Below, one piece after another: positions 1 through 64,000 of a stretch of DNA of 64,000 bases (position 1 is its first letter; every line of letters starts with the position of its first letter). The translations under genes were made by a program, and so were the position numbers. The notes under the pieces are model-generated. The model made no database searches and was not told the origin of the DNA. It was given only the letters and a program-made list of their open reading frames with translations. The DNA is from Parabacteroides johnsonii DSM 18315. GTDB taxonomy: Bacteria > Bacteroidota > Bacteroidia > Bacteroidales > Tannerellaceae. Where the stretch lies: assembly GCF_025151045.1 (NCBI RefSeq), contig NZ_CP102285.1, forward strand, positions 62,001 through 126,000, written 5' to 3'.

Positions 1-300
1 ACATATATGCGACAGTCTGTATTGGGGAGCCTCATGCAATATGGGGTTCCCTTTTTTTATGCCGCAGACATGATGACAGCATCCTCATTTCTTGCTGCAA
101 AAATAGCTGTTTGCCGCGCAACTCCCGCAAGGCGGCCCTGCCGGGCTGGTTGTCTGGAAAAAAATCATCCTCGCTTCGCTCCGGTATTTTTTTCCGCCAA
201 GCCTTGCAGGGATGCGGGCAAACAGACAACAGGGACAACAAGAAATAAGAATGCCTGTACCTTACAGGCAGACAATGTATAACAATAAATATCAGAAGTC
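1..300. repeat. Non-coding leader with nested inverted repeats
   Basis: I see no convincing gene in the first 300 bases. It holds several inverted repeats: GGAAAAAAAT (156-165) with ATTTTTTTCC (186-195), GTTGTCTG (149-156) with CAGACAAC (223-230), and GCAAGGC (127-133) with GCCTTGC (201-207). The repeats are interleaved and GC-rich in the middle. They lie just upstream of the plus-strand accessory genes, so a folded leader, a recombination or transfer site, or a terminator of a gene to the left are all possible. The short reading frames crossing it have odd composition and are probably not translated. Confidence 0.5.
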
Positions 301-1239
301 ATGATTACAGACCAGAAGACACAGAACAGGCTTCACGCGGATACCGGAACAGAACTGTTCTCCATCAGACAAAGGAAGGAAGCCGTCACAAGGATGCTGG
401 ACATTCTGAAAGAAACTCCGGAATACCTGCAGGTTATGAACCATATACCGGCTTATGCCATGGATGACGATACGTCAGAATGGTGGAATTCGGAAGAATC
501 GGAAAATTTCATGAACTCACTCCTGGAAGTGATGGAAAGCTATACTCCGGACGGATACAGGTTCGGACCGAAATCCGGCACGACTGACCTTTACGGCTAC
601 TGGGAAAGCAAGACCGGACGGACAACCCTCTTCCATCTGCTTTTCAGTCTGGAAAGCGGATATGAATGGGGAAAAGGTCTTTCCCATGAGAAAACGGACG
701 CATTCTACAAGGAAATAAAAGAGAAATTTCATGGAGAGGGATTCGACACGGACAGAACAGGCTGTACATCACAGGCCATGTATCTTGTAAAAGGAAAGAC
801 ACGCCTGTACGTGCATCCGATGGAAATAAGCGGCTACTGTGAAACACTGCATATTCCACAGATTACAGCCATACTGAAAAAAGGAGGCCGTACATTCCGT
901 CTCGTAAAGGATACGATAGCGGAAGAGGTGTATTCCTTCACCGATGAAGAAGAAATGGAATATTACCGTGCCAGATACGAAACGTGCATCCACAGGAATA
1001 TACTGGATGCCTTCAATAACCGCCAGGCAGGGAAAGAAGACATACTTTCCATGATGGCATCACGGATAAATGTGGCGACGACATCACATCTGCACGGTAT
1101 CGGATATGATTCACCGGCATACAGGTTCGTGCATGAGGCATACGACAGACTGGTAAACAACGGAAAGCTGAAGGAGAATATCAGGAAGACAGGTTGCTGC
1201 AACATCATAATGGCCATTTCAAATACCAACGCAATATGA
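301..1239 (+). CDS. ICE accessory protein, function unknown (312 aa)
   Basis: I do not recognise this protein. It is soluble, has no signal peptide or membrane segment, and is rich in charged residues. A region near residues 85-100 (GPKSGTTDLYGYW) looks like a conserved core. The gene opens a plus-strand block in which the next two genes follow with ATGA stop/start overlaps, so all three are probably co-translated. Position next to the lysozyme end of a tra operon is typical of Bacteroidales ICE accessory regions (anti-restriction, methylase and DUF genes). Function is unassigned. Confidence 0.75.
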   Translation: MITDQKTQNRLHADTGTELFSIRQRKEAVTRMLDILKETPEYLQVMNHIPAYAMDDDTSEWWNSEESENFMNSLLEVMESYTPDGYRFGPKSGTTDLYGYWESKTGRTTLFHLLFSLESGYEWGKGLSHEKTDAFYKEIKEKFHGEGFDTDRTGCTSQAMYLVKGKTRLYVHPMEISGYCETLHIPQITAILKKGGRTFRLVKDTIAEEVYSFTDEEEMEYYRARYETCIHRNILDAFNNRQAGKEDILSMMASRINVATTSHLHGIGYDSPAYRFVHEAYDRLVNNGKLKENIRKTGCCNIIMAISNTNAI

Positions 1240-1505
1240 GACTGAATTACAATGACATACTGCTTCTGGCAATATGGGAATACAACAGAAGACAGGACGA
1301 GGATCTGACCCTGGAACTGTTTCAGGAAACATTCGGACAGGTTCCCGGCGCACATTTCCATGACAAATGGGTGCATTATTACAACAAGAACCTGCTGATG
1401 ATGGCCGCCTATTTCAGGGGTGAGGAAGAAAACGGCCAGAAATTCTGTGATATGATCACCCGACAGGTTGAACGCTATACACAAAACAGGAGGAGAACAG
1501 GATGA
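1236..1505 (+). CDS. Small ICE accessory protein, unknown (89 aa)
   Basis: A small acidic to neutral soluble protein beginning MRLNYNDILLLAIWEYNR. I chose the ATG at 1236 because it makes an ATGA overlap with the stop of the preceding gene. The frame is open upstream to 1194, but that start would lie inside the previous gene. The stop again overlaps the next start (ATGA at 1502). I see no known motif. Coupling to both neighbours says it belongs to the same functional unit. Confidence 0.7.
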   Translation: MRLNYNDILLLAIWEYNRRQDEDLTLELFQETFGQVPGAHFHDKWVHYYNKNLLMMAAYFRGEEENGQKFCDMITRQVERYTQNRRRTG

Positions 1506-2314
1506 ATACAAAGATACGATATGACCTTGACAGTCTTGAACTGGCAAACGGTGACTTCGGGTATCCCATTACAGAAAAGGAAGTACGGAAAGTGAACCGT
1601 ATGCTGGAACTGATGGAGAATGTCCGAAACAGGCAGATGTGCCCGACAGAAGGAGACTGCGTGGAATTTGTCTCACGTTCTGGTGACTATTTCGGAAAAG
1701 CTCATATAGAACGGATAACAGGAAAATATGCGGATATATGCCTGATACCGGAAACGGTATTCTGTTTCGATGACATGGGAAAAGCCGCCTATGATACCAC
1801 CGGAAGTCCCTGGACGCAGGTCAATATCCGGAACATGAAACCCGCAGGTACTGAAATCCGCATATTCAGGACATGGGGATTCGGGAAGCGCAGCAGTACG
1901 GGCAGTCTAAGGTTCGAAGCTCCGGTCAGGAAATGGGAATGCAGAGAACCGAATCCGTTGTATGACGGTTACACCACCCGTAACTGGTTCCGCTATCATA
2001 TCATGAAACACCGGGACAGGGAAAGGACAGGCGAATACACCTTCCGCAGCGATTCATTCACGCTGTACAGCCGGAGCGAGCTGGACGAGCTGGCCGCAAT
2101 CCTGAAAGGCAGACTCTACAAGGGAATCCTGCCTGACTCTCTTGTACTTTGGGGATACCGCATGGACATTAAGGAAATATCACGTGAGCAGTGGAACGGT
2201 ATGGGACAGCACGGACAAATCCGCATGAAATTCATGGGATACGGTCCGGTCAGAATCCACACGGACAATGAAAACCATACCGTAACAGTATACAGAATCA
2301 ACGACAGTCTATAA
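1502..2314 (+). CDS. ICE accessory protein, possibly DUF4121-like (270 aa)
   Basis: Soluble protein of 270 residues without signal peptide or membrane helix. The C-terminal half contains repeated aromatic and basic residues (YTTRNWFRYHIMKHRDRER). It reminds me of the DUF4121 proteins common in Bacteroides ICEs, but I make that link from memory only and with low certainty. Translationally coupled (ATGA) to the 89-aa gene before it and 21 bases ahead of the methylase-like gene, so it is part of one plus-strand operon. Confidence 0.7.
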   Translation: MNTKIRYDLDSLELANGDFGYPITEKEVRKVNRMLELMENVRNRQMCPTEGDCVEFVSRSGDYFGKAHIERITGKYADICLIPETVFCFDDMGKAAYDTTGSPWTQVNIRNMKPAGTEIRIFRTWGFGKRSSTGSLRFEAPVRKWECREPNPLYDGYTTRNWFRYHIMKHRDRERTGEYTFRSDSFTLYSRSELDELAAILKGRLYKGILPDSLVLWGYRMDIKEISREQWNGMGQHGQIRMKFMGYGPVRIHTDNENHTVTVYRINDSL

Positions 2315-2335
2315 CCAATTATAAAATAAAGGAAT

Positions 2336-3055
2336 ATGGCACGATATGAAATCTCCAACGAAGTCAGGCCGCTCGACAGGCTCATCACAGACTTTGCCTC
2401 CTCATGCGGCTATGAAATACAGACCGTATTCAACGACCTGCTGCGTTTCATCATCCACGGCTTCTCTCCTGGAGCACCGCCAATAAGTAACTGGAAATAC
2501 AAGCGTCAGCAAAACGCCTCGTTCATGGAAATGACAGCCGAATGGACACGTATCATGCAGAAACAAATCGGCAGGTCGGGCTGGTTCGACGCTTTCGGTG
2601 AACTCCACATGGCCTACTGCTCAAAACCGGGACAACAGGCAAACGGACAGTTCTTCACGCCGTCACATATCTGTGAACTCATGGTCATGTGCGCGGCAGG
2701 TAAAAAAGAGACCGGACAGAGGATGGGAGACCCTACATGCGGCAGCGGAAGGCTCTTGCTGGCATACCATGCGCACAATCCGGGAAACTATCTGGTCGGA
2801 GAAGACATCAGCCGGACCTGCTGCATGATGACCGTATGCAACATGCTCGTCCACGGATGTGTCGGGGAAGTGATCTGTCATGACAGTCTCCAGCCGAAGG
2901 CATTCACCGACGGATGGAAAGTCAACCAGGCTCTGCCCTTGACGGGAATACCTTCTATAAGACGCATGAAGGAAGAGGAATACAGGAATCCTCTTCCGGA
3001 AAATATCGGACGCTTCAAAGAGGCAGTCCGTATCATCAACCTATTGGACAAATAA
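2336..3055 (+). CDS. N6-DNA-methylase-like protein, NPPY motif not seen
   Basis: Class I SAM-dependent methyltransferase fold related to N6-adenine methylases (HsdM/N6_Mtase type). The SAM-binding motif I region is clear at about residues 131-140 (DPTCGSGRLL), followed by a motif II-like acidic turn (VGEDISRTCC). In true N6 methylases an NPPY/NPPF motif follows. Here the matching place reads GWKVNQALPLTGIPSIRR, so the catalytic tetrad seems to be replaced. It is also short at 239 aa. This form recurs in Bacteroidales ICEs and may be an anti-restriction or regulatory protein rather than an active methylase (inference). Confidence 0.75.
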   Translation: MARYEISNEVRPLDRLITDFASSCGYEIQTVFNDLLRFIIHGFSPGAPPISNWKYKRQQNASFMEMTAEWTRIMQKQIGRSGWFDAFGELHMAYCSKPGQQANGQFFTPSHICELMVMCAAGKKETGQRMGDPTCGSGRLLLAYHAHNPGNYLVGEDISRTCCMMTVCNMLVHGCVGEVICHDSLQPKAFTDGWKVNQALPLTGIPSIRRMKEEEYRNPLPENIGRFKEAVRIINLLDK

Positions 3056-3081
3056 TTACCAACCATTTAAAAAATATAATT

Positions 3082-3972
3082 ATGGAAGCTTTAGCAACAT
3101 TGAACAATCAGAGACAGTTTGATTTCCAGAACAACGGAATCGAAGTAATGGACCTTGAAACACTACAGCGTACCTACAAGGAGAACGACATCTACGGCAA
3201 TCCGGTCAGGGGTATCTACCACTACCAGGTCATCCAGCGTATGACGGACATCTGCCGCCGTCACAACCTGAACTACGAGGTGGAGGAAATCTTCGCCGCC
3301 CAGAACAAGAACCGGACACAGCCCGGAGTGGTCATCCTGCCGCAGGTGGAACAGACCTATGGAGAGAAGGCGGTAGAGGCACATGTACTGCGCAGAATAT
3401 TCACCACCATCCGTATTCTGAACGGAGATACCGATGAACTGACAACCACACTCGTGGTAGCCTACCATCAGGACGGTATCCAGGCGGCAATAGGTCCCTG
3501 TGTACGTATCTGCCACAACCAGTGTATCCTTTCACCCGAACGAAGCGTTGCCAACTACGGCAAGGACAAGGTGACTACCGAGGAGCTGTTCGGGAAGGTG
3601 GATGACTGGATGCGGAATTTTGAGCGTGACATGGATGCGGACAGAAGCCGAATCCAAAGGCTAAAGGAAAAGGTACTGACACCCGGTGAGTTGTACATGA
3701 TCATAGGTATGCTGACGGCTCTGCGTGTATCCCATGACAGCGCAGACAAGAGACTGGCATCACAGGTGGACACCTATCCGCTCAACCAGGGACAGATTTC
3801 CGTGTTTACGGAAGAACTGCTCAAACTCTCACTTGAACAGCCACGCATTACAGCGTGGGATGTCTACAATGTAGCGACAGAAATCTACAAGCCTGGAAAG
3901 ACTGATTTTCCTGCCATGATTCCACAAAATGGAGCAATGGCCGATTTCCTGCTTTCATATAACCAGAATTAG
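3082..3972 (+). CDS. DUF3871-like ICE protein (296 aa)
   Basis: I place the start at ATG 3082 (MEALATLNNQRQFDF) because the open frame upstream overlaps the methylase-like gene in another frame and has unrelated composition. The protein is soluble, with a central region TLVVAYHQDGIQAAIGPCVR and a helical C-terminus. It resembles the DUF3871 family of Bacteroidales ICEs (recognition from memory, moderate certainty). DUF932-type proteins of phages and plasmids are a more distant possibility. A rho-independent terminator follows about 20 bases after the stop, so it ends the first plus-strand operon. Confidence 0.75.
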   Translation: MEALATLNNQRQFDFQNNGIEVMDLETLQRTYKENDIYGNPVRGIYHYQVIQRMTDICRRHNLNYEVEEIFAAQNKNRTQPGVVILPQVEQTYGEKAVEAHVLRRIFTTIRILNGDTDELTTTLVVAYHQDGIQAAIGPCVRICHNQCILSPERSVANYGKDKVTTEELFGKVDDWMRNFERDMDADRSRIQRLKEKVLTPGELYMIIGMLTALRVSHDSADKRLASQVDTYPLNQGQISVFTEELLKLSLEQPRITAWDVYNVATEIYKPGKTDFPAMIPQNGAMADFLLSYNQN

Positions 3973-3994
3973 AATCTGAAACCGAAGACAACAG

Positions 3995-4036
3995 GCCCGG
4001 TTCCGTCACCAGCGGAATCGGGCTTTGTATTTTATT
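3995..4036 (+). terminator. Rho-independent terminator after DUF3871-like gene
   Basis: GCCCGGTTCCG (3995-4005) pairs with CGGAATCGGGC (4013-4023) around a short loop, with one G-T wobble, and is followed by a T-rich run (TTTGTATTTT). It lies directly after the stop at 3972. Confidence 0.8.
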
Positions 4037-4058
4037 AACTGTAATAATCAGATAAGAT

Positions 4059-4325
4059 ATGGCAGCAAGTAACAGAAAAAAGGCTGAAATGTATATCCTT
4101 TTCAGCTGCAACGCATGGCACGAATACAGTTCATTCGAACCAAAGGCAGTTTTCTCTTCCATAGAAAAGGCAGCAGACTTCCTGCAAAAGAACAGAAGAA
4201 AACTGAAACTGGAGGAAGATGACGTCGAATGTTTCAGACAGCACAGTCAGACTCAGGGCAGGAATACCAATTACCTGGTACAGTCCTGTCCCTACAATCC
4301 AGTCCGTGCAAGAGACTTGGAATGA
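4059..4325 (+). CDS. Small ICE protein, unknown (88 aa)
   Basis: Basic soluble protein beginning MAASNRKKAEMYILFSCNAWHEY. No known motif, signal peptide or membrane helix. It starts 22 bases after the end of the terminator and is followed after 42 bases by another unknown gene on the same strand. Length and position match the small orphan genes of Bacteroidales ICE accessory regions. Reading-frame quality is good, but function is unknown. Confidence 0.65.
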   Translation: MAASNRKKAEMYILFSCNAWHEYSSFEPKAVFSSIEKAADFLQKNRRKLKLEEDDVECFRQHSQTQGRNTNYLVQSCPYNPVRARDLE

Positions 4326-4367
4326 CAAAGAATCCATTCATAAACAATCATATAAAAATATACGACT

Positions 4368-4961
4368 ATGACAAATGATGAAAACACTTACATCGGAATG
4401 TCCCTGCCGGAAGGAATACGGTACATCACCATTTTTGAAAAAGGGGATTTTGAAAACTGCGGAAGAATACTCAGGACATTCTACCGTACGGAAGACAGGG
4501 TGAGAAAATTGCTCGCTTTGGGAAACCTGCTCCATCTGGGAGGCAGTCTCTCATCAAATGAAAACAAGACAAGCTGCTGGCCTTTGAATAATGGGAATCC
4601 CATTCACGAAGCAAAGGAAATATCAGGCAAGGAAAAGTTCTTCCTGCTCGGTGACTGGACTTACCTGTATGAAAATGGCAGATGGTTTCTGGGCTATGAA
4701 GGAAAAATCTATGAAATCAGCAATCCTGAATTTTCTGTCTTTGTTCCCGACAAGGATCATACACCTTCCCCTCTGGACAAAGGACTTTCCTTTGCCGTAA
4801 TCGGCGAAACGGGAAAACTGGAATTCACTCCGGAAATTGTCAACGGATGGGATATCTGGAAAAGCCTTCCCAAAAGAGTCAGTGAAAAAGGGAAAACGGT
4901 ATATGTATTCCGCAAAACACAACTTATAAAAGTCATCAAACCTAAAAAACTGGAATCATGA
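4368..4961 (+). CDS. ICE accessory protein, unknown (197 aa)
   Basis: Soluble protein, 197 aa. Its middle part carries short aromatic stretches (DWTYLYENGRWFLGYEGKIYEI) that suggest a small beta-rich domain. No family recognised. The stop overlaps the start of the following 644-aa gene as ATGA at 4958-4961, so the two are translationally coupled and probably act together. Confidence 0.7.
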   Translation: MTNDENTYIGMSLPEGIRYITIFEKGDFENCGRILRTFYRTEDRVRKLLALGNLLHLGGSLSSNENKTSCWPLNNGNPIHEAKEISGKEKFFLLGDWTYLYENGRWFLGYEGKIYEISNPEFSVFVPDKDHTPSPLDKGLSFAVIGETGKLEFTPEIVNGWDIWKSLPKRVSEKGKTVYVFRKTQLIKVIKPKKLES

Positions 4962-6892
4962 AAGAAATCAATATGACAAAGGCTATATCATGTATGCCGG
5001 ACAAATTCATTACAATGGAAATGGTTGAACTGGCCGCGACCGAACACCGTCCGGAACTGGTCAACTATCTGCCGGAGAAATATATTACTTCTGAAATACT
5101 TGACAGTATATTCAAAACAGATGATTACGGATGGCGTTCCTGGCAGCTTTCGAAGATACCTGAAGAAAAACGTAACCGCCAGATTTGTCTAAGGGCAATA
5201 AAGGCCGAAAAGAGTAATTTTCCTGACATACCGGAAAAATACAGGAACAGTGACATACTTGAATCGCTGTTCGCACACAGGAATTTCATGCACTACCTGC
5301 ATCTGATACCTTCATCCTCATGGAACAACGGAACAGTCCGTGATGCAATATACTCCCTTTACCGTGACGTACAGCAAAACGGAGGTTACCGGTACTGTTC
5401 AGAGAGGTATGAACAGCAGTTCTTATATGAAACAAGCGTCATGCTTTCTTTCGTTCCGCGACAAGCCAAGGATTTCAGACTTTGGAAAGAACTGATCCAT
5501 GACGGACGTATCGCAACCATGACTATCGACAAAATGATGCCTAAATGTTTCAAACAGGCAGCATACTACAAGGAATGGGCCATACGCTGTATCAAGGAAG
5601 TGGATACACGCTGGCTTGACTATGACACCGTATGGGAGGCCATCTGTCACAAGACAGGCAACCTGCATGGCATTTTCGATTCATACGGACATTACGAGTG
5701 GTTCTCCAAACATGCGGATAATGCCATGGCTGACAAAGCAATGGAGCTGGAACCTAACCTGTTTAACAAACTTCCCGGACGGTTCCGGACACCGGAAAGA
5801 CTTATTCATACACTTGAAGTAAAGAGAGAAATCAACAGTTACAACTTCATTCTTGAGCCGAACCTGATGACGAAAGAGGTCTGTATGGCACTGGCCAGAA
5901 GGGATTCGTTATATCCGGATATTCCATCGGAACGCTGGAACAGGGAACTTGTGGAATATTTCACCGAACACGGAAACAGCATGTACTGGCTTCCTCAACT
6001 GCCGAAAAAACTACAGACCAGAAAACTTGCAGAGAAGGTTCTCAAGGAGAAGCCGCAATACTTCCATTATTTGCGGATGGAATTCATCACACCTGAAATG
6101 TCCAGACTGTTATGTCAAAAAGACCAGGAAAATATCCGATATTTCAAGGAACGGGTCATGGAGTTCCAGAAATATACAGGACTTCCAGCCGAATTCTATG
6201 GATGTGAAACGGATTTCGAGCATATCAGGGACCGTGATGACAGCCGCCGATACTGCCGTATAGGACTCGCTTACATTGCCCTGCAAAAATGTAAACGCGG
6301 ATGGCATGAAAGTGAATACTATCTCATTATGACACGCCATCCCAACCGATATATGCCTGCCGAAACAGTGTTCAGAAAACAGATTACCACATTCCACCGG
6401 ACATGGCTGGAAAAGACAATATGTGACAACGACCCGCAATTCCGGATTCCGAAGATTCAAAAGGATTTGAAAGATGTACAAGCCATGCGGTATTATGAGG
6501 TGGAACATATCCGTACTATACTGGGTTGCGAAATATTCCGCAACTCTTTCATGGGGCAGACAGTGGAATACTGTATCCGCAAGGACGGACTGACCTACCA
6601 TGACAGGAACATGGAAAGGCTCGCCTCCGGCCTGCAATACAAGATCCGTCAATTGAAGGAACAGGCTGTACTCCCCAAAGGAACTGATGATTCGATGGAA
6701 ATCAATGCAGAAACGGTACATCGCAATATGGGGTATTGTCTGACCGGAATAGAAGCCTTTGCGGAAGACTACGGACTGGACATAGCCCGGACCTATACCC
6801 TGAAAGAGCTGAAGGACGTTATCCATGAACAGGGATACAAGCCTTCACTGGAGAAATACAAAAAAGAAGTCCAACATCTAAATCTTATCTGA
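4958..6892 (+). CDS. Large repeat protein of ICE accessory region (644 aa)
   Basis: A long helical protein built from degenerate repeats of about 30-37 residues with the signature xxPEKYxTxEIL: MPDKFITMEMV, LPEKYITSEIL, IPEKYRNSDIL, LPGRFRTPERL, MEFITPEMSRL and others, spread over residues 10-380. The pattern resembles DUF4116-type repeats found in some bacterial and viral proteins (tentative). Residues 450-644 form a separate non-repeat domain. No signal peptide or membrane segment, so it is cytosolic. Coupled to the preceding 197-aa gene, and two bases before the next start. A protein-binding scaffold is a reasonable guess, but function is unknown. Confidence 0.7.
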   Translation: MKEINMTKAISCMPDKFITMEMVELAATEHRPELVNYLPEKYITSEILDSIFKTDDYGWRSWQLSKIPEEKRNRQICLRAIKAEKSNFPDIPEKYRNSDILESLFAHRNFMHYLHLIPSSSWNNGTVRDAIYSLYRDVQQNGGYRYCSERYEQQFLYETSVMLSFVPRQAKDFRLWKELIHDGRIATMTIDKMMPKCFKQAAYYKEWAIRCIKEVDTRWLDYDTVWEAICHKTGNLHGIFDSYGHYEWFSKHADNAMADKAMELEPNLFNKLPGRFRTPERLIHTLEVKREINSYNFILEPNLMTKEVCMALARRDSLYPDIPSERWNRELVEYFTEHGNSMYWLPQLPKKLQTRKLAEKVLKEKPQYFHYLRMEFITPEMSRLLCQKDQENIRYFKERVMEFQKYTGLPAEFYGCETDFEHIRDRDDSRRYCRIGLAYIALQKCKRGWHESEYYLIMTRHPNRYMPAETVFRKQITTFHRTWLEKTICDNDPQFRIPKIQKDLKDVQAMRYYEVEHIRTILGCEIFRNSFMGQTVEYCIRKDGLTYHDRNMERLASGLQYKIRQLKEQAVLPKGTDDSMEINAETVHRNMGYCLTGIEAFAEDYGLDIARTYTLKELKDVIHEQGYKPSLEKYKKEVQHLNLI

Positions 6893-6894
6893 AT

Positions 6895-7665
6895 ATGAAT
6901 ATTCTCCAAAAAAGAATTGAAAACCTGTGCGATGAAATCATCGGCAGGATACTTGCACTGATGAAGGTAAACTCGGTTTCCGAAGTAATACTGACAGACA
7001 ATGACAATCCGGTTTACGTAATCTGGTTTGACAAGATAGGTGATCCGTGCGAATGTTCCGTACACAAGGTAACTGCTGTCGGAAAAGGAATCACACTTGA
7101 AGTCCATGATAAGATAACCGGAGAAAATTATAAGGTAACAAGCCGCCATGAGGCGGCTCTGGCCAATCCGGTATGGCTTAACGATATTCTGGAAGCCATA
7201 ACAAACATCTTTCAGATAAAATATACAGGACTGGAAGAAAATGTTATATGTTGCAAATGTGGAGGAAATCATGTAATATGCAATGCCTTCATTAATCCGA
7301 ATACAAAACAGTTCTATAATTATGATGATGAGTCATTCTTATATGGATGGTGTGAGAAGTGTGACAATTATACCATTCTCTGCGACATAGAAGCCGTAAA
7401 AAATGATATTGAAAACGGTTTCAAGAGATTTGTCGAAAGATACGGGAGAAAACCTGAACTTGCAGAGTGCGAGATTATATGGAAAGACAGTCTTAATACT
7501 GAATACGTAAACATCGCAATTACTGATATACCTGAAGAATATGATAATACTATATTTTTCTACTGTAAAAGCCTCTCTGATTTGAAATCACTGGCTGACT
7601 ACGGAAAAGAGGATTTCATAGTAACGGGTTGCATCAACTTCACAAACCTGGGTAATAAAGCATAA
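6895..7665 (+). CDS. Zinc-ribbon protein of ICE accessory region (256 aa)
   Basis: Soluble protein with one probable zinc ribbon at about residues 121-165: CCKCGG, then WCEKCDN, giving two CxxC knuckles about 37 residues apart. The flanking N-terminal (1-110) and C-terminal (170-256) regions show no known motif. It begins two bases after the stop of the 644-aa gene, so it closes that operon. Composition is more AT-rich toward the 3' end. Function unknown; nucleic-acid or protein binding through the ribbon is inference. Confidence 0.65.
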   Translation: MNILQKRIENLCDEIIGRILALMKVNSVSEVILTDNDNPVYVIWFDKIGDPCECSVHKVTAVGKGITLEVHDKITGENYKVTSRHEAALANPVWLNDILEAITNIFQIKYTGLEENVICCKCGGNHVICNAFINPNTKQFYNYDDESFLYGWCEKCDNYTILCDIEAVKNDIENGFKRFVERYGRKPELAECEIIWKDSLNTEYVNIAITDIPEEYDNTIFFYCKSLSDLKSLADYGKEDFIVTGCINFTNLGNKA

Positions 7666-7686
7666 AATCTTTTTTATCTTTCAAAG

Positions 7687-7717
7687 TTGCCTGATATGTA
7701 AACTTTATATATATTTG
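7687..7717 (+). promoter_or_regulatory. Bacteroidetes-type promoter of the toxin-antitoxin module
   Basis: TATATTTG at 7710-7717 matches the -7 consensus TAnnTTTG, with a TTG at 7687-7689 at a spacing of about 20. The box ends only four bases before ATG 7722, so the transcript would be leaderless or nearly so. Confidence 0.6.
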
Positions 7718-7721
7718 CAGC

Positions 7722-8057
7722 ATGAAACAGGAAAGGACCATATCAGCCTACAAGAATTATTTTATGGACTTTATCTCATCTCTCAGAAAAGAGGAAGCCC
7801 GTAAGATATACTACATTCTTGATATGCTGAAAGTACAGGAAAGGGTAAGCAGCAAGTTCGTAAAGTATCTGCGCGAAGAACTCTATGAAATCCGTGCTGA
7901 ATATGGAGGCAACATCTTCCGGGTATTCTTCATATTTGATGACGGGAACATCGTAATCCTGTTCAACGGATTTCAGAAAAAGACACAGAAGACACCGCCT
8001 TCTGAAATAGAAAAGGCATTAAAGATAAAGGAGGAGTATTATGAAAGCAAGAAATGA
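7722..8057 (+). CDS. HigB/Gp49-like toxin (RelE superfamily)
   Basis: A 111-aa basic protein of the phage-derived Gp49-like/HigB group of RelE-fold mRNA-cleaving toxins. The key stretch is LYEIRAEYGGNIFRVFFIFDDGNIVILFNGFQKKTQKTP, which shows the typical beta-strand R..F/NGF.KK pattern of the family at about residues 53-92. The next gene, an XRE-type HTH protein, overlaps it by 17 bases, the usual toxin-first order of higBA systems. Known members cleave ribosome-bound mRNA. Activity here is inferred. Confidence 0.85.
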   Translation: MKQERTISAYKNYFMDFISSLRKEEARKIYYILDMLKVQERVSSKFVKYLREELYEIRAEYGGNIFRVFFIFDDGNIVILFNGFQKKTQKTPPSEIEKALKIKEEYYESKK

Positions 8058-8346
8058 AAACCTGACCAGCATCGATGCTATCATGGATGCGGAATTCGGC
8101 AAGCCGGGAACACCTGAACGTGAGGAGTTCCGTAAGGAGGCATACGCCTACTGCATGGGACAGATTATATGCGATGCCAGAAAGAAGGAAAAGATGACCC
8201 AGTCCGAACTGGCTGAAAAAATCGGGACCAACAAGTCCTATATCTCCAGAATAGAAAAAGGTATTGTAGATCCGGGTATCAGTACGTTCTGCCGTATCAT
8301 TGATGCACTCGGATTGAAGATTGAAATTGTCAAACCGGTATTATAA
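8041..8346 (+). CDS. XRE-family antitoxin (HigA-like)
   Basis: 101 aa. The helix-turn-helix lies at about residues 53-92: KMTQSELAEKIGTNKSYISRIEKG, a classic Cro/C1 HTH. The N-terminal 45 residues probably bind the toxin. It overlaps the toxin gene by 17 bases and shares TAATG with the next gene. HigA proteins neutralise the toxin and repress their own promoter; autorepression at 7687-7717 is expected but not shown. Confidence 0.85.
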   Translation: MKARNENLTSIDAIMDAEFGKPGTPEREEFRKEAYAYCMGQIICDARKKEKMTQSELAEKIGTNKSYISRIEKGIVDPGISTFCRIIDALGLKIEIVKPVL

Positions 8347-8693
8347 TGGAAAATTATCAGGAAAAAGCCAGAGAAAACTTTTACCGCAACCGTCCATACG
8401 GCATTCACATTGATTATGCCCGAAAAGGATTTGTACTGTTCAATCACTATACAAATAGTCTCGGCAAACAGGAAACCGGTTCTATTGAAGGCCTTCCCCT
8501 TGAAAAGTTCGAGGATGTGGACGCGATACCATTGAACGGGAAAATTATAAAAAATGGTAACCGGACAACAGACATCTATTTCTATACGGACGATTCAAAT
8601 CCTTACAAAAACAAGAAGCTGGATATGGATGCTCTGAAACAGTATAACCGGTTCATTTATCCCCTGTCACTTTTTTTAGACAGGATATTATAA
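8346..8693 (+). CDS. Third gene of the toxin-antitoxin operon, unknown (115 aa)
   Basis: 115-aa soluble protein whose ATG overlaps the antitoxin stop (TAATG), so it is translationally coupled to it. No family recognised. The sequence is aromatic-rich with a conserved-looking IEGLPLEKFEDVDAIPLNG segment. Three-gene TA operons exist in which the third protein is a chaperone or accessory regulator; whether this one belongs to that class is unknown. A strong terminator starts one base after its stop. Confidence 0.7.
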   Translation: MENYQEKARENFYRNRPYGIHIDYARKGFVLFNHYTNSLGKQETGSIEGLPLEKFEDVDAIPLNGKIIKNGNRTTDIYFYTDDSNPYKNKKLDMDALKQYNRFIYPLSLFLDRIL

Positions 8694-8733
8694 CAAGACA
8701 GCCGTGAATCATGATAAATTCACGGCTGTCTTG
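8694..8733. terminator. Bidirectional terminator between TA module and tra operon
   Basis: A perfect 16-bp stem: CAAGACAGCCGTGAAT (8694-8709) pairs with ATTCACGGCTGTCTTG (8718-8733). It separates the plus-strand TA module from the minus-strand lysozyme gene and has T-rich flanks on the plus side. It can serve both convergent operons. Confidence 0.9.
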
Positions 8734-8736
8734 TTT

Positions 8737-9207
8737 CTATGGCACAAACAGTAATCTGTATTCTTCTTTTCTTCTCCTTTCTATTGACGGAATTTTCTTT
8801 CCCTTATAGTGACAATATCGTATGAAGTCCACATAAATGTTCCGGTTACCGGCTTCCAGTTTCCTTATCAACGTGCTTTTGGGCATCCTGCCATAACCGA
8901 GCAACTTATATGGTCCCACTTGGTATGCCAGACACACAACCAAAAGTGAATCCTTTCCCAGGTGACGGAACAATGCACACATTTCCTTCAGGTCTTTTCT
9001 CAAAATACTGTCTCCCTCACTTTCTGTCAGCCTGGCGGGAAACTTTTCCCCTTTTCTGATACGGTGACCGTATGCGACATAAGGATGATGTTCCGGACCA
9101 TGCCATCCTTCATATTTCTTGATACACCTGACAGCCGTTTCCCAACGTGAGTTTTCCACATTCCCCTGTGCACACAAAGAAGTTACCGTCATGGCCAGTA
9201 CCACCAA
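8737..9207 (-). CDS. Lysozyme (GH24-like), conjugative transposon type
   Basis: Peptidoglycan hydrolase that opens the wall for the mating apparatus. The GH24-like active-site region is KKYEGWHGPEHHPYVAYGHR, with the Glu as catalytic acid. An export signal precedes it. The listed start is TTG at 9207 (MVVLAMTVTSLCAQG). The frame stays open to 9240 and would add ITVRLLRS, giving a better signal peptide with positive charges. AAGGAGG at 9250-9256 sits 9-10 bases before an ATA codon at 9240-9238, next to the traQ stop, so a non-standard start there is possible. Last gene of the tra operon. Confidence 0.85.
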   Translation of the reverse strand: MVVLAMTVTSLCAQGNVENSRWETAVRCIKKYEGWHGPEHHPYVAYGHRIRKGEKFPARLTESEGDSILRKDLKEMCALFRHLGKDSLLVVCLAYQVGPYKLLGYGRMPKSTLIRKLEAGNRNIYVDFIRYCHYKGKKIPSIERRRKEEYRLLFVP

Positions 9208-9239
9208 TGGCAGTACTGACCTTAGAAGTCTTACGGTTA

Positions 9240-9743
9240 TTATAAGGCACCTCCTTCCTGAGCTGACAATGAATCTTCCACAGTACCTGTTTCTTCATCA
9301 CCTGCATCGTTGAAGTCAAATTCCATTTCCGTCATGTTTCCCCAGTTGTCCTCGACAACGACAATGAAGTTCTGCGCCTCGTCACATAGTGAAGTATAAT
9401 ACAGCCTGAACTTCCGGTTCTCCAGCAGATAACGGTCATTCGGCTTGAATTCAAGACCGTTGTCCAGTTTCAGGGAACCTTCCCCGTCGTACTGGAAATA
9501 ACGGATCGTATAGACCGTACCGTCAAAATCGCCCTCACTTTTGAGCTCACATCGTATTTCCGCCGTATCATTCCTGTTCAGTTCCTTTGGAACCGGCATT
9601 GTTTCCACGGTAAACGGATAACTCTGCTGGATTTCCAGCTCGGATTCGCACGAGGTCAGTACAAGACTGACCAGACCGATACAGAACATGGCAATCTTGC
9701 CTGCCAGCCCAAATCCTTTTCTCATATTCTTTTCTGTCTTCAT
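9240..9743 (-). CDS. traQ: TraQ, conjugative transposon lipoprotein (DUF3872)
   Basis: 167 aa, with an N-terminal signal ending in the lipobox LTSC at about residues 29-32, so a lipoprotein of the cell envelope. The body is beta-rich with an immunoglobulin-like feel. Length and order (after the primase TraP, before the lysozyme) match TraQ of CTnDOT-type elements, DUF3872 family. TraQ is part of the mating-pair apparatus, but its exact job is not known. The start overlaps the traP stop by four bases. Confidence 0.85.
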   Translation of the reverse strand: MKTEKNMRKGFGLAGKIAMFCIGLVSLVLTSCESELEIQQSYPFTVETMPVPKELNRNDTAEIRCELKSEGDFDGTVYTIRYFQYDGEGSLKLDNGLEFKPNDRYLLENRKFRLYYTSLCDEAQNFIVVVEDNWGNMTEMEFDFNDAGDEETGTVEDSLSAQEGGAL

Positions 9744-10431
9744 TTGTTTTCCCTTGTTTTTGTCAGATATTCATTCAAGTCCTTTAATCCATCATACAGA
9801 CCGGAACAGTCCATAACCTTATTCCCGAAATGTATGTTCAAAGTCTCCAGTGCAGTAATCCCGGCCCGATCACGGTCAAGAAAGCACAGGATTTTACCGT
9901 AACCCTCCAGAACGGCATACGACCGTTCCAGATTGGATACAGAGTTCAGCACCAGGCAGTCCTCGTCCTTCACAATCCGCAATACCAATGCCGAAAGGAA
10001 ATCCACAAATCCTTCAAACACGCAGCACGTATCCTGTTTCTTTCCGGACAGGGACACACAGGAAATGTCCTTGGGAGAGATGCATCCCTTGAACATCGGG
10101 TTACGGAGTTCATAGCCGCCGCTCCGGTTCATGAAGCCTATGGCAAAATACCGTTTGCCCCGTATTCCGTATGCCACTTCCTTGCAGAATCTCCCGGCTA
10201 TGGCCGGATCAATGCCTCTCTCTTTCAGGTAACCTTTCAATGCCTCATGACTCAGTTCCGTCACTTTCACGTCCTCGAATCCGGAAACGCGGGGTATCTT
10301 CTTACGTTCCTGTAAAGGCCGGAGGGGAAGGATGCCGGATTTCCCTGAAAGGAACTCCAGCTGTTCCATGAAACCGGTACTTCCGGTCAGTTCTCCGGCA
10401 AGATGGAAGATGTCACCTCCCTTTCCGAGGC
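9740..10431 (-). CDS. traP: TraP primase, exon 2 (TOPRIM part)
   Basis: 3' exon of the conjugative transposon primase. Begins right after the intron end and reads LGKGGDIFHLAGEL onward. The TOPRIM-type centre is visible as VFEGFVDFLSAL and ILCFLDRDRAG (catalytic Glu and DxD pair). Joined to exon 1 (13083-12915) the total is 861 nt, an in-frame 286-aa protein, with TTT-G|GC-CTC restoring a conserved FGLGKGG motif. Known TraP proteins are thought to prime the complementary strand in the recipient. Function here depends on intron splicing. Confidence 0.85.
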
Positions 10432-10439
10432 GTAGGCTC

Positions 10440-10527
10440 GGTACAGGACGCCTTACTGCCTTTCGGCAGTAGGTTTTCCCGTACCTGCCCCCAAACCGTA
10501 CTTGCATGTCTCCACGCATACGGCTCT
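10440..10527 (-). ncRNA. Group II intron domains V and VI
   Basis: Minus strand: AGCCGTATGCG, a short loop region, then GTACGGTTT form the domain V hairpin (about 10492-10527), the catalytic core of group II introns. The following segment to 10440 pairs GGTACGG with CCTGTACC-like bases and contains the hairpin ACTGCCGAAAGGCAGT, fitting domain VI with the branch-point A. The maturase stop at 10545 lies just upstream of domain V, the usual spacing. Confidence 0.85.
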
Positions 10528-10544
10528 CCGTTGATAACATGACT

Positions 10545-12374
10545 TTATTTGGCATGGTTGTGTATTTGGGCATAGCACTTTTCACAGACAACCAATGTTT
10601 TCCTATGCTTTTCAAGCATCAGCCTGTCGCATTCAGTCTTTCCTTTAAGCTGGTTTAGCTTTCTGACATGACGCATGACTACAGGCCCGACTTTTCTACA
10701 TAATTCACATGTTCTCGCCTCCAATCGCTCAGTCAGCGTCGGTTGTGGAATTGCGATTGTATAGGATAAGTCGTTTACTTCCGCATAGTACATTGGTGGT
10801 TTACGTTTGAATCCCTCATTATAGAATTTTCTGTGCCGTAAGTTACCTTTTGCATCATGATATGGCACTATAATGTCATTTCCAACCTTGTATTTGTCAA
10901 TGATTTTGCTTACAGTGCTGTTGGTCTTTGCTGCAATGGTATGGTACATACTGTACTCCATGATGTATCCAAACTTTGAGAGTGCATAAGCCACGTTATT
11001 AGCAATGCGGTAATAGTTATAGAACCCTCTGATTTCAGAGTTATATGCCGCCACTATGTCCTCGATTTTCTTCTTCATGAGATTGCCTCTGAACTTTGCA
11101 AACCAAACTTGTCGGCCATTTTCTACCTTGTATCTGATGGCACTGTATTCTTCCAGTTTGTTCCGCACCGTTTCTATGGCGACCTTTAAGACTATCTTAC
11201 CGTTGTAATAGCGGGCTGGCACATTGTTCTTGTTTCGCTTGACTGCATCAGATTTACGGACAGAAACATCGAAGCCAAGAAATTTCGCTGGCTTTTGTGC
11301 GTTTGTTATCAATGTCTTTTCCTGCGACAGTTCCAACTTGAGGTTTTCTTCCATATACTTGGTAATGTCCGACTTGATTTTAACGCAGTCAGCCTTGCTT
11401 CCGATAACACCTATGAGGAAATCATCTGCGTATCTTACATATCTAAGCCTTCTGTATGTTTCATCCATACTGTCTCTGCTCTCAATCTTTTGCCTTTCAC
11501 GTCTCAGTTTCTCATACTCATCCATAAGCTGTAGTCTGGCATCTGCATCCTGTATGTTCTTGATGCTTTTAAGGATGCCTTGCATTTTACCGCTGAACTG
11601 CTTGTATTCTTTGGTGATGTGTCTTTCTTTTCCCTTGTTGAAGCGTAGGGCGTATTCTTCCATATACTTGTCAAAATTGTCAAGATAAATGTTGGCCAGT
11701 ATAGGACTGATGTTGCCGCCTTGTGGGGTTCCCTTGTTTGTATTATGAAACCTCCAGTCTTCAATATATCCCGCATTCAACAACTTGCGGATGAGCCTTA
11801 GAAATCTATCATCGGCAATCCGTTTCCGCAAAGTTGCAATCAATACATTGTGGTCTATGTTGTCAAAGAATCCTTTAATGTCTCCTTCCACAAACCATTT
11901 TGTACCTGTGAATGTCTTTTGGATATGGGTCAGTGCGGTATGGCAGCTTCTGTTTGGCCTGAATCCATGTGAGGTGTTTGCAAACACCTCTTCATAGATG
12001 GCTTCAAGAATCATGCACACCACCTCCTGTACAAGTTTGTCCTCAAAGGAAGGAATCCCAAGCGGTCTTTTCTTACCGTTCTTCTTGGGTATGTATATCC
12101 TTTTTGCCGGATTAGGCTTGTAAGACTCATCCCTCAAAGATGCAATGACCTTGTTTATTCTTTGAAGGCTCATCTGGTTAATGGTTTTCCCATCCGTACC
12201 GGGTGTCATGTTGCCGGGTTTGGCGTAAATACGCTGGTAGGCAACATGAAACATCTCCTCATTGAATAAGATACGGTACAGCCTTTCGAACTTGTAATCC
12301 GAAACTTTACCATGCTTTTTTAAAGCTTTTAATACTTGCTCTGGACTTCTCATAATGTCTCGCACATTTTCCAT
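10545..12374 (-). CDS. ltrA: Group II intron reverse transcriptase/maturase with HNH endonuclease
   Basis: 609 aa, full length. Reverse transcriptase motifs run from about residue 60 to 350, including GKKRPLGIPSFEDKL, the HGFRPNRS block, GTPQGG and the catalytic RYADDF at about 313-318. A maturase (X) domain follows (about 420-500). A C-terminal HNH endonuclease shows two zinc-binding CxxC pairs (CELC ... CEKC) with MRHVRKLN and a terminal IHNHAK. So the protein can splice, nick target DNA and reverse-transcribe, as expected of a mobile retrohoming intron. All motifs look intact. Confidence 0.95.
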   Translation of the reverse strand: MENVRDIMRSPEQVLKALKKHGKVSDYKFERLYRILFNEEMFHVAYQRIYAKPGNMTPGTDGKTINQMSLQRINKVIASLRDESYKPNPAKRIYIPKKNGKKRPLGIPSFEDKLVQEVVCMILEAIYEEVFANTSHGFRPNRSCHTALTHIQKTFTGTKWFVEGDIKGFFDNIDHNVLIATLRKRIADDRFLRLIRKLLNAGYIEDWRFHNTNKGTPQGGNISPILANIYLDNFDKYMEEYALRFNKGKERHITKEYKQFSGKMQGILKSIKNIQDADARLQLMDEYEKLRRERQKIESRDSMDETYRRLRYVRYADDFLIGVIGSKADCVKIKSDITKYMEENLKLELSQEKTLITNAQKPAKFLGFDVSVRKSDAVKRNKNNVPARYYNGKIVLKVAIETVRNKLEEYSAIRYKVENGRQVWFAKFRGNLMKKKIEDIVAAYNSEIRGFYNYYRIANNVAYALSKFGYIMEYSMYHTIAAKTNSTVSKIIDKYKVGNDIIVPYHDAKGNLRHRKFYNEGFKRKPPMYYAEVNDLSYTIAIPQPTLTERLEARTCELCRKVGPVVMRHVRKLNQLKGKTECDRLMLEKHRKTLVVCEKCYAQIHNHAK

Positions 12375-12914
12375 TGTTTGTATTAAGTTATCTAACTGCT
12401 CCCCTTCGCCATGTACAAGGCTTTCCCTTGCTCGGACTACTACGGAAGCTCCGTTCCCATGTCAGATATTCAGAGCCTTATGCCCATAGCCTTACGGCAT
12501 TCTGATTTAGGGAATCCCCATTTGCTTTCACAATAACTGTTTGGCTCGGCAGACTGTCGGATGCGACTTACGTTCCTATTCCGCTTATTGCGGTTGCTCT
12601 GAAGCCAGTTCTTGCCCCGCTGCAATTTCGGTTTACATGGGGTGCTTCAGCCCGACGTGAATCAAATACCTTTCGTCGGGGCTGGCACGTGTGCCGCAGA
12701 ACTATCGTTCAACCAATCAGGCTTCATCCTTGTGTCTGCCTTTTCCTCTTGCCATGCAGTCGCAGCTTGGTATTTAGCTGACTAATGGCTTTACCGACAT
12801 GCTACTGTCACCTTTGGATTTCTCCTCCAGCTAAGTCGTTGAGGATAGGTCTGTTGAACTCTAACCTAATCTCTTGCCATAGAGATATTTATTGTGTAGC
12901 CTATATGGGCGCAT

Positions 12915-13083
12915 CAAAATCAAACCAGACATTCCGCTGCGTATCCACCTTGAAGGATGCGGTTCTCTCATTTCTGAAAGGGGATCTGAACCAGACATCA
13001 TTTCCTTTACGGGATACAGGCATATGCCCCAGATTTTCAAGAAAACCGACAATGGAAATCTGTCTAATCTGTTCCAGTTCCAT
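12915..13083 (-). CDS. traP: TraP primase, exon 1 (N-terminal, CHC2-like region)
   Basis: Starts MELEQIRQISIVGFLENLG at 13083, seven bases after the traO stop. It covers the primase zinc-finger-like fold: the stretch FRSPFRNERTASFKV matches the CHC2 primase core, but the zinc cysteines are missing, as usual in these ICE primases. If unspliced, the frame runs six codons into the intron (ending DAPI, stop at 12901), giving a useless 60-aa peptide. 169 nt belong to the exon. See exon 2 at 9740-10431. Confidence 0.85.
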
Positions 13084-13089
13084 AACCCG

Positions 13090-13647
13090 CTAATTTATCA
13101 TAAAACGGATGCCGATTCCATATTGGGTATGGCAATGTCCGAGACTTCCGCCCCACAGGAAACGCTCACGCAAGGAAGCCGTCAATGCCACACGGTCGGC
13201 AAGGTACAGTTCCATCTCCAGCGTCAGGGCACAGCCGTACACAAAGGCATCGCCGTTTTTCAGAGTGGCCCCGTCATAGAGTTTTTTATCGGACCAGTTT
13301 ACCGTCTCATATCCGGCCAAAGCCGATCCTCCCAGATTGAGGAAGAACACTTTTCCTGCATCGGAAAGGAAATTCAGGTAATATCCGCCTTCTGCCGTAA
13401 ACTGCGCCGAAGGGATGGTCACATGACGGTAACCGTGCTTCATGTGCAGGTATTCCGCTCCATATACCCATTTGTTCCCGCTTTTGGCATAGCTTGAAAG
13501 TGTCATTCCCATATAGTATCCGTTATCGGAAGCCATACCTCCACGCATTTCCACACCCTGCATCCTTGGCAGAATCCGCTGGGCGTCTGCCTGCCCTACG
13601 GAAAGGACAAGCAGCAATGCCAGCATATACAATACTTTCGTTCTCAT
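13090..13647 (-). CDS. traO: TraO, conjugative transposon outer-membrane protein
   Basis: 185 aa with a clear signal peptide (MRTKVLYMLALLLVLSVGQADAQ). The mature part alternates hydrophobic and polar residues and has glycine/aromatic turns, as in a small beta-barrel, and ends in IRFMIN. Size, signal and order (traN before, traP after) match TraO of CTnDOT-family elements. Probably an outer-membrane component of the mating channel. Start overlaps traN by four bases. Confidence 0.85.
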   Translation of the reverse strand: MRTKVLYMLALLLVLSVGQADAQRILPRMQGVEMRGGMASDNGYYMGMTLSSYAKSGNKWVYGAEYLHMKHGYRHVTIPSAQFTAEGGYYLNFLSDAGKVFFLNLGGSALAGYETVNWSDKKLYDGATLKNGDAFVYGCALTLEMELYLADRVALTASLRERFLWGGSLGHCHTQYGIGIRFMIN

Positions 13648-14609
13648 CGTACCTTCAGTTCATTGATGGTTTCAGCACGCACCAGGTCTTCGTTGACCAC
13701 CTCAAAACTCTGGTGACGGCCGCCCTGTTTCTCATACATCTCCACAACCAGTTTCTTGTCGTCCGGTATCGTAAACTTGGGAAGGGCGAATACCGTGCAT
13801 TCCGAATCCCTGCCGTTTACACGTGTCACATAATTATAGGCACGCAGCGGATAAATCACCTGCTCCTGCATGGCCGTACGCTTCATCACCTTTTTGTCCA
13901 CCACCTTGAACGTAATGAAATCCACGTCAAAGGGCACATTCGAGGAGTTCTTTACCTGGGTATGGAAATAAAGCAGGTCATTATGGGTGTATACCCCTTT
14001 GAGCAGATACTGGATACCGAAACGCTTACAGCCGATATGACGGATACGGCGCTTGTCATTCTCATACACGGATTTCATGATAAGACGTACCAGACGGGGT
14101 GACTCGTTATCCAGCTCGGTCAGATAGATTTCCATGGCATTGTTGGGACGGTTCACCGATTCTCCGTCATGGATGAAATCACACATCTCCACATTCAGCA
14201 GTAACGGCTCATCGGCATACTTCACGTTGAAGGTATAGAAGTTCCCGTCTTCGGTTATTACAGACATATTGGTCTCCTCCCTGAAATTGCGTGTCGTGGC
14301 CTTTACTCGGATTACATTCTCGGCACCGTCGGCCTTGCCGGCTATCAGGTTTGTAGAACCAAGATCCACATACTTGACCGGAGCCGGGAAAATGACATGT
14401 ACAGTCTTGTCATACGTTATTTCCAGTCCGTGCGGCGGAATCATCTGGCTGAAACCGATCTTGCGGGTCAGCCCCTCATAATAATCACCGCTACTCTGCT
14501 GCGCCCAAGCAGCCGATACGCCCAGTAAAAGGGCAAACATCATCAGAATCTTCTTCATGTGCTTTTGTTTAATGGTTGTCTTTTCTTTCATAGTTTTCCT
14601 GTATTTCAT
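13644..14609 (-). CDS. traN: TraN, VirB9-like channel protein
   Basis: 321 aa; family role: periplasmic/outer-membrane core component of the mating channel, VirB9-like. The listed start at 14609 overlaps traM by four bases (ATGA). An internal ATG at 14558 (MKKILMMFALLLGVSAAWAQ) gives a textbook signal peptide and may be the true start. The mature part has the VirB9-type opening (LEITYDKTVHVIFPAPVKYVDLG at about residues 60-82). Confidence 0.88.
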   Translation of the reverse strand: MKYRKTMKEKTTIKQKHMKKILMMFALLLGVSAAWAQQSSGDYYEGLTRKIGFSQMIPPHGLEITYDKTVHVIFPAPVKYVDLGSTNLIAGKADGAENVIRVKATTRNFREETNMSVITEDGNFYTFNVKYADEPLLLNVEMCDFIHDGESVNRPNNAMEIYLTELDNESPRLVRLIMKSVYENDKRRIRHIGCKRFGIQYLLKGVYTHNDLLYFHTQVKNSSNVPFDVDFITFKVVDKKVMKRTAMQEQVIYPLRAYNYVTRVNGRDSECTVFALPKFTIPDDKKLVVEMYEKQGGRHQSFEVVNEDLVRAETINELKVR

Positions 14610-15937
14610 TTCTCCGGTGAATGGAGCAGTACCCGGTGTCCGGCCTTCAAAGTTATCTTTACCGTACGCATCCGTTTGGATATGTACTGGGAAACACCCT
14701 GTATTACACCTTTTCCCAGATCGGAGGCAATCTGCGCTCCGGCATCGGTGGAAATGTTGATGCTGCTGTTCATCGAGGTTCCCATATTGGCGGCAATCTC
14801 TCTGGCAGCGTCATATTCCAGTGAACCCGGCACCAGGATTCCCTGCTGTCCGTCCAGATCATAGACTTCCAGCTCCACCGGCAGGATAGTTCCCTTGTAT
14901 TCCACGGCATTGACCATGATTTCCAGCCGTTCACCCCGTATGCGTGTGCCACCTACCAGTACGGTCCCTTTCGGTATGAAACGTCCGGCAACAGACATGG
15001 GCTCGGTAAGCCGCAGGCGCAAGGCCTGTCCGTCGGATACGGTCTGCGTACCGTGTACACAGGCAGCAATGGTATTGCCTTCCGTTACTGTCTTCCGGCC
15101 GACAGCCGTATTGAAACCGGCATTGCGTTCTCCCGAAAAGGCGGATATGAACTCTTCGTCGCTCATAGGTCTGGAAAGCGAGGATACCACCTCATTGTGA
15201 ACCTGTTTCACCGGTATGGCTTTTTTGTCCTCCGCTTTTCTGACAGGAGAAGGAGTCTCAACTGCCTGACGGTTATTGTATTTGGCGGCCAGTTCGTAGG
15301 ATTTTTCCATCAGGGCCATCTTTTCCTCCATGCCTGACAGTGGCTCCTGTTTCTGCTGCTGTTGCTGCATACGCTCCAGTTCCTCAATCCTTTCCAGAAG
15401 CCTTTCCTTTTCCGGATCGGTCCGCGGTTCATAGATGCTTCCCAGCGTACGGTTCATCTCACGGTAGGCTCCGGCCGAGGAACTGACCGGTCCGGCATTG
15501 CCTTTTTCTGTTTCCGTTTCCGTGTTTGTTTGCCTCTCCGGTGGAATGTTATCGGGAAGACGGACACTGTCTTTCCGTTCCTCTTTGGCAAACATGGACT
15601 CCGCAGCTTCAAAGAATGTCTTCCTTTTCCTGCTTTCCTGTTCCATCAGAGCCTTTTCATAGGCATCCTTCTTGTTTCCTTCCAGGCGGATGTCCTCGGG
15701 AGAAGGGATTTCCGTATTGAATCCCTGTCCTTTATCCTGCCGCTCCCGTTCCTGCCCGGAAGGTGAGAATATCAGATAGAAACTTCCCAGACACAGCAGG
15801 AACATCAGAGGATACACAACAAATCTGGCGCGTTTGCGTTTCTGTTCCTCACTCAGCGGCTTCCTGTCCTTTGAGGACCGGAGCCTGAACGGTTTCATCA
15901 GCCGTTCCATTACTTTCTTGACTTTTTCTTTCTCCAT
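14606..15937 (-). CDS. traM: TraM, VirB10-like inner-membrane spanning protein
   Basis: 443 aa; links inner and outer membrane parts of the type IV secretion channel. A cytosolic basic N-terminus is followed by one membrane helix (FVVYPLMFLLCLGSFYLIF, about 35-53). A long periplasmic proline/glutamate-rich stretch with a polyglutamine patch (MQQQQQKQE) near residue 190 comes next. The conserved TraM/VirB10 C-terminal domain includes GRFIPKGTVLVGGTRI. Its first 89 bases overlap traL in another frame, unusually long but seen in relatives. Confidence 0.9.
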   Translation of the reverse strand: MEKEKVKKVMERLMKPFRLRSSKDRKPLSEEQKRKRARFVVYPLMFLLCLGSFYLIFSPSGQERERQDKGQGFNTEIPSPEDIRLEGNKKDAYEKALMEQESRKRKTFFEAAESMFAKEERKDSVRLPDNIPPERQTNTETETEKGNAGPVSSSAGAYREMNRTLGSIYEPRTDPEKERLLERIEELERMQQQQQKQEPLSGMEEKMALMEKSYELAAKYNNRQAVETPSPVRKAEDKKAIPVKQVHNEVVSSLSRPMSDEEFISAFSGERNAGFNTAVGRKTVTEGNTIAACVHGTQTVSDGQALRLRLTEPMSVAGRFIPKGTVLVGGTRIRGERLEIMVNAVEYKGTILPVELEVYDLDGQQGILVPGSLEYDAAREIAANMGTSMNSSINISTDAGAQIASDLGKGVIQGVSQYISKRMRTVKITLKAGHRVLLHSPEK

Positions 15938-16166
15938 TTCTTACAATAGATTGAATGAACTCCATACGGAGTGAATCCTTTTCCATAAATTCCATTCCGG
16001 ACTCCTGGTTCTTACTGCCTATAAACGGTCTGCATGCCGTATAGACACATGCGGCGGCAAACGGGACAAACAGTATCCAGAGAACGGCCTTGCGCTGTTT
16101 AACGGTAAGTCTGTGGCAGAACCTCCTGAGTTGAAGGTCCGCCTGTCTCGTCAGGTTCCTTTTCAT
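15849..16166 (-). CDS. traL: TraL, small membrane protein of the mating apparatus
   Basis: 105 aa. Basic N-terminus, one membrane helix at about residues 28-45 (AVLWILFVPFAAACVYTA), then a hydrophilic periplasmic tail. Short length and position between traK and traM match TraL (DUF3989 type) of CTnDOT-like elements. The tail is encoded in the 89-base overlap with the start of traM, so its sequence is constrained by two frames. Starts within the last four bases of traK. Confidence 0.82.
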   Translation of the reverse strand: MKRNLTRQADLQLRRFCHRLTVKQRKAVLWILFVPFAAACVYTACRPFIGSKNQESGMEFMEKDSLRMEFIQSIVRNGERKSQESNGTADETVQAPVLKGQEAAE

Positions 16167-16786
16167 CGCTCTACGCTCCTTATGTCCTTGTTTTCCAGTA
16201 TGGTCAGATGTTCGATGATAAAGCCGTTGGGGTTGTCATCGGAACGGGACGTATTCTGAAGCTGGCAGTCAGTCACCAGCGAACGTTCCGTCACATTACT
16301 CTCACGGATAATCATCTGGCGGGCATACGTCCTGGCCCTGTAGGGGTAGCCGGAAAAGTCGCAGACCACGCTGTCCACCCGTACCACCTGGTTGATGTTG
16401 CCGGAAATGAGACGGTTGTAATATCCTTTCTCGGCAAAATCCACATAGTAATGATAGGCGCTTTTGTCCGCCAGCTGCAAGGCACGGTTGATATTGTGCT
16501 CAATGGCATCCTTCTGTGGCGACAGCCCGAAAAAGAGCTCATGGAACCTTCTTACATGCTCCCTGGCTTCAGCCGGACGGTTCTGTGAAAGATCCTGCGA
16601 AAGGGCAAGCATCAGTGACTTGCCGCCATCGAGTACATAAATTTTCTCACGCTGTTTCTCCGCAAAGCGGTATGAGTTCCACAGGGCAAAGACGGTCACA
16701 AGCGTGCAGCATCCGACAAAGACCGCAAGCATCAGGCGTATCCGTCTGAAACTGCTTTCAATATTGGTCAGTGATTTGAATTCCAT
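16163..16786 (-). CDS. traK: TraK, VirB8-like assembly protein
   Basis: 207 aa with one N-terminal membrane helix (LMLAVFVGCCTLVTVFALW, about 18-36) and a periplasmic domain, the layout of VirB8-type proteins that nucleate channel assembly. The NPNGFIIEHLTILENKDI C-terminal segment is typical of TraK. Lies between traJ and traL in standard order, 32 bases after traJ. Confidence 0.9.
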   Translation of the reverse strand: MEFKSLTNIESSFRRIRLMLAVFVGCCTLVTVFALWNSYRFAEKQREKIYVLDGGKSLMLALSQDLSQNRPAEAREHVRRFHELFFGLSPQKDAIEHNINRALQLADKSAYHYYVDFAEKGYYNRLISGNINQVVRVDSVVCDFSGYPYRARTYARQMIIRESNVTERSLVTDCQLQNTSRSDDNPNGFIIEHLTILENKDIRSVER

Positions 16787-16818
16787 CTGTTTTCATGATT
16801 TTTATGTTCCTGTTCTGT

Positions 16819-17832
16819 TTATTTTCCACGCAGACGCCCTCCGATATTTCCCAGTCCGGAACCTGCTACACCGGCTGCAAATCCTCCGGCCTTGGTCGCG
16901 GTACGGTTGATGTTGCGGTTATAGTTTCCGCCACCGCCTGCCTGCACAATCCATCCGGCCACGGTCGGCACGGTAAAATATCCGATGAGACCTATCAGCA
17001 TGAAGATCACATATACCGAATTGGAGTTGTCCAGCGAATAGTTCGGATTGTTCTGGAGCTCCAGGATGTCGCTCTGCAGCATAAGTACCTGAATCTTGGC
17101 CAGCATACAGCTGAAAAGGTCACTCACGGGAAGCCACAGATAGACGGAAATGTAACGTGTGAACCACTGGCTGAGCGTGGACTGGAAACCGTCCCACACA
17201 CTGAAGGCAAAGGCAATGGGACCAAGGATGGACAATACAACCAGAAAAAAGGTCCTTACCGTATCTATAAGCAGGGATGCCGCGGCAAAAAGCAGTTCCA
17301 GCAGACTGCGGAAGGCGTCACGGATATTCTTTTCCAGATTGTACATGCCCACTTCCATATACATGCCCATGCGGGTTGCCATGGCATCGGGCGACCATCC
17401 GAGCTCGTCCAGCTGACGGTCAAACTCCTCATCGCTGACCAGATAGGCCGTTTCCGGATTGCGGAGCATGGCTTCACGTTCCAGCCTGTCCTTCTGCTCA
17501 CGGTACTGCTGCATATCCATCGTCTGCCCCTCAAGCATCTTGTGGGTTCCCTGCACAATCGGACTCAGCACCGTATTCATCGTTCCGAGTACCAGAGTCG
17601 GGAAAAGCATGATGCAGATGCCTATCGCAAACGGGCGCAGAAGCGGATACACGTCTATCGGTTCGGCACGGGCAAGCGACTGCCAGACACGGACGGCCAC
17701 ATAGAACAGGGCACCGAGTCCGGCAAGTCCCTTGGCTACATCCAGCATATCCTCACAAAGGGGCATCATTTCATTGTAAAGGCTCTCCAGAATGGTATGG
17801 AGATTCGAGAAATCCACGGATAACAATACCAT
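16819..17832 (-). CDS. traJ: TraJ, polytopic inner-membrane channel protein
   Basis: 337 aa with several hydrophobic segments: about 28-49 (VAKGLAGLGALFYVAV), 85-103 (PFAIGICIMLFPTLVLGTM), a long pair at about 185-220 and one at about 275-300. It ends in a glycine-rich tail (GGFAAGVAGSGLGNIGG). Matches TraJ of CTnDOT-type elements, comparable to the VirB6/TrbL channel components. Starts three bases after the traI stop. Confidence 0.9.
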   Translation of the reverse strand: MVLLSVDFSNLHTILESLYNEMMPLCEDMLDVAKGLAGLGALFYVAVRVWQSLARAEPIDVYPLLRPFAIGICIMLFPTLVLGTMNTVLSPIVQGTHKMLEGQTMDMQQYREQKDRLEREAMLRNPETAYLVSDEEFDRQLDELGWSPDAMATRMGMYMEVGMYNLEKNIRDAFRSLLELLFAAASLLIDTVRTFFLVVLSILGPIAFAFSVWDGFQSTLSQWFTRYISVYLWLPVSDLFSCMLAKIQVLMLQSDILELQNNPNYSLDNSNSVYVIFMLIGLIGYFTVPTVAGWIVQAGGGGNYNRNINRTATKAGGFAAGVAGSGLGNIGGRLRGK

Positions 17833-17835
17833 AGG

Positions 17836-18465
17836 CTACCAGTATTTGGAGGTGTCATTGCCATAGAGCTTCAGGACACGGTCAAGGTCATTCTTCTTGC
17901 GGGCACGCAGAAAACTCACGGCTATATTCCTGTTCGTATAGTAATTCACGAGATTGCGGTAACGGCGCATACTGGCATAACAGTCATCCACCACGTCCAT
18001 ACGGTCCTTGTCGGTCATGGAAAGGGTGCTGACGTTGATTACCTGCCTGAGATCCTGCAACACCCCGTTGCTCTCTTCCAGAAGTTTGGTATAACCGAAA
18101 GCGATTGCATCCAGCTCTTCGGGAGAAAAGTTCTCGTCACCCAGCATCTTCTGGAAATTGGTCACGTAGATTTCCGACACGTCACCGACCATCAGGATAA
18201 TCTCACTGACCTTACGGGCATCCTTCACCAGATTGTTGACGGACTTCAGGGCATCATAGTATTTCTTGTACTGCTGGTATATCTTCACCGTCTCCGCAAA
18301 ATTCTGGGCGGTACTTGTCGCGGTTGAAGAGGTATGCACGATATTGTCCGACATGTTGATGATACTCTGGGCAAGGTTCCCCGGATCGGTCACCACCCAC
18401 TGTGCCCGTATCTGTCCGGCAAGGAAAAAGGTTCCTGCACAAAGCAGCAGCAGTCTTTTTCTCAT
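17836..18465 (-). CDS. traI: TraI, secreted mating protein (DUF4141)
   Basis: 209 aa with a signal peptide (MRKRLLLLCAGTFFLAGQIRAQ), followed by WVVTDPGNLAQSIINM and a long helical body (QNFAETVKIYQQYKKYYDALKS). This N-terminal pattern is typical of the TraI/DUF4141 family and recalls VirB5-type helical proteins. The periplasmic location is inferred from the signal. Overlaps the preceding lipoprotein gene by four bases. Confidence 0.88.
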   Translation of the reverse strand: MRKRLLLLCAGTFFLAGQIRAQWVVTDPGNLAQSIINMSDNIVHTSSTATSTAQNFAETVKIYQQYKKYYDALKSVNNLVKDARKVSEIILMVGDVSEIYVTNFQKMLGDENFSPEELDAIAFGYTKLLEESNGVLQDLRQVINVSTLSMTDKDRMDVVDDCYASMRRYRNLVNYYTNRNIAVSFLRARKKNDLDRVLKLYGNDTSKYW

Positions 18466-18821
18466 GGACGTACCTCCTTCCTTACATAGTCACCGTTCGG
18501 AGAAAAGGTCAATACGTCAGCCGCCTCATTGTAGGCGATGTCTATGCGGTAGCCGGTATTGATGAACAGGTTACCGTTTTCTTCCACCAGCAGATAGGTT
18601 TCCGGCTTCAGCTTCCGTGTCTTTCCGCTGCGGGCGAAGACCGTCACCTTGCAGGCGTCCCCTTCCTTATATATAAGGACATCGGGCTTGCCTTCCACAC
18701 TGCTCCATGAACCGCACAGGCGGTCACAGTCCTTGAACCTGCTTTCACTACAGCTCTGCAGCAGCAGTGATGCCGCCCCGATCAGGCAGGCGGCCAGTCT
18801 GTACAACTGTCTGTTTTTCAT
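18462..18821 (-). CDS. traH: TraH-position lipoprotein (DUF3876-like)
   Basis: 119 aa. N-terminal lipoprotein signal with lipobox LLQSC at about residues 20-24, then a small beta-rich domain (LCGSWSSVEGKPDVLIY). Looks like the DUF3876 lipoproteins found between traG and traI of Bacteroidales ICEs, the traH slot in CTnDOT. Naming rests mainly on position. Envelope location follows from the lipobox. Confidence 0.75.
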   Translation of the reverse strand: MKNRQLYRLAACLIGAASLLLQSCSESRFKDCDRLCGSWSSVEGKPDVLIYKEGDACKVTVFARSGKTRKLKPETYLLVEENGNLFINTGYRIDIAYNEAADVLTFSPNGDYVRKEVRP

Positions 18822-18865
18822 GTCTTGTCTTTTTTAATGATGTTGTTCTTGTTTTACTGAATCTC

Positions 18866-19462
18866 TCAAAGTCCCATCTTGCGTCTTTTTGGCTTCGGGC
18901 TGACCGGGATGTGGACTTTTCTATATGACTTGTGTTCTTTTTCCTTGGTGTTATCATCAACTGCCGTCTTACGACCTGTCAGTCTGTCAAGTCTTGCATT
19001 AAGTTCTTTACATGCCTTCCTAGCCTGTTCCTTTTTGACTGCATCAGAGGAATATCGGTCAATGCCATATCTGACAAGGAAATCCCTGAATACAAAGAGA
19101 TTGTCAATATTCTTGGGATCTGCAGCTATACTCTCCAGTTTTTTAAAGTCCCTGTATAATTTGTCAATATAAGGAGCAGGAGGACGGGGGCATAGTCTCT
19201 CAAAAATATTCTCAACGGTATGTTTCAGTTGTGCATCAAGCTCTACAATATCAGGAACCTCACATTCCAGCCTTTTCAACCTGTATTCAGCAGGCTCCAG
19301 CCTTTCAAGCTGATGATACAACTCATAGTCTTCAGAGAATCCGTAATATTCACGGATCTCCTTCGGTATGTCCCATCCGTTCATCAGGGACCAGTAGAGA
19401 CATTCAATTATCTCATTACGCTTTCTTTCATCAGATTCAAAACTTTCATTCATAACCGTCAT
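18866..19462 (-). CDS. Extra gene between traG and traH, unknown (198 aa)
   Basis: Highly charged soluble protein with no signal peptide. Helical body (residues 20-130) with many Glu/Tyr, then a Lys/Arg-rich tail (RKVHIPVSPKPKRRKMGL) that might bind nucleic acid. The start at 19462 overlaps traG by four bases (ATGA); an alternative ATG is at 19453. I know of no such gene in the standard tra order, so it may be an addition to this lineage. It is visibly more AT-rich than traG and traI. Function unknown. Confidence 0.7.
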   Translation of the reverse strand: MTVMNESFESDERKRNEIIECLYWSLMNGWDIPKEIREYYGFSEDYELYHQLERLEPAEYRLKRLECEVPDIVELDAQLKHTVENIFERLCPRPPAPYIDKLYRDFKKLESIAADPKNIDNLFVFRDFLVRYGIDRYSSDAVKKEQARKACKELNARLDRLTGRKTAVDDNTKEKEHKSYRKVHIPVSPKPKRRKMGL

Positions 19463-21978
19463 GCTTTACCATTTGACATTTTCCTTTCCCTTCTCATTTC
19501 CGCAATGCGTTTCACGGCCAGTTCCAGATTTCCGCCCAGTTCCTTGGCCAGCTTCTGCAATTCCAGCTTTTCCGACTCTTCCGTGGTATATACGGCATAT
19601 TCCTCATCGCTGACTTCCGTGGCATACACGGCAGAATGGGTACCGCCAAGACCGATCCAGACCTCACGGTAGAAACGTCCGGGATGGTTGGCCTGGTTAA
19701 TGGACAGGATCTGTCCGCGTTCCTTGTCGGTCAGTCCGAGAAGCCGCTGGATATGGTCGAACTTGTTCATGTATTTCCGCTGGTCAAGAAGAATCTTGCA
19801 GTCACTGTTGTTGATGATAGCTTCCTTCACGACAGGGGAACTGATGATGTCATCCACTTCCTGGGTGACCACCACGGCCTCCCCGAAATATTTTCTGACG
19901 GTCTTAAAGAGATACTTTATGTACTCACTCATATTGGCTGACATAAGGGCTTTCCAGCATTCCTCAATGAGTATCATCTTGCGGATGCCTTTCAAACGGC
20001 GCATCTTGGTGATGAAGGTTTCCATGATTATCAGCGTGACCACGGGCAGAAGTACCTTGTTTCCGCTGATATTGTCCAGTTCAAATACGATAAAACGTTT
20101 GTTGGTAAGATCCAGTTCCTTGTCCGAATTAAGCAGGAAATCATAATCACCGCCACGGTAGAACGGTTCCAGCACGTTCAGGAAACCGTCGATGTCAAAA
20201 TCCTTCTCACGGACTTTCTTCTCCTCAATCATCCGGCGGTAGTCATCACGCACAAACTCGTAGAATCCGTTGAAATCGGGTCTGACATCCCTGTTTTCCG
20301 TTATCCTGCGGATATATGCGTTCACCGCTCCCGAAAGGGCCACTTCTTCCGAACGCCTTGGGGCTTCATCCTCACGTTTCCAGAGTGTGAGTATCAGTGT
20401 CTTGATGCTTTCACGCTTTTCAACGTCAAATTCCCCGGAATCCGTATAGAACGGATTGAAGGCGATGGGATTGTCCTCCTCATAGGTGATATAGATACCG
20501 TCCTCGCCATGTGTCCGGTCATGAATCAGGCTGCAAAGTCCCTGATAGCTGTTTCCGGTATCCACCAGCAGGATATGGGTACCCTGTTCATAATACTGGC
20601 GGACAAGGTGGTTCGTAAAGAAGGATTTACCGCTGCCGGAGGGACCGAGTATGAACTTGTTGCGGTTGGTGATGATTCCCTTGCGCATGGGCAGGTCACT
20701 GATGTCCAGATGAAGCGGTACGCCGCTCTGCCTGTCCGTCATACGGATACCAAACGGGCTGGGCGAACTGCGATAATTCGTTTCCGAAGCAAACAGGCAG
20801 ACAGCCTGTTCCAGAAAGGTATAGAAACTTTCCTCAGCCGGAAAATCGCCCGCATTGCCTGGAATACCAGACCAGTACAGCACCGGAGTATCTATCGTGT
20901 TGTAATGAGGTACGCATCCCATCAGGGCAAGCTGGCTGCCGGTATCGTTCTTGATACGCCTTAACTCTTCCTCGTCTTCCGCCCAGGCCAGTACGTTACA
21001 GTGGCACCGAACCGGAACAAGCCCTTTCGTATGCGCCTCGTCCAGATACATTTCTGCCCATTCATAGTTCACGGCATTGCTGCGGCTGTATTTCGACAGG
21101 GACAGCATGTTGCGTGAAGTCTTTTCCATGCGTTGCAGGATTTCCTGCGCGTCATCGATAAACACGTACTGCGAATAGACATGGTTGCATGAAAGCAGAA
21201 GTCCTACCGGAGCCGCAAACGAAAGACGGCAGTCGCTACGGTCAGTGGACAAGCGCTCATAACGCATGTCCGTGCCCACACTGCCGGGAAGGTCTTCCGT
21301 ATCGGAAAGCACATGCAGGCAAAGACGTTTGTCACCGATGCGCATACGTTCCGGATCAAGGCAGATGTCCTGTAATACGGGGTGCGTGTCCTCCATACCG
21401 AGAGTCAGGTATCGTTCAATCAGCCCGGGACATTCTTCCGTTCCGACAACCTCTTCCGTTCTAAGACGCTTCATCCTGACATGCCCCGAATCGTTCATGA
21501 TACGCTCGAACTGCTCCACCGCCTCCAGAAATTTCACGACCGAATCCCAGTCCGTGATTTCCTTGGAAAGGATATAGCCACGGCACAGGGTACTGAAATC
21601 ACTGCGACGTCGGGCACGTTCGCGTGTGGTCTTTGTCAGATACAGGAAGCAGCGGTGCCTGAGATACGGGCGTTCGTTGAAATGACGCTCATAGCTGCGG
21701 GACAGGAAACTTTCCGTCCCGTCTCCTTCGCTCCGGTAGTTTTCCTTGACGAACCAGTCCTGCTTGTACACGACCGAATAATTGGGAAGCACCTTCATGG
21801 CCTTCACCCAGGTACCGTGAATGGCTTCGTATTCCGTCGCCGTCACCGTGTACAGTTCAGGCAGCTCGACCTCGAAGGCTACCGTAATGTCCGCATCCTT
21901 GCTTACGATGCAGTTGTTTTCCACGGCCAGAATCGGGAATCTGTCTTCCAGATCACAGGTCTTCAATACACTTCTCAT
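19459..21978 (-). CDS. traG: TraG, VirB4-family conjugation ATPase
   Basis: 839 aa, full length for the family. Powers assembly and substrate transfer of the mating channel. Walker A: LGPSGSGKSFFTN at about residues 440-452. Walker B: MILIEECWKAL at about 665-675, with a following arginine/glutamine sensor region (VVTQEVDDI). The N-terminal half is the VirB4 membrane-associated domain. Overlaps traF by four bases. No sign of truncation. Confidence 0.95.
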   Translation of the reverse strand: MRSVLKTCDLEDRFPILAVENNCIVSKDADITVAFEVELPELYTVTATEYEAIHGTWVKAMKVLPNYSVVYKQDWFVKENYRSEGDGTESFLSRSYERHFNERPYLRHRCFLYLTKTTRERARRRSDFSTLCRGYILSKEITDWDSVVKFLEAVEQFERIMNDSGHVRMKRLRTEEVVGTEECPGLIERYLTLGMEDTHPVLQDICLDPERMRIGDKRLCLHVLSDTEDLPGSVGTDMRYERLSTDRSDCRLSFAAPVGLLLSCNHVYSQYVFIDDAQEILQRMEKTSRNMLSLSKYSRSNAVNYEWAEMYLDEAHTKGLVPVRCHCNVLAWAEDEEELRRIKNDTGSQLALMGCVPHYNTIDTPVLYWSGIPGNAGDFPAEESFYTFLEQAVCLFASETNYRSSPSPFGIRMTDRQSGVPLHLDISDLPMRKGIITNRNKFILGPSGSGKSFFTNHLVRQYYEQGTHILLVDTGNSYQGLCSLIHDRTHGEDGIYITYEEDNPIAFNPFYTDSGEFDVEKRESIKTLILTLWKREDEAPRRSEEVALSGAVNAYIRRITENRDVRPDFNGFYEFVRDDYRRMIEEKKVREKDFDIDGFLNVLEPFYRGGDYDFLLNSDKELDLTNKRFIVFELDNISGNKVLLPVVTLIIMETFITKMRRLKGIRKMILIEECWKALMSANMSEYIKYLFKTVRKYFGEAVVVTQEVDDIISSPVVKEAIINNSDCKILLDQRKYMNKFDHIQRLLGLTDKERGQILSINQANHPGRFYREVWIGLGGTHSAVYATEVSDEEYAVYTTEESEKLELQKLAKELGGNLELAVKRIAEMRRERKMSNGKA

Positions 21979-22298
21979 TTCTTTCTCTTCTTTTTGGTTA
22001 ATGCTCTGAATATTCTGCGACGGGCTGACAGATAGCGCGGATGGCGTTTCTCGGCCAGCATCTTCATCAGCCCGTGCTCACCGTAGCGGGCATTCATGCG
22101 GAAAGTCAGCCATACGGCCAGGGAACCGGATACCGCCCCGAAAGACAGGCATACCAGCTGGCTGACACCGGCCATATACAGGACAACCACCGCAAGAAAG
22201 ACCGACACAAGACCTCCGGCAAAAAAGAACAGGTACTGTGATTTCAAGCCCTTGAACTCAATCGGACGGCCTGCTCCTTTGTTGATACGGTAATCCAT
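21975..22298 (-). CDS. traF: TraF, VirB3-like membrane protein (DUF4133)
   Basis: 107 aa, with two adjacent membrane helices at about residues 22-42 and 46-67 (LFFFAGGLVSVFLAVVVLYMAG, LVCLSFGAVSGSLAVWLTF) and a very basic C-terminus. The opening INKGAGRPIEFKGLKSQYL is the hallmark of the TraF/DUF4133 family, equivalent to VirB3. It sits between the pilin-like traE and the ATPase traG, as VirB3 sits before VirB4. Confidence 0.92.
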   Translation of the reverse strand: MDYRINKGAGRPIEFKGLKSQYLFFFAGGLVSVFLAVVVLYMAGVSQLVCLSFGAVSGSLAVWLTFRMNARYGEHGLMKMLAEKRHPRYLSARRRIFRALTKKKRKK

Positions 22299-22301
22299 GG
22301 C

Positions 22302-22598
22302 TTACAGGAAGAAGGAACGGAGAATGGTGGCGGCCACAATCAGGAAGATGCAGGCGAAGAACCAGCTTGCCGCAGTCTTGGACGTATCCGGGTCGCCGCT
22401 GCTGAACTTGCCATACGTCTTGATACCGCCGACCAGACCGAGTACGGCTCCGATGGCATAACACAATTTGGTGGCCGGATCGAAATACGAAGTCATAAGG
22501 CTGGTAGCCTCATTGATGCCGGCAAGACCCTGTCCCTGTGCGAAGGCACCTGCCGCTGCCAGCACACACAATACTGAAAATAGGATTCTTCTCTTCAT
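22302..22598 (-). CDS. traE: TraE, VirB2-like pilin candidate (DUF4134)
   Basis: I chose ATG 22598 (MKRRILFSVLCVLAAAGAFAQ), which gives a proper signal peptide. The longer frame from 22694 runs across the promoter and operator. The mature protein has two hydrophobic helices (KLCYAIGAVLGLVGGI and SWFFACIFLIVAATILRSFF), the VirB2-type pilin layout, and matches the DUF4134/TraE family. First gene of the traE-traQ unit, with its own promoter 45-75 bases upstream. Confidence 0.9.
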   Translation of the reverse strand: MKRRILFSVLCVLAAAGAFAQGQGLAGINEATSLMTSYFDPATKLCYAIGAVLGLVGGIKTYGKFSSGDPDTSKTAASWFFACIFLIVAATILRSFFL

Positions 22599-22642
22599 TG
22601 TCGAATCATTTTGGGGTTTGACATAAATTTTGAATTCGACTG

Positions 22643-22676
22643 CAAATATATAAGGCTTAAACCGCTGTGATACAAC
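22643..22676 (-). promoter_or_regulatory. Promoter of the traE-traQ operon
   Basis: Minus strand: TATATTTG (22650-22643) matches the -7 consensus TAnnTTTG, and GTTG (22676-22673) sits 22 bases upstream as a weak -33. Predicted transcription start about 10 bases further, some 40 bases before ATG 22598. Confidence 0.65.
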
Positions 22677-22706
22677 ACCGTCATCAGGTGTCACCAGATG
22701 TCATCA
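22677..22706 (-). promoter_or_regulatory. Operator array (10-bp direct repeats) upstream of traE
   Basis: Read on the minus strand: TGATGACATC, TGGTGACACC, TGATGACGGT, three direct repeats with exact 10-bp period. The array ends at the base before the -33 box, the usual place for an activator that touches RNA polymerase. The same repeat recurs upstream of traA and of the HTH gene pair near 47.9 kb. Confidence 0.65.
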
Positions 22707-22714
22707 GATAACAC

Positions 22715-23067
22715 TAATAAATGAAAGTTTAAAATTATATTATTAAAAAAAACGTATTGGTAATTTTTTAAATGTGATTTTTCACTTATTCCTATAAACT
22801 CTGATAATAGACATGAATTCTATTCTAGATCTCCTTATAATTCCAATTAATTGATTTTGTTGATGATTATACAAGCCTCTTTTACATATTGATAATATAT
22901 AAAGCTTACATGATACAATTTTTAGAACAAAATAGAAAATCCTAGTTTCTTAAGAAAGATATAAAAAGATATAATATGAAAATAAAATGTGATAATATAC
23001 ATTATAGCTTTGAAATATAGAATATTATTGCTATATTGCCAAAAATTGTTATTTTACTATAGTATTT
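22715..23067. other. AT-rich intergenic start of the traE/traD cargo region
   Basis: No gene seen. Base composition drops sharply to very AT-rich just left of the cargo genes, marking one edge of inserted DNA. A possible -7 element TAGCTTTG lies at 23006-23013, 55 bases before the 125-aa gene, without a clear -33. Confidence 0.5.
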
Positions 23068-23445
23068 ATGATAATCAACAATAATAATCATCATCCTAAA
23101 AAAAGGAAGAAATATGAACAAATTGCATTGGCTGAGAGTCTTTTTAACAAGACTAAAGGCGTTTCATTTTCTAGTTGCAAGTATACAGAGGTAAAGACAG
23201 TTATTGTAAAAAAAATAGGTAAAGTATACCTTGCTCCGAAAGAGAAAACAGTTATATTGTCTGATGAAGCAAAAGCAACTGCAAAACGATTAAGACTTTC
23301 TTTTGTAGATGTACTTGATGCTTGTAATAGATTTGAATTAGATAGCGTAAAATCATCTATGTATACATCAGTGGGACCTTGCAAAAAACGGCAGATAATA
23401 ACAAAGGTAGATTATGTAAGTATTAATAGTCTCGAACAAAAGTGA
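23068..23445 (+). CDS. Small basic cargo protein, unknown (125 aa)
   Basis: Strongly basic N-terminus (NNHHPKKRKKYEQ) followed by a compact domain containing DEAKATAKRLRLSFVDVLDACNRF. No family recognised. The basic head and helical segment would suit nucleic-acid binding (inference). It is on the plus strand, opposite to tra, and is followed by its own terminator, so it is transcribed separately from the 915-aa gene. AT-rich, unlike tra genes. Confidence 0.6.
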   Translation: MIINNNNHHPKKRKKYEQIALAESLFNKTKGVSFSSCKYTEVKTVIVKKIGKVYLAPKEKTVILSDEAKATAKRLRLSFVDVLDACNRFELDSVKSSMYTSVGPCKKRQIITKVDYVSINSLEQK

Positions 23446-23471
23446 AAGACATATTTAAATAAATAACATGG

Positions 23472-23501
23472 GCCATCACATATAAGAGATGGCTTTTTTT
23501 G
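23472..23501 (+). terminator. Terminator between 125-aa and 915-aa cargo genes
   Basis: GCCATC (23472-23477) pairs with GATGGC (23488-23493) over a 10-base loop, followed directly by seven T. Classic rho-independent form, 27 bases after the stop at 23445. Confidence 0.85.
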
Positions 23502-23545
23502 TTTTAATTGTATTATGATTATTTTTTAACAAATAAGAATTCGAT

Positions 23546-26293
23546 ATGAAAAATAGCTATGGAAATAATATAAAAAAAATTGTCGAACTGAATCCACTAT
23601 GTGAAAGTTTCTATCAATATTTTGTAAAAAAAAATAGTAACAGGGACTATGAATGTGTACTTCTTAGAAATTTAATTCTTCAATATATAGAAACTATTAG
23701 TTTTTATATTGAAGATATTATAAGTTTATCTTTTAGTGTTGAATATGATGAACAAGAAGAGGACTTGAAAGTCGTTTACCATTGTCCTGAGAAAAAAATA
23801 AAAATAGAGTCAAACTGTACTAAAGAAGGCTTGTTTAGATTCTTTTCAGAATTGACACACACTGTTTTAGATGATAAATTTTACACTTCTTTTTGTGAAG
23901 ACGAAGTACATGAGGCTTTCAAGAAATATATAAATGATTTATGGAATTATTACCAAAATTATAATAATACTGTGTCTAGCTACAAACTGGGTTCAAAGGA
24001 TACGCAATTTACAAGTTATATAAACTTACTCTTACAAGATACAGATTCAGGTTTACTTTTGATAGAACAGTTAAATTTCTTAATCTATTTGTTTAATAAC
24101 ATTTGCCAGTCTCTTCTTAAAGGTGAATATTTGATTTATGATGATTTTGCAAAAGAATATCTAACTAAAGCGGTAACTTATTCTTCCATAGAGACTAAAC
24201 GAACAGCAATTATTAACCTTGAAGAGAATAATCTGCAAAATCAAGATTCAAATACATCTGCACAAAATGAAGCAGAGGAGATATTAGAAGAAGAAAAGGA
24301 AGAAACATCTCAAGGCGATAATAATAACCAAGAGGAAAAAGTAGAGCCTGAACCGTGTGTTGAAAAAGACGAAAAGAATGAGTTGGAATATTTTAAAGAT
24401 GACCTATTATCATTCTTTAGCTCTAAATGTACTTTTTTTAATATAGACAAAAAAGATGAGAACCATCAATTCCTTAGTAAGGTTTTACTAAGTAGTTTTA
24501 TAGACTTATACCGAGAGTCTAAAATAACGCCTTTTATCCATTATATGAATGTAAATAATATGTTGGCGGATTACAGTATCTTTATTGAAAAAATTAAAAA
24601 GTATACAGAAATAAAGCAACGACAGCATTTATTTAATATAGAAAAATATGAACAGACCGACTATGAGAATAATGTCTCTTTGTGTGTTAATACACTTCCT
24701 TTGGCTAACACAGTAACTGCCTTAGGTAAAATTATGCAATACATTTTTCACTTGATATTGGACATGTGTCTTATAGATCATAATTATATATCAACAGATA
24801 AAAACTTAATAGTATTATTGCGTTTGCATTGCATTTTACAATTAAATTCTCAACAATCGCCTAATAATTATAGTTTTTTCATGGTATTAGACTCTTTAAA
24901 GAAGAGAACTTTAATTAATAAAAAAAACATTGAAGAACTAGAAAATACAATCAAGCTTGTAGGCATCAAGAATGATCTTCTTCTTCTGAAAATGAGGAAA
25001 AGATCAGGATATTCGTTAAAAGATATAGTGTACCATGCCATTATACCAGAACAAGTGGAGAACATTCATGAAAAACCATATTATCTATTTTTACCTCCAT
25101 CCCAATTTTTGCCTGATATAAAACAGAACATTATTTATGAACGCTATATAGCACTTTTAGAGAAGAATTGTGAAAACATAGAAAAGCATTTAAAAGGTTA
25201 TGAACAAATATTTACAGAGATCATTTGTAAAAATGAATTAGACTATGAAATAAAATACAAGCAACTGACTCAAGCATTAGAAAAACCTTTATATGCTATT
25301 CTTGGTTCTTGTAATGAAAAAATTTTTGCATACAACAATGTGATTTATTTTAACTTTAAAAACCATTTTATAAAATATGGTAGATACATAAAAAAGTTAA
25401 AGATAGAAATCAAAGAGAAGAGAAATGATGATTATCTTAAAGAAATTACTGAATTCATTGAAGCAAATAAGGAATCTGAAATGATTTCGTGTGCATTTAT
25501 TTTAAAACATTTAGAGTGGTTGGACAAAGTTATGAAAGATGATATACTTTGTTCGGGAAAAGAGTCCCATGAGCTAATTATAGGTTTTGACTATATTAGA
25601 TTAGCAGAGATTTTACTAAATTCCCTACAAATGCTTATTAAGAAACTTGAATCGGATTCTTACTGTATGAACTATAGTTCTTTTTTTCAGGATTGCTTCT
25701 TTCAGAAAAATGGTGAAAAAGTGGAGAGAATGATAATTAAAGATCCTACCCAATTAGGTTTTGATCCTGAGAATAACGACTCTAAAAATATATTTTTTCT
25801 TTCTTCAATCTGGCAACCTCCAGTAAGTTTAAATATTTTAAAAATAAAATATGAGCATTACACAGAAAGAGTCAAATTGAACGCTACTTTTTTCTACCAA
25901 ATTTATATAACCACAATGGAAGAAACGCAAAATCATAATATTAAGAATAACGTTGACGACATTAAAAATAGAATTGAAGCGAATGAAAAGTCAATTATCG
26001 AAAGAATGCATGAATTGCTGACAGAAAATAAAAAAGATACGGTACAGATTTTAGGTGTATTTGCAGCATTTCTTGCTATAGCAACAGTCGGTTTAGGTAA
26101 TCTTTCCGGTGATAAAAATAATCCAATCAATATACAAGATAGAGTAATAAGTATTTGTGCATGTTTTGGCTATTTTATTCTGCTTCTACAACTTCTTACA
26201 ACTAGAAAGATTAGAGAAAACTTAACGATATACATATTGTTAATTATAATTATCTTTTTCCTAACCATTATCTTCATTTCTGGATTAAATTAA
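23546..26293 (+). CDS. 915-aa cargo protein with three C-terminal membrane helices
   Basis: No known domain recognised. Residues 1-225 form one helical region. Residues about 230-275 are an acidic Glu/Gln/Asn-rich linker (EEILEEEKEETSQGDNNNQ). A large helical region covers about 275-800. A probable coiled coil (IKNRIEANEKSIIERMHELL) leads into three membrane helices at about 833-854, 866-886 and 893-914. Large cytosolic body plus a terminal membrane bundle is a layout shared with membrane-damaging phage-defence effectors, but this is analogy, not homology. AT-rich, plus strand, sitting in an ICE cargo slot. Function unknown. Confidence 0.75.
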   Translation: MKNSYGNNIKKIVELNPLCESFYQYFVKKNSNRDYECVLLRNLILQYIETISFYIEDIISLSFSVEYDEQEEDLKVVYHCPEKKIKIESNCTKEGLFRFFSELTHTVLDDKFYTSFCEDEVHEAFKKYINDLWNYYQNYNNTVSSYKLGSKDTQFTSYINLLLQDTDSGLLLIEQLNFLIYLFNNICQSLLKGEYLIYDDFAKEYLTKAVTYSSIETKRTAIINLEENNLQNQDSNTSAQNEAEEILEEEKEETSQGDNNNQEEKVEPEPCVEKDEKNELEYFKDDLLSFFSSKCTFFNIDKKDENHQFLSKVLLSSFIDLYRESKITPFIHYMNVNNMLADYSIFIEKIKKYTEIKQRQHLFNIEKYEQTDYENNVSLCVNTLPLANTVTALGKIMQYIFHLILDMCLIDHNYISTDKNLIVLLRLHCILQLNSQQSPNNYSFFMVLDSLKKRTLINKKNIEELENTIKLVGIKNDLLLLKMRKRSGYSLKDIVYHAIIPEQVENIHEKPYYLFLPPSQFLPDIKQNIIYERYIALLEKNCENIEKHLKGYEQIFTEIICKNELDYEIKYKQLTQALEKPLYAILGSCNEKIFAYNNVIYFNFKNHFIKYGRYIKKLKIEIKEKRNDDYLKEITEFIEANKESEMISCAFILKHLEWLDKVMKDDILCSGKESHELIIGFDYIRLAEILLNSLQMLIKKLESDSYCMNYSSFFQDCFFQKNGEKVERMIIKDPTQLGFDPENNDSKNIFFLSSIWQPPVSLNILKIKYEHYTERVKLNATFFYQIYITTMEETQNHNIKNNVDDIKNRIEANEKSIIERMHELLTENKKDTVQILGVFAAFLAIATVGLGNLSGDKNNPINIQDRVISICACFGYFILLLQLLTTRKIRENLTIYILLIIIIFFLTIIFISGLN

Positions 26294-26371
26294 GCAGTAA
26301 ATATAAATTTGTGAAGAACACTGTAAATTTGAAAAGTAAGCATTCGTAAAGTAACCATTCTATTCTCCGCC

Positions 26372-26402
26372 TTGACATAAGTTGTTAGCCGACATATCTT
26401 TG
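26372..26402 (+). promoter_or_regulatory. Promoter of the IS66 remnant
   Basis: TTG at 26372-26374 and TATCTTTG at 26395-26402 with 20-base spacing fit the Bacteroidetes consensus. It lies 21 bases before the tnpA ATG at 26424. Confidence 0.55.
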
Positions 26403-26423
26403 CGCCATAACCCAATAACATCA

Positions 26424-26813
26424 ATGATTATGGCAAAAGAGAAAGTAAACTACCAGGAGGTATATGACCTCTATCAGTTATGCAGCGAGACCAAGGATCT
26501 TCGTGGGTTCTGTTCGGATTATGGAGTGAATTACGACAAGTTCATGAACTGGCAGCGACACCAGCTGTGGAGTGAGAAGTTAGGCAAGACGGTTCATGTT
26601 GAGCAACCTAAGGTTGCCAAAGTCCAGATAAGCGGCAAACCTTGCAATAGTCCAACCGTTAAGATGTAAGTGAAACAACCGGAAGGAGAATCACCGATAA
26701 GGTGGGTGAAGTTACAACTGGCATCAGGTGCTACACTGTTTCTGCGAAATACCACCGTTCTTGATTTGAGTCTGTTGCTTAATAAAGTGCTGGGATTGAT
26801 ATGCTTGGACTGA
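26424..26813 (+). pseudogene. tnpA: IS66-family TnpA, interrupted by an in-frame stop
   Basis: Begins MIMAKEKVNYQEVYDLYQLC, an IS66 accessory ORF-A protein with a short HTH-like region. A TAA at 26667-26669 cuts it. The same frame continues beyond the stop (VKQPEGESPIRWVKLQ, then LRNTTVLDLSLLLNK), which is the usual TnpA C-terminus, to TGA at 26811-26813. So the gene is nonfunctional unless the stop is read through. Confidence 0.8.
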
Positions 26814-27079
26814 GTGCTAACCTGAACTATTACCTGTTCAACGGCAATGTTGATTTACGGAAAGGTATTTTCCGATTATGCGAGAGTATAAGGGAAGAGA
26901 TGTCACTCGATCCGAGTGATGCATCCAATGTATATATGTTTATGTCCAGGAACCGAAAGGTCGTGAAGATACTTCATTATGAACGCGGCTTTTATGTGCT
27001 TTACGAGAAACGTCCTGTTGCATATTCCGGTGGATACCCGTTCAGCATTTCCGGTGATATCCGTTCAGTCCCCAGTTAG
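26801..27079 (+). pseudogene. tnpB: IS66-family TnpB, C-terminally truncated
   Basis: 92 aa beginning LSANLNYYLFNGNVDLRKGI. The family core VYMFMSRNRKVVKILHYERGFYVLYEKR is present (about residues 44-71). After that the sequence leaves the family pattern (VAYSGGYPF...), so the last third has been replaced by unrelated DNA. IS66 TnpB proteins help transposition. This one is likely dead, and no full transposase follows. Confidence 0.8.
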
Positions 27080-27111
27080 TATTCAGTGTTGTTGGCAAAG
27101 TTAATACTTCT

Positions 27112-27222
27112 TTCTTAGGCTCTCTCCTTTAGAGAGCGTCAGAGGACGTATCGCATTTTCGGCCAGATTATTGTCTATCTTTATATTGCCGTCTTTGAGA
27201 CAGTCCTGCAATAATTTTGTTT
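27112..27222 (-). pseudogene. tnpC: IS66 transposase (TnpC) C-terminal remnant, opposite strand
   Basis: The minus strand translates to LQDCLKDGNIKIDNNLAEN followed by AIRPLTLSKGE, the conserved C-terminal block of IS66 transposases (IDNNLAENAIRP). Only about 37 codons remain and they point against the tnpA/tnpB remnants. The site is therefore a junction of two IS66 copies or of one inverted during deletion. Confidence 0.8.
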
Positions 27223-27226
27223 TCCC

Positions 27227-27418
27227 TTATTTAATTGAAAAATAGGCAATTGCTATGCCCAATATAATGGCAGCTATAATACTTCCCAGTACTATAAAAA
27301 GATAATTAGGATAATAAAATTCAAGGTCAATATAGGGTATATATCTTTTCTTTATATACTTATTCCACAACCAAATGATGAATTTTCCTATTCGTTTTAA
27401 TGTGATGACATTAGCCAT
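27227..27418 (-). CDS. Small membrane protein, probable immunity paralog 2 (63 aa)
   Basis: One C-terminal membrane helix (LFIVLGSIIAAIILGIAIAYF) after a basic amphipathic stretch (IIWLWNKYIKKRYIPYIDLEFYYPNY). About two thirds identical by eye to the neighbouring 27429-27620 product, so a tandem duplicate. Ten bases downstream of it and in line with the LysM toxin gene. In polymorphic toxin loci duplicated small genes after a toxin are usually immunity proteins; that role is inference. Confidence 0.7.
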   Translation of the reverse strand: MANVITLKRIGKFIIWLWNKYIKKRYIPYIDLEFYYPNYLFIVLGSIIAAIILGIAIAYFSIK

Positions 27419-27428
27419 TCTGTTTCCT

Positions 27429-27620
27429 TTATTTAATTGAAAAATAAGTAACTGCTATGACTAAAAAAATGGCAACAACAAGACATCCCAGTGCTATAAA
27501 GAGATAGTTGGGATAATGAAACTCAAGGTCCATATAAGGTATATGTTTTCGTTTTACATATTTACTCCATAGCCAAATAATATATTTGCCTAAACATTTC
27601 AGTCCTACGATATCAATCAT
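27429..27620 (-). CDS. Small membrane protein, probable immunity paralog 1 (63 aa)
   Basis: I set the start at ATG 27620 (MIDIVGLKCLGKYIIWLWSKY), which aligns with the N-terminus of its 63-aa paralog. The longer frame to 27662 lies inside the toxin gene. The start overlaps the toxin stop by eight bases, so translation is coupled. C-terminal membrane helix at about 41-60. Coupling and a membrane location suggest protection against a membrane- or envelope-acting toxin (inference). Confidence 0.75.
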   Translation of the reverse strand: MIDIVGLKCLGKYIIWLWSKYVKRKHIPYMDLEFHYPNYLFIALGCLVVAIFLVIAVTYFSIK

Positions 27621-28551
27621 TATTTTCGTTTTTTGAATATTCATTCCATATACTGATTCCATAGTTCATATCGTTCCAAAATTCTTGACTTTCGATATGC
27701 ATTATGTAATGTTCTCTTGCCTGCTTAAATTTTTTGCTTGCTTCTTTTTGCCAACCTTTGCCTGAAGGTTTGTACATCTTATATTGTTTGGTTTTTAGAA
27801 ATGGATTATATCCATTTATCAACCCTTTTTCAACTTTGCCACAAAAGCCAATGGCTTTAACCCCTTCAAAAAGAGGAAGCGGTATTATATCCAAAAAAGC
27901 CTCAAACCGTTCTTCCGGTAATTGACTTGCTCCGGCAAAAGTACGTCCTGTAAAAAAGACAACAGGAGAATTAATCTTGCTATAAAGTATGTTGGCAACT
28001 ATCTTACCTATGCCGTCAAGAAAAGTGTCGGATGGTGAATCCAACCAAAATTCAAGCGAAGTTAAAGCTCCAGCTTCTTTAATTTCTCCATTATCTACCG
28101 TGTGGGGTATATCTATAATCCTTCTTTCCGTTATGTCAATTATTAATAATCTTTGTCCTATGGATATAGAATACTCACTTGACAGGTCATTCCATCTTTT
28201 TAAGTCTTCAACGGTAACGTCAAACATTTCTGCAATATATGCTAAAGTATCTCCTTCAGAAACGATATATCCTGCACATCCGTTTTTGTCAAACAGCCCT
28301 CTAAGGCTTTTTTTAATCATTTCCTTTGAGGTATCAATGCATTGGATTTGAACAATGTCAGGTATGAATGTCTGGTATGGCAGTATATTGTCATTCATAT
28401 CTATGACTGTTCCATCTTTATCCTCGTAATAATCCTGATATTGTACAAAAGCATACCCTTCTCCTATGACAAATCCAGTATATGGGATTCCCTTTGTTCT
28501 ATAATCCAGAAAATCTTCTCTGCTTATAAAAACATTATTATATTGACTCAT
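27613..28551 (-). CDS. LysM-containing polymorphic toxin, pre-toxin TG-like region
   Basis: 312 aa, no signal peptide. Residues 1-90 unknown. A LysM peptidoglycan-binding domain spans about 93-138 (GYIVSEGDTLAYIAEMFDV ... ISIGQRLLI). At about 195-225, FFTGRTFAGASQLPEERFEAFLDIIPL matches the pre-toxin TG motif that precedes toxin domains in polymorphic toxins. The last 80 residues, rich in Lys, Trp and Tyr, would be the toxin. Secretion through a type VI system is possible, but no VgrG, Hcp or PAAR gene is in the window. Coupled to two probable immunity genes. Confidence 0.75.
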   Translation of the reverse strand: MSQYNNVFISREDFLDYRTKGIPYTGFVIGEGYAFVQYQDYYEDKDGTVIDMNDNILPYQTFIPDIVQIQCIDTSKEMIKKSLRGLFDKNGCAGYIVSEGDTLAYIAEMFDVTVEDLKRWNDLSSEYSISIGQRLLIIDITERRIIDIPHTVDNGEIKEAGALTSLEFWLDSPSDTFLDGIGKIVANILYSKINSPVVFFTGRTFAGASQLPEERFEAFLDIIPLPLFEGVKAIGFCGKVEKGLINGYNPFLKTKQYKMYKPSGKGWQKEASKKFKQAREHYIMHIESQEFWNDMNYGISIWNEYSKNENND

Positions 28552-28669
28552 AGATGGATATAATTAGAATTATGGTGTATTATTTCAAACGAATCTAATA
28601 AATTATTCGCAAATATCAAATAATTTTAGGTATTTTCTATGCTATTATATCGTTAAAATAACCATAAAA

Positions 28670-29329
28670 TCATATGTACTGCCGCCAGTTTTCCAAAGAC
28701 TCATTCTCTTCCCTATGTCTAAGCGGTTTCGGATTACCGTCCTCATCAAGATACCTGTCTATCAGTTCCTCTACAATCGCGGAATTCTCCATATTGGAAA
28801 GGAACACATCAATCAGGCTGGTCTGCCTGATGGAGAACAGGACACGAGCTGCCTGCATGGCCTTCTCATGGTCGGCTTCATCCTGATGTGTCAGATATTC
28901 GCCGAGTACTTCCATGTCCCTGCTGGACAGAACAGGTGATACGGATTCCACTTCGGGAGACTCCGCATCAAGGTCTTCCTGGACTTCCTGCAGGAGTTTC
29001 ATCTTTTCCAGCTGAAGGTTGCATTCCACATCTTCCTGCTGCACATCCTCCTCCTCACCGATAAAATTCCTTTCAAGTGGCTGGCTCATGAAGGGAGCGG
29101 CAGTCTTTCCGGCATTCTCGTCCAGATAGACATAACGGGTACTTCCCATCACTTCTGTATCTGAAACCGCAGATTCCGTTACGACAGTTTCTTTCTTTTC
29201 CTTCTTCACGCAAGGTTTCCCATAAAGCAGGGTACAAACAGTTTCGATACGCCTTCTCCAGCCATACACGCTGTACAGCAAATAGCCTATACAGACAATC
29301 CGTACACAGAAGTATATCAGTTCTTCCAT
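28670..29329 (-). CDS. traD: TraD, membrane-anchored ICE protein
   Basis: 219 aa. One N-terminal membrane helix (about 5-23, IYFCVRIVCIGYLLYSVYG), then a basic patch and an acidic, mostly disordered central region. The C-terminal helical domain (about 140-219) includes DVFLSNMENSAIVEELIDRYLDEDGNP. Position after traA-traC fits TraD of CTnDOT-type elements, whose function is not established. Overlaps traC by 13 bases. Last gene before the cargo region. Confidence 0.75.
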   Translation of the reverse strand: MEELIYFCVRIVCIGYLLYSVYGWRRRIETVCTLLYGKPCVKKEKKETVVTESAVSDTEVMGSTRYVYLDENAGKTAAPFMSQPLERNFIGEEEDVQQEDVECNLQLEKMKLLQEVQEDLDAESPEVESVSPVLSSRDMEVLGEYLTHQDEADHEKAMQAARVLFSIRQTSLIDVFLSNMENSAIVEELIDRYLDEDGNPKPLRHREENESLENWRQYI

Positions 29330-29691
29330 AAAGAATCCTTATAGAGAAAACATTCAAGTTCATTCTTCAGCAATTCTCCGTGGCGTTTCAAGTGTTCCTC
29401 CACGATATTGCTCACATAGACTGAAACACTCATGCCGGGAGCCATAAACGGAATAAGGCGGCTTGCCTTGTTATACAAACCGCAACGGATACGAATCTGA
29501 CGCCCTTTCCCGACTGGAGTATCGTTCAGATACACACGGCTATATTCGGGAAAGCAGTTCGCTATTCCTATTTTCTCATTCAACTCTCTGACCTGTCTTT
29601 TCAGTGAACAAATCTTATTGGACAGTACATAAACGCAACATAACAGCAGACCGCAAACCAATACGGCAACAGTCAATACAATCCACATCAT
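29317..29691 (-). CDS. traC: TraC, DUF3408-like membrane protein
   Basis: 124 aa. N-terminal membrane helix (MWIVLTVAVLVCGLLLCCVYVL). C-terminal module RIRCGLYNKASRLIPFMAPG followed by MSVSVYVSNIVEEHLKRHGELL, which matches the end of TraB by pattern, so TraB and TraC share a DUF3408-like domain. That domain resembles ribbon-helix-helix-type DNA-binding folds (inference). Starts two bases after the traB stop. Confidence 0.78.
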   Translation of the reverse strand: MMWIVLTVAVLVCGLLLCCVYVLSNKICSLKRQVRELNEKIGIANCFPEYSRVYLNDTPVGKGRQIRIRCGLYNKASRLIPFMAPGMSVSVYVSNIVEEHLKRHGELLKNELECFLYKDSLWKN

Positions 29692-29693
29692 TT

Positions 29694-30131
29694 TCAGAAT
29701 GTTTTTGGGGTTTTTCGGCGAAACAGCTCGCCAAGCTCTTCACTGTAAGTCTCAAGATGGTGTGCCAGCACATTATCCAAAAAAGCGGGCACACTCATGT
29801 CATCACTCAGAAGGGGAAGGATACGGGCCAGCCTGCAATACATGTCATAGCTGATATAGGTCTGCTTTCTGTGTACGGACTTCTTTCTGTCCAGAAACAG
29901 TTCCTTGTACATTTCCACCTTCTCTTCCAGTCCGGGGTCAGCGCGAATCGTTTTGCGGGACTTTTCCTGTCCCTGTGTCTTTACTTCCGGCACATTTTTT
30001 TTCTTTTCTTTGACAGGAAGAACATTCTCACCGACATCTGCTCCAGATTTACCACAGGAAATGGATTCACTGGCCATCATGTCCTTCAAGGCATCCTCAT
30101 CCACCTTGAATATTTCTCTTTTCTTTGCCAT
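29694..30131 (-). CDS. traB: TraB, DUF3408 family
   Basis: 145 aa, soluble. Disordered lysine-rich first half, then the DUF3408-like domain (YISYDMYCRLARILPLLSDDMSV followed by PAFLDNVLAHHLETYSEEL, about 82-125). The next gene upstream is the ParA-like TraA, five bases away, so TraB may play the ParB-like partner role (inference). Part of the traA-traD leader unit of the transfer operon. Confidence 0.8.
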   Translation of the reverse strand: MAKKREIFKVDEDALKDMMASESISCGKSGADVGENVLPVKEKKKNVPEVKTQGQEKSRKTIRADPGLEEKVEMYKELFLDRKKSVHRKQTYISYDMYCRLARILPLLSDDMSVPAFLDNVLAHHLETYSEELGELFRRKTPKTF

Positions 30132-30136
30132 AGTTC

Positions 30137-30889
30137 TTATCCCGGAAATATGATATGTTCCATCTCCTGGGCAAACGCCTCAAGACGGCTGTCTTTCAGT
30201 AGTGATTCGGAAGGAGGGAGAAGGGTGCAGCGGAAATGCTGCCTGGAAGAGGGTGTCATTTCCTTGTTGAAGCGTTCAAGATCCGGAAGTACGGTTTCAA
30301 AGACCTTCAAACCCATACGGAGCACTATTGCATTATACATTACATACAGTTCCTTGGAAGTACGGCTGTCCATACGGTTCCAGAATAAACGTATGTCCTT
30401 CAGGGGAGCTTCCGGATGCTGTCCGATAAAATCCTGAACGGTCGATACAAAGGAAAGGCTGCTCTGCATGACCATACGGTCCTTTACAATGGGAGTGAAA
30501 ATGAAATCCATGTTCATGACGGACTCAAATACACCACGGGAGTTCACCGTTCCGGGAAGATCGAAGAATATCAGGTCATAGTCGTCTTCCAGTTTGCCGG
30601 GAATCTCTGCAGCTGCCTCCGGAGTAGAAGTAACGATCGGATAGGCCTTACGGGAACCGTCTTCAAACTGACGGCAGAAAAGTCGCTGGTGATACTCGCT
30701 TTTTTCAAGGTTCTTCAAATCCCTTCCCCTTAGTTTTTCCAGACTGAACTGGGGATAGTCACAGTCAACGACAGCAACTTTCAGACCTTTTACATAATTA
30801 AAATAACTGGCAAGAACCGCTGTTACCGTGGACTTGCCCACACCGCCTTTCTGATTGCTGAAGGCGACAAGAATCGGACGTTTGTTCAT
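30137..30889 (-). CDS. traA: TraA, ParA/Soj-family ATPase
   Basis: 250 aa. Deviant Walker A motif KGGVGKST at about residues 14-21, a conserved VAVVDCDYPQFS motif A', and FFDLPGT as Walker B: all marks of the ParA/MinD ATPases. In CTnDOT-type ICEs TraA opens the transfer operon and may place the transfer complex or the excised circle. It is preceded by a long leader carrying nine 40-bp repeats. Confidence 0.9.
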   Translation of the reverse strand: MNKRPILVAFSNQKGGVGKSTVTAVLASYFNYVKGLKVAVVDCDYPQFSLEKLRGRDLKNLEKSEYHQRLFCRQFEDGSRKAYPIVTSTPEAAAEIPGKLEDDYDLIFFDLPGTVNSRGVFESVMNMDFIFTPIVKDRMVMQSSLSFVSTVQDFIGQHPEAPLKDIRLFWNRMDSRTSKELYVMYNAIVLRMGLKVFETVLPDLERFNKEMTPSSRQHFRCTLLPPSESLLKDSRLEAFAQEMEHIIFPG

Positions 30890-30960
30890 ACCTTTTGTTT
30901 TTGGGGTTAATATTCACTTTTTCTTTCACTAATCTTATAATGGCATTACGCTATTGTGAT

Positions 30961-31328
30961 ACTATTGTTGCCATGTTATTATGTCATTATGTTATTACAA
31001 TACTATGTTGCCATGTTATTATGTCATTATGTTATTGCAATATTATGTTGCCATGTTATTATGTCATTATGTTATTGCAATACTATGTTGCCATGTTATT
31101 ATGTCATTATGTTATTGCAATACTATGTTGTTATGTTATTATATCCTTATGTTATTGTAATACTATGTTGCCATGTTATTATGTCATTATATTATTGCAA
31201 TACTATGTTGTTATGTTATTATGTCATTATGTCATTATGTTATTGTAATACTATGTTGCCATGTTATTATGTCATTATATTATTGCAATACTATGTTGTT
31301 ATGTTATTATGTCATTATGTTATTGCAA
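30961..31328. repeat. Nine tandem repeats of about 40 bp in the traA leader
   Basis: Unit made of four 10-mers, typically TACTATGTTG, CCATGTTATT, ATGTCATTAT, GTTATTGCAA. Copies begin near 30961, 31001, 31041, 31081, 31121, 31161, 31201, 31249 and 31289. The seventh has an 8-bp expansion (GTCATTAT). Point changes differ between copies, so the array is not freshly expanded. On the minus strand each unit holds TAATGACATA or a close variant, near the operator repeat TGATGACATC. Located 72 bases upstream of the traA start and downstream of its predicted promoter. Confidence 0.95.
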
Positions 31329-31349
31329 TATTGCACGCTTAAATCGCGT

Positions 31350-31357
31350 CAAAAATA
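31350..31357 (-). promoter_or_regulatory. Candidate -7 box for traA
   Basis: Minus strand TATTTTTG fits TAnnTTTG. No good -33 box is seen about 20 bases upstream, as expected of an activator-dependent promoter. Transcription from here would place the nine tandem repeats in a leader of about 450 nt before traA. Confidence 0.5.
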
Positions 31358-31394
31358 AGGTCTTTCAAGCATACAGGTAATATGTAACCAATAC

Positions 31395-31434
31395 CATGAC
31401 ATCAGATGTCATCAGGCGTCATTATATGTCATAC
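31395..31434 (-). promoter_or_regulatory. Operator array (10-bp direct repeats) upstream of traA
   Basis: Plus-strand blocks CATGACATCA, GATGTCATCA, GGCGTCATTA, TATGTCATAC in exact 10-bp register. Read toward traA this gives TGATGACATC-type repeats, as at traE. It could also serve the rightward -7 box TAATTTTG at 31467-31474. Confidence 0.65.
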
Positions 31435-31466
31435 AATCCGCTATTTCACAACTGTTTACACGGTCA

Positions 31467-31474
31467 TAATTTTG
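31467..31474 (+). promoter_or_regulatory. Candidate rightward -7 box near the oriT-like site
   Basis: TAATTTTG matches the Bacteroidetes -7 consensus; TTTC at 31444-31447 is an imperfect -33 at 19-base spacing. In related ICEs the mobilisation genes would be read in this direction. Here no credible gene follows on the plus strand for over 15 kb. Confidence 0.4.
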
Positions 31475-31562
31475 CAAAGTCAGAACCGATGAACGGCTTG
31501 GAACATCTTCCGACGGACAGCAGCACGCCGCTCACGTCGCGCAGCAATCCGCCGGAGGTGGA

Positions 31563-31682
31563 TTCTCTGTTCAAACGAACAGAGCAAGTTGTGTTTTTGT
31601 CCGACAGAAAGTATTCTGCCATACAAAAACCAACTTACCCTCCCTCACGGTCGGGGGATTTTCCTCCAAAGTCGGAAAATTT
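31563..31682. other. Candidate oriT: cluster of inverted repeats
   Basis: GC-richer island between AT-rich regions. CTCTGTTC (31565-31572) and GAACAGAG (31577-31584) form a perfect 8-bp stem. AAGTTGTGTTTTTGT (31586-31600) and ACAAAAACCAACTT (31623-31636) form a larger arm that encloses CAGAA/TTCTG (31605-31609/31614-31618). ATTTTCC/GGAAAAT follows (31658-31664/31674-31680). Position upstream of traA is where CTnDOT-type elements keep oriT. The 110-aa frame crossing it (31396-31728) looks noncoding. Confidence 0.55.
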
Positions 31683-31846
31683 GACGAAAGAAGTAAAAAG
31701 ACAGTTCAAATGTAGAAAAGCAAAATAACAATAATTGTATGATGGATTATTGAATGAAAATTATTATATAAGAATAAATAGAATATGACGACAGATTATG
31801 GGATCTTCTTCGTCATAATTAATATAAATAAGCTCCTAGAAAGGGC

Positions 31847-31876
31847 ATAAAAAAGGGTGGCTGAAGTCACTCATTT
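31847..31876 (-). terminator. Weak terminator after the 124-aa gene
   Basis: Minus strand: GAGTGACTTCAGCCACCC folds into an imperfect hairpin followed by six T. It lies about 30 bases after the stop at 31902. Confidence 0.45.
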
Positions 31877-31901
31877 TATATGTCATTATGTAAATAAGGT
31901 A

Positions 31902-32276
31902 TCAATTTGGCTCTATCATATTAGATAAAGTCTCACATAAATTCATTAGATTACAATATTGACTATGTTGATCGCCACTATACAACGGACATAGCGAGAA
32001 ATCTATTTCAGAGATTCTTTTTTTTACACCTTCCGCATCAATCTTACCATATACATAATCAGATATAATGCCATTGATAGTTTCTAAACACTCTTTCATT
32101 TTGATTTTCATTAAATTATAATTGGTTATTGACTCAACGTTTTCATGTAAAGATATTTTATATAGACTGATTTTTATTTTACTCCATTCACCACAAGCTA
32201 AACCGTAGCCCAAACTTGGCATATGGAAATGAATATGTTCAATTTTAAAGAACTTTACTAAATCAAAATCTACCAC
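31902..32276 (-). CDS. Orphan AT-rich protein, unknown (124 aa)
   Basis: Soluble 124-aa protein beginning MVDFDLVKFFKIEHIHFHM. No family recognised, no signal peptide or membrane segment. It is separated from the radical SAM operon by that operon's terminator and about 300 bases, so it is a separate unit. Composition matches the AT-rich cargo. Moderate coding confidence only. Confidence 0.5.
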   Translation of the reverse strand: MVDFDLVKFFKIEHIHFHMPSLGYGLACGEWSKIKISLYKISLHENVESITNYNLMKIKMKECLETINGIISDYVYGKIDAEGVKKRISEIDFSLCPLYSGDQHSQYCNLMNLCETLSNMIEPN

Positions 32277-32572
32277 TTAAAGTGTAATACCTAACTGGCA
32301 CTGTCCAATTATTGGGAATATACCATTATACTTATAATATAGGCCATCGATAAATTATTATTTCCCATATGAAGATATTAAGTATTGATATGTATTTAAC
32401 TAATCGTATTCTAACATACCATAAATATTCTATTAATCACAAATCTGTATACTACAACAAGTTTAAAAAAAACACCCAATAGATTTATTTGATAGGGTGA
32501 GTAATTACAAAAACGTACAATATAAAAAGAAAGTAAAATGACTTAAAAACAAACACAATAATTATAAATCCT
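32277..32572. other. AT-rich gap downstream of the radical SAM operon
   Basis: Apart from the terminator at 32465-32499 I see nothing in this stretch: no coding frame with plausible start and composition, and no repeat. Confidence 0.6.
32465..32499 (-). terminator. Terminator of the 14-gene operon
   Basis: Minus strand: CACCCTAT (from 32499) pairs with ATTGGGTG, with one mismatch, over an 11-base loop and is followed by eight T (32472-32465). It lies 74 bases after the epimerase stop. Confidence 0.8.
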
Positions 32573-33547
32573 TTATATATGGTTATTTACATACCACTCA
32601 ATTGTACTAATCAATCCTTCTCTAAATAAAACTAGAGGTTTATATCCCAATAACAATTTTGCCTTATCAATACAAGCAAAAGAATGAGGTATATCCCCTA
32701 ATCTATAAGGTCCATTAATTGGATCTATAGTAGATACATACGAATCATATTGTGATAAATATGTTTTTATTAAATGAGCTAATTTATTAATAGTTATCTG
32801 TTCACCACATGCAGTATTATATATTTGATTAATTGAAGATGGATTAACTGTATTCAACGCTAGCATATTCATATGAATTACATTGTCAATGTATGTAAAA
32901 TCTCTAGTATTGAGACCATCACCATTTATTTTAGGTTGTTGATAATTTAAATATTGCTTAATGAATAATGGTATAACAGCTGCATACGTACTATTAGGAT
33001 CTTGTCTTCTTCCAAATACATTAAAATAACGCAACCCTATATATTCTATGCCATAAGTTTTAGCAAAAACTTCTGCATACAATTCATCAACATATTTCGT
33101 AAGGGCATATGGAGATAATGGTTTTCCAATACGATCTTCTACTTTGGGTAACTCAGTACTATCCCCATAAGTTGAACTACTTGCAGCAAAAATAAATCGT
33201 TTTACATTATTATCCTTTGCAGCAACAAGCATGTTTAAAAAACCGCCGATATTTACATCATTAGTTGTAATGGGATCATCTATGCTTCTTGGTATACTAC
33301 CTAATGCTGCTTCATGAAGTATAGAATCAACACCTTTGGATGCTCTGATACATGTTTCTAAGTTACGAATATCCCCTTCTATTAAAGTAAAGTGAGTAGG
33401 GAAATTATCCAATAGATGTTGTATATTACTCATGTGACCTGTAGAAAAATTGTCTAGACATATAACTTCATAACCATTTTCCAACAAATGTTCACATAAA
33501 TTTGAGCCAATGAAACCAGCTCCTCCTGTAACTAGTATCTTTTTCAT
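32573..33547 (-). CDS. UDP-N-acetylhexosamine(uronate) 4-epimerase (WbpP/TviC-like)
   Basis: 324-aa extended short-chain dehydrogenase. NAD-binding GGAGFIGSNL at residues 8-17, the active-site SSSTYG and catalytic YALTK (Tyr/Lys) at about 150. Features of the WbpP/TviC subgroup are ALGSIPRSIDDP and GRRQDPN. These enzymes invert C4 of UDP-GlcNAc or UDP-GlcNAcA. With the dehydrogenase at the other end of the operon it would give UDP-GalNAcA (inference). Last gene of the operon, nine bases after the PHP gene. Confidence 0.88.
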   Translation of the reverse strand: MKKILVTGGAGFIGSNLCEHLLENGYEVICLDNFSTGHMSNIQHLLDNFPTHFTLIEGDIRNLETCIRASKGVDSILHEAALGSIPRSIDDPITTNDVNIGGFLNMLVAAKDNNVKRFIFAASSSTYGDSTELPKVEDRIGKPLSPYALTKYVDELYAEVFAKTYGIEYIGLRYFNVFGRRQDPNSTYAAVIPLFIKQYLNYQQPKINGDGLNTRDFTYIDNVIHMNMLALNTVNPSSINQIYNTACGEQITINKLAHLIKTYLSQYDSYVSTIDPINGPYRLGDIPHSFACIDKAKLLLGYKPLVLFREGLISTIEWYVNNHI

Positions 33548-33556
33548 AGCTTGTGA

Positions 33557-34795
33557 TTATTTATTAAAAGTTGTTTTAAATAATTCTGTTTTAGTCTTCA
33601 AATTAATTATACTTTCAATTGGGATATTATTATCTTCAGCAATTCTTATTGCATTATTAATATTATAAAAACTCTTCTGTGTATGAGTGTCAGAATCCAG
33701 TGAAAACATTGCACCTTTTGTTATAGCATATTGTACATATTTTGGATCTAAATCCAAACGTAAAGGATCACCATTAATTTCAACAACTACATTGTTTTGT
33801 ACACAAGCATCAATTATTCTATACATATCTAAATACAAACCTATGTTCCTCTTATAGATTCTAGAACTTGGATGTGCAAGAATATTTGACTCTGGATGCT
33901 CTATAGCTTTTAATATCCGTTTTGTGGCTTCTTTCTTTGTCATGCATACATCTCTATGAACAGCAACAATTACATAATCCAACTGTGCTAAGATTTTGGT
34001 TTCAAAGTCTAAAGATCCATCGGATAAAATTTCACATTCTATACTTTTCAGAATGGTCGGTCTTGATAATCTATTCAACTTATCAATTTCTTCGATTTGT
34101 TTAAATAAATCATCCTCTTTAACGCCATTCACTATTTTTGAATGATCAGATATGCCCACGTATTCTCTTCCACATTCTATAGCTAATTTTCTTAATTCAG
34201 AAATTTTACAACGCCCATCACTATAGTTAGTATGATTGTGAAAAGAGCCAAACAGTTTTTTCCCACAAATATAAGATTCGGAACCATTATTATTGATTGC
34301 ATATTTATGTGGAAAATCAGCACTTTCTAAGTTTTCTACATAATACGCATATAGATCTGCTCTATCTGCTCCGTAAATTGATTTAGCTTTATCTGACAAA
34401 TAATAGCGATATAGTTGCTGCTTACTATTTATCAAATCATTTTTTATTATCGACCGAAGTTCTTTAAGGTCTAGAAAGTTAGGCAAAATCAATGAACGAA
34501 GCCAATCTGGAATGTCAGCCAAATATCTATCAATAAATTCTATAGTTCCTTTATTTTTATATTCTCTGAAATATCCAATTGTTCTATTATCAAAGATTAA
34601 CTGGTGAATATTATTTTGATCTATTATTGAATCGTCACTTTCTTTTGAAAAAGAATCGATAAGATTCAGTATTTGATTTGCATATAAATTTAGTTCTTCA
34701 TCTCCGAAGAATAAACTTGCTCTTTCCAAATCGAAAAACTTATAATATAGCTTCTTATTTTGAATATTCATTAGACATCTATTGTTTATATCCAC
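33557..34795 (-). CDS. PHP-domain hydrolase (PolX-type PHP)
   Basis: 412 aa. The C-terminal 230 residues are a PHP metal-dependent phosphoesterase domain closely patterned on that of PolX: FHNHTNYSDG (HxH) at about 185-194, YVGISDHSK, the ESN/AHPSSR block, EINGDPLRLDL and SLDSDTHT as metal ligands. The first 170 residues are helical and do not show a polymerase active site, so this is not a polymerase. Likely removes a phosphate or phosphodiester in the pathway (inference). Start overlaps the preceding gene by 10 bases; a second ATG is at 34771. Confidence 0.85.
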   Translation of the reverse strand: MDINNRCLMNIQNKKLYYKFFDLERASLFFGDEELNLYANQILNLIDSFSKESDDSIIDQNNIHQLIFDNRTIGYFREYKNKGTIEFIDRYLADIPDWLRSLILPNFLDLKELRSIIKNDLINSKQQLYRYYLSDKAKSIYGADRADLYAYYVENLESADFPHKYAINNNGSESYICGKKLFGSFHNHTNYSDGRCKISELRKLAIECGREYVGISDHSKIVNGVKEDDLFKQIEEIDKLNRLSRPTILKSIECEILSDGSLDFETKILAQLDYVIVAVHRDVCMTKKEATKRILKAIEHPESNILAHPSSRIYKRNIGLYLDMYRIIDACVQNNVVVEINGDPLRLDLDPKYVQYAITKGAMFSLDSDTHTQKSFYNINNAIRIAEDNNIPIESIINLKTKTELFKTTFNK

Positions 34796-35574
34796 TCATT
34801 AATATCTTTTTTTGATACGCCCCATTGTATTTCTTGTTCCTGATTCGGTAAACAATACTTACAACACGGGATAGGCTTATTTAAAAAGTCAACGATCTCA
34901 TCAATCGACTTAGCGTCATAAATATCAATAGAGTTGTTTAAGCTTGTATCAAATATATTTGAATGGAAATATTTTTGAAAAAATTTTGCTTTAAAAGGAA
35001 CGACACAAGAAGACAACCTTCCATGTTCTAAAACAACACACCTTGCTTTCCAAAAGCACTTATTGAAATTTTCTTCCATATTCTGACTACCGCTACTATC
35101 TCTCAAATTTTTAAACCAACTCTTAGTAACTTTGCCTGGGGATTTTATACAATATAATTTTGTACCATAAAGACTAGCTTTCATATTAATTTTATCCCAA
35201 TCTATGTCTATTGGATACATGGTAATACTGATTATTGTATTTGTATCTGCACATAATTTATATATTTTATCTGAGAGATTAGGTAAAAGCAATCCATTGG
35301 TACATAAGTATTTTTCTCCGGATACATATTGATTGGTAATTGTTATAAAATCTTCTAATTGAGGATGTAACAAAGCCTCTCCGCCCATAAGTTCCAAACA
35401 ATGGATATTTCCATTTAACAACTCGTATAACCTACAAATATCTTTTTCAAATGTTTCTTTGTCTAGAAAGGATTTCTGGGCTAACGGAGAAAAATGACCA
35501 CAACATTTACAATTTAAATTGCAATGATCCACAATATCAACGATAAATCTGATTTTATCTTTTGTAACTAACAT
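34786..35574 (-). CDS. Radical SAM protein 4 (glycan-cluster type)
   Basis: 262 aa. Cluster-binding motif CNLNCKCC (CxxxCxxC) at about residues 18-25 within DHCNLNCKCCGHFSPLA, typical of radical SAM proteins found in surface-glycan gene clusters. The GGEALLHP motif for SAM binding follows at about 64-71. The C-terminus has extra cysteines (CCKYC at about 245) that may bind a second cluster. Substrate unknown. Followed by the PHP gene with a 10-base overlap. Confidence 0.88.
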   Translation of the reverse strand: MLVTKDKIRFIVDIVDHCNLNCKCCGHFSPLAQKSFLDKETFEKDICRLYELLNGNIHCLELMGGEALLHPQLEDFITITNQYVSGEKYLCTNGLLLPNLSDKIYKLCADTNTIISITMYPIDIDWDKINMKASLYGTKLYCIKSPGKVTKSWFKNLRDSSGSQNMEENFNKCFWKARCVVLEHGRLSSCVVPFKAKFFQKYFHSNIFDTSLNNSIDIYDAKSIDEIVDFLNKPIPCCKYCLPNQEQEIQWGVSKKDINEWI

Positions 35575-35627
35575 AATACAGTATCAAATTTGACATTATA
35601 TATACCAACCATTTAATATAAAGTTTC

Positions 35628-36344
35628 TCATATTAATATATTCTCTATTATAATATTTGAATCATTTAAAGTTATAAGTGAAAATCCTTCTCTTCCATGT
35701 GCAATTTGAAACTTTAAAAGTTTCGGGTGAAAAGCAAAGCCAATTGACGATGCTGAACTATATATTATACCGTCAATAGTCTTAATTTCATGATGGTGGG
35801 TATGTCCATATAATACCAATCTTATATTTTTATATTTATGAATAATATCATTGAATACATCACGATTTTCAAGTAACTTCCTATTAAGCCATCCATCCTG
35901 TTCAATAGGTGGATGATGAAGTACAATCACTGTAGGACCGCAAGAATGCTTTAATAGGTCAAGAAACTTGTCAGGGTAAAAATTACCTCGAGATTTTCCC
36001 GCCATAACTGAATTCAACATTATAAATGTCCAACCATTTAGCATAAACAATTCACAATTCTTATAGAACCACGATTTATGACTCCCATAAAATATATCAA
36101 GATTATCATGATTGCCAGGACAACAGAATGTAGGAATATTAGTTTTAGCCAATAAGTTATCTATGTAGTTATACGACCATGCAGATCCATCATTAGACAA
36201 ATCACCGGAAATGATAATAGCATCAATATTATCCATAGTTTGAATCTTTTTAATAGCTTTATCAAAATGCAATTTGGTGTCTGTATTCCAAATTGGTAAT
36301 CCATGATTCTCAAGGTGTATATCAGAAATATGTATTATTCTCAT
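35628..36344 (-). CDS. Calcineurin-like metallophosphoesterase
   Basis: 238 aa. All metal-site motifs are present in order: DIHLE (DxH), SGDLSND (GD), CPGNHDN (GNHD), VVLHHPP and YGHTHHHE (GHxH). Similar in length to CpdA-type phosphodiesterases. In this operon it probably cleaves a nucleotide or sugar phosphate intermediate (inference). Its start shares one base with the ADP-ribosylglycohydrolase stop. Confidence 0.9.
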   Translation of the reverse strand: MRIIHISDIHLENHGLPIWNTDTKLHFDKAIKKIQTMDNIDAIIISGDLSNDGSAWSYNYIDNLLAKTNIPTFCCPGNHDNLDIFYGSHKSWFYKNCELFMLNGWTFIMLNSVMAGKSRGNFYPDKFLDLLKHSCGPTVIVLHHPPIEQDGWLNRKLLENRDVFNDIIHKYKNIRLVLYGHTHHHEIKTIDGIIYSSASSIGFAFHPKLLKFQIAHGREGFSLITLNDSNIIIENILI

Positions 36345-37507
36345 TATATATTGAACAGATTAAAAATATCATCATCAGAAACCTCTGATATATAAAAACT
36401 GTTGTACATATCAAAATCTATATCTAGTAAAATGCCGTTACATAGGTAAGGATATTCAGATGTAAAGTCTGGAAACTTATTTTTAAGTTCATTTTCTATT
36501 CGAGAAAAAATTTGTTCTCTATTACTTAACACCTGTGTCATAGAACATTTTCTATCTTTAATTTCAACATACACTCTTGTACCTTTAGGAATAAAAACTT
36601 TTGTTGAGTCCGTTACGGCTAATGCAAAAGTATATCGAATATAGCTATTTAAAAAAAGATCTTCTTTCGCAGTAAGTATTACTGCTGACTGAGAACCATA
36701 AATTAATGAATCAATAAATTTATGCAATATATCAATAAAATCTTCAGGAAGCTTATTAAAAACAAAATCCAAAATATTATCAGGTATTTCATCATAGAAT
36801 GATGCAGCAATCGATCCTGCAATACATGCTTGTGTATCTGCATCACCACCCAAAGATACAGCTAAACGTATTGCATCCTCGAAATCAGATGATTGTAAAA
36901 ATGCAATTATAGCTTCTGGTACACTTCCTTGACAACTAGAATCGAATGAATAATTAGTACGTATAGTGTTTATATCACGGCTAAGATTATAGCCAAATTT
37001 GTTTTCTATATAATCTTTAATATTTACTTTCGTAAATCCATGTCTTGCCAAGAAAATTGCTGCCGTAACTGCTTTTGCTCCTTTGATACCTTCTGAATGG
37101 TTATGAGTAATAATAGCAGTTTCTTCAGCTACTTGTAATGCATCCTTTAAACTTGGAGTTTTTAATACAATTGGACTGACTCTCATAGCCGAACCATTTC
37201 CCCAACTTTGATACGGTTCAGGTTCGCTAGAAAATAACCATTTCTTAAAAGAATGTCCATAACCAACTTCCATGTATTTTCTACAAATAGAACGGACTAT
37301 TAGTTGTAATGGTATCGATGTATCCAAAAGCCAATTTGCAACAGCAATAGTAAGGACTGTATCATCCGTATATGTACTATTATTATTGAATAGAGTAAAA
37401 TTGTAATCCTTCGTTCTATTCCCTTTTAATTCATACGATGAGCCAATAATGTCTCCTGCAATAGCACCAGCTATAGGCAGAATTTTTAAAATATCTTGTT
37501 TTGTCAT
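36344..37507 (-). CDS. ADP-ribosylglycohydrolase (DraG family) with C-terminal extension
   Basis: 387 aa. DraG-type magnesium sites: GAIAGDIIGS at about 15-24, YTDDTVL at about 46-52 and GGDADTQACIAGS at about 225-237, so the catalytic set looks intact. Residues about 268-387 form an extra domain I do not recognise. Family members split N-glycosidic bonds of ADP-ribose or related ribosides. In a biosynthetic operon the target may be a nucleoside-like intermediate rather than a protein (inference). ATGA overlap with the gene before it. Confidence 0.88.
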   Translation of the reverse strand: MTKQDILKILPIAGAIAGDIIGSSYELKGNRTKDYNFTLFNNNSTYTDDTVLTIAVANWLLDTSIPLQLIVRSICRKYMEVGYGHSFKKWLFSSEPEPYQSWGNGSAMRVSPIVLKTPSLKDALQVAEETAIITHNHSEGIKGAKAVTAAIFLARHGFTKVNIKDYIENKFGYNLSRDINTIRTNYSFDSSCQGSVPEAIIAFLQSSDFEDAIRLAVSLGGDADTQACIAGSIAASFYDEIPDNILDFVFNKLPEDFIDILHKFIDSLIYGSQSAVILTAKEDLFLNSYIRYTFALAVTDSTKVFIPKGTRVYVEIKDRKCSMTQVLSNREQIFSRIENELKNKFPDFTSEYPYLCNGILLDIDFDMYNSFYISEVSDDDIFNLFNI

Positions 37508-38553
37508 ATTTCCAATATTTTATTAATACTTAATTGGTTACCAACTTTAAAATTGTTTTCTTGTTTCCCTAGTTTTATCATCGTATTCATAATTTCTATA
37601 AAATCAGATATGGTTCCCTCCATTGAAAATGATTGAATATTGCTAACATTCAGGTCTTTAATGTTCTGGACTTGCTCATATCTACGATAAATATCGCCAG
37701 TAACAATAGATATGGCTGGGATTCCTAAATAAGCCAATTCACTCAAGGTATTTCGTCCGGATCTTGTTATCACAAGGCAAGCATCTTTGTAATAATGCTC
37801 TGCTGGAATAATTTCCTTATATAAAAATACATTATTAGGACAATTATCTCTATTCAATTCATCATAAATATTTTTACTTGAGCAAAGTATGTTTATTCTA
37901 TACTTTGGAAAATAAGCAGCTACTTTTTTACACAACAAACCTATATGCAGGGTCGTTTCAACAAATTGCTCTCCTACATTGATGGTGCCACCACCCAATA
38001 CACAATAGATATTATTTGTTGGAACATTCTTAATCGAAATAACCTCATTGCGGATTATAGTGTTGACAGAAATGAAATCATTGAATTTTTCATTGTGTTC
38101 CAATATTCTCAACCCATGAACAATCCCTAGATCACTTAAAGAATACATTTCTTTAAAGAAATCCATAGCTTCTTGATTATTATGAGGGTTATCAATATCA
38201 GAGGGATTAAGCAATGAGACAATTTTTATGTTAGGGTGAGAAATTTTAATAGACTGTAAAATTAATGGTTCACCATCAATTACTATTATTTCAGGATTAA
38301 ACTTATTAATAATATCGTGAATATAATGTCCTATGTTATTAGTAGGCAAAAGTCCAATAGAGCAGTAATCCATAGGTGTTACTTCTTGTAAGGTATCATA
38401 GCCACGAGACTCCAAATATTTCTTCCCTTGAAGATAACTAATAAACATAATCTCGTATCCATAGTTATCTCTCAAGTATTCTAAAATAGAAACACCAGCA
38501 ACTATTCTTCCTAATCCTGGGAAGCCACGAAATATACCAATTATCCTTTTCAT
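37504..38553 (-). CDS. MurG/GT28-like glycosyltransferase
   Basis: 349 aa with a two-Rossmann layout. The N-terminal half begins GIFRGFPGLGRIVAGVSIL. The C-terminal nucleotide-sugar site includes VLGGGTIN and VITRSGRNTLSELAYLGIPAIS (about 262-283), as in MurG and related GT28 enzymes. Cytosolic or peripheral to the inner membrane. Donor and acceptor unknown; UDP-HexNAc or its uronate from the same operon are candidates. Coupled by ATGA overlaps on both sides. Confidence 0.82.
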   Translation of the reverse strand: MKRIIGIFRGFPGLGRIVAGVSILEYLRDNYGYEIMFISYLQGKKYLESRGYDTLQEVTPMDYCSIGLLPTNNIGHYIHDIINKFNPEIIVIDGEPLILQSIKISHPNIKIVSLLNPSDIDNPHNNQEAMDFFKEMYSLSDLGIVHGLRILEHNEKFNDFISVNTIIRNEVISIKNVPTNNIYCVLGGGTINVGEQFVETTLHIGLLCKKVAAYFPKYRINILCSSKNIYDELNRDNCPNNVFLYKEIIPAEHYYKDACLVITRSGRNTLSELAYLGIPAISIVTGDIYRRYEQVQNIKDLNVSNIQSFSMEGTISDFIEIMNTMIKLGKQENNFKVGNQLSINKILEI

Positions 38554-40310
38554 TTTTCTACAGATGTCATTTTATAAATTTCTGATATGGAATATCTTCT
38601 TATTTGCAAAGAGTCTACACAAAGAGATGTACCTCCTTTATTTACTGAAAAAGCATACTGATAATGCCTGGCAACACAACTTTTTATATAATCATTAAAT
38701 GCACCATATGGATATGCGTATGATGAAAATTCACCGAAATGATTTATGATGAAATCTTTAGACTGTTGAAGTTCAATCTCCAATTCCTCATCTGTTAATT
38801 TCAAAAGATTATAATGAGAAACACCGTGAGATGCAATTTCCCAACCATGATTATTAAGATTTTTCAATTCATTCATATTTAGGTGTTCTCTAAGGTGTGA
38901 ATCCTTATTATTCCACCTATTATTTTTTCCAATCAATCCTGTACAAACAAAAACAGTCGCAGTAAAACCATATTCGTCAAGAATTGGCATAGCAAAATCA
39001 ATCAGGCCTTTATATCCATCATCAAATGTACAAACAATCCAATTCTTTCTTGTTTCCATATCTTTTCCTAAGTAATCAGACATAGAACATAGACCGTAGC
39101 CTGCTAAATAAACTTGTTTAACAAATTTGGCAAATACCGATATGGGTGTTGTAATACTGTCATGTAATGTTCCTTGAACATCATGTAAACCTACTGCAAT
39201 TATATGTTCTATGTTTTTATGAGCTATTACTGAAGTATTATCATCAATTAATGCATTCCATTTCTTTGATATTTCTTCTTTCTCGCAATACTGTTGTAAC
39301 TTTTTGTATGCTCTGAAATAAATAGTCTCCTTATCATTCAATGATATTAGATTCAGCAAAGATAAAGACATTGATTTGGGAGTCCACTCTTTAAAAAATA
39401 AGAATGGGAACTCCTCACTTAGTGTTTCCGAGACAAATCCTGTATTAGAACTTATAAAAGCACATCCGTTTTGCAATGCTTCTACAATAGCATTTGGATG
39501 CCCTTCACATACAGAACCTTGAACATATAAATCCCAATTTTTCATGAGCTTAAGCAAATCTTCCCTTGAGGTTTTACTCGTAAATTCAATATTATTCCTC
39601 AAATTAAGCAGCTCTATTATCTGTATATATTCTTGTTTTAAGTCTTCATCAATATCACCAACTAATGATAACGTAATAGGCAGATCTGAAACCTTCTTGA
39701 ATTCATTAATCATGTGCAACAGATTTAGAATGCCTTTTTTCTCATTAAGATGCGAAGCTGCACATCCCAACTTCAAGGAATTTGGAAGATTTGGGAATAC
39801 AACACGTGTGTATTCACCAACAAGTTCATTAGGTATAATAGTACTTTTTCCTTTTGCATGTCGACATGCCAATGAAAGATTATGTTCCATTTCTTTTGAA
39901 AGACATACAATTCTATCAGCATTTTTTACGGCCTCCTCCAGATACCATGTATCTTCAATCGACCATTTCGCAAGGTTTATATCACTTCCTCTTAAACATA
40001 GTATATATTTAGCGTTTATCTGCCTCGCGAGTAATGAGGCATAATAACCATTAAATCTCCCTCCAAAGCCAATTATGATATCAAAGTCTTTGTATCTCTG
40101 CGATTCTGTTTTTAGCTTGTATTCCATTCGAATATACTTGTTTAGTCCTGTCAGTTTTCCTCCAGAAGCAGTAGCAATTGGCAATGCTAAAGAATCAGCA
40201 ACTTCAACATAGTTGTTATTTGATAAAATATTAACTAGCCTTGTACATGAAAGAGACATTCCGCCACCTTCCAAACCAAATTCTGTTGTTACTATAAGTA
40301 TCTGTTTCAT
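38550..40310 (-). CDS. Fusion: GT4 glycosyltransferase + CE4 polysaccharide deacetylase
   Basis: 586 aa. Residues 1-370 are a GT-B, family 4 type glycosyltransferase (GGGMSLSCTRLVNIL at the start; donor site EGHPNAIVEALQNGCAFISS at about 270-289). Residues 390-586 are a NodB-like CE4 deacetylase: TFDDGYKG (metal Asp), SHGVSHYNLL (HxxxH) and AYPYGAFNDY. The fusion suggests transfer of a GlcNAc-like sugar followed by N-deacetylation. No signal peptide, so both steps are cytosolic, unlike most CE4 enzymes. Ten bases after the 171-aa gene. Confidence 0.88.
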   Translation of the reverse strand: MKQILIVTTEFGLEGGGMSLSCTRLVNILSNNNYVEVADSLALPIATASGGKLTGLNKYIRMEYKLKTESQRYKDFDIIIGFGGRFNGYYASLLARQINAKYILCLRGSDINLAKWSIEDTWYLEEAVKNADRIVCLSKEMEHNLSLACRHAKGKSTIIPNELVGEYTRVVFPNLPNSLKLGCAASHLNEKKGILNLLHMINEFKKVSDLPITLSLVGDIDEDLKQEYIQIIELLNLRNNIEFTSKTSREDLLKLMKNWDLYVQGSVCEGHPNAIVEALQNGCAFISSNTGFVSETLSEEFPFLFFKEWTPKSMSLSLLNLISLNDKETIYFRAYKKLQQYCEKEEISKKWNALIDDNTSVIAHKNIEHIIAVGLHDVQGTLHDSITTPISVFAKFVKQVYLAGYGLCSMSDYLGKDMETRKNWIVCTFDDGYKGLIDFAMPILDEYGFTATVFVCTGLIGKNNRWNNKDSHLREHLNMNELKNLNNHGWEIASHGVSHYNLLKLTDEELEIELQQSKDFIINHFGEFSSYAYPYGAFNDYIKSCVARHYQYAFSVNKGGTSLCVDSLQIRRYSISEIYKMTSVEK

Positions 40311-40320
40311 TAGTATTTTC

Positions 40321-40836
40321 TTATGATATAATCATTCCATAATGATATGTCCCATCAATTAATTTCTTTACTATAGAGAATTGTTTATAATATGTATTAA
40401 CCATATACTCTAAATCTTGAATACAAGGATTTTTCAATGTTCCATCTGGGAAATGTTCATATGTTTCAGACCAATTGTGCTTACACATGTAGTGAGGAAG
40501 TTTATTTAAAATATAAATGTTTTCTTGATTTTCAAATTGTTTATACCAAGTATCCTTATTTTGTAAGAATTCTTTAAATTCTTTATCATTCAAACTACAA
40601 CCAAACATACTATCTAATGAAAATATAGTCTTTTCAATATTAGTTCCAGATAAGGTGTTTTTTTCAAGTTTCTCAAAACCTATAAATGATTCATAGCCTT
40701 CATCAATAGGCCATCCCGTATTCATGTAGAGACCAGCATCATAAAGTGTTTTAAGCCGATCCTCTTTATATAAAGCTTCAAAGACTTTACAAGCAAAAAT
40801 ACTTATGTCTGATGTGAAATCAACGATTGCCACCAT
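40321..40836 (-). CDS. Pathway protein of unknown type (171 aa)
   Basis: Begins MVAIVDFTSDISIFACKVFEAL. A short hydrophobic strand followed by DFTSD near the N-terminus faintly recalls HAD-type phosphatases, but the other HAD motifs are not evident and I do not assign it. Soluble and acidic. Placed between a methyltransferase (four bases upstream) and the GT4-CE4 fusion, so part of the same pathway. Confidence 0.7.
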   Translation of the reverse strand: MVAIVDFTSDISIFACKVFEALYKEDRLKTLYDAGLYMNTGWPIDEGYESFIGFEKLEKNTLSGTNIEKTIFSLDSMFGCSLNDKEFKEFLQNKDTWYKQFENQENIYILNKLPHYMCKHNWSETYEHFPDGTLKNPCIQDLEYMVNTYYKQFSIVKKLIDGTYHYGMIIS

Positions 40837-40840
40837 CTTC

Positions 40841-41476
40841 TTAATCTTTTATTATTAAATATAATGTCTTACTTTTTCTGTTTATAGGATATTTATATGT
40901 TTCCCAAGACATAATTGTTGAACAAGGAAAAAGAGTTCTTACTTCATCATAGTTTAACCTTATGTATTCAGGAAATTCTTTATCAGTTTTTGTATATGAA
41001 GAGTCAATTATTTCCATAAGGTAATATTGGGGTTTGCCTGCACATATGTAGTATTCCTTCAGCAGACTAAGGTATTCTTCTTTTGATTTTGCAACATCTG
41101 CATAGGCACAGTTTACTAGAACCAACACATCTGATGAGTAATTCTGCCTATTGGGAAATTTTTCATTGTAAACAATGTTTTCTCTATTAAACATGTCTTT
41201 AAGTCTTCTTTGAGCAATGTGGCAAATCTGTTCATCTTTCTCAAATGCTATAATATTCGTGAAATCCAAATAACATAGAATCGCAGTAATATCACCCAAA
41301 CCGGAACCAACTTCAAGTATTCTATTATCTTTATTTAGTGGTTTCAGTATGGAATAAACAAGTTCCCAATATTTTGGGAAAGTGTCTTCGCAATATTGTT
41401 TGCTCCATGGTGCTACTAAGAAATCTTCTTCATGTGTGATATTATACGCCCTTAGCATTGATTGAAGTCGTTCCAT
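40841..41476 (-). CDS. Class I SAM methyltransferase
   Basis: 211 aa. SAM-binding motif I ILEVGSGLGDI at about 53-63, followed by the acidic motif II IIAFEKDEQI. Motif IV region VLVLVNCAYAD. Substrate unknown; small-molecule O-, N- or C-methylation are all possible. Overlaps the radical SAM gene upstream by 25 bases, so the two are tightly linked. Confidence 0.85.
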   Translation of the reverse strand: MERLQSMLRAYNITHEEDFLVAPWSKQYCEDTFPKYWELVYSILKPLNKDNRILEVGSGLGDITAILCYLDFTNIIAFEKDEQICHIAQRRLKDMFNRENIVYNEKFPNRQNYSSDVLVLVNCAYADVAKSKEEYLSLLKEYYICAGKPQYYLMEIIDSSYTKTDKEFPEYIRLNYDEVRTLFPCSTIMSWETYKYPINRKSKTLYLIIKD

Positions 41477-42324
41477 AATCCTTCAAATTGATTAATAACA
41501 TAATCTTTCCCTTCATCTAAATTAAGTTGTACATTTGCTTCTTTCAGTATACAACTTTGCAGTTTAAAATCAGGCAGAACTCTTATTTCGCCATAATTTC
41601 TACAAGTTTTAATATCTCGTCTGAAACATGGAGAATCAATATATAAAACAGAGGTTTGATGATCTCCACTCTGGATAATCCATTTTAATGCACCTGTCCC
41701 TTTGTCTATAAAACTCACGGCATTTTTCTCTAACATGGGCCTTATATTGTATACAAATTGATTACTTCCTTTTAAGCCTATTTGTGGTAAGAGTTTTAAA
41801 GGTAGATCATTCTCTAAAGCAAATCTTATTATATTCTCAATTGATAGATAGTCAGGAGATTGAATAACAGTATTTAATCCGATATTAATACCAGACTTCT
41901 TTATTATTTTTATTTTATCAATTATATTATATAGATTTCCAGTGCCCGTACTTTTAGAAAATTCTTTCTCCGAAATAAAAGGAAATTGAATATTAAATTT
42001 TACTCTGGTTCCTTTAAGAATATCAATCTGTTCATCAGTTATCAGTGATAAATTTGTAGCGCAACTTATATCACACTTCATATGTTGATCAGCGTAACAT
42101 ATCATTTTAACGATTTCCTTATGTAAGAAAGGTTCACCGCCACTAAAATTTATTTCTGATATTTGTTGATCATTCAAGAAGTCAATTAGCATTTTGAAAG
42201 AATCAAACGACATCATACTAAATTTCACACCTTTTTCTTGTCCTTCATTATGACAGAATGGACATTGATAATTACATTTATTTGTAACCAATATTCTGAG
42301 TTTATTCCATTTAATTGATTTCAT
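41452..42324 (-). CDS. Radical SAM protein 3 (MoaA-like)
   Basis: 290 aa. CNYQCPFCH (CxxxCxxC) at about 17-25, GGEPFLH at about 62-68. The C-terminal region contains CFRRDIKTC and LQSCILKE, so further cysteines could bind an auxiliary cluster. MoaA/SPASM-like fold. I rejected a viperin assignment because the viperin-specific downstream motifs are not seen. Begins one base after the DUF512-type protein gene ends. Confidence 0.87.
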   Translation of the reverse strand: MKSIKWNKLRILVTNKCNYQCPFCHNEGQEKGVKFSMMSFDSFKMLIDFLNDQQISEINFSGGEPFLHKEIVKMICYADQHMKCDISCATNLSLITDEQIDILKGTRVKFNIQFPFISEKEFSKSTGTGNLYNIIDKIKIIKKSGINIGLNTVIQSPDYLSIENIIRFALENDLPLKLLPQIGLKGSNQFVYNIRPMLEKNAVSFIDKGTGALKWIIQSGDHQTSVLYIDSPCFRRDIKTCRNYGEIRVLPDFKLQSCILKEANVQLNLDEGKDYVINQFEGLWNDFNQC

Positions 42325-42325
42325 A

Positions 42326-43447
42326 CTAAGCCAATATTACTTTTGTATTATAGTAATCTTCCAAAATCTCTTTCTTCTTCCCTAATAAATCAACTCCGTC
42401 TACATTATACATTTCACTTGGTATAATCATCAAATCATTCTTTTCAGGATGAAATTGTTCCATAATGTCTTTATGATTAAGTAATCCAGCTACTGAAACT
42501 GAACCACCATAAAGATTGTTTTTTATCAGATTGGTTTTTACATTTTCATATCCTTCAAAAGCTTTTGTAAAATAGTCATAACCGGATAATGGACAGATTA
42601 AATTTACAAAAGTTTTCTTTGGCAATTGCTTGATAATATTTTTTTGAGCCTCAATTCTTTTATCTGCTTCTATGAAATACTCATTATTTCCACCTCTAAA
42701 AACATCTTTTAAAATAGGTACTGTAAAGATGACCTCTGGATAATTTGCCTTAACCCATGTAATACACTTCTCATAATTATCGATACAAGCCTGTGATAAA
42801 TCTTTCAGACGTTGTTGTGATGTGGATGTGTGTTCCATTCTACGAACCAAAATTTGACGGACACGTTTATTGACGCCGAGGTTATATAATAATTCAAGAT
42901 CTTTTTTTATTTCCTCTAAATTACCGGTAAACATAAGCGTACATTTATTGAGTGGAGCATATTTTAATATATGTATAGTTCGCTCTCGTTCAGATCTAGG
43001 AATTATTTTCTCACGTTGTTCTTGCATAGTTATCAATGATAAATCAATACCAAAATTGGATATAGAATTAAGGAAATCAATTTTATCTTCTTTGATATAT
43101 GCCCCAGTTGTAACCGTAGTAATCGTTTTAGTAGGAAAATGTTCTGAAGCAAGCTTTATGAATTCATAGATATTAGGGTGTAAGAATGGATCTGTATGTG
43201 GAGCTACTAAAACCCCTGCACCAAGTCGTACATAATTAACTTTAGGATTGATATATTCAAATCCTCTTAAAAGATCCTCTTTGTCAACAGGGGGAATTTT
43301 TGGATAATGTCCAAGATAAGAGTCTGTATGTACTTTACAAAACACACAGCCTATCCCACAATATTGACTTAATATAGGAATGTTGCCAAATGTGGCAATC
43401 TCCATGCGAAATGCATCAAACTGTTCTTTATTTAAAACCATACTCAA
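42326..43447 (-). CDS. Radical SAM protein 2 (DUF512-type C-terminus)
   Basis: 373 aa. CGIGCVFCKVH (CxxxCxxC) at about 30-40. Radical SAM barrel to about residue 230. The C-terminal part (GGSVSVAGLLNHKDIM ... LMIIPSEMYNVDGVDLLG) matches the DUF512 pattern of FeS proteins in which a small beta domain follows the barrel. Such proteins occur in specialised metabolism, but substrates are mostly unknown. Overlaps the methyltransferase upstream by four bases (ATGG/ATGA type). Confidence 0.85.
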   Translation of the reverse strand: MSMVLNKEQFDAFRMEIATFGNIPILSQYCGIGCVFCKVHTDSYLGHYPKIPPVDKEDLLRGFEYINPKVNYVRLGAGVLVAPHTDPFLHPNIYEFIKLASEHFPTKTITTVTTGAYIKEDKIDFLNSISNFGIDLSLITMQEQREKIIPRSERERTIHILKYAPLNKCTLMFTGNLEEIKKDLELLYNLGVNKRVRQILVRRMEHTSTSQQRLKDLSQACIDNYEKCITWVKANYPEVIFTVPILKDVFRGGNNEYFIEADKRIEAQKNIIKQLPKKTFVNLICPLSGYDYFTKAFEGYENVKTNLIKNNLYGGSVSVAGLLNHKDIMEQFHPEKNDLMIIPSEMYNVDGVDLLGKKKEILEDYYNTKVILA

Positions 43448-44199
43448 CTTTTTTTACACAAATATAAATCCTCTTCTGGGTTTAACCCATTTTGGATGTA
43501 TTGTTTGGAAATATTTCTTACATTAACCATAAAGTCCACACTGGAAAGAGTATTAATATAATCTATATTGTTATAGATTCTCTCATGATACCCATATCCA
43601 TAAGCCAACTCTCTTTCTTCCTTAGTATGGACATTTTGATATTCAACTGTACTTGATATTTTAGTAATAGGAACCTGTAAAATAGCAAGTCCTCCAATTT
43701 TTAATATACGATAAATTTCATGTAAAGCAACATCAACATCTTTAATATCGCATAAAACATGATTACATATTATATAATCAAATTGGTTATCTGCAAATTC
43801 AGTTTTTTTTATATCAATAAATCGTATTTCTCCAATAAACTTTTGATTTTGTAGAAAAGCATCTCCTGGTATATAATTATTAATTACAGAGCCTAGCCAT
43901 AATTGTAGATTGTTTTCTGGAGCAATATGCAATACGCTAATATTATTCCTATTCTGAATTTTCTCGACTTCCTTTAAGTAAGTATATACCAATCGTTCTT
44001 TGTCAGTAGAACTACACTTAGGACATCTTGCTGCTCTTCTCCCAGCTCCTATAACATGAAGTTTTTGAAGAACAGGAAATCGGTCAGCCCCCATTAAATC
44101 TAACTCTCCGCTATATCCACAAAATGGACATATGAAACATTTTGATTTAATTGAATATAAGTTATTATCTATCGAATCTATACCCATATTAAAATACAT
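43444..44199 (-). CDS. Methyltransferase with N-terminal zinc ribbons
   Basis: I use ATG 44199 (MYFNMGIDSIDN); the longer frame to 44253 overlaps the upstream gene by 65 bases, and 44187 is another choice. N-terminal zinc site from CFICPFCG and CPKCSS (about residues 20-65), then a class I SAM methyltransferase with LHIAPENNLQLWLG, FDYIICNHVLCDIKD and the ILKIGGLAILQVP motif. This resembles methyltransferases in glycan and natural-product clusters. Substrate unknown. Confidence 0.82.
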   Translation of the reverse strand: MYFNMGIDSIDNNLYSIKSKCFICPFCGYSGELDLMGADRFPVLQKLHVIGAGRRAARCPKCSSTDKERLVYTYLKEVEKIQNRNNISVLHIAPENNLQLWLGSVINNYIPGDAFLQNQKFIGEIRFIDIKKTEFADNQFDYIICNHVLCDIKDVDVALHEIYRILKIGGLAILQVPITKISSTVEYQNVHTKEERELAYGYGYHERIYNNIDYINTLSSVDFMVNVRNISKQYIQNGLNPEEDLYLCKKS

Positions 44200-45025
44200 T
44201 ATATTCTTGGAAATCATTACATTTTTCACATAAACCGATACGTTTATTATCAAGTAAGGACAAACGTATTACATTAAGCTCCGAATTATTCCAGCAATCT
44301 AAAAGTTTATCATTCATCACATTTCCAAAGCAAGTATCATACAAGAAATCGTCACAACAAAGAAGTATATTACCATTGTATGCGATAGTTAGTTTTCGGA
44401 ATGGATAATTACAAAAACCAAAATCTTCAGCATTAAAGGTCTGGGGTATATTCCCCGCATAATTAGGCAAAATTTCATCTAAACGTCTCCGTTTAAAACT
44501 GATTTTTGGATTATTATCATAGGCTCTATAAATAGGCTCAACATATGATGACCATCCATCAGGATTTTTATCTCTGTCACCTCTATAATCATTAATATTT
44601 ATATTATCCAACCCTATACTAAATAATTTATCCACAAGTTCTACAGTTAATAATCTGCCATTTGTTGTTATATCAAGAAATAAACGCTGTGACTTTGATT
44701 TTGCATATTCAATCATGCTATATAGCCTATCATCCAACAATGGTTCATTGGAAAGCATGAGTGCTACACGTCCATTATAATTCATTTCACATAATTGGTC
44801 AATTATAGTTGTATAACAACTCCACTTCATGATACCTAACGGCTTATCATTAAAAGCATGTGGGCAAAATGGACAATGATTATTGCAATCAGTTCTAGTC
44901 TCAATTAAGACCTGTTGAAATAATGGGAAATGTTTATGTGTATTATAAAATGATTTAAGATAATCTATATCAGATGCCCCTTTTTCTTTAAATCTAACAG
45001 ATTGATTATTTATTTGCTGAATCAT
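44189..45025 (-). CDS. Radical SAM protein 1 (SPASM-like)
   Basis: 278 aa. CNNHCPFCPH (CxxxCxxC) at about 47-56. The barrel runs to about 190. The C-terminal region has CNYPFRKL, LLCCDDFLYDTCFGN and LCEKCND, a SPASM-type cysteine set able to hold one or two auxiliary 4Fe-4S clusters. SPASM enzymes act on peptides, sugars or cyclitols (dehydrogenation, epimerisation). No precursor peptide is nearby, so a sugar or cyclitol substrate is likelier (inference). ATGA overlap with the dehydrogenase gene. Confidence 0.87.
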   Translation of the reverse strand: MIQQINNQSVRFKEKGASDIDYLKSFYNTHKHFPLFQQVLIETRTDCNNHCPFCPHAFNDKPLGIMKWSCYTTIIDQLCEMNYNGRVALMLSNEPLLDDRLYSMIEYAKSKSQRLFLDITTNGRLLTVELVDKLFSIGLDNININDYRGDRDKNPDGWSSYVEPIYRAYDNNPKISFKRRRLDEILPNYAGNIPQTFNAEDFGFCNYPFRKLTIAYNGNILLCCDDFLYDTCFGNVMNDKLLDCWNNSELNVIRLSLLDNKRIGLCEKCNDFQEYNVF

Positions 45026-46239
45026 AATATCTCGTTTATATCGATGAATTTGGTATTTGGAAATTCTATTTTTTTGAATGCCTTGTGATCCACTAATTTA
45101 ACAACTAAATCATAGTTTGACCGATAGGCATCTTCTGAAGTTATTATAGAAATTCCAAATTCATTTTTTATGCTCTTTTTATCAACAATTGAATCAAAGC
45201 AATCAACAACTGTAAAATATCCCTTTAGTTCGTTATAAATATCAAGAACCTTTGTATTTCTATAATCAGGTGTATCAGCTTTATAAGAAAAGCCCAATAA
45301 TAAAATATTATGTGCTTCTAATGATATTGCTATATCCTTAATTTTATTTGCTACAACATGAGATTTCTCCTCATTAACATTTCGTGCAGTTTGAATTATA
45401 TTCAATTGATGTTTTTTTTCTTTTGCTCGCTGAAGGAGATAGTATGTATCAACGCCGATGCAATGACCACCAACAAGGCCAGGATAAACTTTTGCAAAAT
45501 TCCATTTACTTGCAGCACACTCTGTCACTTCATTAATATTTATTCCTTCCACATCACAGAAAGAAGAAAATTCATTTGCCAAAGCAATTAGCACGTCACG
45601 CTGAACATTCTCATACATTTTAGCAGCCTCTGCAACCTTTATACTTGATGCTTGAATAATAGGTGCAGAAAGAATAGTAGAATAAATATTATTCATTAAT
45701 GATAAAGTTTCATTATTTGATGCTGAAATGATTTTTGGGATCAATTCTAATTTATGACTTTTATCACCCACATTTATTCTTTCAGGAGAATATCCAACTG
45801 AAAAATCTATATTGACTTTCATAGAAGAGCATTCTTCTAAAATAGGAATACAAATATCTTCTATAGCACCAGGGAACACTGTTGACTCAAAAATCACAAT
45901 ATCACCACGTTTTAGAATTTCACTTAGTGATTCACATACTTTCTTTATAGGGGTAAGATCTGGTTCATTATATTCATCAATACCAGTTTGAACACATACG
46001 ATATATATATTACAATCTTTTATGTCTGAGTATAAAGATGTTAGCATACCCCTTTGAAGTGCAAATATAATATTACGACGTTTCTCACATTCACGATTAT
46101 CAATGCCTTCTTTTAATAGACTTATACGATTAGAATCATTATCTAAACCTTTGCAAGTAAAATGATTTGAGATTAAACAAAATAAGGGTAATCCAACATA
46201 CCCTAAACCAATAACAGCTATTCTTATATCTTTCTCCAT
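45022..46239 (-). CDS. UDP-N-acetylglucosamine 6-dehydrogenase (TviB/WbpA-like)
   Basis: 405 aa, full length for the UDP-glucose/GDP-mannose dehydrogenase family. N-terminal NAD motif GLGYVGLPL at about 11-19. The catalytic loop VGGHCIGVDTYYL carries the active-site Cys at about residue 257. FSYKADTPDYRNTKV is the C-terminal motif. Sequence features match the TviB/WbpA group that oxidises UDP-GlcNAc(-like) sugars to uronates. First enzyme of the operon, 49 bases after the XRE gene. Confidence 0.88.
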   Translation of the reverse strand: MEKDIRIAVIGLGYVGLPLFCLISNHFTCKGLDNDSNRISLLKEGIDNRECEKRRNIIFALQRGMLTSLYSDIKDCNIYIVCVQTGIDEYNEPDLTPIKKVCESLSEILKRGDIVIFESTVFPGAIEDICIPILEECSSMKVNIDFSVGYSPERINVGDKSHKLELIPKIISASNNETLSLMNNIYSTILSAPIIQASSIKVAEAAKMYENVQRDVLIALANEFSSFCDVEGININEVTECAASKWNFAKVYPGLVGGHCIGVDTYYLLQRAKEKKHQLNIIQTARNVNEEKSHVVANKIKDIAISLEAHNILLLGFSYKADTPDYRNTKVLDIYNELKGYFTVVDCFDSIVDKKSIKNEFGISIITSEDAYRSNYDLVVKLVDHKAFKKIEFPNTKFIDINEIL

Positions 46240-46288
46240 TCCAAGAAATAAAATTTATTTATAATTTTAATTACCACTCCCATGCTCT

Positions 46289-46492
46289 TTAATCTTGCCG
46301 TACAAGTTCGGACATTTTTACTTTCAAAATATTAGCTATTTCACTAAGAGTTTCCAATGAAGGCTGGGAAGAATTAGTACACCATTTGCTGACTGTAGAT
46401 GGATCTTTTTTAAGCTCAGAAGCCAACCATTTTGCAGTCTTCTTTTGTTCCACTAAAACGACTTTCAGTCTATTTAAATCTTTTGTCTTCAT
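46289..46492 (-). CDS. XRE-family regulator of the operon
   Basis: 67 aa, almost only a helix-turn-helix: TAKWLASELKKDPSTVSKWCTNSSQPSLETL (about 18-48), typical Cro/C1 fold. It is first in line on the same strand as the 14-gene operon, 49 bases upstream of the dehydrogenase, and shares the promoter at 46512-46519. Probably controls the operon and itself (inference). Confidence 0.82.
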   Translation of the reverse strand: MKTKDLNRLKVVLVEQKKTAKWLASELKKDPSTVSKWCTNSSQPSLETLSEIANILKVKMSELVRQD

Positions 46493-46511
46493 AAAGGTTT
46501 TATAATTTGAA

Positions 46512-46519
46512 CAAAGTTA
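46512..46519 (-). promoter_or_regulatory. Promoter (-7 box) of the XRE/radical SAM operon
   Basis: Minus strand TAACTTTG matches TAnnTTTG, about 20 bases before the ATG at 46492. The -33 element is not clear. The leader would be very short. Confidence 0.55.
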
Positions 46520-46887
46520 CTACTATTTATTTTATTTCCATATGAAAATGTGATTAATTGAAAAAGTAATTTGTGTATTAGTACTATTTTTTGAAAGAAA
46601 GAACACATATAACCTACATAAAAAACATACCAGTATATCAGCACTACTGTTATACCCCAGTATGCAGGTTAGGGATAGGAGAATAAAGCCCACAGGAACG
46701 AGTACTTGGAGCGGATAGCCCGACAGCTTACCGTAACACCCATAATAAAACAACAGGGAAAAAGATGAGATTTCGGGAAAGGAACCTTAGAGCAGGGAAA
46801 AACAGAGTTCAATAAAAGATAAAGGAAGGATGTATATTGCTGATACAGTGGAAAAAATAAATTTGCAAGAAAAAAATAACAAGAAAC
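46520..46887. other. Intergenic region with degenerate GC-richer stretch
   Basis: No gene supported. Between about 46640 and 46800 base composition rises and resembles ICE backbone, suggesting remnant DNA of a lost gene. A promoter for the rightward gene is at 46837-46865. Confidence 0.45.
46837..46865 (+). promoter_or_regulatory. Promoter of the 119-aa gene
   Basis: TTG (46837-46839) and TAAATTTG (46858-46865), spacing 18, fit the -33/-7 pattern, 22 bases before ATG 46888. Confidence 0.55.
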
Positions 46888-47247
46888 ATGGAAGAGCCAT
46901 TCAAGGATTACGGAGAATCTGAGAACCTGGGAACGGAAAAGATTGTATGCGTCAATGTCAGTAGAACCTACCTGGGAGGAGAGAGGGAAAGTCTGTATGA
47001 ATGTACCAGAAAATACTGGAGACTGAACGGAAAGAGAGCAGGTTCGGCAGATCTGGTGTTTGCGATATGCTGCGGATACATAGTGGGAGTATTCAAGCCC
47101 GTCAGGTGGTACCAGACAGAGTGTGAGCAGCTGAAGGGAAGATGGGAGTTTGATGGCAAGCAACTGGATGATTCGCCATACCTCAATCAGAGCATAAGGA
47201 AACTGTGGGGAAGGAGACAGAATCCGGTGATGTACATAAACCTGTAG
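46888..47247 (+). CDS. Uncharacterised compact protein (119 aa)
   Basis: Soluble, mixed charge, beginning MEEPFKDYGESENLGTEKIV. Core LVFAICCGYIVGVFKPVRWYQ and WEFDGKQL, then RRQNPVMYINL at the end. I have the impression of a widespread uncharacterised domain with an IVGVFKPxxWY signature but cannot name it. Backbone-like composition. Stands alone with its own promoter. Confidence that it is a gene is good, function unknown. Confidence 0.7.
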   Translation: MEEPFKDYGESENLGTEKIVCVNVSRTYLGGERESLYECTRKYWRLNGKRAGSADLVFAICCGYIVGVFKPVRWYQTECEQLKGRWEFDGKQLDDSPYLNQSIRKLWGRRQNPVMYINL

Positions 47248-47369
47248 ACTGGAATGCACTTTTATGTACAACAGAAGCCGATAACACTGAATATAAAATA
47301 ACAACTTTACTTCTGACATAATATTTCTATCGCAAATTTTCAGATATAGAATAAGAAAAATTTGTAGAT

Positions 47370-47723
47370 ATGAACAGAACAATTATCTCAATTGAAGTGC
47401 AAGACGAAAGTGATAGGAAAACTATTATTATCACCAGGGGAGAAAGAAACAGTCAGATGATGTTTGAAGAAACTTTTTCTTATAAAGACGAGAAAAAGCA
47501 TTCATTGCGACTTAATCTTTTAAAAGAACGATTATTTTACGGAACACCAGCTAAAAATAGTCAGTTATCCCTTCCATCAAAGATAAATTCCAATCCTGAT
47601 TTGCCAGCCGCATTTATTCCTTTTTTCAGGAGAATTTTCCTTATGGCTAACGCCATGAAAATTCACCTGAAAAAGAATGCGGCGGCAAACGGATTGGAAT
47701 TAAAGGAAAGATTACAGGGATAA
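47370..47723 (+). CDS. Small ICE protein crossing a long hairpin (117 aa)
   Basis: Begins MNRTIISIEVQDESDRKTI. N-terminal half looks like a normal small beta domain. The C-terminal part (FFRRIFLMANAMKIHLKKNAAANG) is encoded by the long inverted repeat at 47610-47681, so part of the frame may be secondary to a DNA or RNA structure. No family recognised. Coding status moderate. Confidence 0.5.
   Translation: MNRTIISIEVQDESDRKTIIITRGERNSQMMFEETFSYKDEKKHSLRLNLLKERLFYGTPAKNSQLSLPSKINSNPDLPAAFIPFFRRIFLMANAMKIHLKKNAAANGLELKERLQG
47610..47681. repeat. Long imperfect hairpin
   Basis: Arms: GCATT, TTTTTTCAGG, AATTTTC and ATGGC on the left pair in order with GCCAT, GAAAATT, CCTGAAAAA and AATGC on the right, around a TAAC loop. 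Small bulges only. About 70 nt long. Confidence 0.7.
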
Positions 47724-47903
47724 ACTGCGACCGACGTGACGCATAGCCGTAAACAAAAGGCGGCTATACTTATATCCCTTATATAGTATTACAAATGCTG
47801 TGAAAATCCACCTTACTCAATAATAAAACATAGCCCGCTTATCCAATCCCGAAATAAGACAGGGATTTCAACTCCCTCCGATCTGCATAATCCAGTTCCT
47901 TCG
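47724..47903. other. Intergenic stretch before the HTH pair
   Basis: Only one clear element: TAGCCG/CGGCTA around a 10-base loop near 47744-47766, a possible weak terminator for the 117-aa gene. Nothing else seen. Confidence 0.4.
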
Positions 47904-47943
47904 TTATGACATCTGATGACATATTATGAACTTTGATGATAAT
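47904..47943 (+). promoter_or_regulatory. Operator array upstream of the HTH gene pair
   Basis: Four blocks in exact 10-bp register: TTATGACATC, TGATGACATA, TTATGAACTT, TGATGATAAT. The array stops two bases before the -33 box. Same repeat as at traE and traA. Confidence 0.65.
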
Positions 47944-47945
47944 CT

Positions 47946-47977
47946 TTTGTGCTCCACAACCTCCTATTCTATTTTTG
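47946..47977 (+). promoter_or_regulatory. Promoter of the HTH gene pair
   Basis: TTTG (47946-47949) and TATTTTTG (47970-47977) with 20-base spacing: an ideal Bacteroidetes promoter. ATG 47996 follows 18 bases later. Confidence 0.75.
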
Positions 47978-47995
47978 TACTAACCACTTAAACTA

Positions 47996-48310
47996 ATGAT
48001 TATGGAGATAGTGAATATAGAAGCCAGCGCATTTATGGAAATGAACAACATATTGTTCAAAATAGAAAAACAATTGAAAGGACTGAACTCTTCCAAATCT
48101 GAATTAAAAGAATGGTTGGATAATCAGGATGTATGTATTCTTATGAATATATCAGACAGGAAGCTATTGTCTTTAAGGCAGAAAGGGCTAATCTCCTTCA
48201 GTCGCATAGACAGAAAAGTATATTATAAAAAAGAAGATATTCTAAACTATATGAGGAGAAACCTTAAAACATATACAAATAATGGAAATGGGACAGATGG
48301 TATTGAATAA
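47996..48310 (+). CDS. Excisionase-like HTH protein 1 (Xis2c-like position)
   Basis: 104 aa. Helical N-terminus, then a winged-helix/MerR-like HTH of the HTH_17 excisionase type at about 43-92 (VCILMNISDRKLLSLRQKGLI ... VYYKKEDILNYMR). Pairs of such genes (xis2c, xis2d) lie in the excision module of CTnDOT, where they bend att DNA and also help activate the tra promoter. Assignment by analogy. Overlaps the next gene by 29 bases. Confidence 0.8.
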   Translation: MIMEIVNIEASAFMEMNNILFKIEKQLKGLNSSKSELKEWLDNQDVCILMNISDRKLLSLRQKGLISFSRIDRKVYYKKEDILNYMRRNLKTYTNNGNGTDGIE

Positions 48311-48584
48311 GGATAGTAATGAGGTTAAAAGATTTATTGAAGTCATGGAAAGTATATCCAAAATGTTGGATACAAACTCTTTAATCTACAGACCTATATT
48401 GGACGGGAACCGCTATATTACAGAACAGGAGTTATCTAAAGTTCTCAAAATTACAAAAAGAACACTCATTGAATATAGAATGAATGGTAAATTGCCCTAT
48501 TACAGAATAGGTGGAAAGATTCTATACAAGGAACAGGACATTATAGAAATATTGGAAAGAAACAAAGTATTAGCATTTGAATAA
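48282..48584 (+). CDS. Excisionase-like HTH protein 2 (Xis2d-like position)
   Basis: 100 aa. HTH_17-type domain at about 45-95 (YITEQELSKVLKITKRTLIEYRMNGKLPYYRIGGKILY). Paralogous in design to the preceding protein. The start at 48282 lies inside the previous gene; ATG 48297 is an alternative. Nearest ICE gene to the right junction at 48.82 kb, as expected of a directionality factor. No integrase is next to it. Confidence 0.8.
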   Translation: MEMGQMVLNKDSNEVKRFIEVMESISKMLDTNSLIYRPILDGNRYITEQELSKVLKITKRTLIEYRMNGKLPYYRIGGKILYKEQDIIEILERNKVLAFE

Positions 48585-48820
48585 CATTTCTTAAATCACT
48601 AATAATCAAAAACTAAACTTCATGCAAATAACTTGTAACTACTCTAAATAATTATATAAACATTTGGAGGAATAGAACCGAACACTTACCTTTGTAAAGT
48701 CAAAGGATGAGTAACGAGAATCTATCGAAAATTAGTGAATTTGGCATATGGCTGATTTAGTGGTTCGGGGATTTTTCCAAAGATATTAAAGTGTTGCAAA
48801 TTAGGACTTTGAATAGTATT
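48585..48820. other. Right terminal non-coding region of the element
   Basis: No gene seen between the last HTH gene and the tRNA fragment. A -7-like TTACCTTTG lies near 48690. Arm-type integrase and excisionase binding sites would be expected here, but I cannot identify them. Confidence 0.4.
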
Positions 48821-48841
48821 ATTCGATTCCTGGTGGCACCA
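48821..48841. other. tRNA 3'-end fragment, probable attR core
   Basis: TTCGATT forms a T-loop, CCTGG the 3' strand of a T-stem, TGGCACC the 3' acceptor strand, then A as discriminator. The bases before it (GAATAGTATTA) cannot pair to complete the T-arm, so only the 3' end of a tRNA is present. This is the usual scar when an ICE integrates into a tRNA 3' end. A matching acceptor 5' strand would be GGTGCCA. Confidence 0.6.
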
Positions 48842-48851
48842 CTTGAAAATC

Positions 48852-48884
48852 AAGCAGTTGCATTTAAATGTGACTGCTTTTTTT
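48852..48884 (+). terminator. tRNA-type terminator next to the att fragment
   Basis: AAGCAGT (48852-48858) pairs with ACTGCTT (48873-48879); the loop holds the palindrome CATTTAAATG; seven T follow from 48878. Eleven bases after the tRNA 3' end, so it is probably the original terminator of the tRNA transcript. Confidence 0.8.
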
Positions 48885-48909
48885 GTGTCTTTTCGGCGGT
48901 TTTTTCCTT

Positions 48910-48986
48910 CAAATCCCATTATTTTCTGTGTTTTTCGTGGTTTGTTTAAACCATAAGTACAAAAACAAAATGGGATTAAATTTGAT
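48910..48986. repeat. Nested hairpin between the tRNA end and dxs
   Basis: TCAAAT/ATTTGA (48910-48915, 48981-48986), AATCCCATT/AATGGGATT (48913-48921, 48970-48978), TGTTTTT/AAAAACA (48930-48936, 48962-48968) and TGGTTT/AAACCA (48939-48944, 48949-48954) nest in order. The loop is GTTT. Confidence 0.65.
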
Positions 48987-49072
48987 TATAGGGAAAGGGG
49001 AAGAAGCGGTTTAATTGTGTCATACTGCTAAAGAATGACATACTAAAACTATTTTATCTCCCGTTAATTCTT

Positions 49073-49080
49073 TACATTTG
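49073..49080 (+). promoter_or_regulatory. Promoter (-7 box) of dxs
   Basis: TACATTTG matches TAnnTTTG, 19 bases before ATG 49100. The -33 is indistinct. Confidence 0.55.
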
Positions 49081-49099
49081 CCACAAAATTATAGCGGTT

Positions 49100-51007
49100 A
49101 TGACAGAATGCAAGGATGAACACATATTAAATTCCATTGATTACCCGGAGGATTTGCGCAAGTTGTCCCCTGATAGATTGGGAGAAGTATGTGCAGAGTT
49201 GCGTCAATATATAATAGATGTATTATCAGAAAACCCTGGACATCTTGGGGCAAGTCTCGGTACGGTAGAGCTGACGGTCGCACTACACTATGTTTTTAAT
49301 ACTCCTTATGATCGTATTGTATGGGATGTAGGACATCAGGCGTATGGTCATAAAATACTGACTGGACGTCGAGAAGCCTTTCATACGCTCCGAAAATTTA
49401 GAGGAATCAGTGGTTTTCCTAATCCTCAGGAAAGTACTTTTGATGCGTTTGTTGCCGGACATGCTTCTAATTCCATTTCGGCAGCTATGGGTATGTCGGT
49501 TGCTTCTGCACTGAAAGGAGAAAAAGACAGGCATGTGATAGCTGTGATCGGTGATGGGGCCATGACGGGTGGTTTGGCGTTCGAAGGTCTGAATAATGCA
49601 TCGGCTAATCCAAACAACCTACTTATCATTCTTAATGATAACGATATGGCAATAGATCAAGCAGTCGGTGGGTTGAGTCAGTATCTGGTGGATATTACAA
49701 CCAGCCAGGCATACAATAAAATGCGCTATGATGTGTACCGCGGATTGCGGAAGATGAAACTGATCAATAATGACCGTCGGGGAAATATTCTTCGTTTCAA
49801 CAATAGCCTGAAAGCATTGCTCACTCAACAACATAATCTGTTTGAGGGATTCAGCATTCGTTATTTTGGTCCGATCGACGGGCATGATGTCGATTATATG
49901 ATCAAAGTCTTGAATGATATAAAAGATATGGAAGGCCCGAAACTGTTACATATCAAAACTAAAAAAGGCAAAGGATTCAAGCCTGCTGAAAAGTCAGCAA
50001 CGGAATGGCATGCTCCGGGGTTGTTCAATAAGGAAACAGGAGAACGTATCATTGTTCATAAACTGAATGAGCCCCAGCTTTATCAGGATGTTTTCGGACA
50101 TACCCTTGTTGAGTTGGCCGAACAGGATGAACGGATCGTGGGAATTACTCCTGCCATGCCGACGGGCTGTTCCATGACTTATATGATGAAAGCGTTCCCG
50201 AAGCGGGCGTTTGATGTTGGGATAGCCGAAGGGCATTCGGTAACTTTTTCTGCCGGACTTGCCAAAGAAGGGATGATTCCTTTCTGTAATGTCTATTCTT
50301 CTTTCATGCAGCGAGCATACGATATGGTGATACATGATGTTGCCCTCCAGAATCTTCATATGGTGATCTGCTTGGACCGCGCTGGTTTGGTTGGCGAAGA
50401 CGGGGCGACGCATCATGGGGTGTTTGACCTCGCTTATCTGCGTCCGGTCCCGAACTTGGTTATCTCGTCCCCTTTGAACGAACTGGATTTACGAAACCTG
50501 ATGTACACTGGATATAAAGAAAATAACGGTCCTTTCGTGATCCGTTATCCGCGCGGAAAGGGAGAGATGGCGGATTGGAGGAATGAAATGCATGTTTTGC
50601 CGATCGGAAAAGGCAAGAAACTCCGTGATGGGGATGATATTGCGATCTTGTCGCTTGGCCCTATTGGCAATGAAGTGATAAAGGCTATAAAAGAGATTGA
50701 AGGTGATGGCATATCAATAGCTCATTACGATATGATTTATTTAAAACCGATGGATGAAGAACTGTTACATGAAGTTGGTAAGAAGTTTAGTCGTATCATC
50801 ACTGTTGAAAATGGCGTGATCAGAGGTGGATTGGGCAGTGCTGTTCTGGAATTTATGGCTGATAACGGCTATACCCCCAAAATTAAGCGGATTGGTGTTC
50901 CGGATGAGTTTGTCGAACACGGACCGATTTCCGAACTATATAAACTGTGTGGCATGGATGCCAAATGTATAGCAGAAGAAATAAAAAAGATGGTTATCGG
51001 AGGATAA
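49100..51007 (+). CDS. dxs: 1-deoxy-D-xylulose-5-phosphate synthase
   Basis: 635 aa, full length. Joins pyruvate and glyceraldehyde 3-phosphate, the first step of the MEP isoprenoid pathway; TPP dependent. Seen: [17 protein letters not shown] near residue 48, TPP-diphosphate motif [17 protein letters not shown] with NDND at about 150-180, the pyrimidine-binding domain ([17 protein letters not shown]) and the transketolase C-terminal domain ([15 protein letters not shown]). First chromosomal gene right of the ICE; 29 bases ahead of trkA, so probably co-transcribed with it. Confidence 0.97.
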
Positions 51008-51036
51008 TATGTCCTTATAATTAATCTCTATATAAA

Positions 51037-52374
51037 ATGAAAATTATTATAGCCGGAGCCGGTGAAGTAGGAACCCACCTGGCAAAAATGTTATCACAGG
51101 AGAAGCAGGATATTATCCTGATGGATCCGAATGAGGAACGTTTGAATTTTACGAATTCAAGTATGGAGATCCTTCCTATGGTGGGTAATCCGACTTCCAT
51201 TCGAGATCTGGAAGAAGCCGGTATCAGAAAGGCAGACCTGTTTATCAGTGTCACGCCGGAAGAAACGACCAATGTGGCAGCCAGTATTCTGGCTTCTAAA
51301 TTAGGGGCACGTAAGACGTTGACACGTATCAACAATTACGAATATTTGCTCCCTAAAAATAAGGAACTATTCGAAAAGATGGGGATCGATTCCATGATCT
51401 ACCCGGAAATGCTGGCCGCCAAGGAAATTGTCACGGCTGTTAAACGTCCGTGGACTCGGCAATACTGGGAACTGTTCGGAGGCGCTCTGATCTTGATAGG
51501 TGTAAAGGTGCGCGATAATTCCCGACTTGTGAACAAACATCTGTTTGAACTGCTGAATGAACAGAAACTCTATCATATCGTTGCCATCAAACGGCAGAAT
51601 GAAACTATTATTCCTCGTGGTACGGACCGTATAGAATCGGGAGATATCGTTTTCTTTACAACGACTAAAGGCCATATCGAAGATGTCCGGTTGCATGCGG
51701 GCAAGCGAGACCCTGAAGTAAAGAAAGTCATTATTATGGGGGGGAGCCGTATCGCAATCCGTACTTGTCAATATCTTCCGAACAATATTCGTGTAAAAGT
51801 AATCGAAACAAACAAAGAAAAGAGTCATCGTATAGCTGAGGTTGTCCCTGGAAATGTATTGATTATCAATGGGGACGGACGTGATACTGACCTCTTGATG
51901 CAGGAAGGAATCAAAGATGCACAAGCATTTATTGCACTGACGGATAATTCAAGTACGAATATTTTGGCTTGTTTGGCAGCTAAACGCGCCGGAGTATTCA
52001 AAACCATCGCCAAGATCGAGAATATTGACTACATACCTTTAGCGGAGAGTATGGATATCGGTTCGGTTATTAATAAGAAACTGATTGCTGCCAGCCATAT
52101 TTACCAATTCCTGTTGGATGCAGACGTGTCGAACGTGAAATGTCTAACTTTTGCCAATGCTGATGTGGCGGAACTTGTTGCCCGTCCCGATTCGAAGATT
52201 ACCCGTAAGCAGGTAAAAGATCTGAACCTCCCGAAAGATTTAACGTTGGGTGGATTGATTCGTGACGGAGAACCTATGATGATCAAGGGGGATACACATA
52301 TCCAGGCTTATGATCACGTTGTTGTGTTCTGTTTGGATACGGCTATGCGTAAATTGGAGGACTACTTTAATTGA
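51037..52374 (+). CDS. trkA: Trk potassium uptake regulator TrkA
   Basis: 445 aa. Cytosolic NAD-binding gate regulator of the Trk channel. Two repeats of RCK_N plus RCK_C: first Rossmann IIAGAGEVGTHLAKML at residues 4-19, second VIIMGGSRIAIRTCQYL at about 231-247. Followed one base after its stop by trkH, the pore subunit, so the two form the usual pair. Confidence 0.96.
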   Translation: MKIIIAGAGEVGTHLAKMLSQEKQDIILMDPNEERLNFTNSSMEILPMVGNPTSIRDLEEAGIRKADLFISVTPEETTNVAASILASKLGARKTLTRINNYEYLLPKNKELFEKMGIDSMIYPEMLAAKEIVTAVKRPWTRQYWELFGGALILIGVKVRDNSRLVNKHLFELLNEQKLYHIVAIKRQNETIIPRGTDRIESGDIVFFTTTKGHIEDVRLHAGKRDPEVKKVIIMGGSRIAIRTCQYLPNNIRVKVIETNKEKSHRIAEVVPGNVLIINGDGRDTDLLMQEGIKDAQAFIALTDNSSTNILACLAAKRAGVFKTIAKIENIDYIPLAESMDIGSVINKKLIAASHIYQFLLDADVSNVKCLTFANADVAELVARPDSKITRKQVKDLNLPKDLTLGGLIRDGEPMMIKGDTHIQAYDHVVVFCLDTAMRKLEDYFN

Positions 52375-52375
52375 T

Positions 52376-53830
52376 ATGCTAAACATTCGTTTTATAATTA
52401 AGATGTTAGGGATGATGTTCATCCTTGAGACGTTATTTATGCTGGCTGCAACGGCAGTCGCTTTCTTATATAAAGGAAACGATTTCTATCCGCTTCTTCA
52501 GTCGAGTGGTATCATGTTCGGAACGGGAGTTCTTTTTATGCTGATCGGATTACGAGCCAACGAACATACGGCTGGACGCCGGGAAGGGATGTTGACCGTT
52601 ACTTTGACTTGGGCTCTTTTCTCCCTCTTAGGGATGTTGCCTTTTTATTTAGGGGGGTATATAGATAATGTGACGGATGCTTATTTCGAAACGATGTCCG
52701 GTTTCACGACGACAGGCTCTACCATATTGACCGACATCGAAGCACTTCCGCATGGGATATTGTTTTGGCGAAGCCTTACGCAATGGCAGGGTGGTATCGG
52801 AGTAATTGTCTTTACTGTCGCTTTGATGCCTATCATTGGCGGTGGTGCCATACAGATGTTCAATGCTGAAACACCAGGAATCACACATGAACGTTTTCGA
52901 CCTCGCATAACGCAGGTTGCCAAACGACTTTGGGGAGTTTATTTGTTTCTGACTATTATACTAATCGGGTTGCTTTGGGCGGGGCCGATGGATCTGTTTG
53001 ATGCAGTGAACCATGCGCTAACTTGTATTGCAACTGGTGGTTATTCTACTAAAAATGCCAGTATTGCTTATTGGAACTCTGCTTATATCGAATATGTCGT
53101 TACGATCTTCATGTTTATTGGGGCAACCAATATCACCCTGATTTATTTCTTTTTTAACGGAAAGCCCAAGAAGTTGTTTACAGATGAGGAAACGCGCTGG
53201 TTCTTTTGGTTTGTGCTGATTATAACAGCAATGTCAACGGTTTGGATTATGTATAAGGGAATTGTGGATGATTTTGGAACGGCTTTCAGGCAGGCCATAT
53301 TCCAAGTTGTGACATTGGTATCTACCTGTGGGTTTGCCACGGTCGACTATATTCCGTGGGGACCGTTCTTCTGGTTGTTGGCACTGGTCTTGATGGTGGT
53401 ATGTGGTTGTGCAGGCTCTACCTGTGGAGGTTTGAAGATGGGCCGTTTTGTGATCTTGACCAAGAACCTCTTTAACGAGTTTAAGAAGCAGACACATCCA
53501 CATGCCATTATTCCGGTACGTATGAATGGGCATGCCATTTCGGGTGATATTGTCCACCGGGTATTGGCTTTCGCTTTCGCTTATATTGCTTTAATATTTG
53601 TCAGCTGTATGGTACTGATGATCGACGGGATGGGATTTGAGGAGACGATCGGTGCTACTATCTCTTCGATCGGCAACGTTGGGCCGGGACTCGGTAGTTT
53701 GGGACCAGTTGGAAACTATGCTGATGTCCCGGCAGTATCGAAATGGTTCTTGTCTTTTCTGATGATGGTCGGACGTTTAGAAATCTTTACGGTGCTGACA
53801 ATCTTGTTGCCAGGATTTTGGAAGCAATAA
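52376..53830 (+). CDS. trkH: Trk potassium channel subunit TrkH
   Basis: 484 aa from ATG 52376 (MLNIRFIIKMLGMMFILE); the frame is open to 52310 but that part overlaps trkA. Polytopic membrane protein with four pore loops: SGFTTTGST, CIATGGYST, VSTCGFAT and ISSIGNVGPG, each carrying the selectivity Gly. Imports K+ using the proton or sodium gradient with TrkA. Confidence 0.96.
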   Translation: MLNIRFIIKMLGMMFILETLFMLAATAVAFLYKGNDFYPLLQSSGIMFGTGVLFMLIGLRANEHTAGRREGMLTVTLTWALFSLLGMLPFYLGGYIDNVTDAYFETMSGFTTTGSTILTDIEALPHGILFWRSLTQWQGGIGVIVFTVALMPIIGGGAIQMFNAETPGITHERFRPRITQVAKRLWGVYLFLTIILIGLLWAGPMDLFDAVNHALTCIATGGYSTKNASIAYWNSAYIEYVVTIFMFIGATNITLIYFFFNGKPKKLFTDEETRWFFWFVLIITAMSTVWIMYKGIVDDFGTAFRQAIFQVVTLVSTCGFATVDYIPWGPFFWLLALVLMVVCGCAGSTCGGLKMGRFVILTKNLFNEFKKQTHPHAIIPVRMNGHAISGDIVHRVLAFAFAYIALIFVSCMVLMIDGMGFEETIGATISSIGNVGPGLGSLGPVGNYADVPAVSKWFLSFLMMVGRLEIFTVLTILLPGFWKQ

Positions 53831-53939
53831 TTAATCAAGTATGGTTTGAGGGGTAATCCAAGTCTTTGACTTCATTTTATGCTTTTGACATTTAGATAGC
53901 AAAAGAAGGTTTTTGCGTTCAAATAGAATGTTAAAAAAT

Positions 53940-53960
53940 ATTACCCCTGCGGGTAATTTT
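53940..53960. terminator. Terminator after trkH
   Basis: ATTACCC (53940-53946) and GGGTAAT (53951-53957) form a perfect stem over CTGC, with T after it and A-rich sequence before it. 110 bases after the trkH stop. Confidence 0.75.
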
Positions 53961-54131
53961 AAATAGATGCCCTACAAATCCGATTTTTATAGGATAGTAC
54001 TATCATTTTGTATAACCATACTTGTGCAACAAAACGTAATAATCTCGTTTGTAAAGAGTGAGCTTTGTAGCCGACAGAACAATCTTTGAAATGCTCTCAG
54101 ATTATTAAAACAGTAACCGTATCAAAGTTTT

Positions 54132-54165
54132 TTTGTCGTCATATATACGCTTTTCTGTAATTTTG
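54132..54165 (+). promoter_or_regulatory. Promoter of ruvA
   Basis: TTTG (54132-54135) and TAATTTTG (54158-54165), spacing 22, match the Bacteroidetes consensus. Confidence 0.65.
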
Positions 54166-54203
54166 CGTTATAATTGATACGAATTACCCAAACAAAGAAG
54201 AAC

Positions 54204-54797
54204 ATGATCGAATATATTAAGGGAGAAATCGTCGAACTGACTCCAGCCAGGATGGTGCTGGAATGTGCCGGAATCGGCTACGAACTGAATATTTCCCTGA
54301 ATACATATACTTTTTATAATGGAAAGGCAGATGGTAAGGTCTACGTTTACGAGATCATACGAGAAGATGCCCACGTACTTTTTGGCTTTGCCGGGATAGA
54401 AGAACGCGAACTGTTCTTGATGCTGACCACCGTGCCAGGGGTAGGCCCTAACACGGCACGGATGATCCTTTCTTCCCTGTCACCATCCGAACTAGTACGG
54501 GCGATAGCCGACAAAGACGAAAATTCCCTAGTTGCAGTCAAAGGAATAGGAACAAAAACAGCTCAGCGTATCCTTGTGGATCTTAAGAACAAGGTGAAAG
54601 CGGTCGAAGGACTTACAACTGTAAGCACACCCAAAACTCCCGCGTCGAATAATGCCGTGGCGGAAGAAGCTGTCGCTGCACTGGTCATGTTGGGATTCCA
54701 GAAAGCCGCTTCACAAAAGGCGGTCCATACGATTCTCAAAGGTTCTCCCTCACTTGCTGTCGAGCAAGTGATCAAAACTGCTCTAAGAATGCTTTAA
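54204..54797 (+). CDS. ruvA: Holliday junction DNA helicase subunit RuvA
   Basis: 197 aa from ATG 54204 (MIEYIKGEIVELTPARMV). The longer frame from 54174 adds ten residues not usual in RuvA. OB-fold N-terminus, two helix-hairpin-helix motifs (LTTVPGVGPNTARMIL, AVKGIGTKTAQRIL), and a C-terminal three-helix domain (AVAALVMLGFQKAASQKAV) that binds RuvB. Binds four-way junctions as a tetramer. Confidence 0.97.
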   Translation: MIEYIKGEIVELTPARMVLECAGIGYELNISLNTYTFYNGKADGKVYVYEIIREDAHVLFGFAGIEERELFLMLTTVPGVGPNTARMILSSLSPSELVRAIADKDENSLVAVKGIGTKTAQRILVDLKNKVKAVEGLTTVSTPKTPASNNAVAEEAVAALVMLGFQKAASQKAVHTILKGSPSLAVEQVIKTALRML

Positions 54798-54798
54798 G

Positions 54799-54832
54799 CA
54801 ATTGACAATTGACTATAGACAATTGACAATTA
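54799..54832. repeat. Short repeat CAATTGACAATT between ruvA and sprA
   Basis: The unit ACAATTGACAATT occurs around a central ACTATAG: CAATTGACAATTGACTATAG then ACAATTGACAATTAAC. It is AT-rich, contains internal CAATTG palindromes and lies in the 37-base gap just before the sprA ATG. Confidence 0.7.
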
Positions 54833-54834
54833 AC

Positions 54835-57800
54835 ATGAGAAGAACACTAAAATTTATACTTTGGATAACAATTCTACTGTTTGGTGCAGGTCTGTATTCT
54901 ATGAATACGGATTTCCTGGCCTACGCAATGTCGTTGCCTGATACTGAATTGCTGGTCGTACCGGATGATACAGTGCCGAAGGTGCGCACCCGTTTTCCGG
55001 TAGCCAAGACAGTTCCTGAAGAATATCAGGATCTGACCAAGCAGTCGCCTGCTGACTTGAAGACGCCAGATAACGTGAAATCAGTGGTCGAATACGATAT
55101 CAGAACCGGGACGTATGTGGTTCGTACCAAATTAGGTGATGCCGACCTGACTACCCCTATTTCGTTGACTCCCGAAGAATACCAGGATTATAGTTTCCAA
55201 AAATCTGTTCAATCCTATTATCGCCAGAAAAACGAGGAAGAATTTCAAAAAGCGGCTAATAAACAGTTCAACTTAGCAGATATGCAGTTCAATATTGGGG
55301 CGGCGGAGCGTATCTTCGGACCGGGTGGTGTTCGGGTGAAGACGCAAGGATCGGCTGAAGTGGAGTTAGGTTTGAAGCAGAATAAAACCAAAAATCCGTC
55401 TCTGCCGGAACGTGCTCGTAACCGCACCTTCTTTAATTTCGACGAGAATGTTCAATTGAATGTGCAGGCATCGGTCGGCAGCAAAGTGAATTTTGATATG
55501 AACTATAATACCGAAACCTCTTTCGATTTTGACTCCAAAAAATTGAAATTAGCTTATACTGGGGAGGAAGACGAAATTATTAAGTCGCTGGAAGCCGGAA
55601 ACGTGAGTATGACGACCAGTAACTCCTTGATCAACGGGGGAGCAGCTCTGTTCGGTATGAAAGCGGATCTCCAGTTCGGGAAATTGCGAGTCAATGCGTT
55701 GTTTGCACAACAGGAGTCGGAATCAAAAACGGTCAGTTCTAAAGGGGGCGTGCAAACAAAACCTTTCGAATTGACGATTGACCAATATGACGAGAATCGC
55801 CACTTTTTTCTGTCGCACTATTTCCGTGACCGTTATGATGAGGCGGTGAAGAACCTGAATACGATTTCTTCTCCCGTCACGATTAGCAAGGTGGAAGTTT
55901 GGGTGACAAACAAACGGGCTACTTATGACCAGGCGCGTAATGTGGTCGCTTTTGCCGATCTGGCCGAGCATGCTAATATATCGAATACGGCGGTCGTTTC
56001 TCCTTCGGGGGCGTTATCTATCCCTTATAATAATACGAACACATTATATAATACCCTTAACCAGCAATTTTCTGGTGCTCGTGATATCAGTACGGTAAAT
56101 CAGGCGCTGGGAGGGACTTTCGTCAACGGTACGGAGTATGAAGAAGTGGAAAGCGCCCGCTTGCTGGATGCGTCCGAATATACGGTTAATACCAAATTGG
56201 GATATATCTCGCTAAAAACACAGTTGCAGGCGGATGAGGTATTGGCTGTCGCTTATAATTATACCTATTCGGATGGAAAGACTTACCAGGTTGGTGAGTT
56301 CTCGACTGACAATCCTTCTTCGGCTGCCTCTTGCCTGTATGTGAAGTTGCTGAAAGGAATTACCATGTCTCCCGATATGCCTTTCTGGGACCTGATGATG
56401 AAAAACATTTATTCGTTAGGAGCTTATTCTGTCCAAAAAGAGAAATTCAAGCTGAATATCATGTACCAGAGCGATACGACCGGTACATATGTCAACTATT
56501 TGCCGGAAGGAGCGATTGCCAATCAAATCTTGTTACGGGTGCTGAACCTGGATAGTTATGATTCCAATAATCAACCGCATCCGGATGGTATATATGACTT
56601 TATTGAAGGAGTGACTGTCCTGGCCGATAATGGGAAGATCATCTTTCCGAGTGTGGAACCGTTCGGCTCTTATCTGCGTAAAAAGATTAACAATGATGCG
56701 ATTGCCGATAAGTATGTGTTCCAGGAACTCTATGATTCGACATTGACTGTTGCCCGGCAGATTGCGGAAAAGAACAAGTTCAAACTGGAAGGAGAATACA
56801 AGGCCTCTTCGGGTGCCGAGATACAATTAGGGGCTTCCAATGTGGCACGAGGTTCAGTCAAGGTTACGGCTGGTGGAGCGATATTGACCGAAAATGTGGA
56901 CTATACCGTCGATTATACTTCCGGTGTGGTGACTATCCTAAATGAAAGTATTATTTCTGCAGGTACTCCGGTCAGCGTCTCGTTGGAAAACCAAACAGCC
57001 TATAATATGCAGCGTAAGACCATGATGGGATTGGACTTGAACTATCAGTTCAATCCGAATCTGATGCTAGGTGCTACTATCATGCATATGTCTGAAATGC
57101 CGTTGACCACAAAAACGACGATGGGCGACGAGGCGATCAAAAATACACTTTGGGGGGTCAATATGTCTTATAAGGGGGAAAGTCAGTGGCTTACCAATGT
57201 ATTTGACAAGCTGCCGTTGCTGAACCTGAGCAAACCCAGCCAGATATCTTTTAATGCGGAGTTCGCTCATTTGATTGCCGGACATTATGAAAACAAGAAT
57301 ACAGGTGGATATTCGTATTTGGATGATTTTGAGTCAACACAGAGTAATTTCGATCTCTCTGATCCTTATCCTTGGCAGTTGTCCAGTGTGCCTTATGACG
57401 ACGGTACACCCCAGCTATTTCCGGAAGCCGGACTGACCAATAATATCGATTATGGGAAAAGCCGTGCTTTATTAGCCTGGTACACAATCGACGGATTGTT
57501 CACACGTAAAAATTCTTCTTTGCGTCCAAAGTATATCACGACAAAAGATTTGTCCAACCATTATGTCCGTGCTATTGAGACAAGGGAGTTGTTTCCGCAA
57601 CGGCAGCAAAGCATGAGTGAAAGTAACACGCTGACAGTCCTAAACATGGCTTACTATCCTCAGGAACGCGGCCCATATAACCTGGATGCCGATAATATTA
57701 ATCCAGATGGAACATTGCAGAACCCGGAAAAGCGTTTTGGCGGTATGATGCGTAAGATAGACCAAAGTGACTTCGAGACGGCGAATGTCGAATATATCGA

Positions 57801-60800
57801 ATTCTGGATGCTTGATCCGTTTATCTATGACCGTCAGACTGCAGGTGGTGACCTGTATTTTAATTTGGGTGAGATATCGGAAGATATATTGAAGGATGAA
57901 AAGAAGTTCTTCGAGAACGGATTACCGATTGATGGAGATACATCAAAAGTAGATTATACGGTTTGGGGTAAGGTTCCCAAGCAGCAGAGTACGGTTTATG
58001 CATTCGATAATACGGCCGGTGCACGTTTATTACAGGATGTCGGCTTGAACGGGTTATCCTCGGACGAAGAGAAAGAATATCCGGCCTATCAGGATTATCT
58101 GAATAAATTGCGTCAGAAATTGAATGCAACAACTCTTACCGAGATGGAGAACGATCCGTTGCAACTGTCTCCATTCTTTGACCCGGCAGGTGACAAGTTT
58201 CACTATTTTCGTGGTTCAGACTATGATTCTCAGGAGGTGGATATCTTAACACGTTACAAACGCTACAACGGAACGGAAGGAAACTCGAAAGACATTAACG
58301 ATTCGGGCGAGCGCTACAGCACATCGTCCAAGACCGTACCTGATGTAGAAGACATCAATCAGGATAATACTCTGAACAAAAATGAAAAATATTTCGAATA
58401 CAAAGTCAGGATCACTCCGCAGGATACGGTTGTCGGTGAAAACTTTATTGCGGATAAACGTACCTCATTAGTAAGATTGGCGGATGGTACGACAGAATCC
58501 GTTACCTGGTATCAATTCAAGATTCCGGTAAGGCAATACCAGCGCCGTGTGGGGGCGATCAATGATTTCAAGACGATTCGTTTCATGCGTATGTATATGA
58601 CTGGATTTAAGGAATCGGTCGTATTGCGTTTTGGTACTTTACAACTGGTACGTGGCGAATGGCGATCCTATGAGCAGGATTTGTCCGATCCGAAAATGCC
58701 GCCCGCGGTAAAGGGTAAATTAGAAGTTTCAACTGTCAATATTGAGGAAAACAGTGACAGGGATCCGGTCAGCTATACATTGCCTCCAGGTGTCAGCCGT
58801 GTACTGGATCCGAGCCAGCCTCAGATCCGTCAGGAGAACGAACAGGCGCTTTCATTAAAGATAACGGACCTTGCTGCTCAGGATGCACGTGCCGTGTATA
58901 AGAATACAAACTATGATTTGCGGCAGTATAAGCGTTTGCAATTGTTTACACATGCCGAGGCTCCAAAATTGGATGTAAATGATCTTGCGGATGGCGATCT
59001 TGCTGTCTTTATCCGCTTGGGATCAGACTATAAGAATAACTATTATGAATATGAAGTCCCGCTGAAGTTAACTCCGCATGGGGAGTATAATTATAATAAT
59101 TCGGAACATCAGAAAATTGTTTGGCCAGCAGAAAATATGTTGAACTTCCGTCTGGAGATTCTGACAGACTTGAAGCTGGAGCGTAACCGGGAAAAGCGTT
59201 CTGGGGCAAATGGGGTGTCTTTCCAGACTATCTATTCAGGTAGGGACCCGGATAATGAAGGGAATACGATTCGTGTTAAAGGTAATCCAAGCCTTTCTGA
59301 AGTGAAGACTGTTATGATCGGTGTACGTAATGTGCGTAATAAATTGAAGAGTGGGGAAGTTTGGGTGAACGAATTGCGCTTGACCGACTTCAATGAAGAA
59401 GGTGGATGGGCTGCTAATGCGAATTTGAATGTCGCACTTTCCGATTTGGGAACAGTGAATGTGGGCGGACGTATCGAAACGGCTGGTTTTGGTGCTCTTG
59501 ACCAGTCTTTGAATGAACGCCGGATGGAAGACTTTAAGCAGTATAACGTGGCCACTTCTATCGAATTGGGTAAGTTGTTCCCGGAAAAGGCACAAGTCAG
59601 CATCCCGTTCTATTATGCCTATTCGAAAGAAACATATGATCCGAAATACAATCCGCTGGATCAGGATGTCAAACTGAAGGATGCTATCGATAAGGCGGAA
59701 ACAAAAGCAGAGAAGGATTCGATCCGTAACTATTCGCAAGACAGGACGGTTATCAAAAGCGTTTCATTTAATAACGTGCGTGTGAATATCAAGAGTAAGA
59801 ATCCGATGCCTTATGATCCGGCAAACTTCACGCTCGGATATTCGTACAGCATTAATGATAAGAAAAATCCGGAAACAGAATATGAAACGACAAAAGATTA
59901 CCGCGCTAATTTCGCTTATAGTTATGTGCCTTATGTCAAACCGATCAAACCGTTTGATAAATTATTGAAGAAAAACAACGGCTATACGCGCTATGCCAAG
60001 CAATTGGCGTTTAATGTAGCTCCGTCTATCAATTTCCAGACGGCTATGATGCGTAATTATTATGAGATAAAATTGCGCGACCTGACAGGGGCCGCAACAG
60101 GCGTTAGTAACGATATCCCGGTGACATTCAGCCAGAATTTCTATTGGGACCGTGCTTTCAGTTTGAATTGGGCTTTTACGAACAACCTGAACATAACGTT
60201 TAGTTCTGGAACGAATGCCCGTATCGAAGAACCGTATGTGCAGGTAAATAAAGAACTGAATCCGGATGGTTATCAGTTATGGAAAGATTCCGTAAAGAAG
60301 AGCATCGCTGATTTAGGTACTCCGATGAAGTACGACCAACAGTTTATGGCGACCTGGCAGTTACCGTTGCAACTGATCCCGGTTCTGGATTGGACCAATG
60401 CCTCTTTGAGCTATAATGCTACTTATAACTGGGACCGTGGAGCAACGGTAAGCGAAGATATCGAGATGGGTAACACGATCAAGAACCAGCGCCAATTCGA
60501 TTTGCAGGCGAACTTGAACTTGTTATCCCTCTATAACAAAAACAAATATCTGAAGAAGATCAACCAGAAGTTCAACAATACTCGGGCTACGGCTAAAAAG
60601 CCGGAGAAGAAGAAAAAGCCGAAGTTGGAGAAAGAAATTGTCCTGAATCCGGACAGTGCTACTGTTGTCGAGCATGGAATGTTTACGAAGAAAGTACAAA
60701 TCACGGCCAGAAGGACAGACGGACGTGTCTATAAAGTAAAGTTCAAGCCGATCAACTTTGCACAGGTCAAGATTTTGAACCAGGATACGGTACGTTTAAA

Positions 60801-62286
60801 ACTGACAATCATACCAGGACCGGCTCCTACAGAGGATTTCCTTTATAAGGCTGTAGAACATAGTGCCCGTTTTCTGATGATGGTTCGCCGTTTCAATATC
60901 CAGTTTACGAATTCTGCCGGTATGATGTTGCCCGGTTTTCGTCCGGAGATCGGTGATATCTTTGGTCAGGGACATTCTTCATTTGGTCTTTCTCCGGGTA
61001 TCGGTTTTGCGTTCGGTGATGTGCGTCGCAGCTATATAGATGAGGCGTATGAAAAAGGTTGGCTGATTACGGATACTGAAAGAGACGTAAATGCAGCTAT
61101 CATGACCAGTACAAAGAACTTGAATATACGGGCAAATCTTGAACCGATTACAGGATTGAAGATTGATTTGACGGCACTTCGTAATGATACGCGTAATACA
61201 GAAATACAATTTATGTATGAAGGTATGCCGGAAATTATGGGAGGTAACTTTACTATGACGACAATCGCATTGGGAAGTGCCTTCGGGGGGAGTGGAAATG
61301 CCATGAACAACTATTCTTCGAAAGCCTTTGACAGGTTGTTGGCAAACCGAGAGATCATCGCCCAGCGTATCGAAAGCAAGTATTCGGGCTTGAAATATCC
61401 GGATGTGGGCTTTATCCATGATCAAGGTTTGGGAGGAATGCCTTATAATCCGGGAACCGATAATGTGAACGGCGTCAACCGGAATTCGGCGGATGTTCTG
61501 ATTCCTGCATTTCTGGCTGCTTATACCGGTAAGGATCCAAAGAAGGTGGGCTTGACGGCTTTCCCTTCATTAAAGAGTATGTTGCCTAACTGGCGTATCA
61601 CTTACGACGGTTTGATCAAGATTCCGGCTGTCAAGAAGTATTTCAAGAGTGTGACGTTAAGCCATCAGTATCGTTGTTCCTATGCGGTAGGTGCTTTTAC
61701 CTCCTTCTTAAACTGGGTGGATGCCGGACAGGACGGATTGGGATATATTCAGTCGATCCTGAATGACAACCCGACACCGTCGTCCCCTTATTCGATTTCG
61801 TCTGTCAGCCTTACCGAAGCATTTAGTCCTTTGTTGGGTGCAGATGCTACCCTGTTAAATAACGTGACGGTTCGGGCGGACTATTCGACTACTCGCAATT
61901 TGAGTTTGAATACGACATCTTACCAGTTGGTTGAAGCGCTTTCCAAGAAAGTGACGATCGGTCTGGGTTATAAATATGCTGAGTTTAATAAGGTGTTGAA
62001 GATGAAGAAGACACGTGATTTCAGTAATGACCTCACCGTTCGTTTGGATTTTTCGTACAATAAAATGCAATCATTGATCCGCAAAATTGACACGCAGTTG
62101 ACGCAGGCTACCAGTGGTAACATAGCAAAGACAATCTCGTTCTCGGCTGATTACGGTTTGAGCCGTGCGTTGACGATTCGTGCATTCTATGATATCCAGA
62201 TCAACGAACCGCTGATATCGAGTGCTTCTTATCCGACTTCGAACTCAAACTATGGTATTAGTCTGAGATTCTCTCTCGCACAGTAG
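54835..62286 (+). CDS. sprA: SprA/Sov, outer-membrane translocon of type IX secretion
   Basis: 2483 aa from ATG 54835 (MRRTLKFILWITILLFGAGLYS, a signal peptide). The frame opens at 54802, but that start lies in a repeat. Forms the giant 36-strand beta-barrel through which T9SS cargo crosses the outer membrane. Typical features include the early DMQFNIGAAERIFGPGGVRVKTQGSAEVELG segment, many alternating beta strands, and a C-terminal strand ending in SNYGISLRFSLAQ. No internal frameshift. Strong sign of a Porphyromonadaceae/Tannerellaceae type host. Confidence 0.95.
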   Translation: MRRTLKFILWITILLFGAGLYSMNTDFLAYAMSLPDTELLVVPDDTVPKVRTRFPVAKTVPEEYQDLTKQSPADLKTPDNVKSVVEYDIRTGTYVVRTKLGDADLTTPISLTPEEYQDYSFQKSVQSYYRQKNEEEFQKAANKQFNLADMQFNIGAAERIFGPGGVRVKTQGSAEVELGLKQNKTKNPSLPERARNRTFFNFDENVQLNVQASVGSKVNFDMNYNTETSFDFDSKKLKLAYTGEEDEIIKSLEAGNVSMTTSNSLINGGAALFGMKADLQFGKLRVNALFAQQESESKTVSSKGGVQTKPFELTIDQYDENRHFFLSHYFRDRYDEAVKNLNTISSPVTISKVEVWVTNKRATYDQARNVVAFADLAEHANISNTAVVSPSGALSIPYNNTNTLYNTLNQQFSGARDISTVNQALGGTFVNGTEYEEVESARLLDASEYTVNTKLGYISLKTQLQADEVLAVAYNYTYSDGKTYQVGEFSTDNPSSAASCLYVKLLKGITMSPDMPFWDLMMKNIYSLGAYSVQKEKFKLNIMYQSDTTGTYVNYLPEGAIANQILLRVLNLDSYDSNNQPHPDGIYDFIEGVTVLADNGKIIFPSVEPFGSYLRKKINNDAIADKYVFQELYDSTLTVARQIAEKNKFKLEGEYKASSGAEIQLGASNVARGSVKVTAGGAILTENVDYTVDYTSGVVTILNESIISAGTPVSVSLENQTAYNMQRKTMMGLDLNYQFNPNLMLGATIMHMSEMPLTTKTTMGDEAIKNTLWGVNMSYKGESQWLTNVFDKLPLLNLSKPSQISFNAEFAHLIAGHYENKNTGGYSYLDDFESTQSNFDLSDPYPWQLSSVPYDDGTPQLFPEAGLTNNIDYGKSRALLAWYTIDGLFTRKNSSLRPKYITTKDLSNHYVRAIETRELFPQRQQSMSESNTLTVLNMAYYPQERGPYNLDADNINPDGTLQNPEKRFGGMMRKIDQSDFETANVEYIEFWMLDPFIYDRQTAGGDLYFNLGEISEDILKDEKKFFENGLPIDGDTSKVDYTVWGKVPKQQSTVYAFDNTAGARLLQDVGLNGLSSDEEKEYPAYQDYLNKLRQKLNATTLTEMENDPLQLSPFFDPAGDKFHYFRGSDYDSQEVDILTRYKRYNGTEGNSKDINDSGERYSTSSKTVPDVEDINQDNTLNKNEKYFEYKVRITPQDTVVGENFIADKRTSLVRLADGTTESVTWYQFKIPVRQYQRRVGAINDFKTIRFMRMYMTGFKESVVLRFGTLQLVRGEWRSYEQDLSDPKMPPAVKGKLEVSTVNIEENSDRDPVSYTLPPGVSRVLDPSQPQIRQENEQALSLKITDLAAQDARAVYKNTNYDLRQYKRLQLFTHAEAPKLDVNDLADGDLAVFIRLGSDYKNNYYEYEVPLKLTPHGEYNYNNSEHQKIVWPAENMLNFRLEILTDLKLERNREKRSGANGVSFQTIYSGRDPDNEGNTIRVKGNPSLSEVKTVMIGVRNVRNKLKSGEVWVNELRLTDFNEEGGWAANANLNVALSDLGTVNVGGRIETAGFGALDQSLNERRMEDFKQYNVATSIELGKLFPEKAQVSIPFYYAYSKETYDPKYNPLDQDVKLKDAIDKAETKAEKDSIRNYSQDRTVIKSVSFNNVRVNIKSKNPMPYDPANFTLGYSYSINDKKNPETEYETTKDYRANFAYSYVPYVKPIKPFDKLLKKNNGYTRYAKQLAFNVAPSINFQTAMMRNYYEIKLRDLTGAATGVSNDIPVTFSQNFYWDRAFSLNWAFTNNLNITFSSGTNARIEEPYVQVNKELNPDGYQLWKDSVKKSIADLGTPMKYDQQFMATWQLPLQLIPVLDWTNASLSYNATYNWDRGATVSEDIEMGNTIKNQRQFDLQANLNLLSLYNKNKYLKKINQKFNNTRATAKKPEKKKKPKLEKEIVLNPDSATVVEHGMFTKKVQITARRTDGRVYKVKFKPINFAQVKILNQDTVRLKLTIIPGPAPTEDFLYKAVEHSARFLMMVRRFNIQFTNSAGMMLPGFRPEIGDIFGQGHSSFGLSPGIGFAFGDVRRSYIDEAYEKGWLITDTERDVNAAIMTSTKNLNIRANLEPITGLKIDLTALRNDTRNTEIQFMYEGMPEIMGGNFTMTTIALGSAFGGSGNAMNNYSSKAFDRLLANREIIAQRIESKYSGLKYPDVGFIHDQGLGGMPYNPGTDNVNGVNRNSADVLIPAFLAAYTGKDPKKVGLTAFPSLKSMLPNWRITYDGLIKIPAVKKYFKSVTLSHQYRCSYAVGAFTSFLNWVDAGQDGLGYIQSILNDNPTPSSPYSISSVSLTEAFSPLLGADATLLNNVTVRADYSTTRNLSLNTTSYQLVEALSKKVTIGLGYKYAEFNKVLKMKKTRDFSNDLTVRLDFSYNKMQSLIRKIDTQLTQATSGNIAKTISFSADYGLSRALTIRAFYDIQINEPLISSASYPTSNSNYGISLRFSLAQ

Positions 62287-62319
62287 TTCAGGCAGGGTGA
62301 TGTGTCCGGATTTTTTTCA

Positions 62320-62327
62320 TACTTTTG
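62320..62327 (+). promoter_or_regulatory. Promoter (-7 box) of the NTase-like gene
   Basis: TACTTTTG fits TAnnTTTG, 25 bases before ATG 62353. Confidence 0.55.
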
Positions 62328-62352
62328 CAGCATTTATTTAAAAGGATAGAAA

Positions 62353-62937
62353 ATGGACATTCTCGATATTGCACACCGGAATCAACAAAAAGCCTGGAAG
62401 ATAGTAGAAGCAACCCGTATCATTCCGATATGGGAAAGCATAGGGGCGAAAGTGAATCTGGTCGGTTCTCTGCGTACTGGACTACTAATGAAGCATCGGG
62501 ACATAGATTTCCATGTCTATACCTCTGAGATCAGTTTGTCTGACAGTTTCCGTGCAATGGCTGAACTTGCCGCGAATATATCAGTCAAAAAGATAGAGTG
62601 TGTCAATCTTCTGCATACTGTCGAGGCTTGCATCGAATGGCATGCATGGTGCGAGGATGGGGAGGGAGAACTTTGGCAGATCGATATGATCCATATTCAG
62701 GAAGGCTCCCGCTATGATGGTTATTTCGAGAATGTAGCTGACCGTATTTTGGCGGTCCTGACTGAGGATACGCGACATGCTATTTTGAATTTAAAATACG
62801 AAACTCCGGAAACGGAAAAGATAATGGGGATAGAATATTACCAGGCCGTTATCCAGGCTGGAGTACGAACGTATGCCGAATTTGAAGAGTGGCGTAAGTT
62901 GCATCCGGTTACTGGTGTTGTCGAATGGTTGCCTTGA
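62353..62937 (+). CDS. Nucleotidyltransferase-fold protein (194 aa)
   Basis: VGSLRTGLLMKHRDIDFHVY at about residues 36-55 shows the GS...DxD metal site of the pol-beta/MNT nucleotidyltransferase fold, with a third acidic region ELWQIDMIHI near residue 115. Otherwise no family assigned; some Bacteroidales proteins like this carry unrelated product names in databases. Soluble, own promoter, single gene. Substrate unknown. Confidence 0.75.
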   Translation: MDILDIAHRNQQKAWKIVEATRIIPIWESIGAKVNLVGSLRTGLLMKHRDIDFHVYTSEISLSDSFRAMAELAANISVKKIECVNLLHTVEACIEWHAWCEDGEGELWQIDMIHIQEGSRYDGYFENVADRILAVLTEDTRHAILNLKYETPETEKIMGIEYYQAVIQAGVRTYAEFEEWRKLHPVTGVVEWLP

Positions 62938-63296
62938 CTGCTTTGATTCACGTCTGACATTTTTTCTTATATACCTTTCGCTTTGTTATTACGGTCGTGT
63001 CCTACATGTCTGTGTCTCTACCGGCTTTTTTGCGATTATCGAAACTTGTTTTTATTTTTTATACGGATAATATAAATATAGTCTTTATTTATCCTTCTTG
63101 TGCATATAAAGCAACGTGCTTCTTACTTAATAGCATTATTAGTCATTCTTCATGGCTCCTGTTTTCTGTATCAGAAATACATATCCTTTCCTATTCTATT
63201 TGATTTACTGAAATTTGCAATACTGAAAATATTTATACGATGGATATCCTGTTGTATAGGTAACGGAAGGGATATTAATTTACAGAAACAGAGTAT
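62938..63296. other. AT-rich intergenic region before the fimbrillin-like gene
   Basis: No gene supported; the short frames here have poor starts and composition. I see no clear promoter box or hairpin. Confidence 0.5.
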
Positions 63297-64000
63297 ATGG
63301 TATATAAAAATATAATTTATGTTTTACTACTGGCGGTATTGTCCTCTTGTGTAGATGAAACTCTTGTCGAGCGTAATGCGGATGGGGCATTTATCTCTAT
63401 CAAGGGAATGGGAGTACAGAGTGCTACACATGCAGGAAGCTCGGAAGATTATGTCATTCGGACGCTTCGTGTTCTGACTTTTGATCCTTCAACTGGCAAT
63501 TGTATAACGAATATACGCTATAAGGCTTCACAGAATGATATTATACGGCATCCGGTTACGGTAGGCAGCTATGACTTTGTCTTTCTGGCCAATGAACCGG
63601 TAACCGATACTTCTATCGAAGGCCGGCTGTCGGCCATCTCGCGTTACGATGATCTGAATAACATCGCTTTCCCTGAAAGTTACTTTACTTCCGAGCGGAT
63701 CATTCCGATGATACAGGAAATCAAGAATGTCACGATCCTGGATAGTGGTCAGGGGGCCAGGTTGGAAGACGGGACGACGACTTCTCTGTTGCAGTTAGCC
63801 TTAGACAGGTTGGCCGTGCGTGTCGATGTCGTGTTGGAGGCGGTAGCTGCTTTGGATAATTTTGATGATGCCTTTACGGGGGTTACGTTCAGCGGTATTC
63901 CAAATTTGGTTCCTTTGACGGCTAATTATAACGGTACGCCAGTAGAGCGGAGCACCACTCGGACATTTACACGTGATAAAAGCTATTTCTCTGATACGAT
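63297..64000 (+). CDS. Fimbrillin-like lipoprotein (FimA/Mfa-type), 5' part
   Basis: Begins MVYKNIIYVLLLAVLSSCVDE: a lipoprotein signal with lipobox LSSC. The frame stays open to the window end (234 codons), so the gene is cut by the window. The N-terminal domain reads like FimA/Mfa/FimB-type fimbrial subunits: SEDYVIRTLRVLTFDPSTG, VGSYDFVFLANEP and LLQLALDRLAVRVDV are characteristic. Such proteins form the surface fimbriae or their anchors in Bacteroidales. The start at 63297 is the only one that gives the signal. Confidence 0.8.
   Translation, partial: MVYKNIIYVLLLAVLSSCVDETLVERNADGAFISIKGMGVQSATHAGSSEDYVIRTLRVLTFDPSTGNCITNIRYKASQNDIIRHPVTVGSYDFVFLANEPVTDTSIEGRLSAISRYDDLNNIAFPESYFTSERIIPMIQEIKNVTILDSGQGARLEDGTTTSLLQLALDRLAVRVDVVLEAVAALDNFDDAFTGVTFSGIPNLVPLTANYNGTPVERSTTRTFTRDKSYFSDT

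Follow-up and report, generated by a model that had tools for sequence, protein, structure and literature searches.

The first nucleotide of group II introns, G1, is regarded as almost invariant, since it is the base that becomes linked to the branch A and that, in the second step of splicing, touches the penultimate base. Among the closest described systems, Ll.LtrB of Lactococcus lactis lies in a relaxase gene and starts with G. RmInt1 of Sinorhizobium meliloti is a class D/IIB-type intron. It has C for A at the penultimate position, the nucleotide reported in contact with nucleotide 1 in the second step (PMC4238363, PMC3669008), and it is an efficient mobile intron (PMC4238363). The group II consensus, GUGYG...AY, has rare published exceptions at its 5' end. 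UHB.I2 has UUGCG...GU (PMC7923331), an organelle survey lists UUGCG and GGGCG as 5' ends (PMC6867995), and 5' substitutions occur in Ulva mitochondrial IIA introns (PMC13026550). Here, we describe an intron of Parabacteroides johnsonii that begins with AUGCG, and we compare it with introns that share this start and with sister introns that begin with G. On comparative grounds it very probably belongs to a mobile LtrA-type (IIA) lineage that has kept a G to A change at nucleotide 1 and that targets the DF/G codon of TraP-like primases.

The intron and its host gene

The window is the whole stretch of DNA that was analysed, 64,000 nucleotides in length. The intron lies on its minus strand within a tra cluster of order N-O-P, where TraN and TraO are upstream of traP. 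The features are listed below; a slash in a sequence marks a splice junction.

10432..12914, minus strand: group II intron (IIA, LtrA/mitochondrial-like), 2483 nt, 5'-AUGCG...CCUAC-3'; assigned from Rfam RF00029, homologues with the same ends, the empty allele and the EBS/IBS register
12914, minus strand: first intron nucleotide, A (all 46 aligned sisters have G); from homologue alignment and register scan
12903..12920, minus strand: 5' splice region, GATTTTG/ATGCGCCCATA
12684..12689, minus strand: EBS2 (CGUGCC), partner IBS2 GGTTTG in the 5' exon; from exon-intron covariation in 48 introns
12624..12630, minus strand: EBS1 (CGAAAUU), partner IBS1 GATTTTG at exon -7 to -1; from covariation and register scan
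12631, minus strand: delta nucleotide (C), partner the +1 G of the 3' exon, a mark of IIA introns; paired in 41 of the 47 introns counted
12452, minus strand: candidate gamma (G, in J2/3), partner of the last intron nucleotide C10432 and A in both U-ending introns; a weak candidate, as the column of intron nucleotide 331 fits too and both U-ending introns are of one clade
10545..12374, minus strand: intron-encoded protein (IEP), 609 aa, with reverse transcriptase, maturase and AI2M-like HNH endonuclease; LtrA match at E 1.4e-142
10493..10526, minus strand: domain V, GAGA tetraloop at 10509-10512 and bulge at 10502-10503; from Rfam and consensus fold
10434..10490, minus strand: domain VI, predicted branch A at 10438, the seventh nucleotide from the 3' end; from consensus fold, with the branch A placed by position
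12915..13083, minus strand: traP 5' exon, the CHC2 zinc-ribbon part (MELEQ...WFDF, 56 codons, and the first base of the Gly codon)
9740..10431, minus strand: traP 3' exon, from the Gly codon to the stop (Toprim_2)
13090-13647, minus strand: TraO
13644-14609, minus strand: TraN

The intron starts at A12914, in the context ...GATTTTG/ATGCGCCC..., and ends at C10432, in the context ...GAGCCTAC/GCCTCGG.... The full RF00029 model, which covers domains V and VI, matched 10432-10528 with 58.7 bits against a gathering score of 40. In the consensus fold, domain V has the GAGA loop and a 2-nt bulge, and domain VI has a bulged GA containing A10438. The consensus fold of the 5' part was made with RNAalifold, with domains I-III uncurated. 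The 3' end, AGCCTAC, fits the AY consensus, while the 5' end agrees with GUGYG at positions 2-5 and differs at position 1. Since UUGCG and GGGCG are already published as exceptions to GUGYG, we kept the intron within the group II family. The IEP has a YADD motif, is intact in all of its domains, and aligns with LtrA almost end to end (residues 14-607 of 609). It is a mitochondrial-like, LtrA-type protein, a full-length RT-X-En homologue with HNH. A reading of the window made earlier from its sequence only had judged the maturase and domain V intact, and these results agree with it.

When 48 introns were scanned against their own 5' exons, intron nucleotides 285-291 and 226-231 were the clear best positions for EBS1 and EBS2, respectively. 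In most of these introns, the nucleotide preceding EBS1 is complementary to exon base +1, and the pair is C-G in all four complete introns that begin with A, hereafter A1 introns. The subclass of the intron is IIA. In the window, EBS2 and IBS2 form five of six pairs, two of them wobbles, which is slightly weaker than in two of the other A1 introns (L002 and L111).

The split host gene is a TraP-type primase. When the exons are joined, they give an open reading frame of 286 aa that contains WFDFGLGKGGDI and scores above the Pfam cut-offs for both Zn_ribbon_DnaG (CHC2) and Toprim_2. In the unspliced mRNA, a TAG at 12901-12903 would end translation after a 60-aa fragment. A congeneric genome (G041) has an intron-less traP, which is uninterrupted, matches the joined exons at 95.6% identity along the full 861 nt, and shows the empty site GATTTTG/GTCTC, where GATTTTGGTCTC codes the Gly. 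The empty allele thus concurs with the sequence-only reading that removal of 10432-12914 restores an in-frame TraP, and both ends that it gave are exact.

The genome of the window also has a second TraN-TraO-TraP cluster, in which traP codes for 297 aa and holds a perfect vacant intron target, GGTTTGATTTTG/G, at G000:C1:2814366-2814378 (L147, L178). Downstream of the split traP, a small open reading frame at 8737-9207 of the window has a weak match to the gene transfer agent endolysin BgtA (27 bits against a cut-off of 315), and it is more likely a lysozyme-like gene of the tra cluster.

The position of the 5' boundary decides whether the first nucleotide is A. The summed score for EBS1, EBS2 and delta pairing is +24 to +31 at the boundary given above in four A1 introns (window, L002, L003 and L111) and negative at every slide of 1-3 nt; for the window, moving both boundaries by 1-3 nt takes it from +24 to -4 or lower. 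A true splice site one nucleotide upstream, with G12915 as the real G1, would agree with the G that all A1 introns found have at exon -1, and a one-base shift at both ends should stay in frame, giving DFR for DFG. C.te.I1 is a known case of a splice site that lies upstream of the motif (PMC3919590). However, the slide by -1 brings the score from 24-31 down to between -4 and -11, the Gly is coded by GATTTTGGTCTC in the empty allele, and the C at the 3' end is fixed by sister introns, which share the end AGCCTAY in many different sites. A shifted splice site is therefore highly improbable. Because the empty allele, the ends of sister introns and the EBS/delta register agree as independent lines of evidence, we take A12914 to be intron nucleotide 1.

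A1 introns in other primase genes

A1 introns were found at five loci: the window, L002 (B. nordii JCM 12987), L003 (B. reticulotermitis JCM 10512), and L111 and L113, which are IMG/VR contigs. All five start with ATGCG, follow a G at exon -1, and are inserted at the same DF/G codon of primases. L002 and L003 were found by an IEP search (96% identical protein) and L111 by a search of viral contigs, so that these three, found by protein, are independent evidence on base 1; L113 is not, since it came from a pattern search that demanded A at position 1. The introns of L002 and L003 are 100% identical over 2483 nt and that of L111 differs from them at 2 positions (99.92%), while the window intron is 95.5% identical to all three, with 110-112 positions different. 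The A1 introns thus amount to about two distinct sequence lineages, with three copies being nearly one sequence.

That a G had been turned into A at 12914 by base calling or assembly is scarcely conceivable, as the same base is present in B. nordii, in B. reticulotermitis and in the two IMG/VR contigs, on different flanks; these independent assemblies exclude the sequencing error that the sequence-only reading had considered. In the genome of the window, the intron is single-copy. No further A1 copies were found among 395 genomes of the phylum beyond the window's own genome, and the plasmid search gave no near-identical copies of the window intron. In IMG/VR, 24 contigs contain GTGCGCCCATATAGG, but none of them encodes an IEP of the A1 lineage or matches the intron, so that no G1 copy of this lineage was found there.

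The hosts of these introns are much more diverged than the introns themselves. The 700-nt flanks of the near-identical A1 introns can be aligned only in short pieces, and the full or near-full host primases have 39.8-44% amino-acid identity. For L113, where only a 56-aa N-terminus of the primase is available, the identity is 75% to that of L002 and 45-46% to those of the window and L111. With an integrase, a coupling protein and MobC/NikA-like genes among the neighbours, the A1 introns seem to reside in mobile elements of several kinds. The contig that carries L111 and L112 (IMGVR_UViG_2514885005_000001) is filed as viral, and it has a Bacteroidales-type integrase, an AAA ATPase, an HTH protein and a primase near the intron; it looks like an integrative element rather than a phage.

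The joined primase exons are open in the window, L002 and L111. In L003, a TGA stands in place of the Trp of its relatives, four codons upstream of the junction (about 4450-4460), and it also spoils one IBS2 pair. In L113 (1-50), about 567 nt match the A1 intron and the match stops where the contig ends, likely because of an inserted element or an assembly joint. The stop codon and the break mean that not every A1 copy lies in a working gene.

Because the same A occurs in near-identical introns within distantly related primase genes, we consider A1 an inherited working trait and not an error. Near-identical introns that occupy one codon of diverged genes also indicate, at the level of sequence, that the A1 introns moved recently. 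The simplest route for such spread of a group II intron is retrohoming, which requires excised intron RNA. Bacteroidales mobile elements recombine often, and the A1 intron could in principle have reached other primases by ordinary DNA recombination between elements. Such an exchange would be expected to drag flanking DNA along, but the identity of 95.5-100% does not extend beyond the introns, which occupy the same codon of five different primase genes, and this makes the route very unlikely.

G1 sister introns

Of 50 aligned introns whose 5' ends are intact, the four complete members of the A1 lineage have A as first nucleotide and 46 sisters have G (GTGCG); these sisters include several near-copies and are not 46 independent events. 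The alignment, with the register scan that fixes the boundary, bears out the earlier observation that the 5' nucleotide is A and not G. The sisters (L005-L034, L082-L117 and L173-L176, from Bacteroidales and Bacillota) have 48-62% identical IEPs. Like the A1 introns, they have ends of the form xTGCGYCC...AGCCTAY and the same positions of EBS1 and EBS2; unlike them, they have G at nucleotide 1, with the exception of a single MAG copy (L023), and mostly other target genes. More distant introns on Bacteroides and Alistipes plasmids and in one phage-collection record also begin with G. The suggestion that this class tolerates A1 is thus supported within a single small lineage, but not across the class, whose sisters are G1.

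The IEP tree places the four A1 introns in a single clade (support 100/100) with a long branch leading to it, 0.53 changes per site, and gives no resolved nearest sister group for this clade. L023 (Oscillospiraceae MAG, position 3856) belongs to an unrelated clade and starts with ATGCG, while its own sister L024 starts with GTGCG. It was set aside as a second independent origin of A1, being a single MAG contig in which IBS1, judged by eye, pairs poorly with the EBS1 position; either a second origin or a damaged copy is possible. A separate clade of G1 sisters (L013-L018, L020, L021, L038 and L087) targets one codon of a TTQIYA/KIT-like motif, which is presumably the active-site tyrosine motif of tyrosine recombinases. 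It reads as a further instance of homing in which the target is a conserved codon in genes of mobile elements.

Selection and splicing of the A1 lineage

Between the window and L002, the IEP has a dS of 0.196 and a dN of 0.017 (dN/dS 0.089), and the RNA regions have diverged by 3.2%; their first 109 nt are unchanged, and their last 113 nt carry a single change. Given this dN/dS and an RNA divergence well below dS, both A1 lineages kept the protein and the ribozyme after A1 was fixed. Probably, A1 was fixed once in the lineage of the window intron; this lineage afterwards remained under selection and has recently spread from one mobile element to another.

These values bear directly on whether A1 is a damaging mutation in a decaying intron, with poor splicing and reduced TraP and transfer, as the sequence-only reading had proposed in part. 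G1 is nearly invariant, its reported partner in the second step is the penultimate nucleotide (PMC3669008, PMC4238363), which is still A here, and the EBS2-IBS2 pairing of the window has one mismatch and two wobbles. But A1 is older than the split of two lineages that are still selected in both IEP and RNA, A1 introns that are 99.9-100% identical lie within primases about 40% identical, and the traP exons of the window are open. A damaged intron is thus unlikely, and weakened splicing with reduced TraP finds no support and is not favoured: IEP and ribozyme are under purifying selection, and the A1 intron appears to have spread recently. Loss of TraP function is not indicated, although A1 may slow splicing modestly. 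The same reading had named active homologues that naturally begin with A as evidence that would remove the anomaly; at the level of sequence, B. nordii, B. reticulotermitis and the two IMG/VR contigs supply them.

A change elsewhere in the intron could compensate for A1, but the alignment of A1 and G1 introns gave no clear candidate. Besides nucleotide 1, the A1 lineage differs from at least 93% of the sisters at nucleotide 252, at nucleotide 391 and in one base pair of domain V. The latter, above the bulge, is G-C in the A1 introns and A-U in 43 aligned sisters, and it was rejected as compensation because it is also G-C in the G1 introns L024 and L032. No co-change of gamma or the penultimate nucleotide with A1 was seen: A1 and G1 introns both end in AGCCTAC, with the penultimate A unchanged.

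Splicing and mobility could also proceed mostly through water and not through the branch A, with the intron moving as linear RNA. The contact between nucleotide 1 and the penultimate nucleotide suggests that A1 could weaken branching or the second step, and some other introns have been described as retrohoming in linear form (PMC3280974). In the A1 introns, however, the bulged A of domain VI is kept, and the 113 nt of 3' RNA have a single change between the lineages. All five insertions also have clean, identical 5' ends, where insertion of linear RNA is expected to damage the ends. We regard a linear route as improbable.

Proposed mechanism and meaning

Splicing in vivo, a lariat with A1 and retrohoming as the route of spread are what we infer from the sequences. 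The target would be the conserved DF/G codon after the zinc-ribbon in TraP-like primases of conjugative and mobilizable Bacteroidales elements. The transcript would fold so that IBS2, IBS1 and the +1 G are held by EBS2, EBS1 and delta, with the IEP serving as maturase. The predicted branch A (10438) would attack the G/A junction and form a 2'-5' bond to A1, and joining of the exons would then restore full TraP. The lariat-IEP particle would reverse splice into intron-less primase genes at the same codon, where the reverse transcriptase would copy the intron.

The A1 anomaly thus appears to be a trait of the lineage, carried by a mobile intron that has specialised on the primase genes of transferable elements. 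Tentatively, the A1 lineage might even be fully branching and mobile with no compensation at the penultimate position, perhaps by way of the maturase or of the changes at nucleotides 252 and 391, as a natural AU-AC group II intron; we hold this to be possible but rather doubtful. If it were so, the lineage would be a natural test of the purpose of G1. With a normal penultimate A and G1 sisters at hand, the role of G1 can be tested in this lineage by simple swaps. There is also a warning for annotation, as a search with a fixed GUGYG would misplace or miss the window intron and call traP broken. In the open papers searched, no report of A1 was found, and A1 as such may be new to the literature.

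Comparison with known systems

The minor-spliceosome AU-AC introns begin with AU and end with AC, as the window intron does. This likeness is superficial, because the 3' AC is common to the G1 sisters and did not change together with A1. Ll.LtrB, a IIA intron with a mitochondrial-like IEP (LtrA), shares with the window intron a near full-length IEP with reverse transcriptase, maturase and HNH, and a delta nucleotide beside EBS1. Each of the two introns is housed in a gene for conjugation that belongs to a mobile element; unlike Ll.LtrB, the window intron has a primase as its host and A as its first nucleotide. UHB.I2 of Halorhodospira halochloris is, like the window intron, a natural intron with a first nucleotide other than G; it differs in its ends, in being predicted as group IIB and in lying near a CALIN (PMC7923331). 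RmInt1 shares a natural departure at the contact between the first and the penultimate nucleotide (PMC4238363), but its departure is at the 3' end, while that of the window intron is at nucleotide 1.
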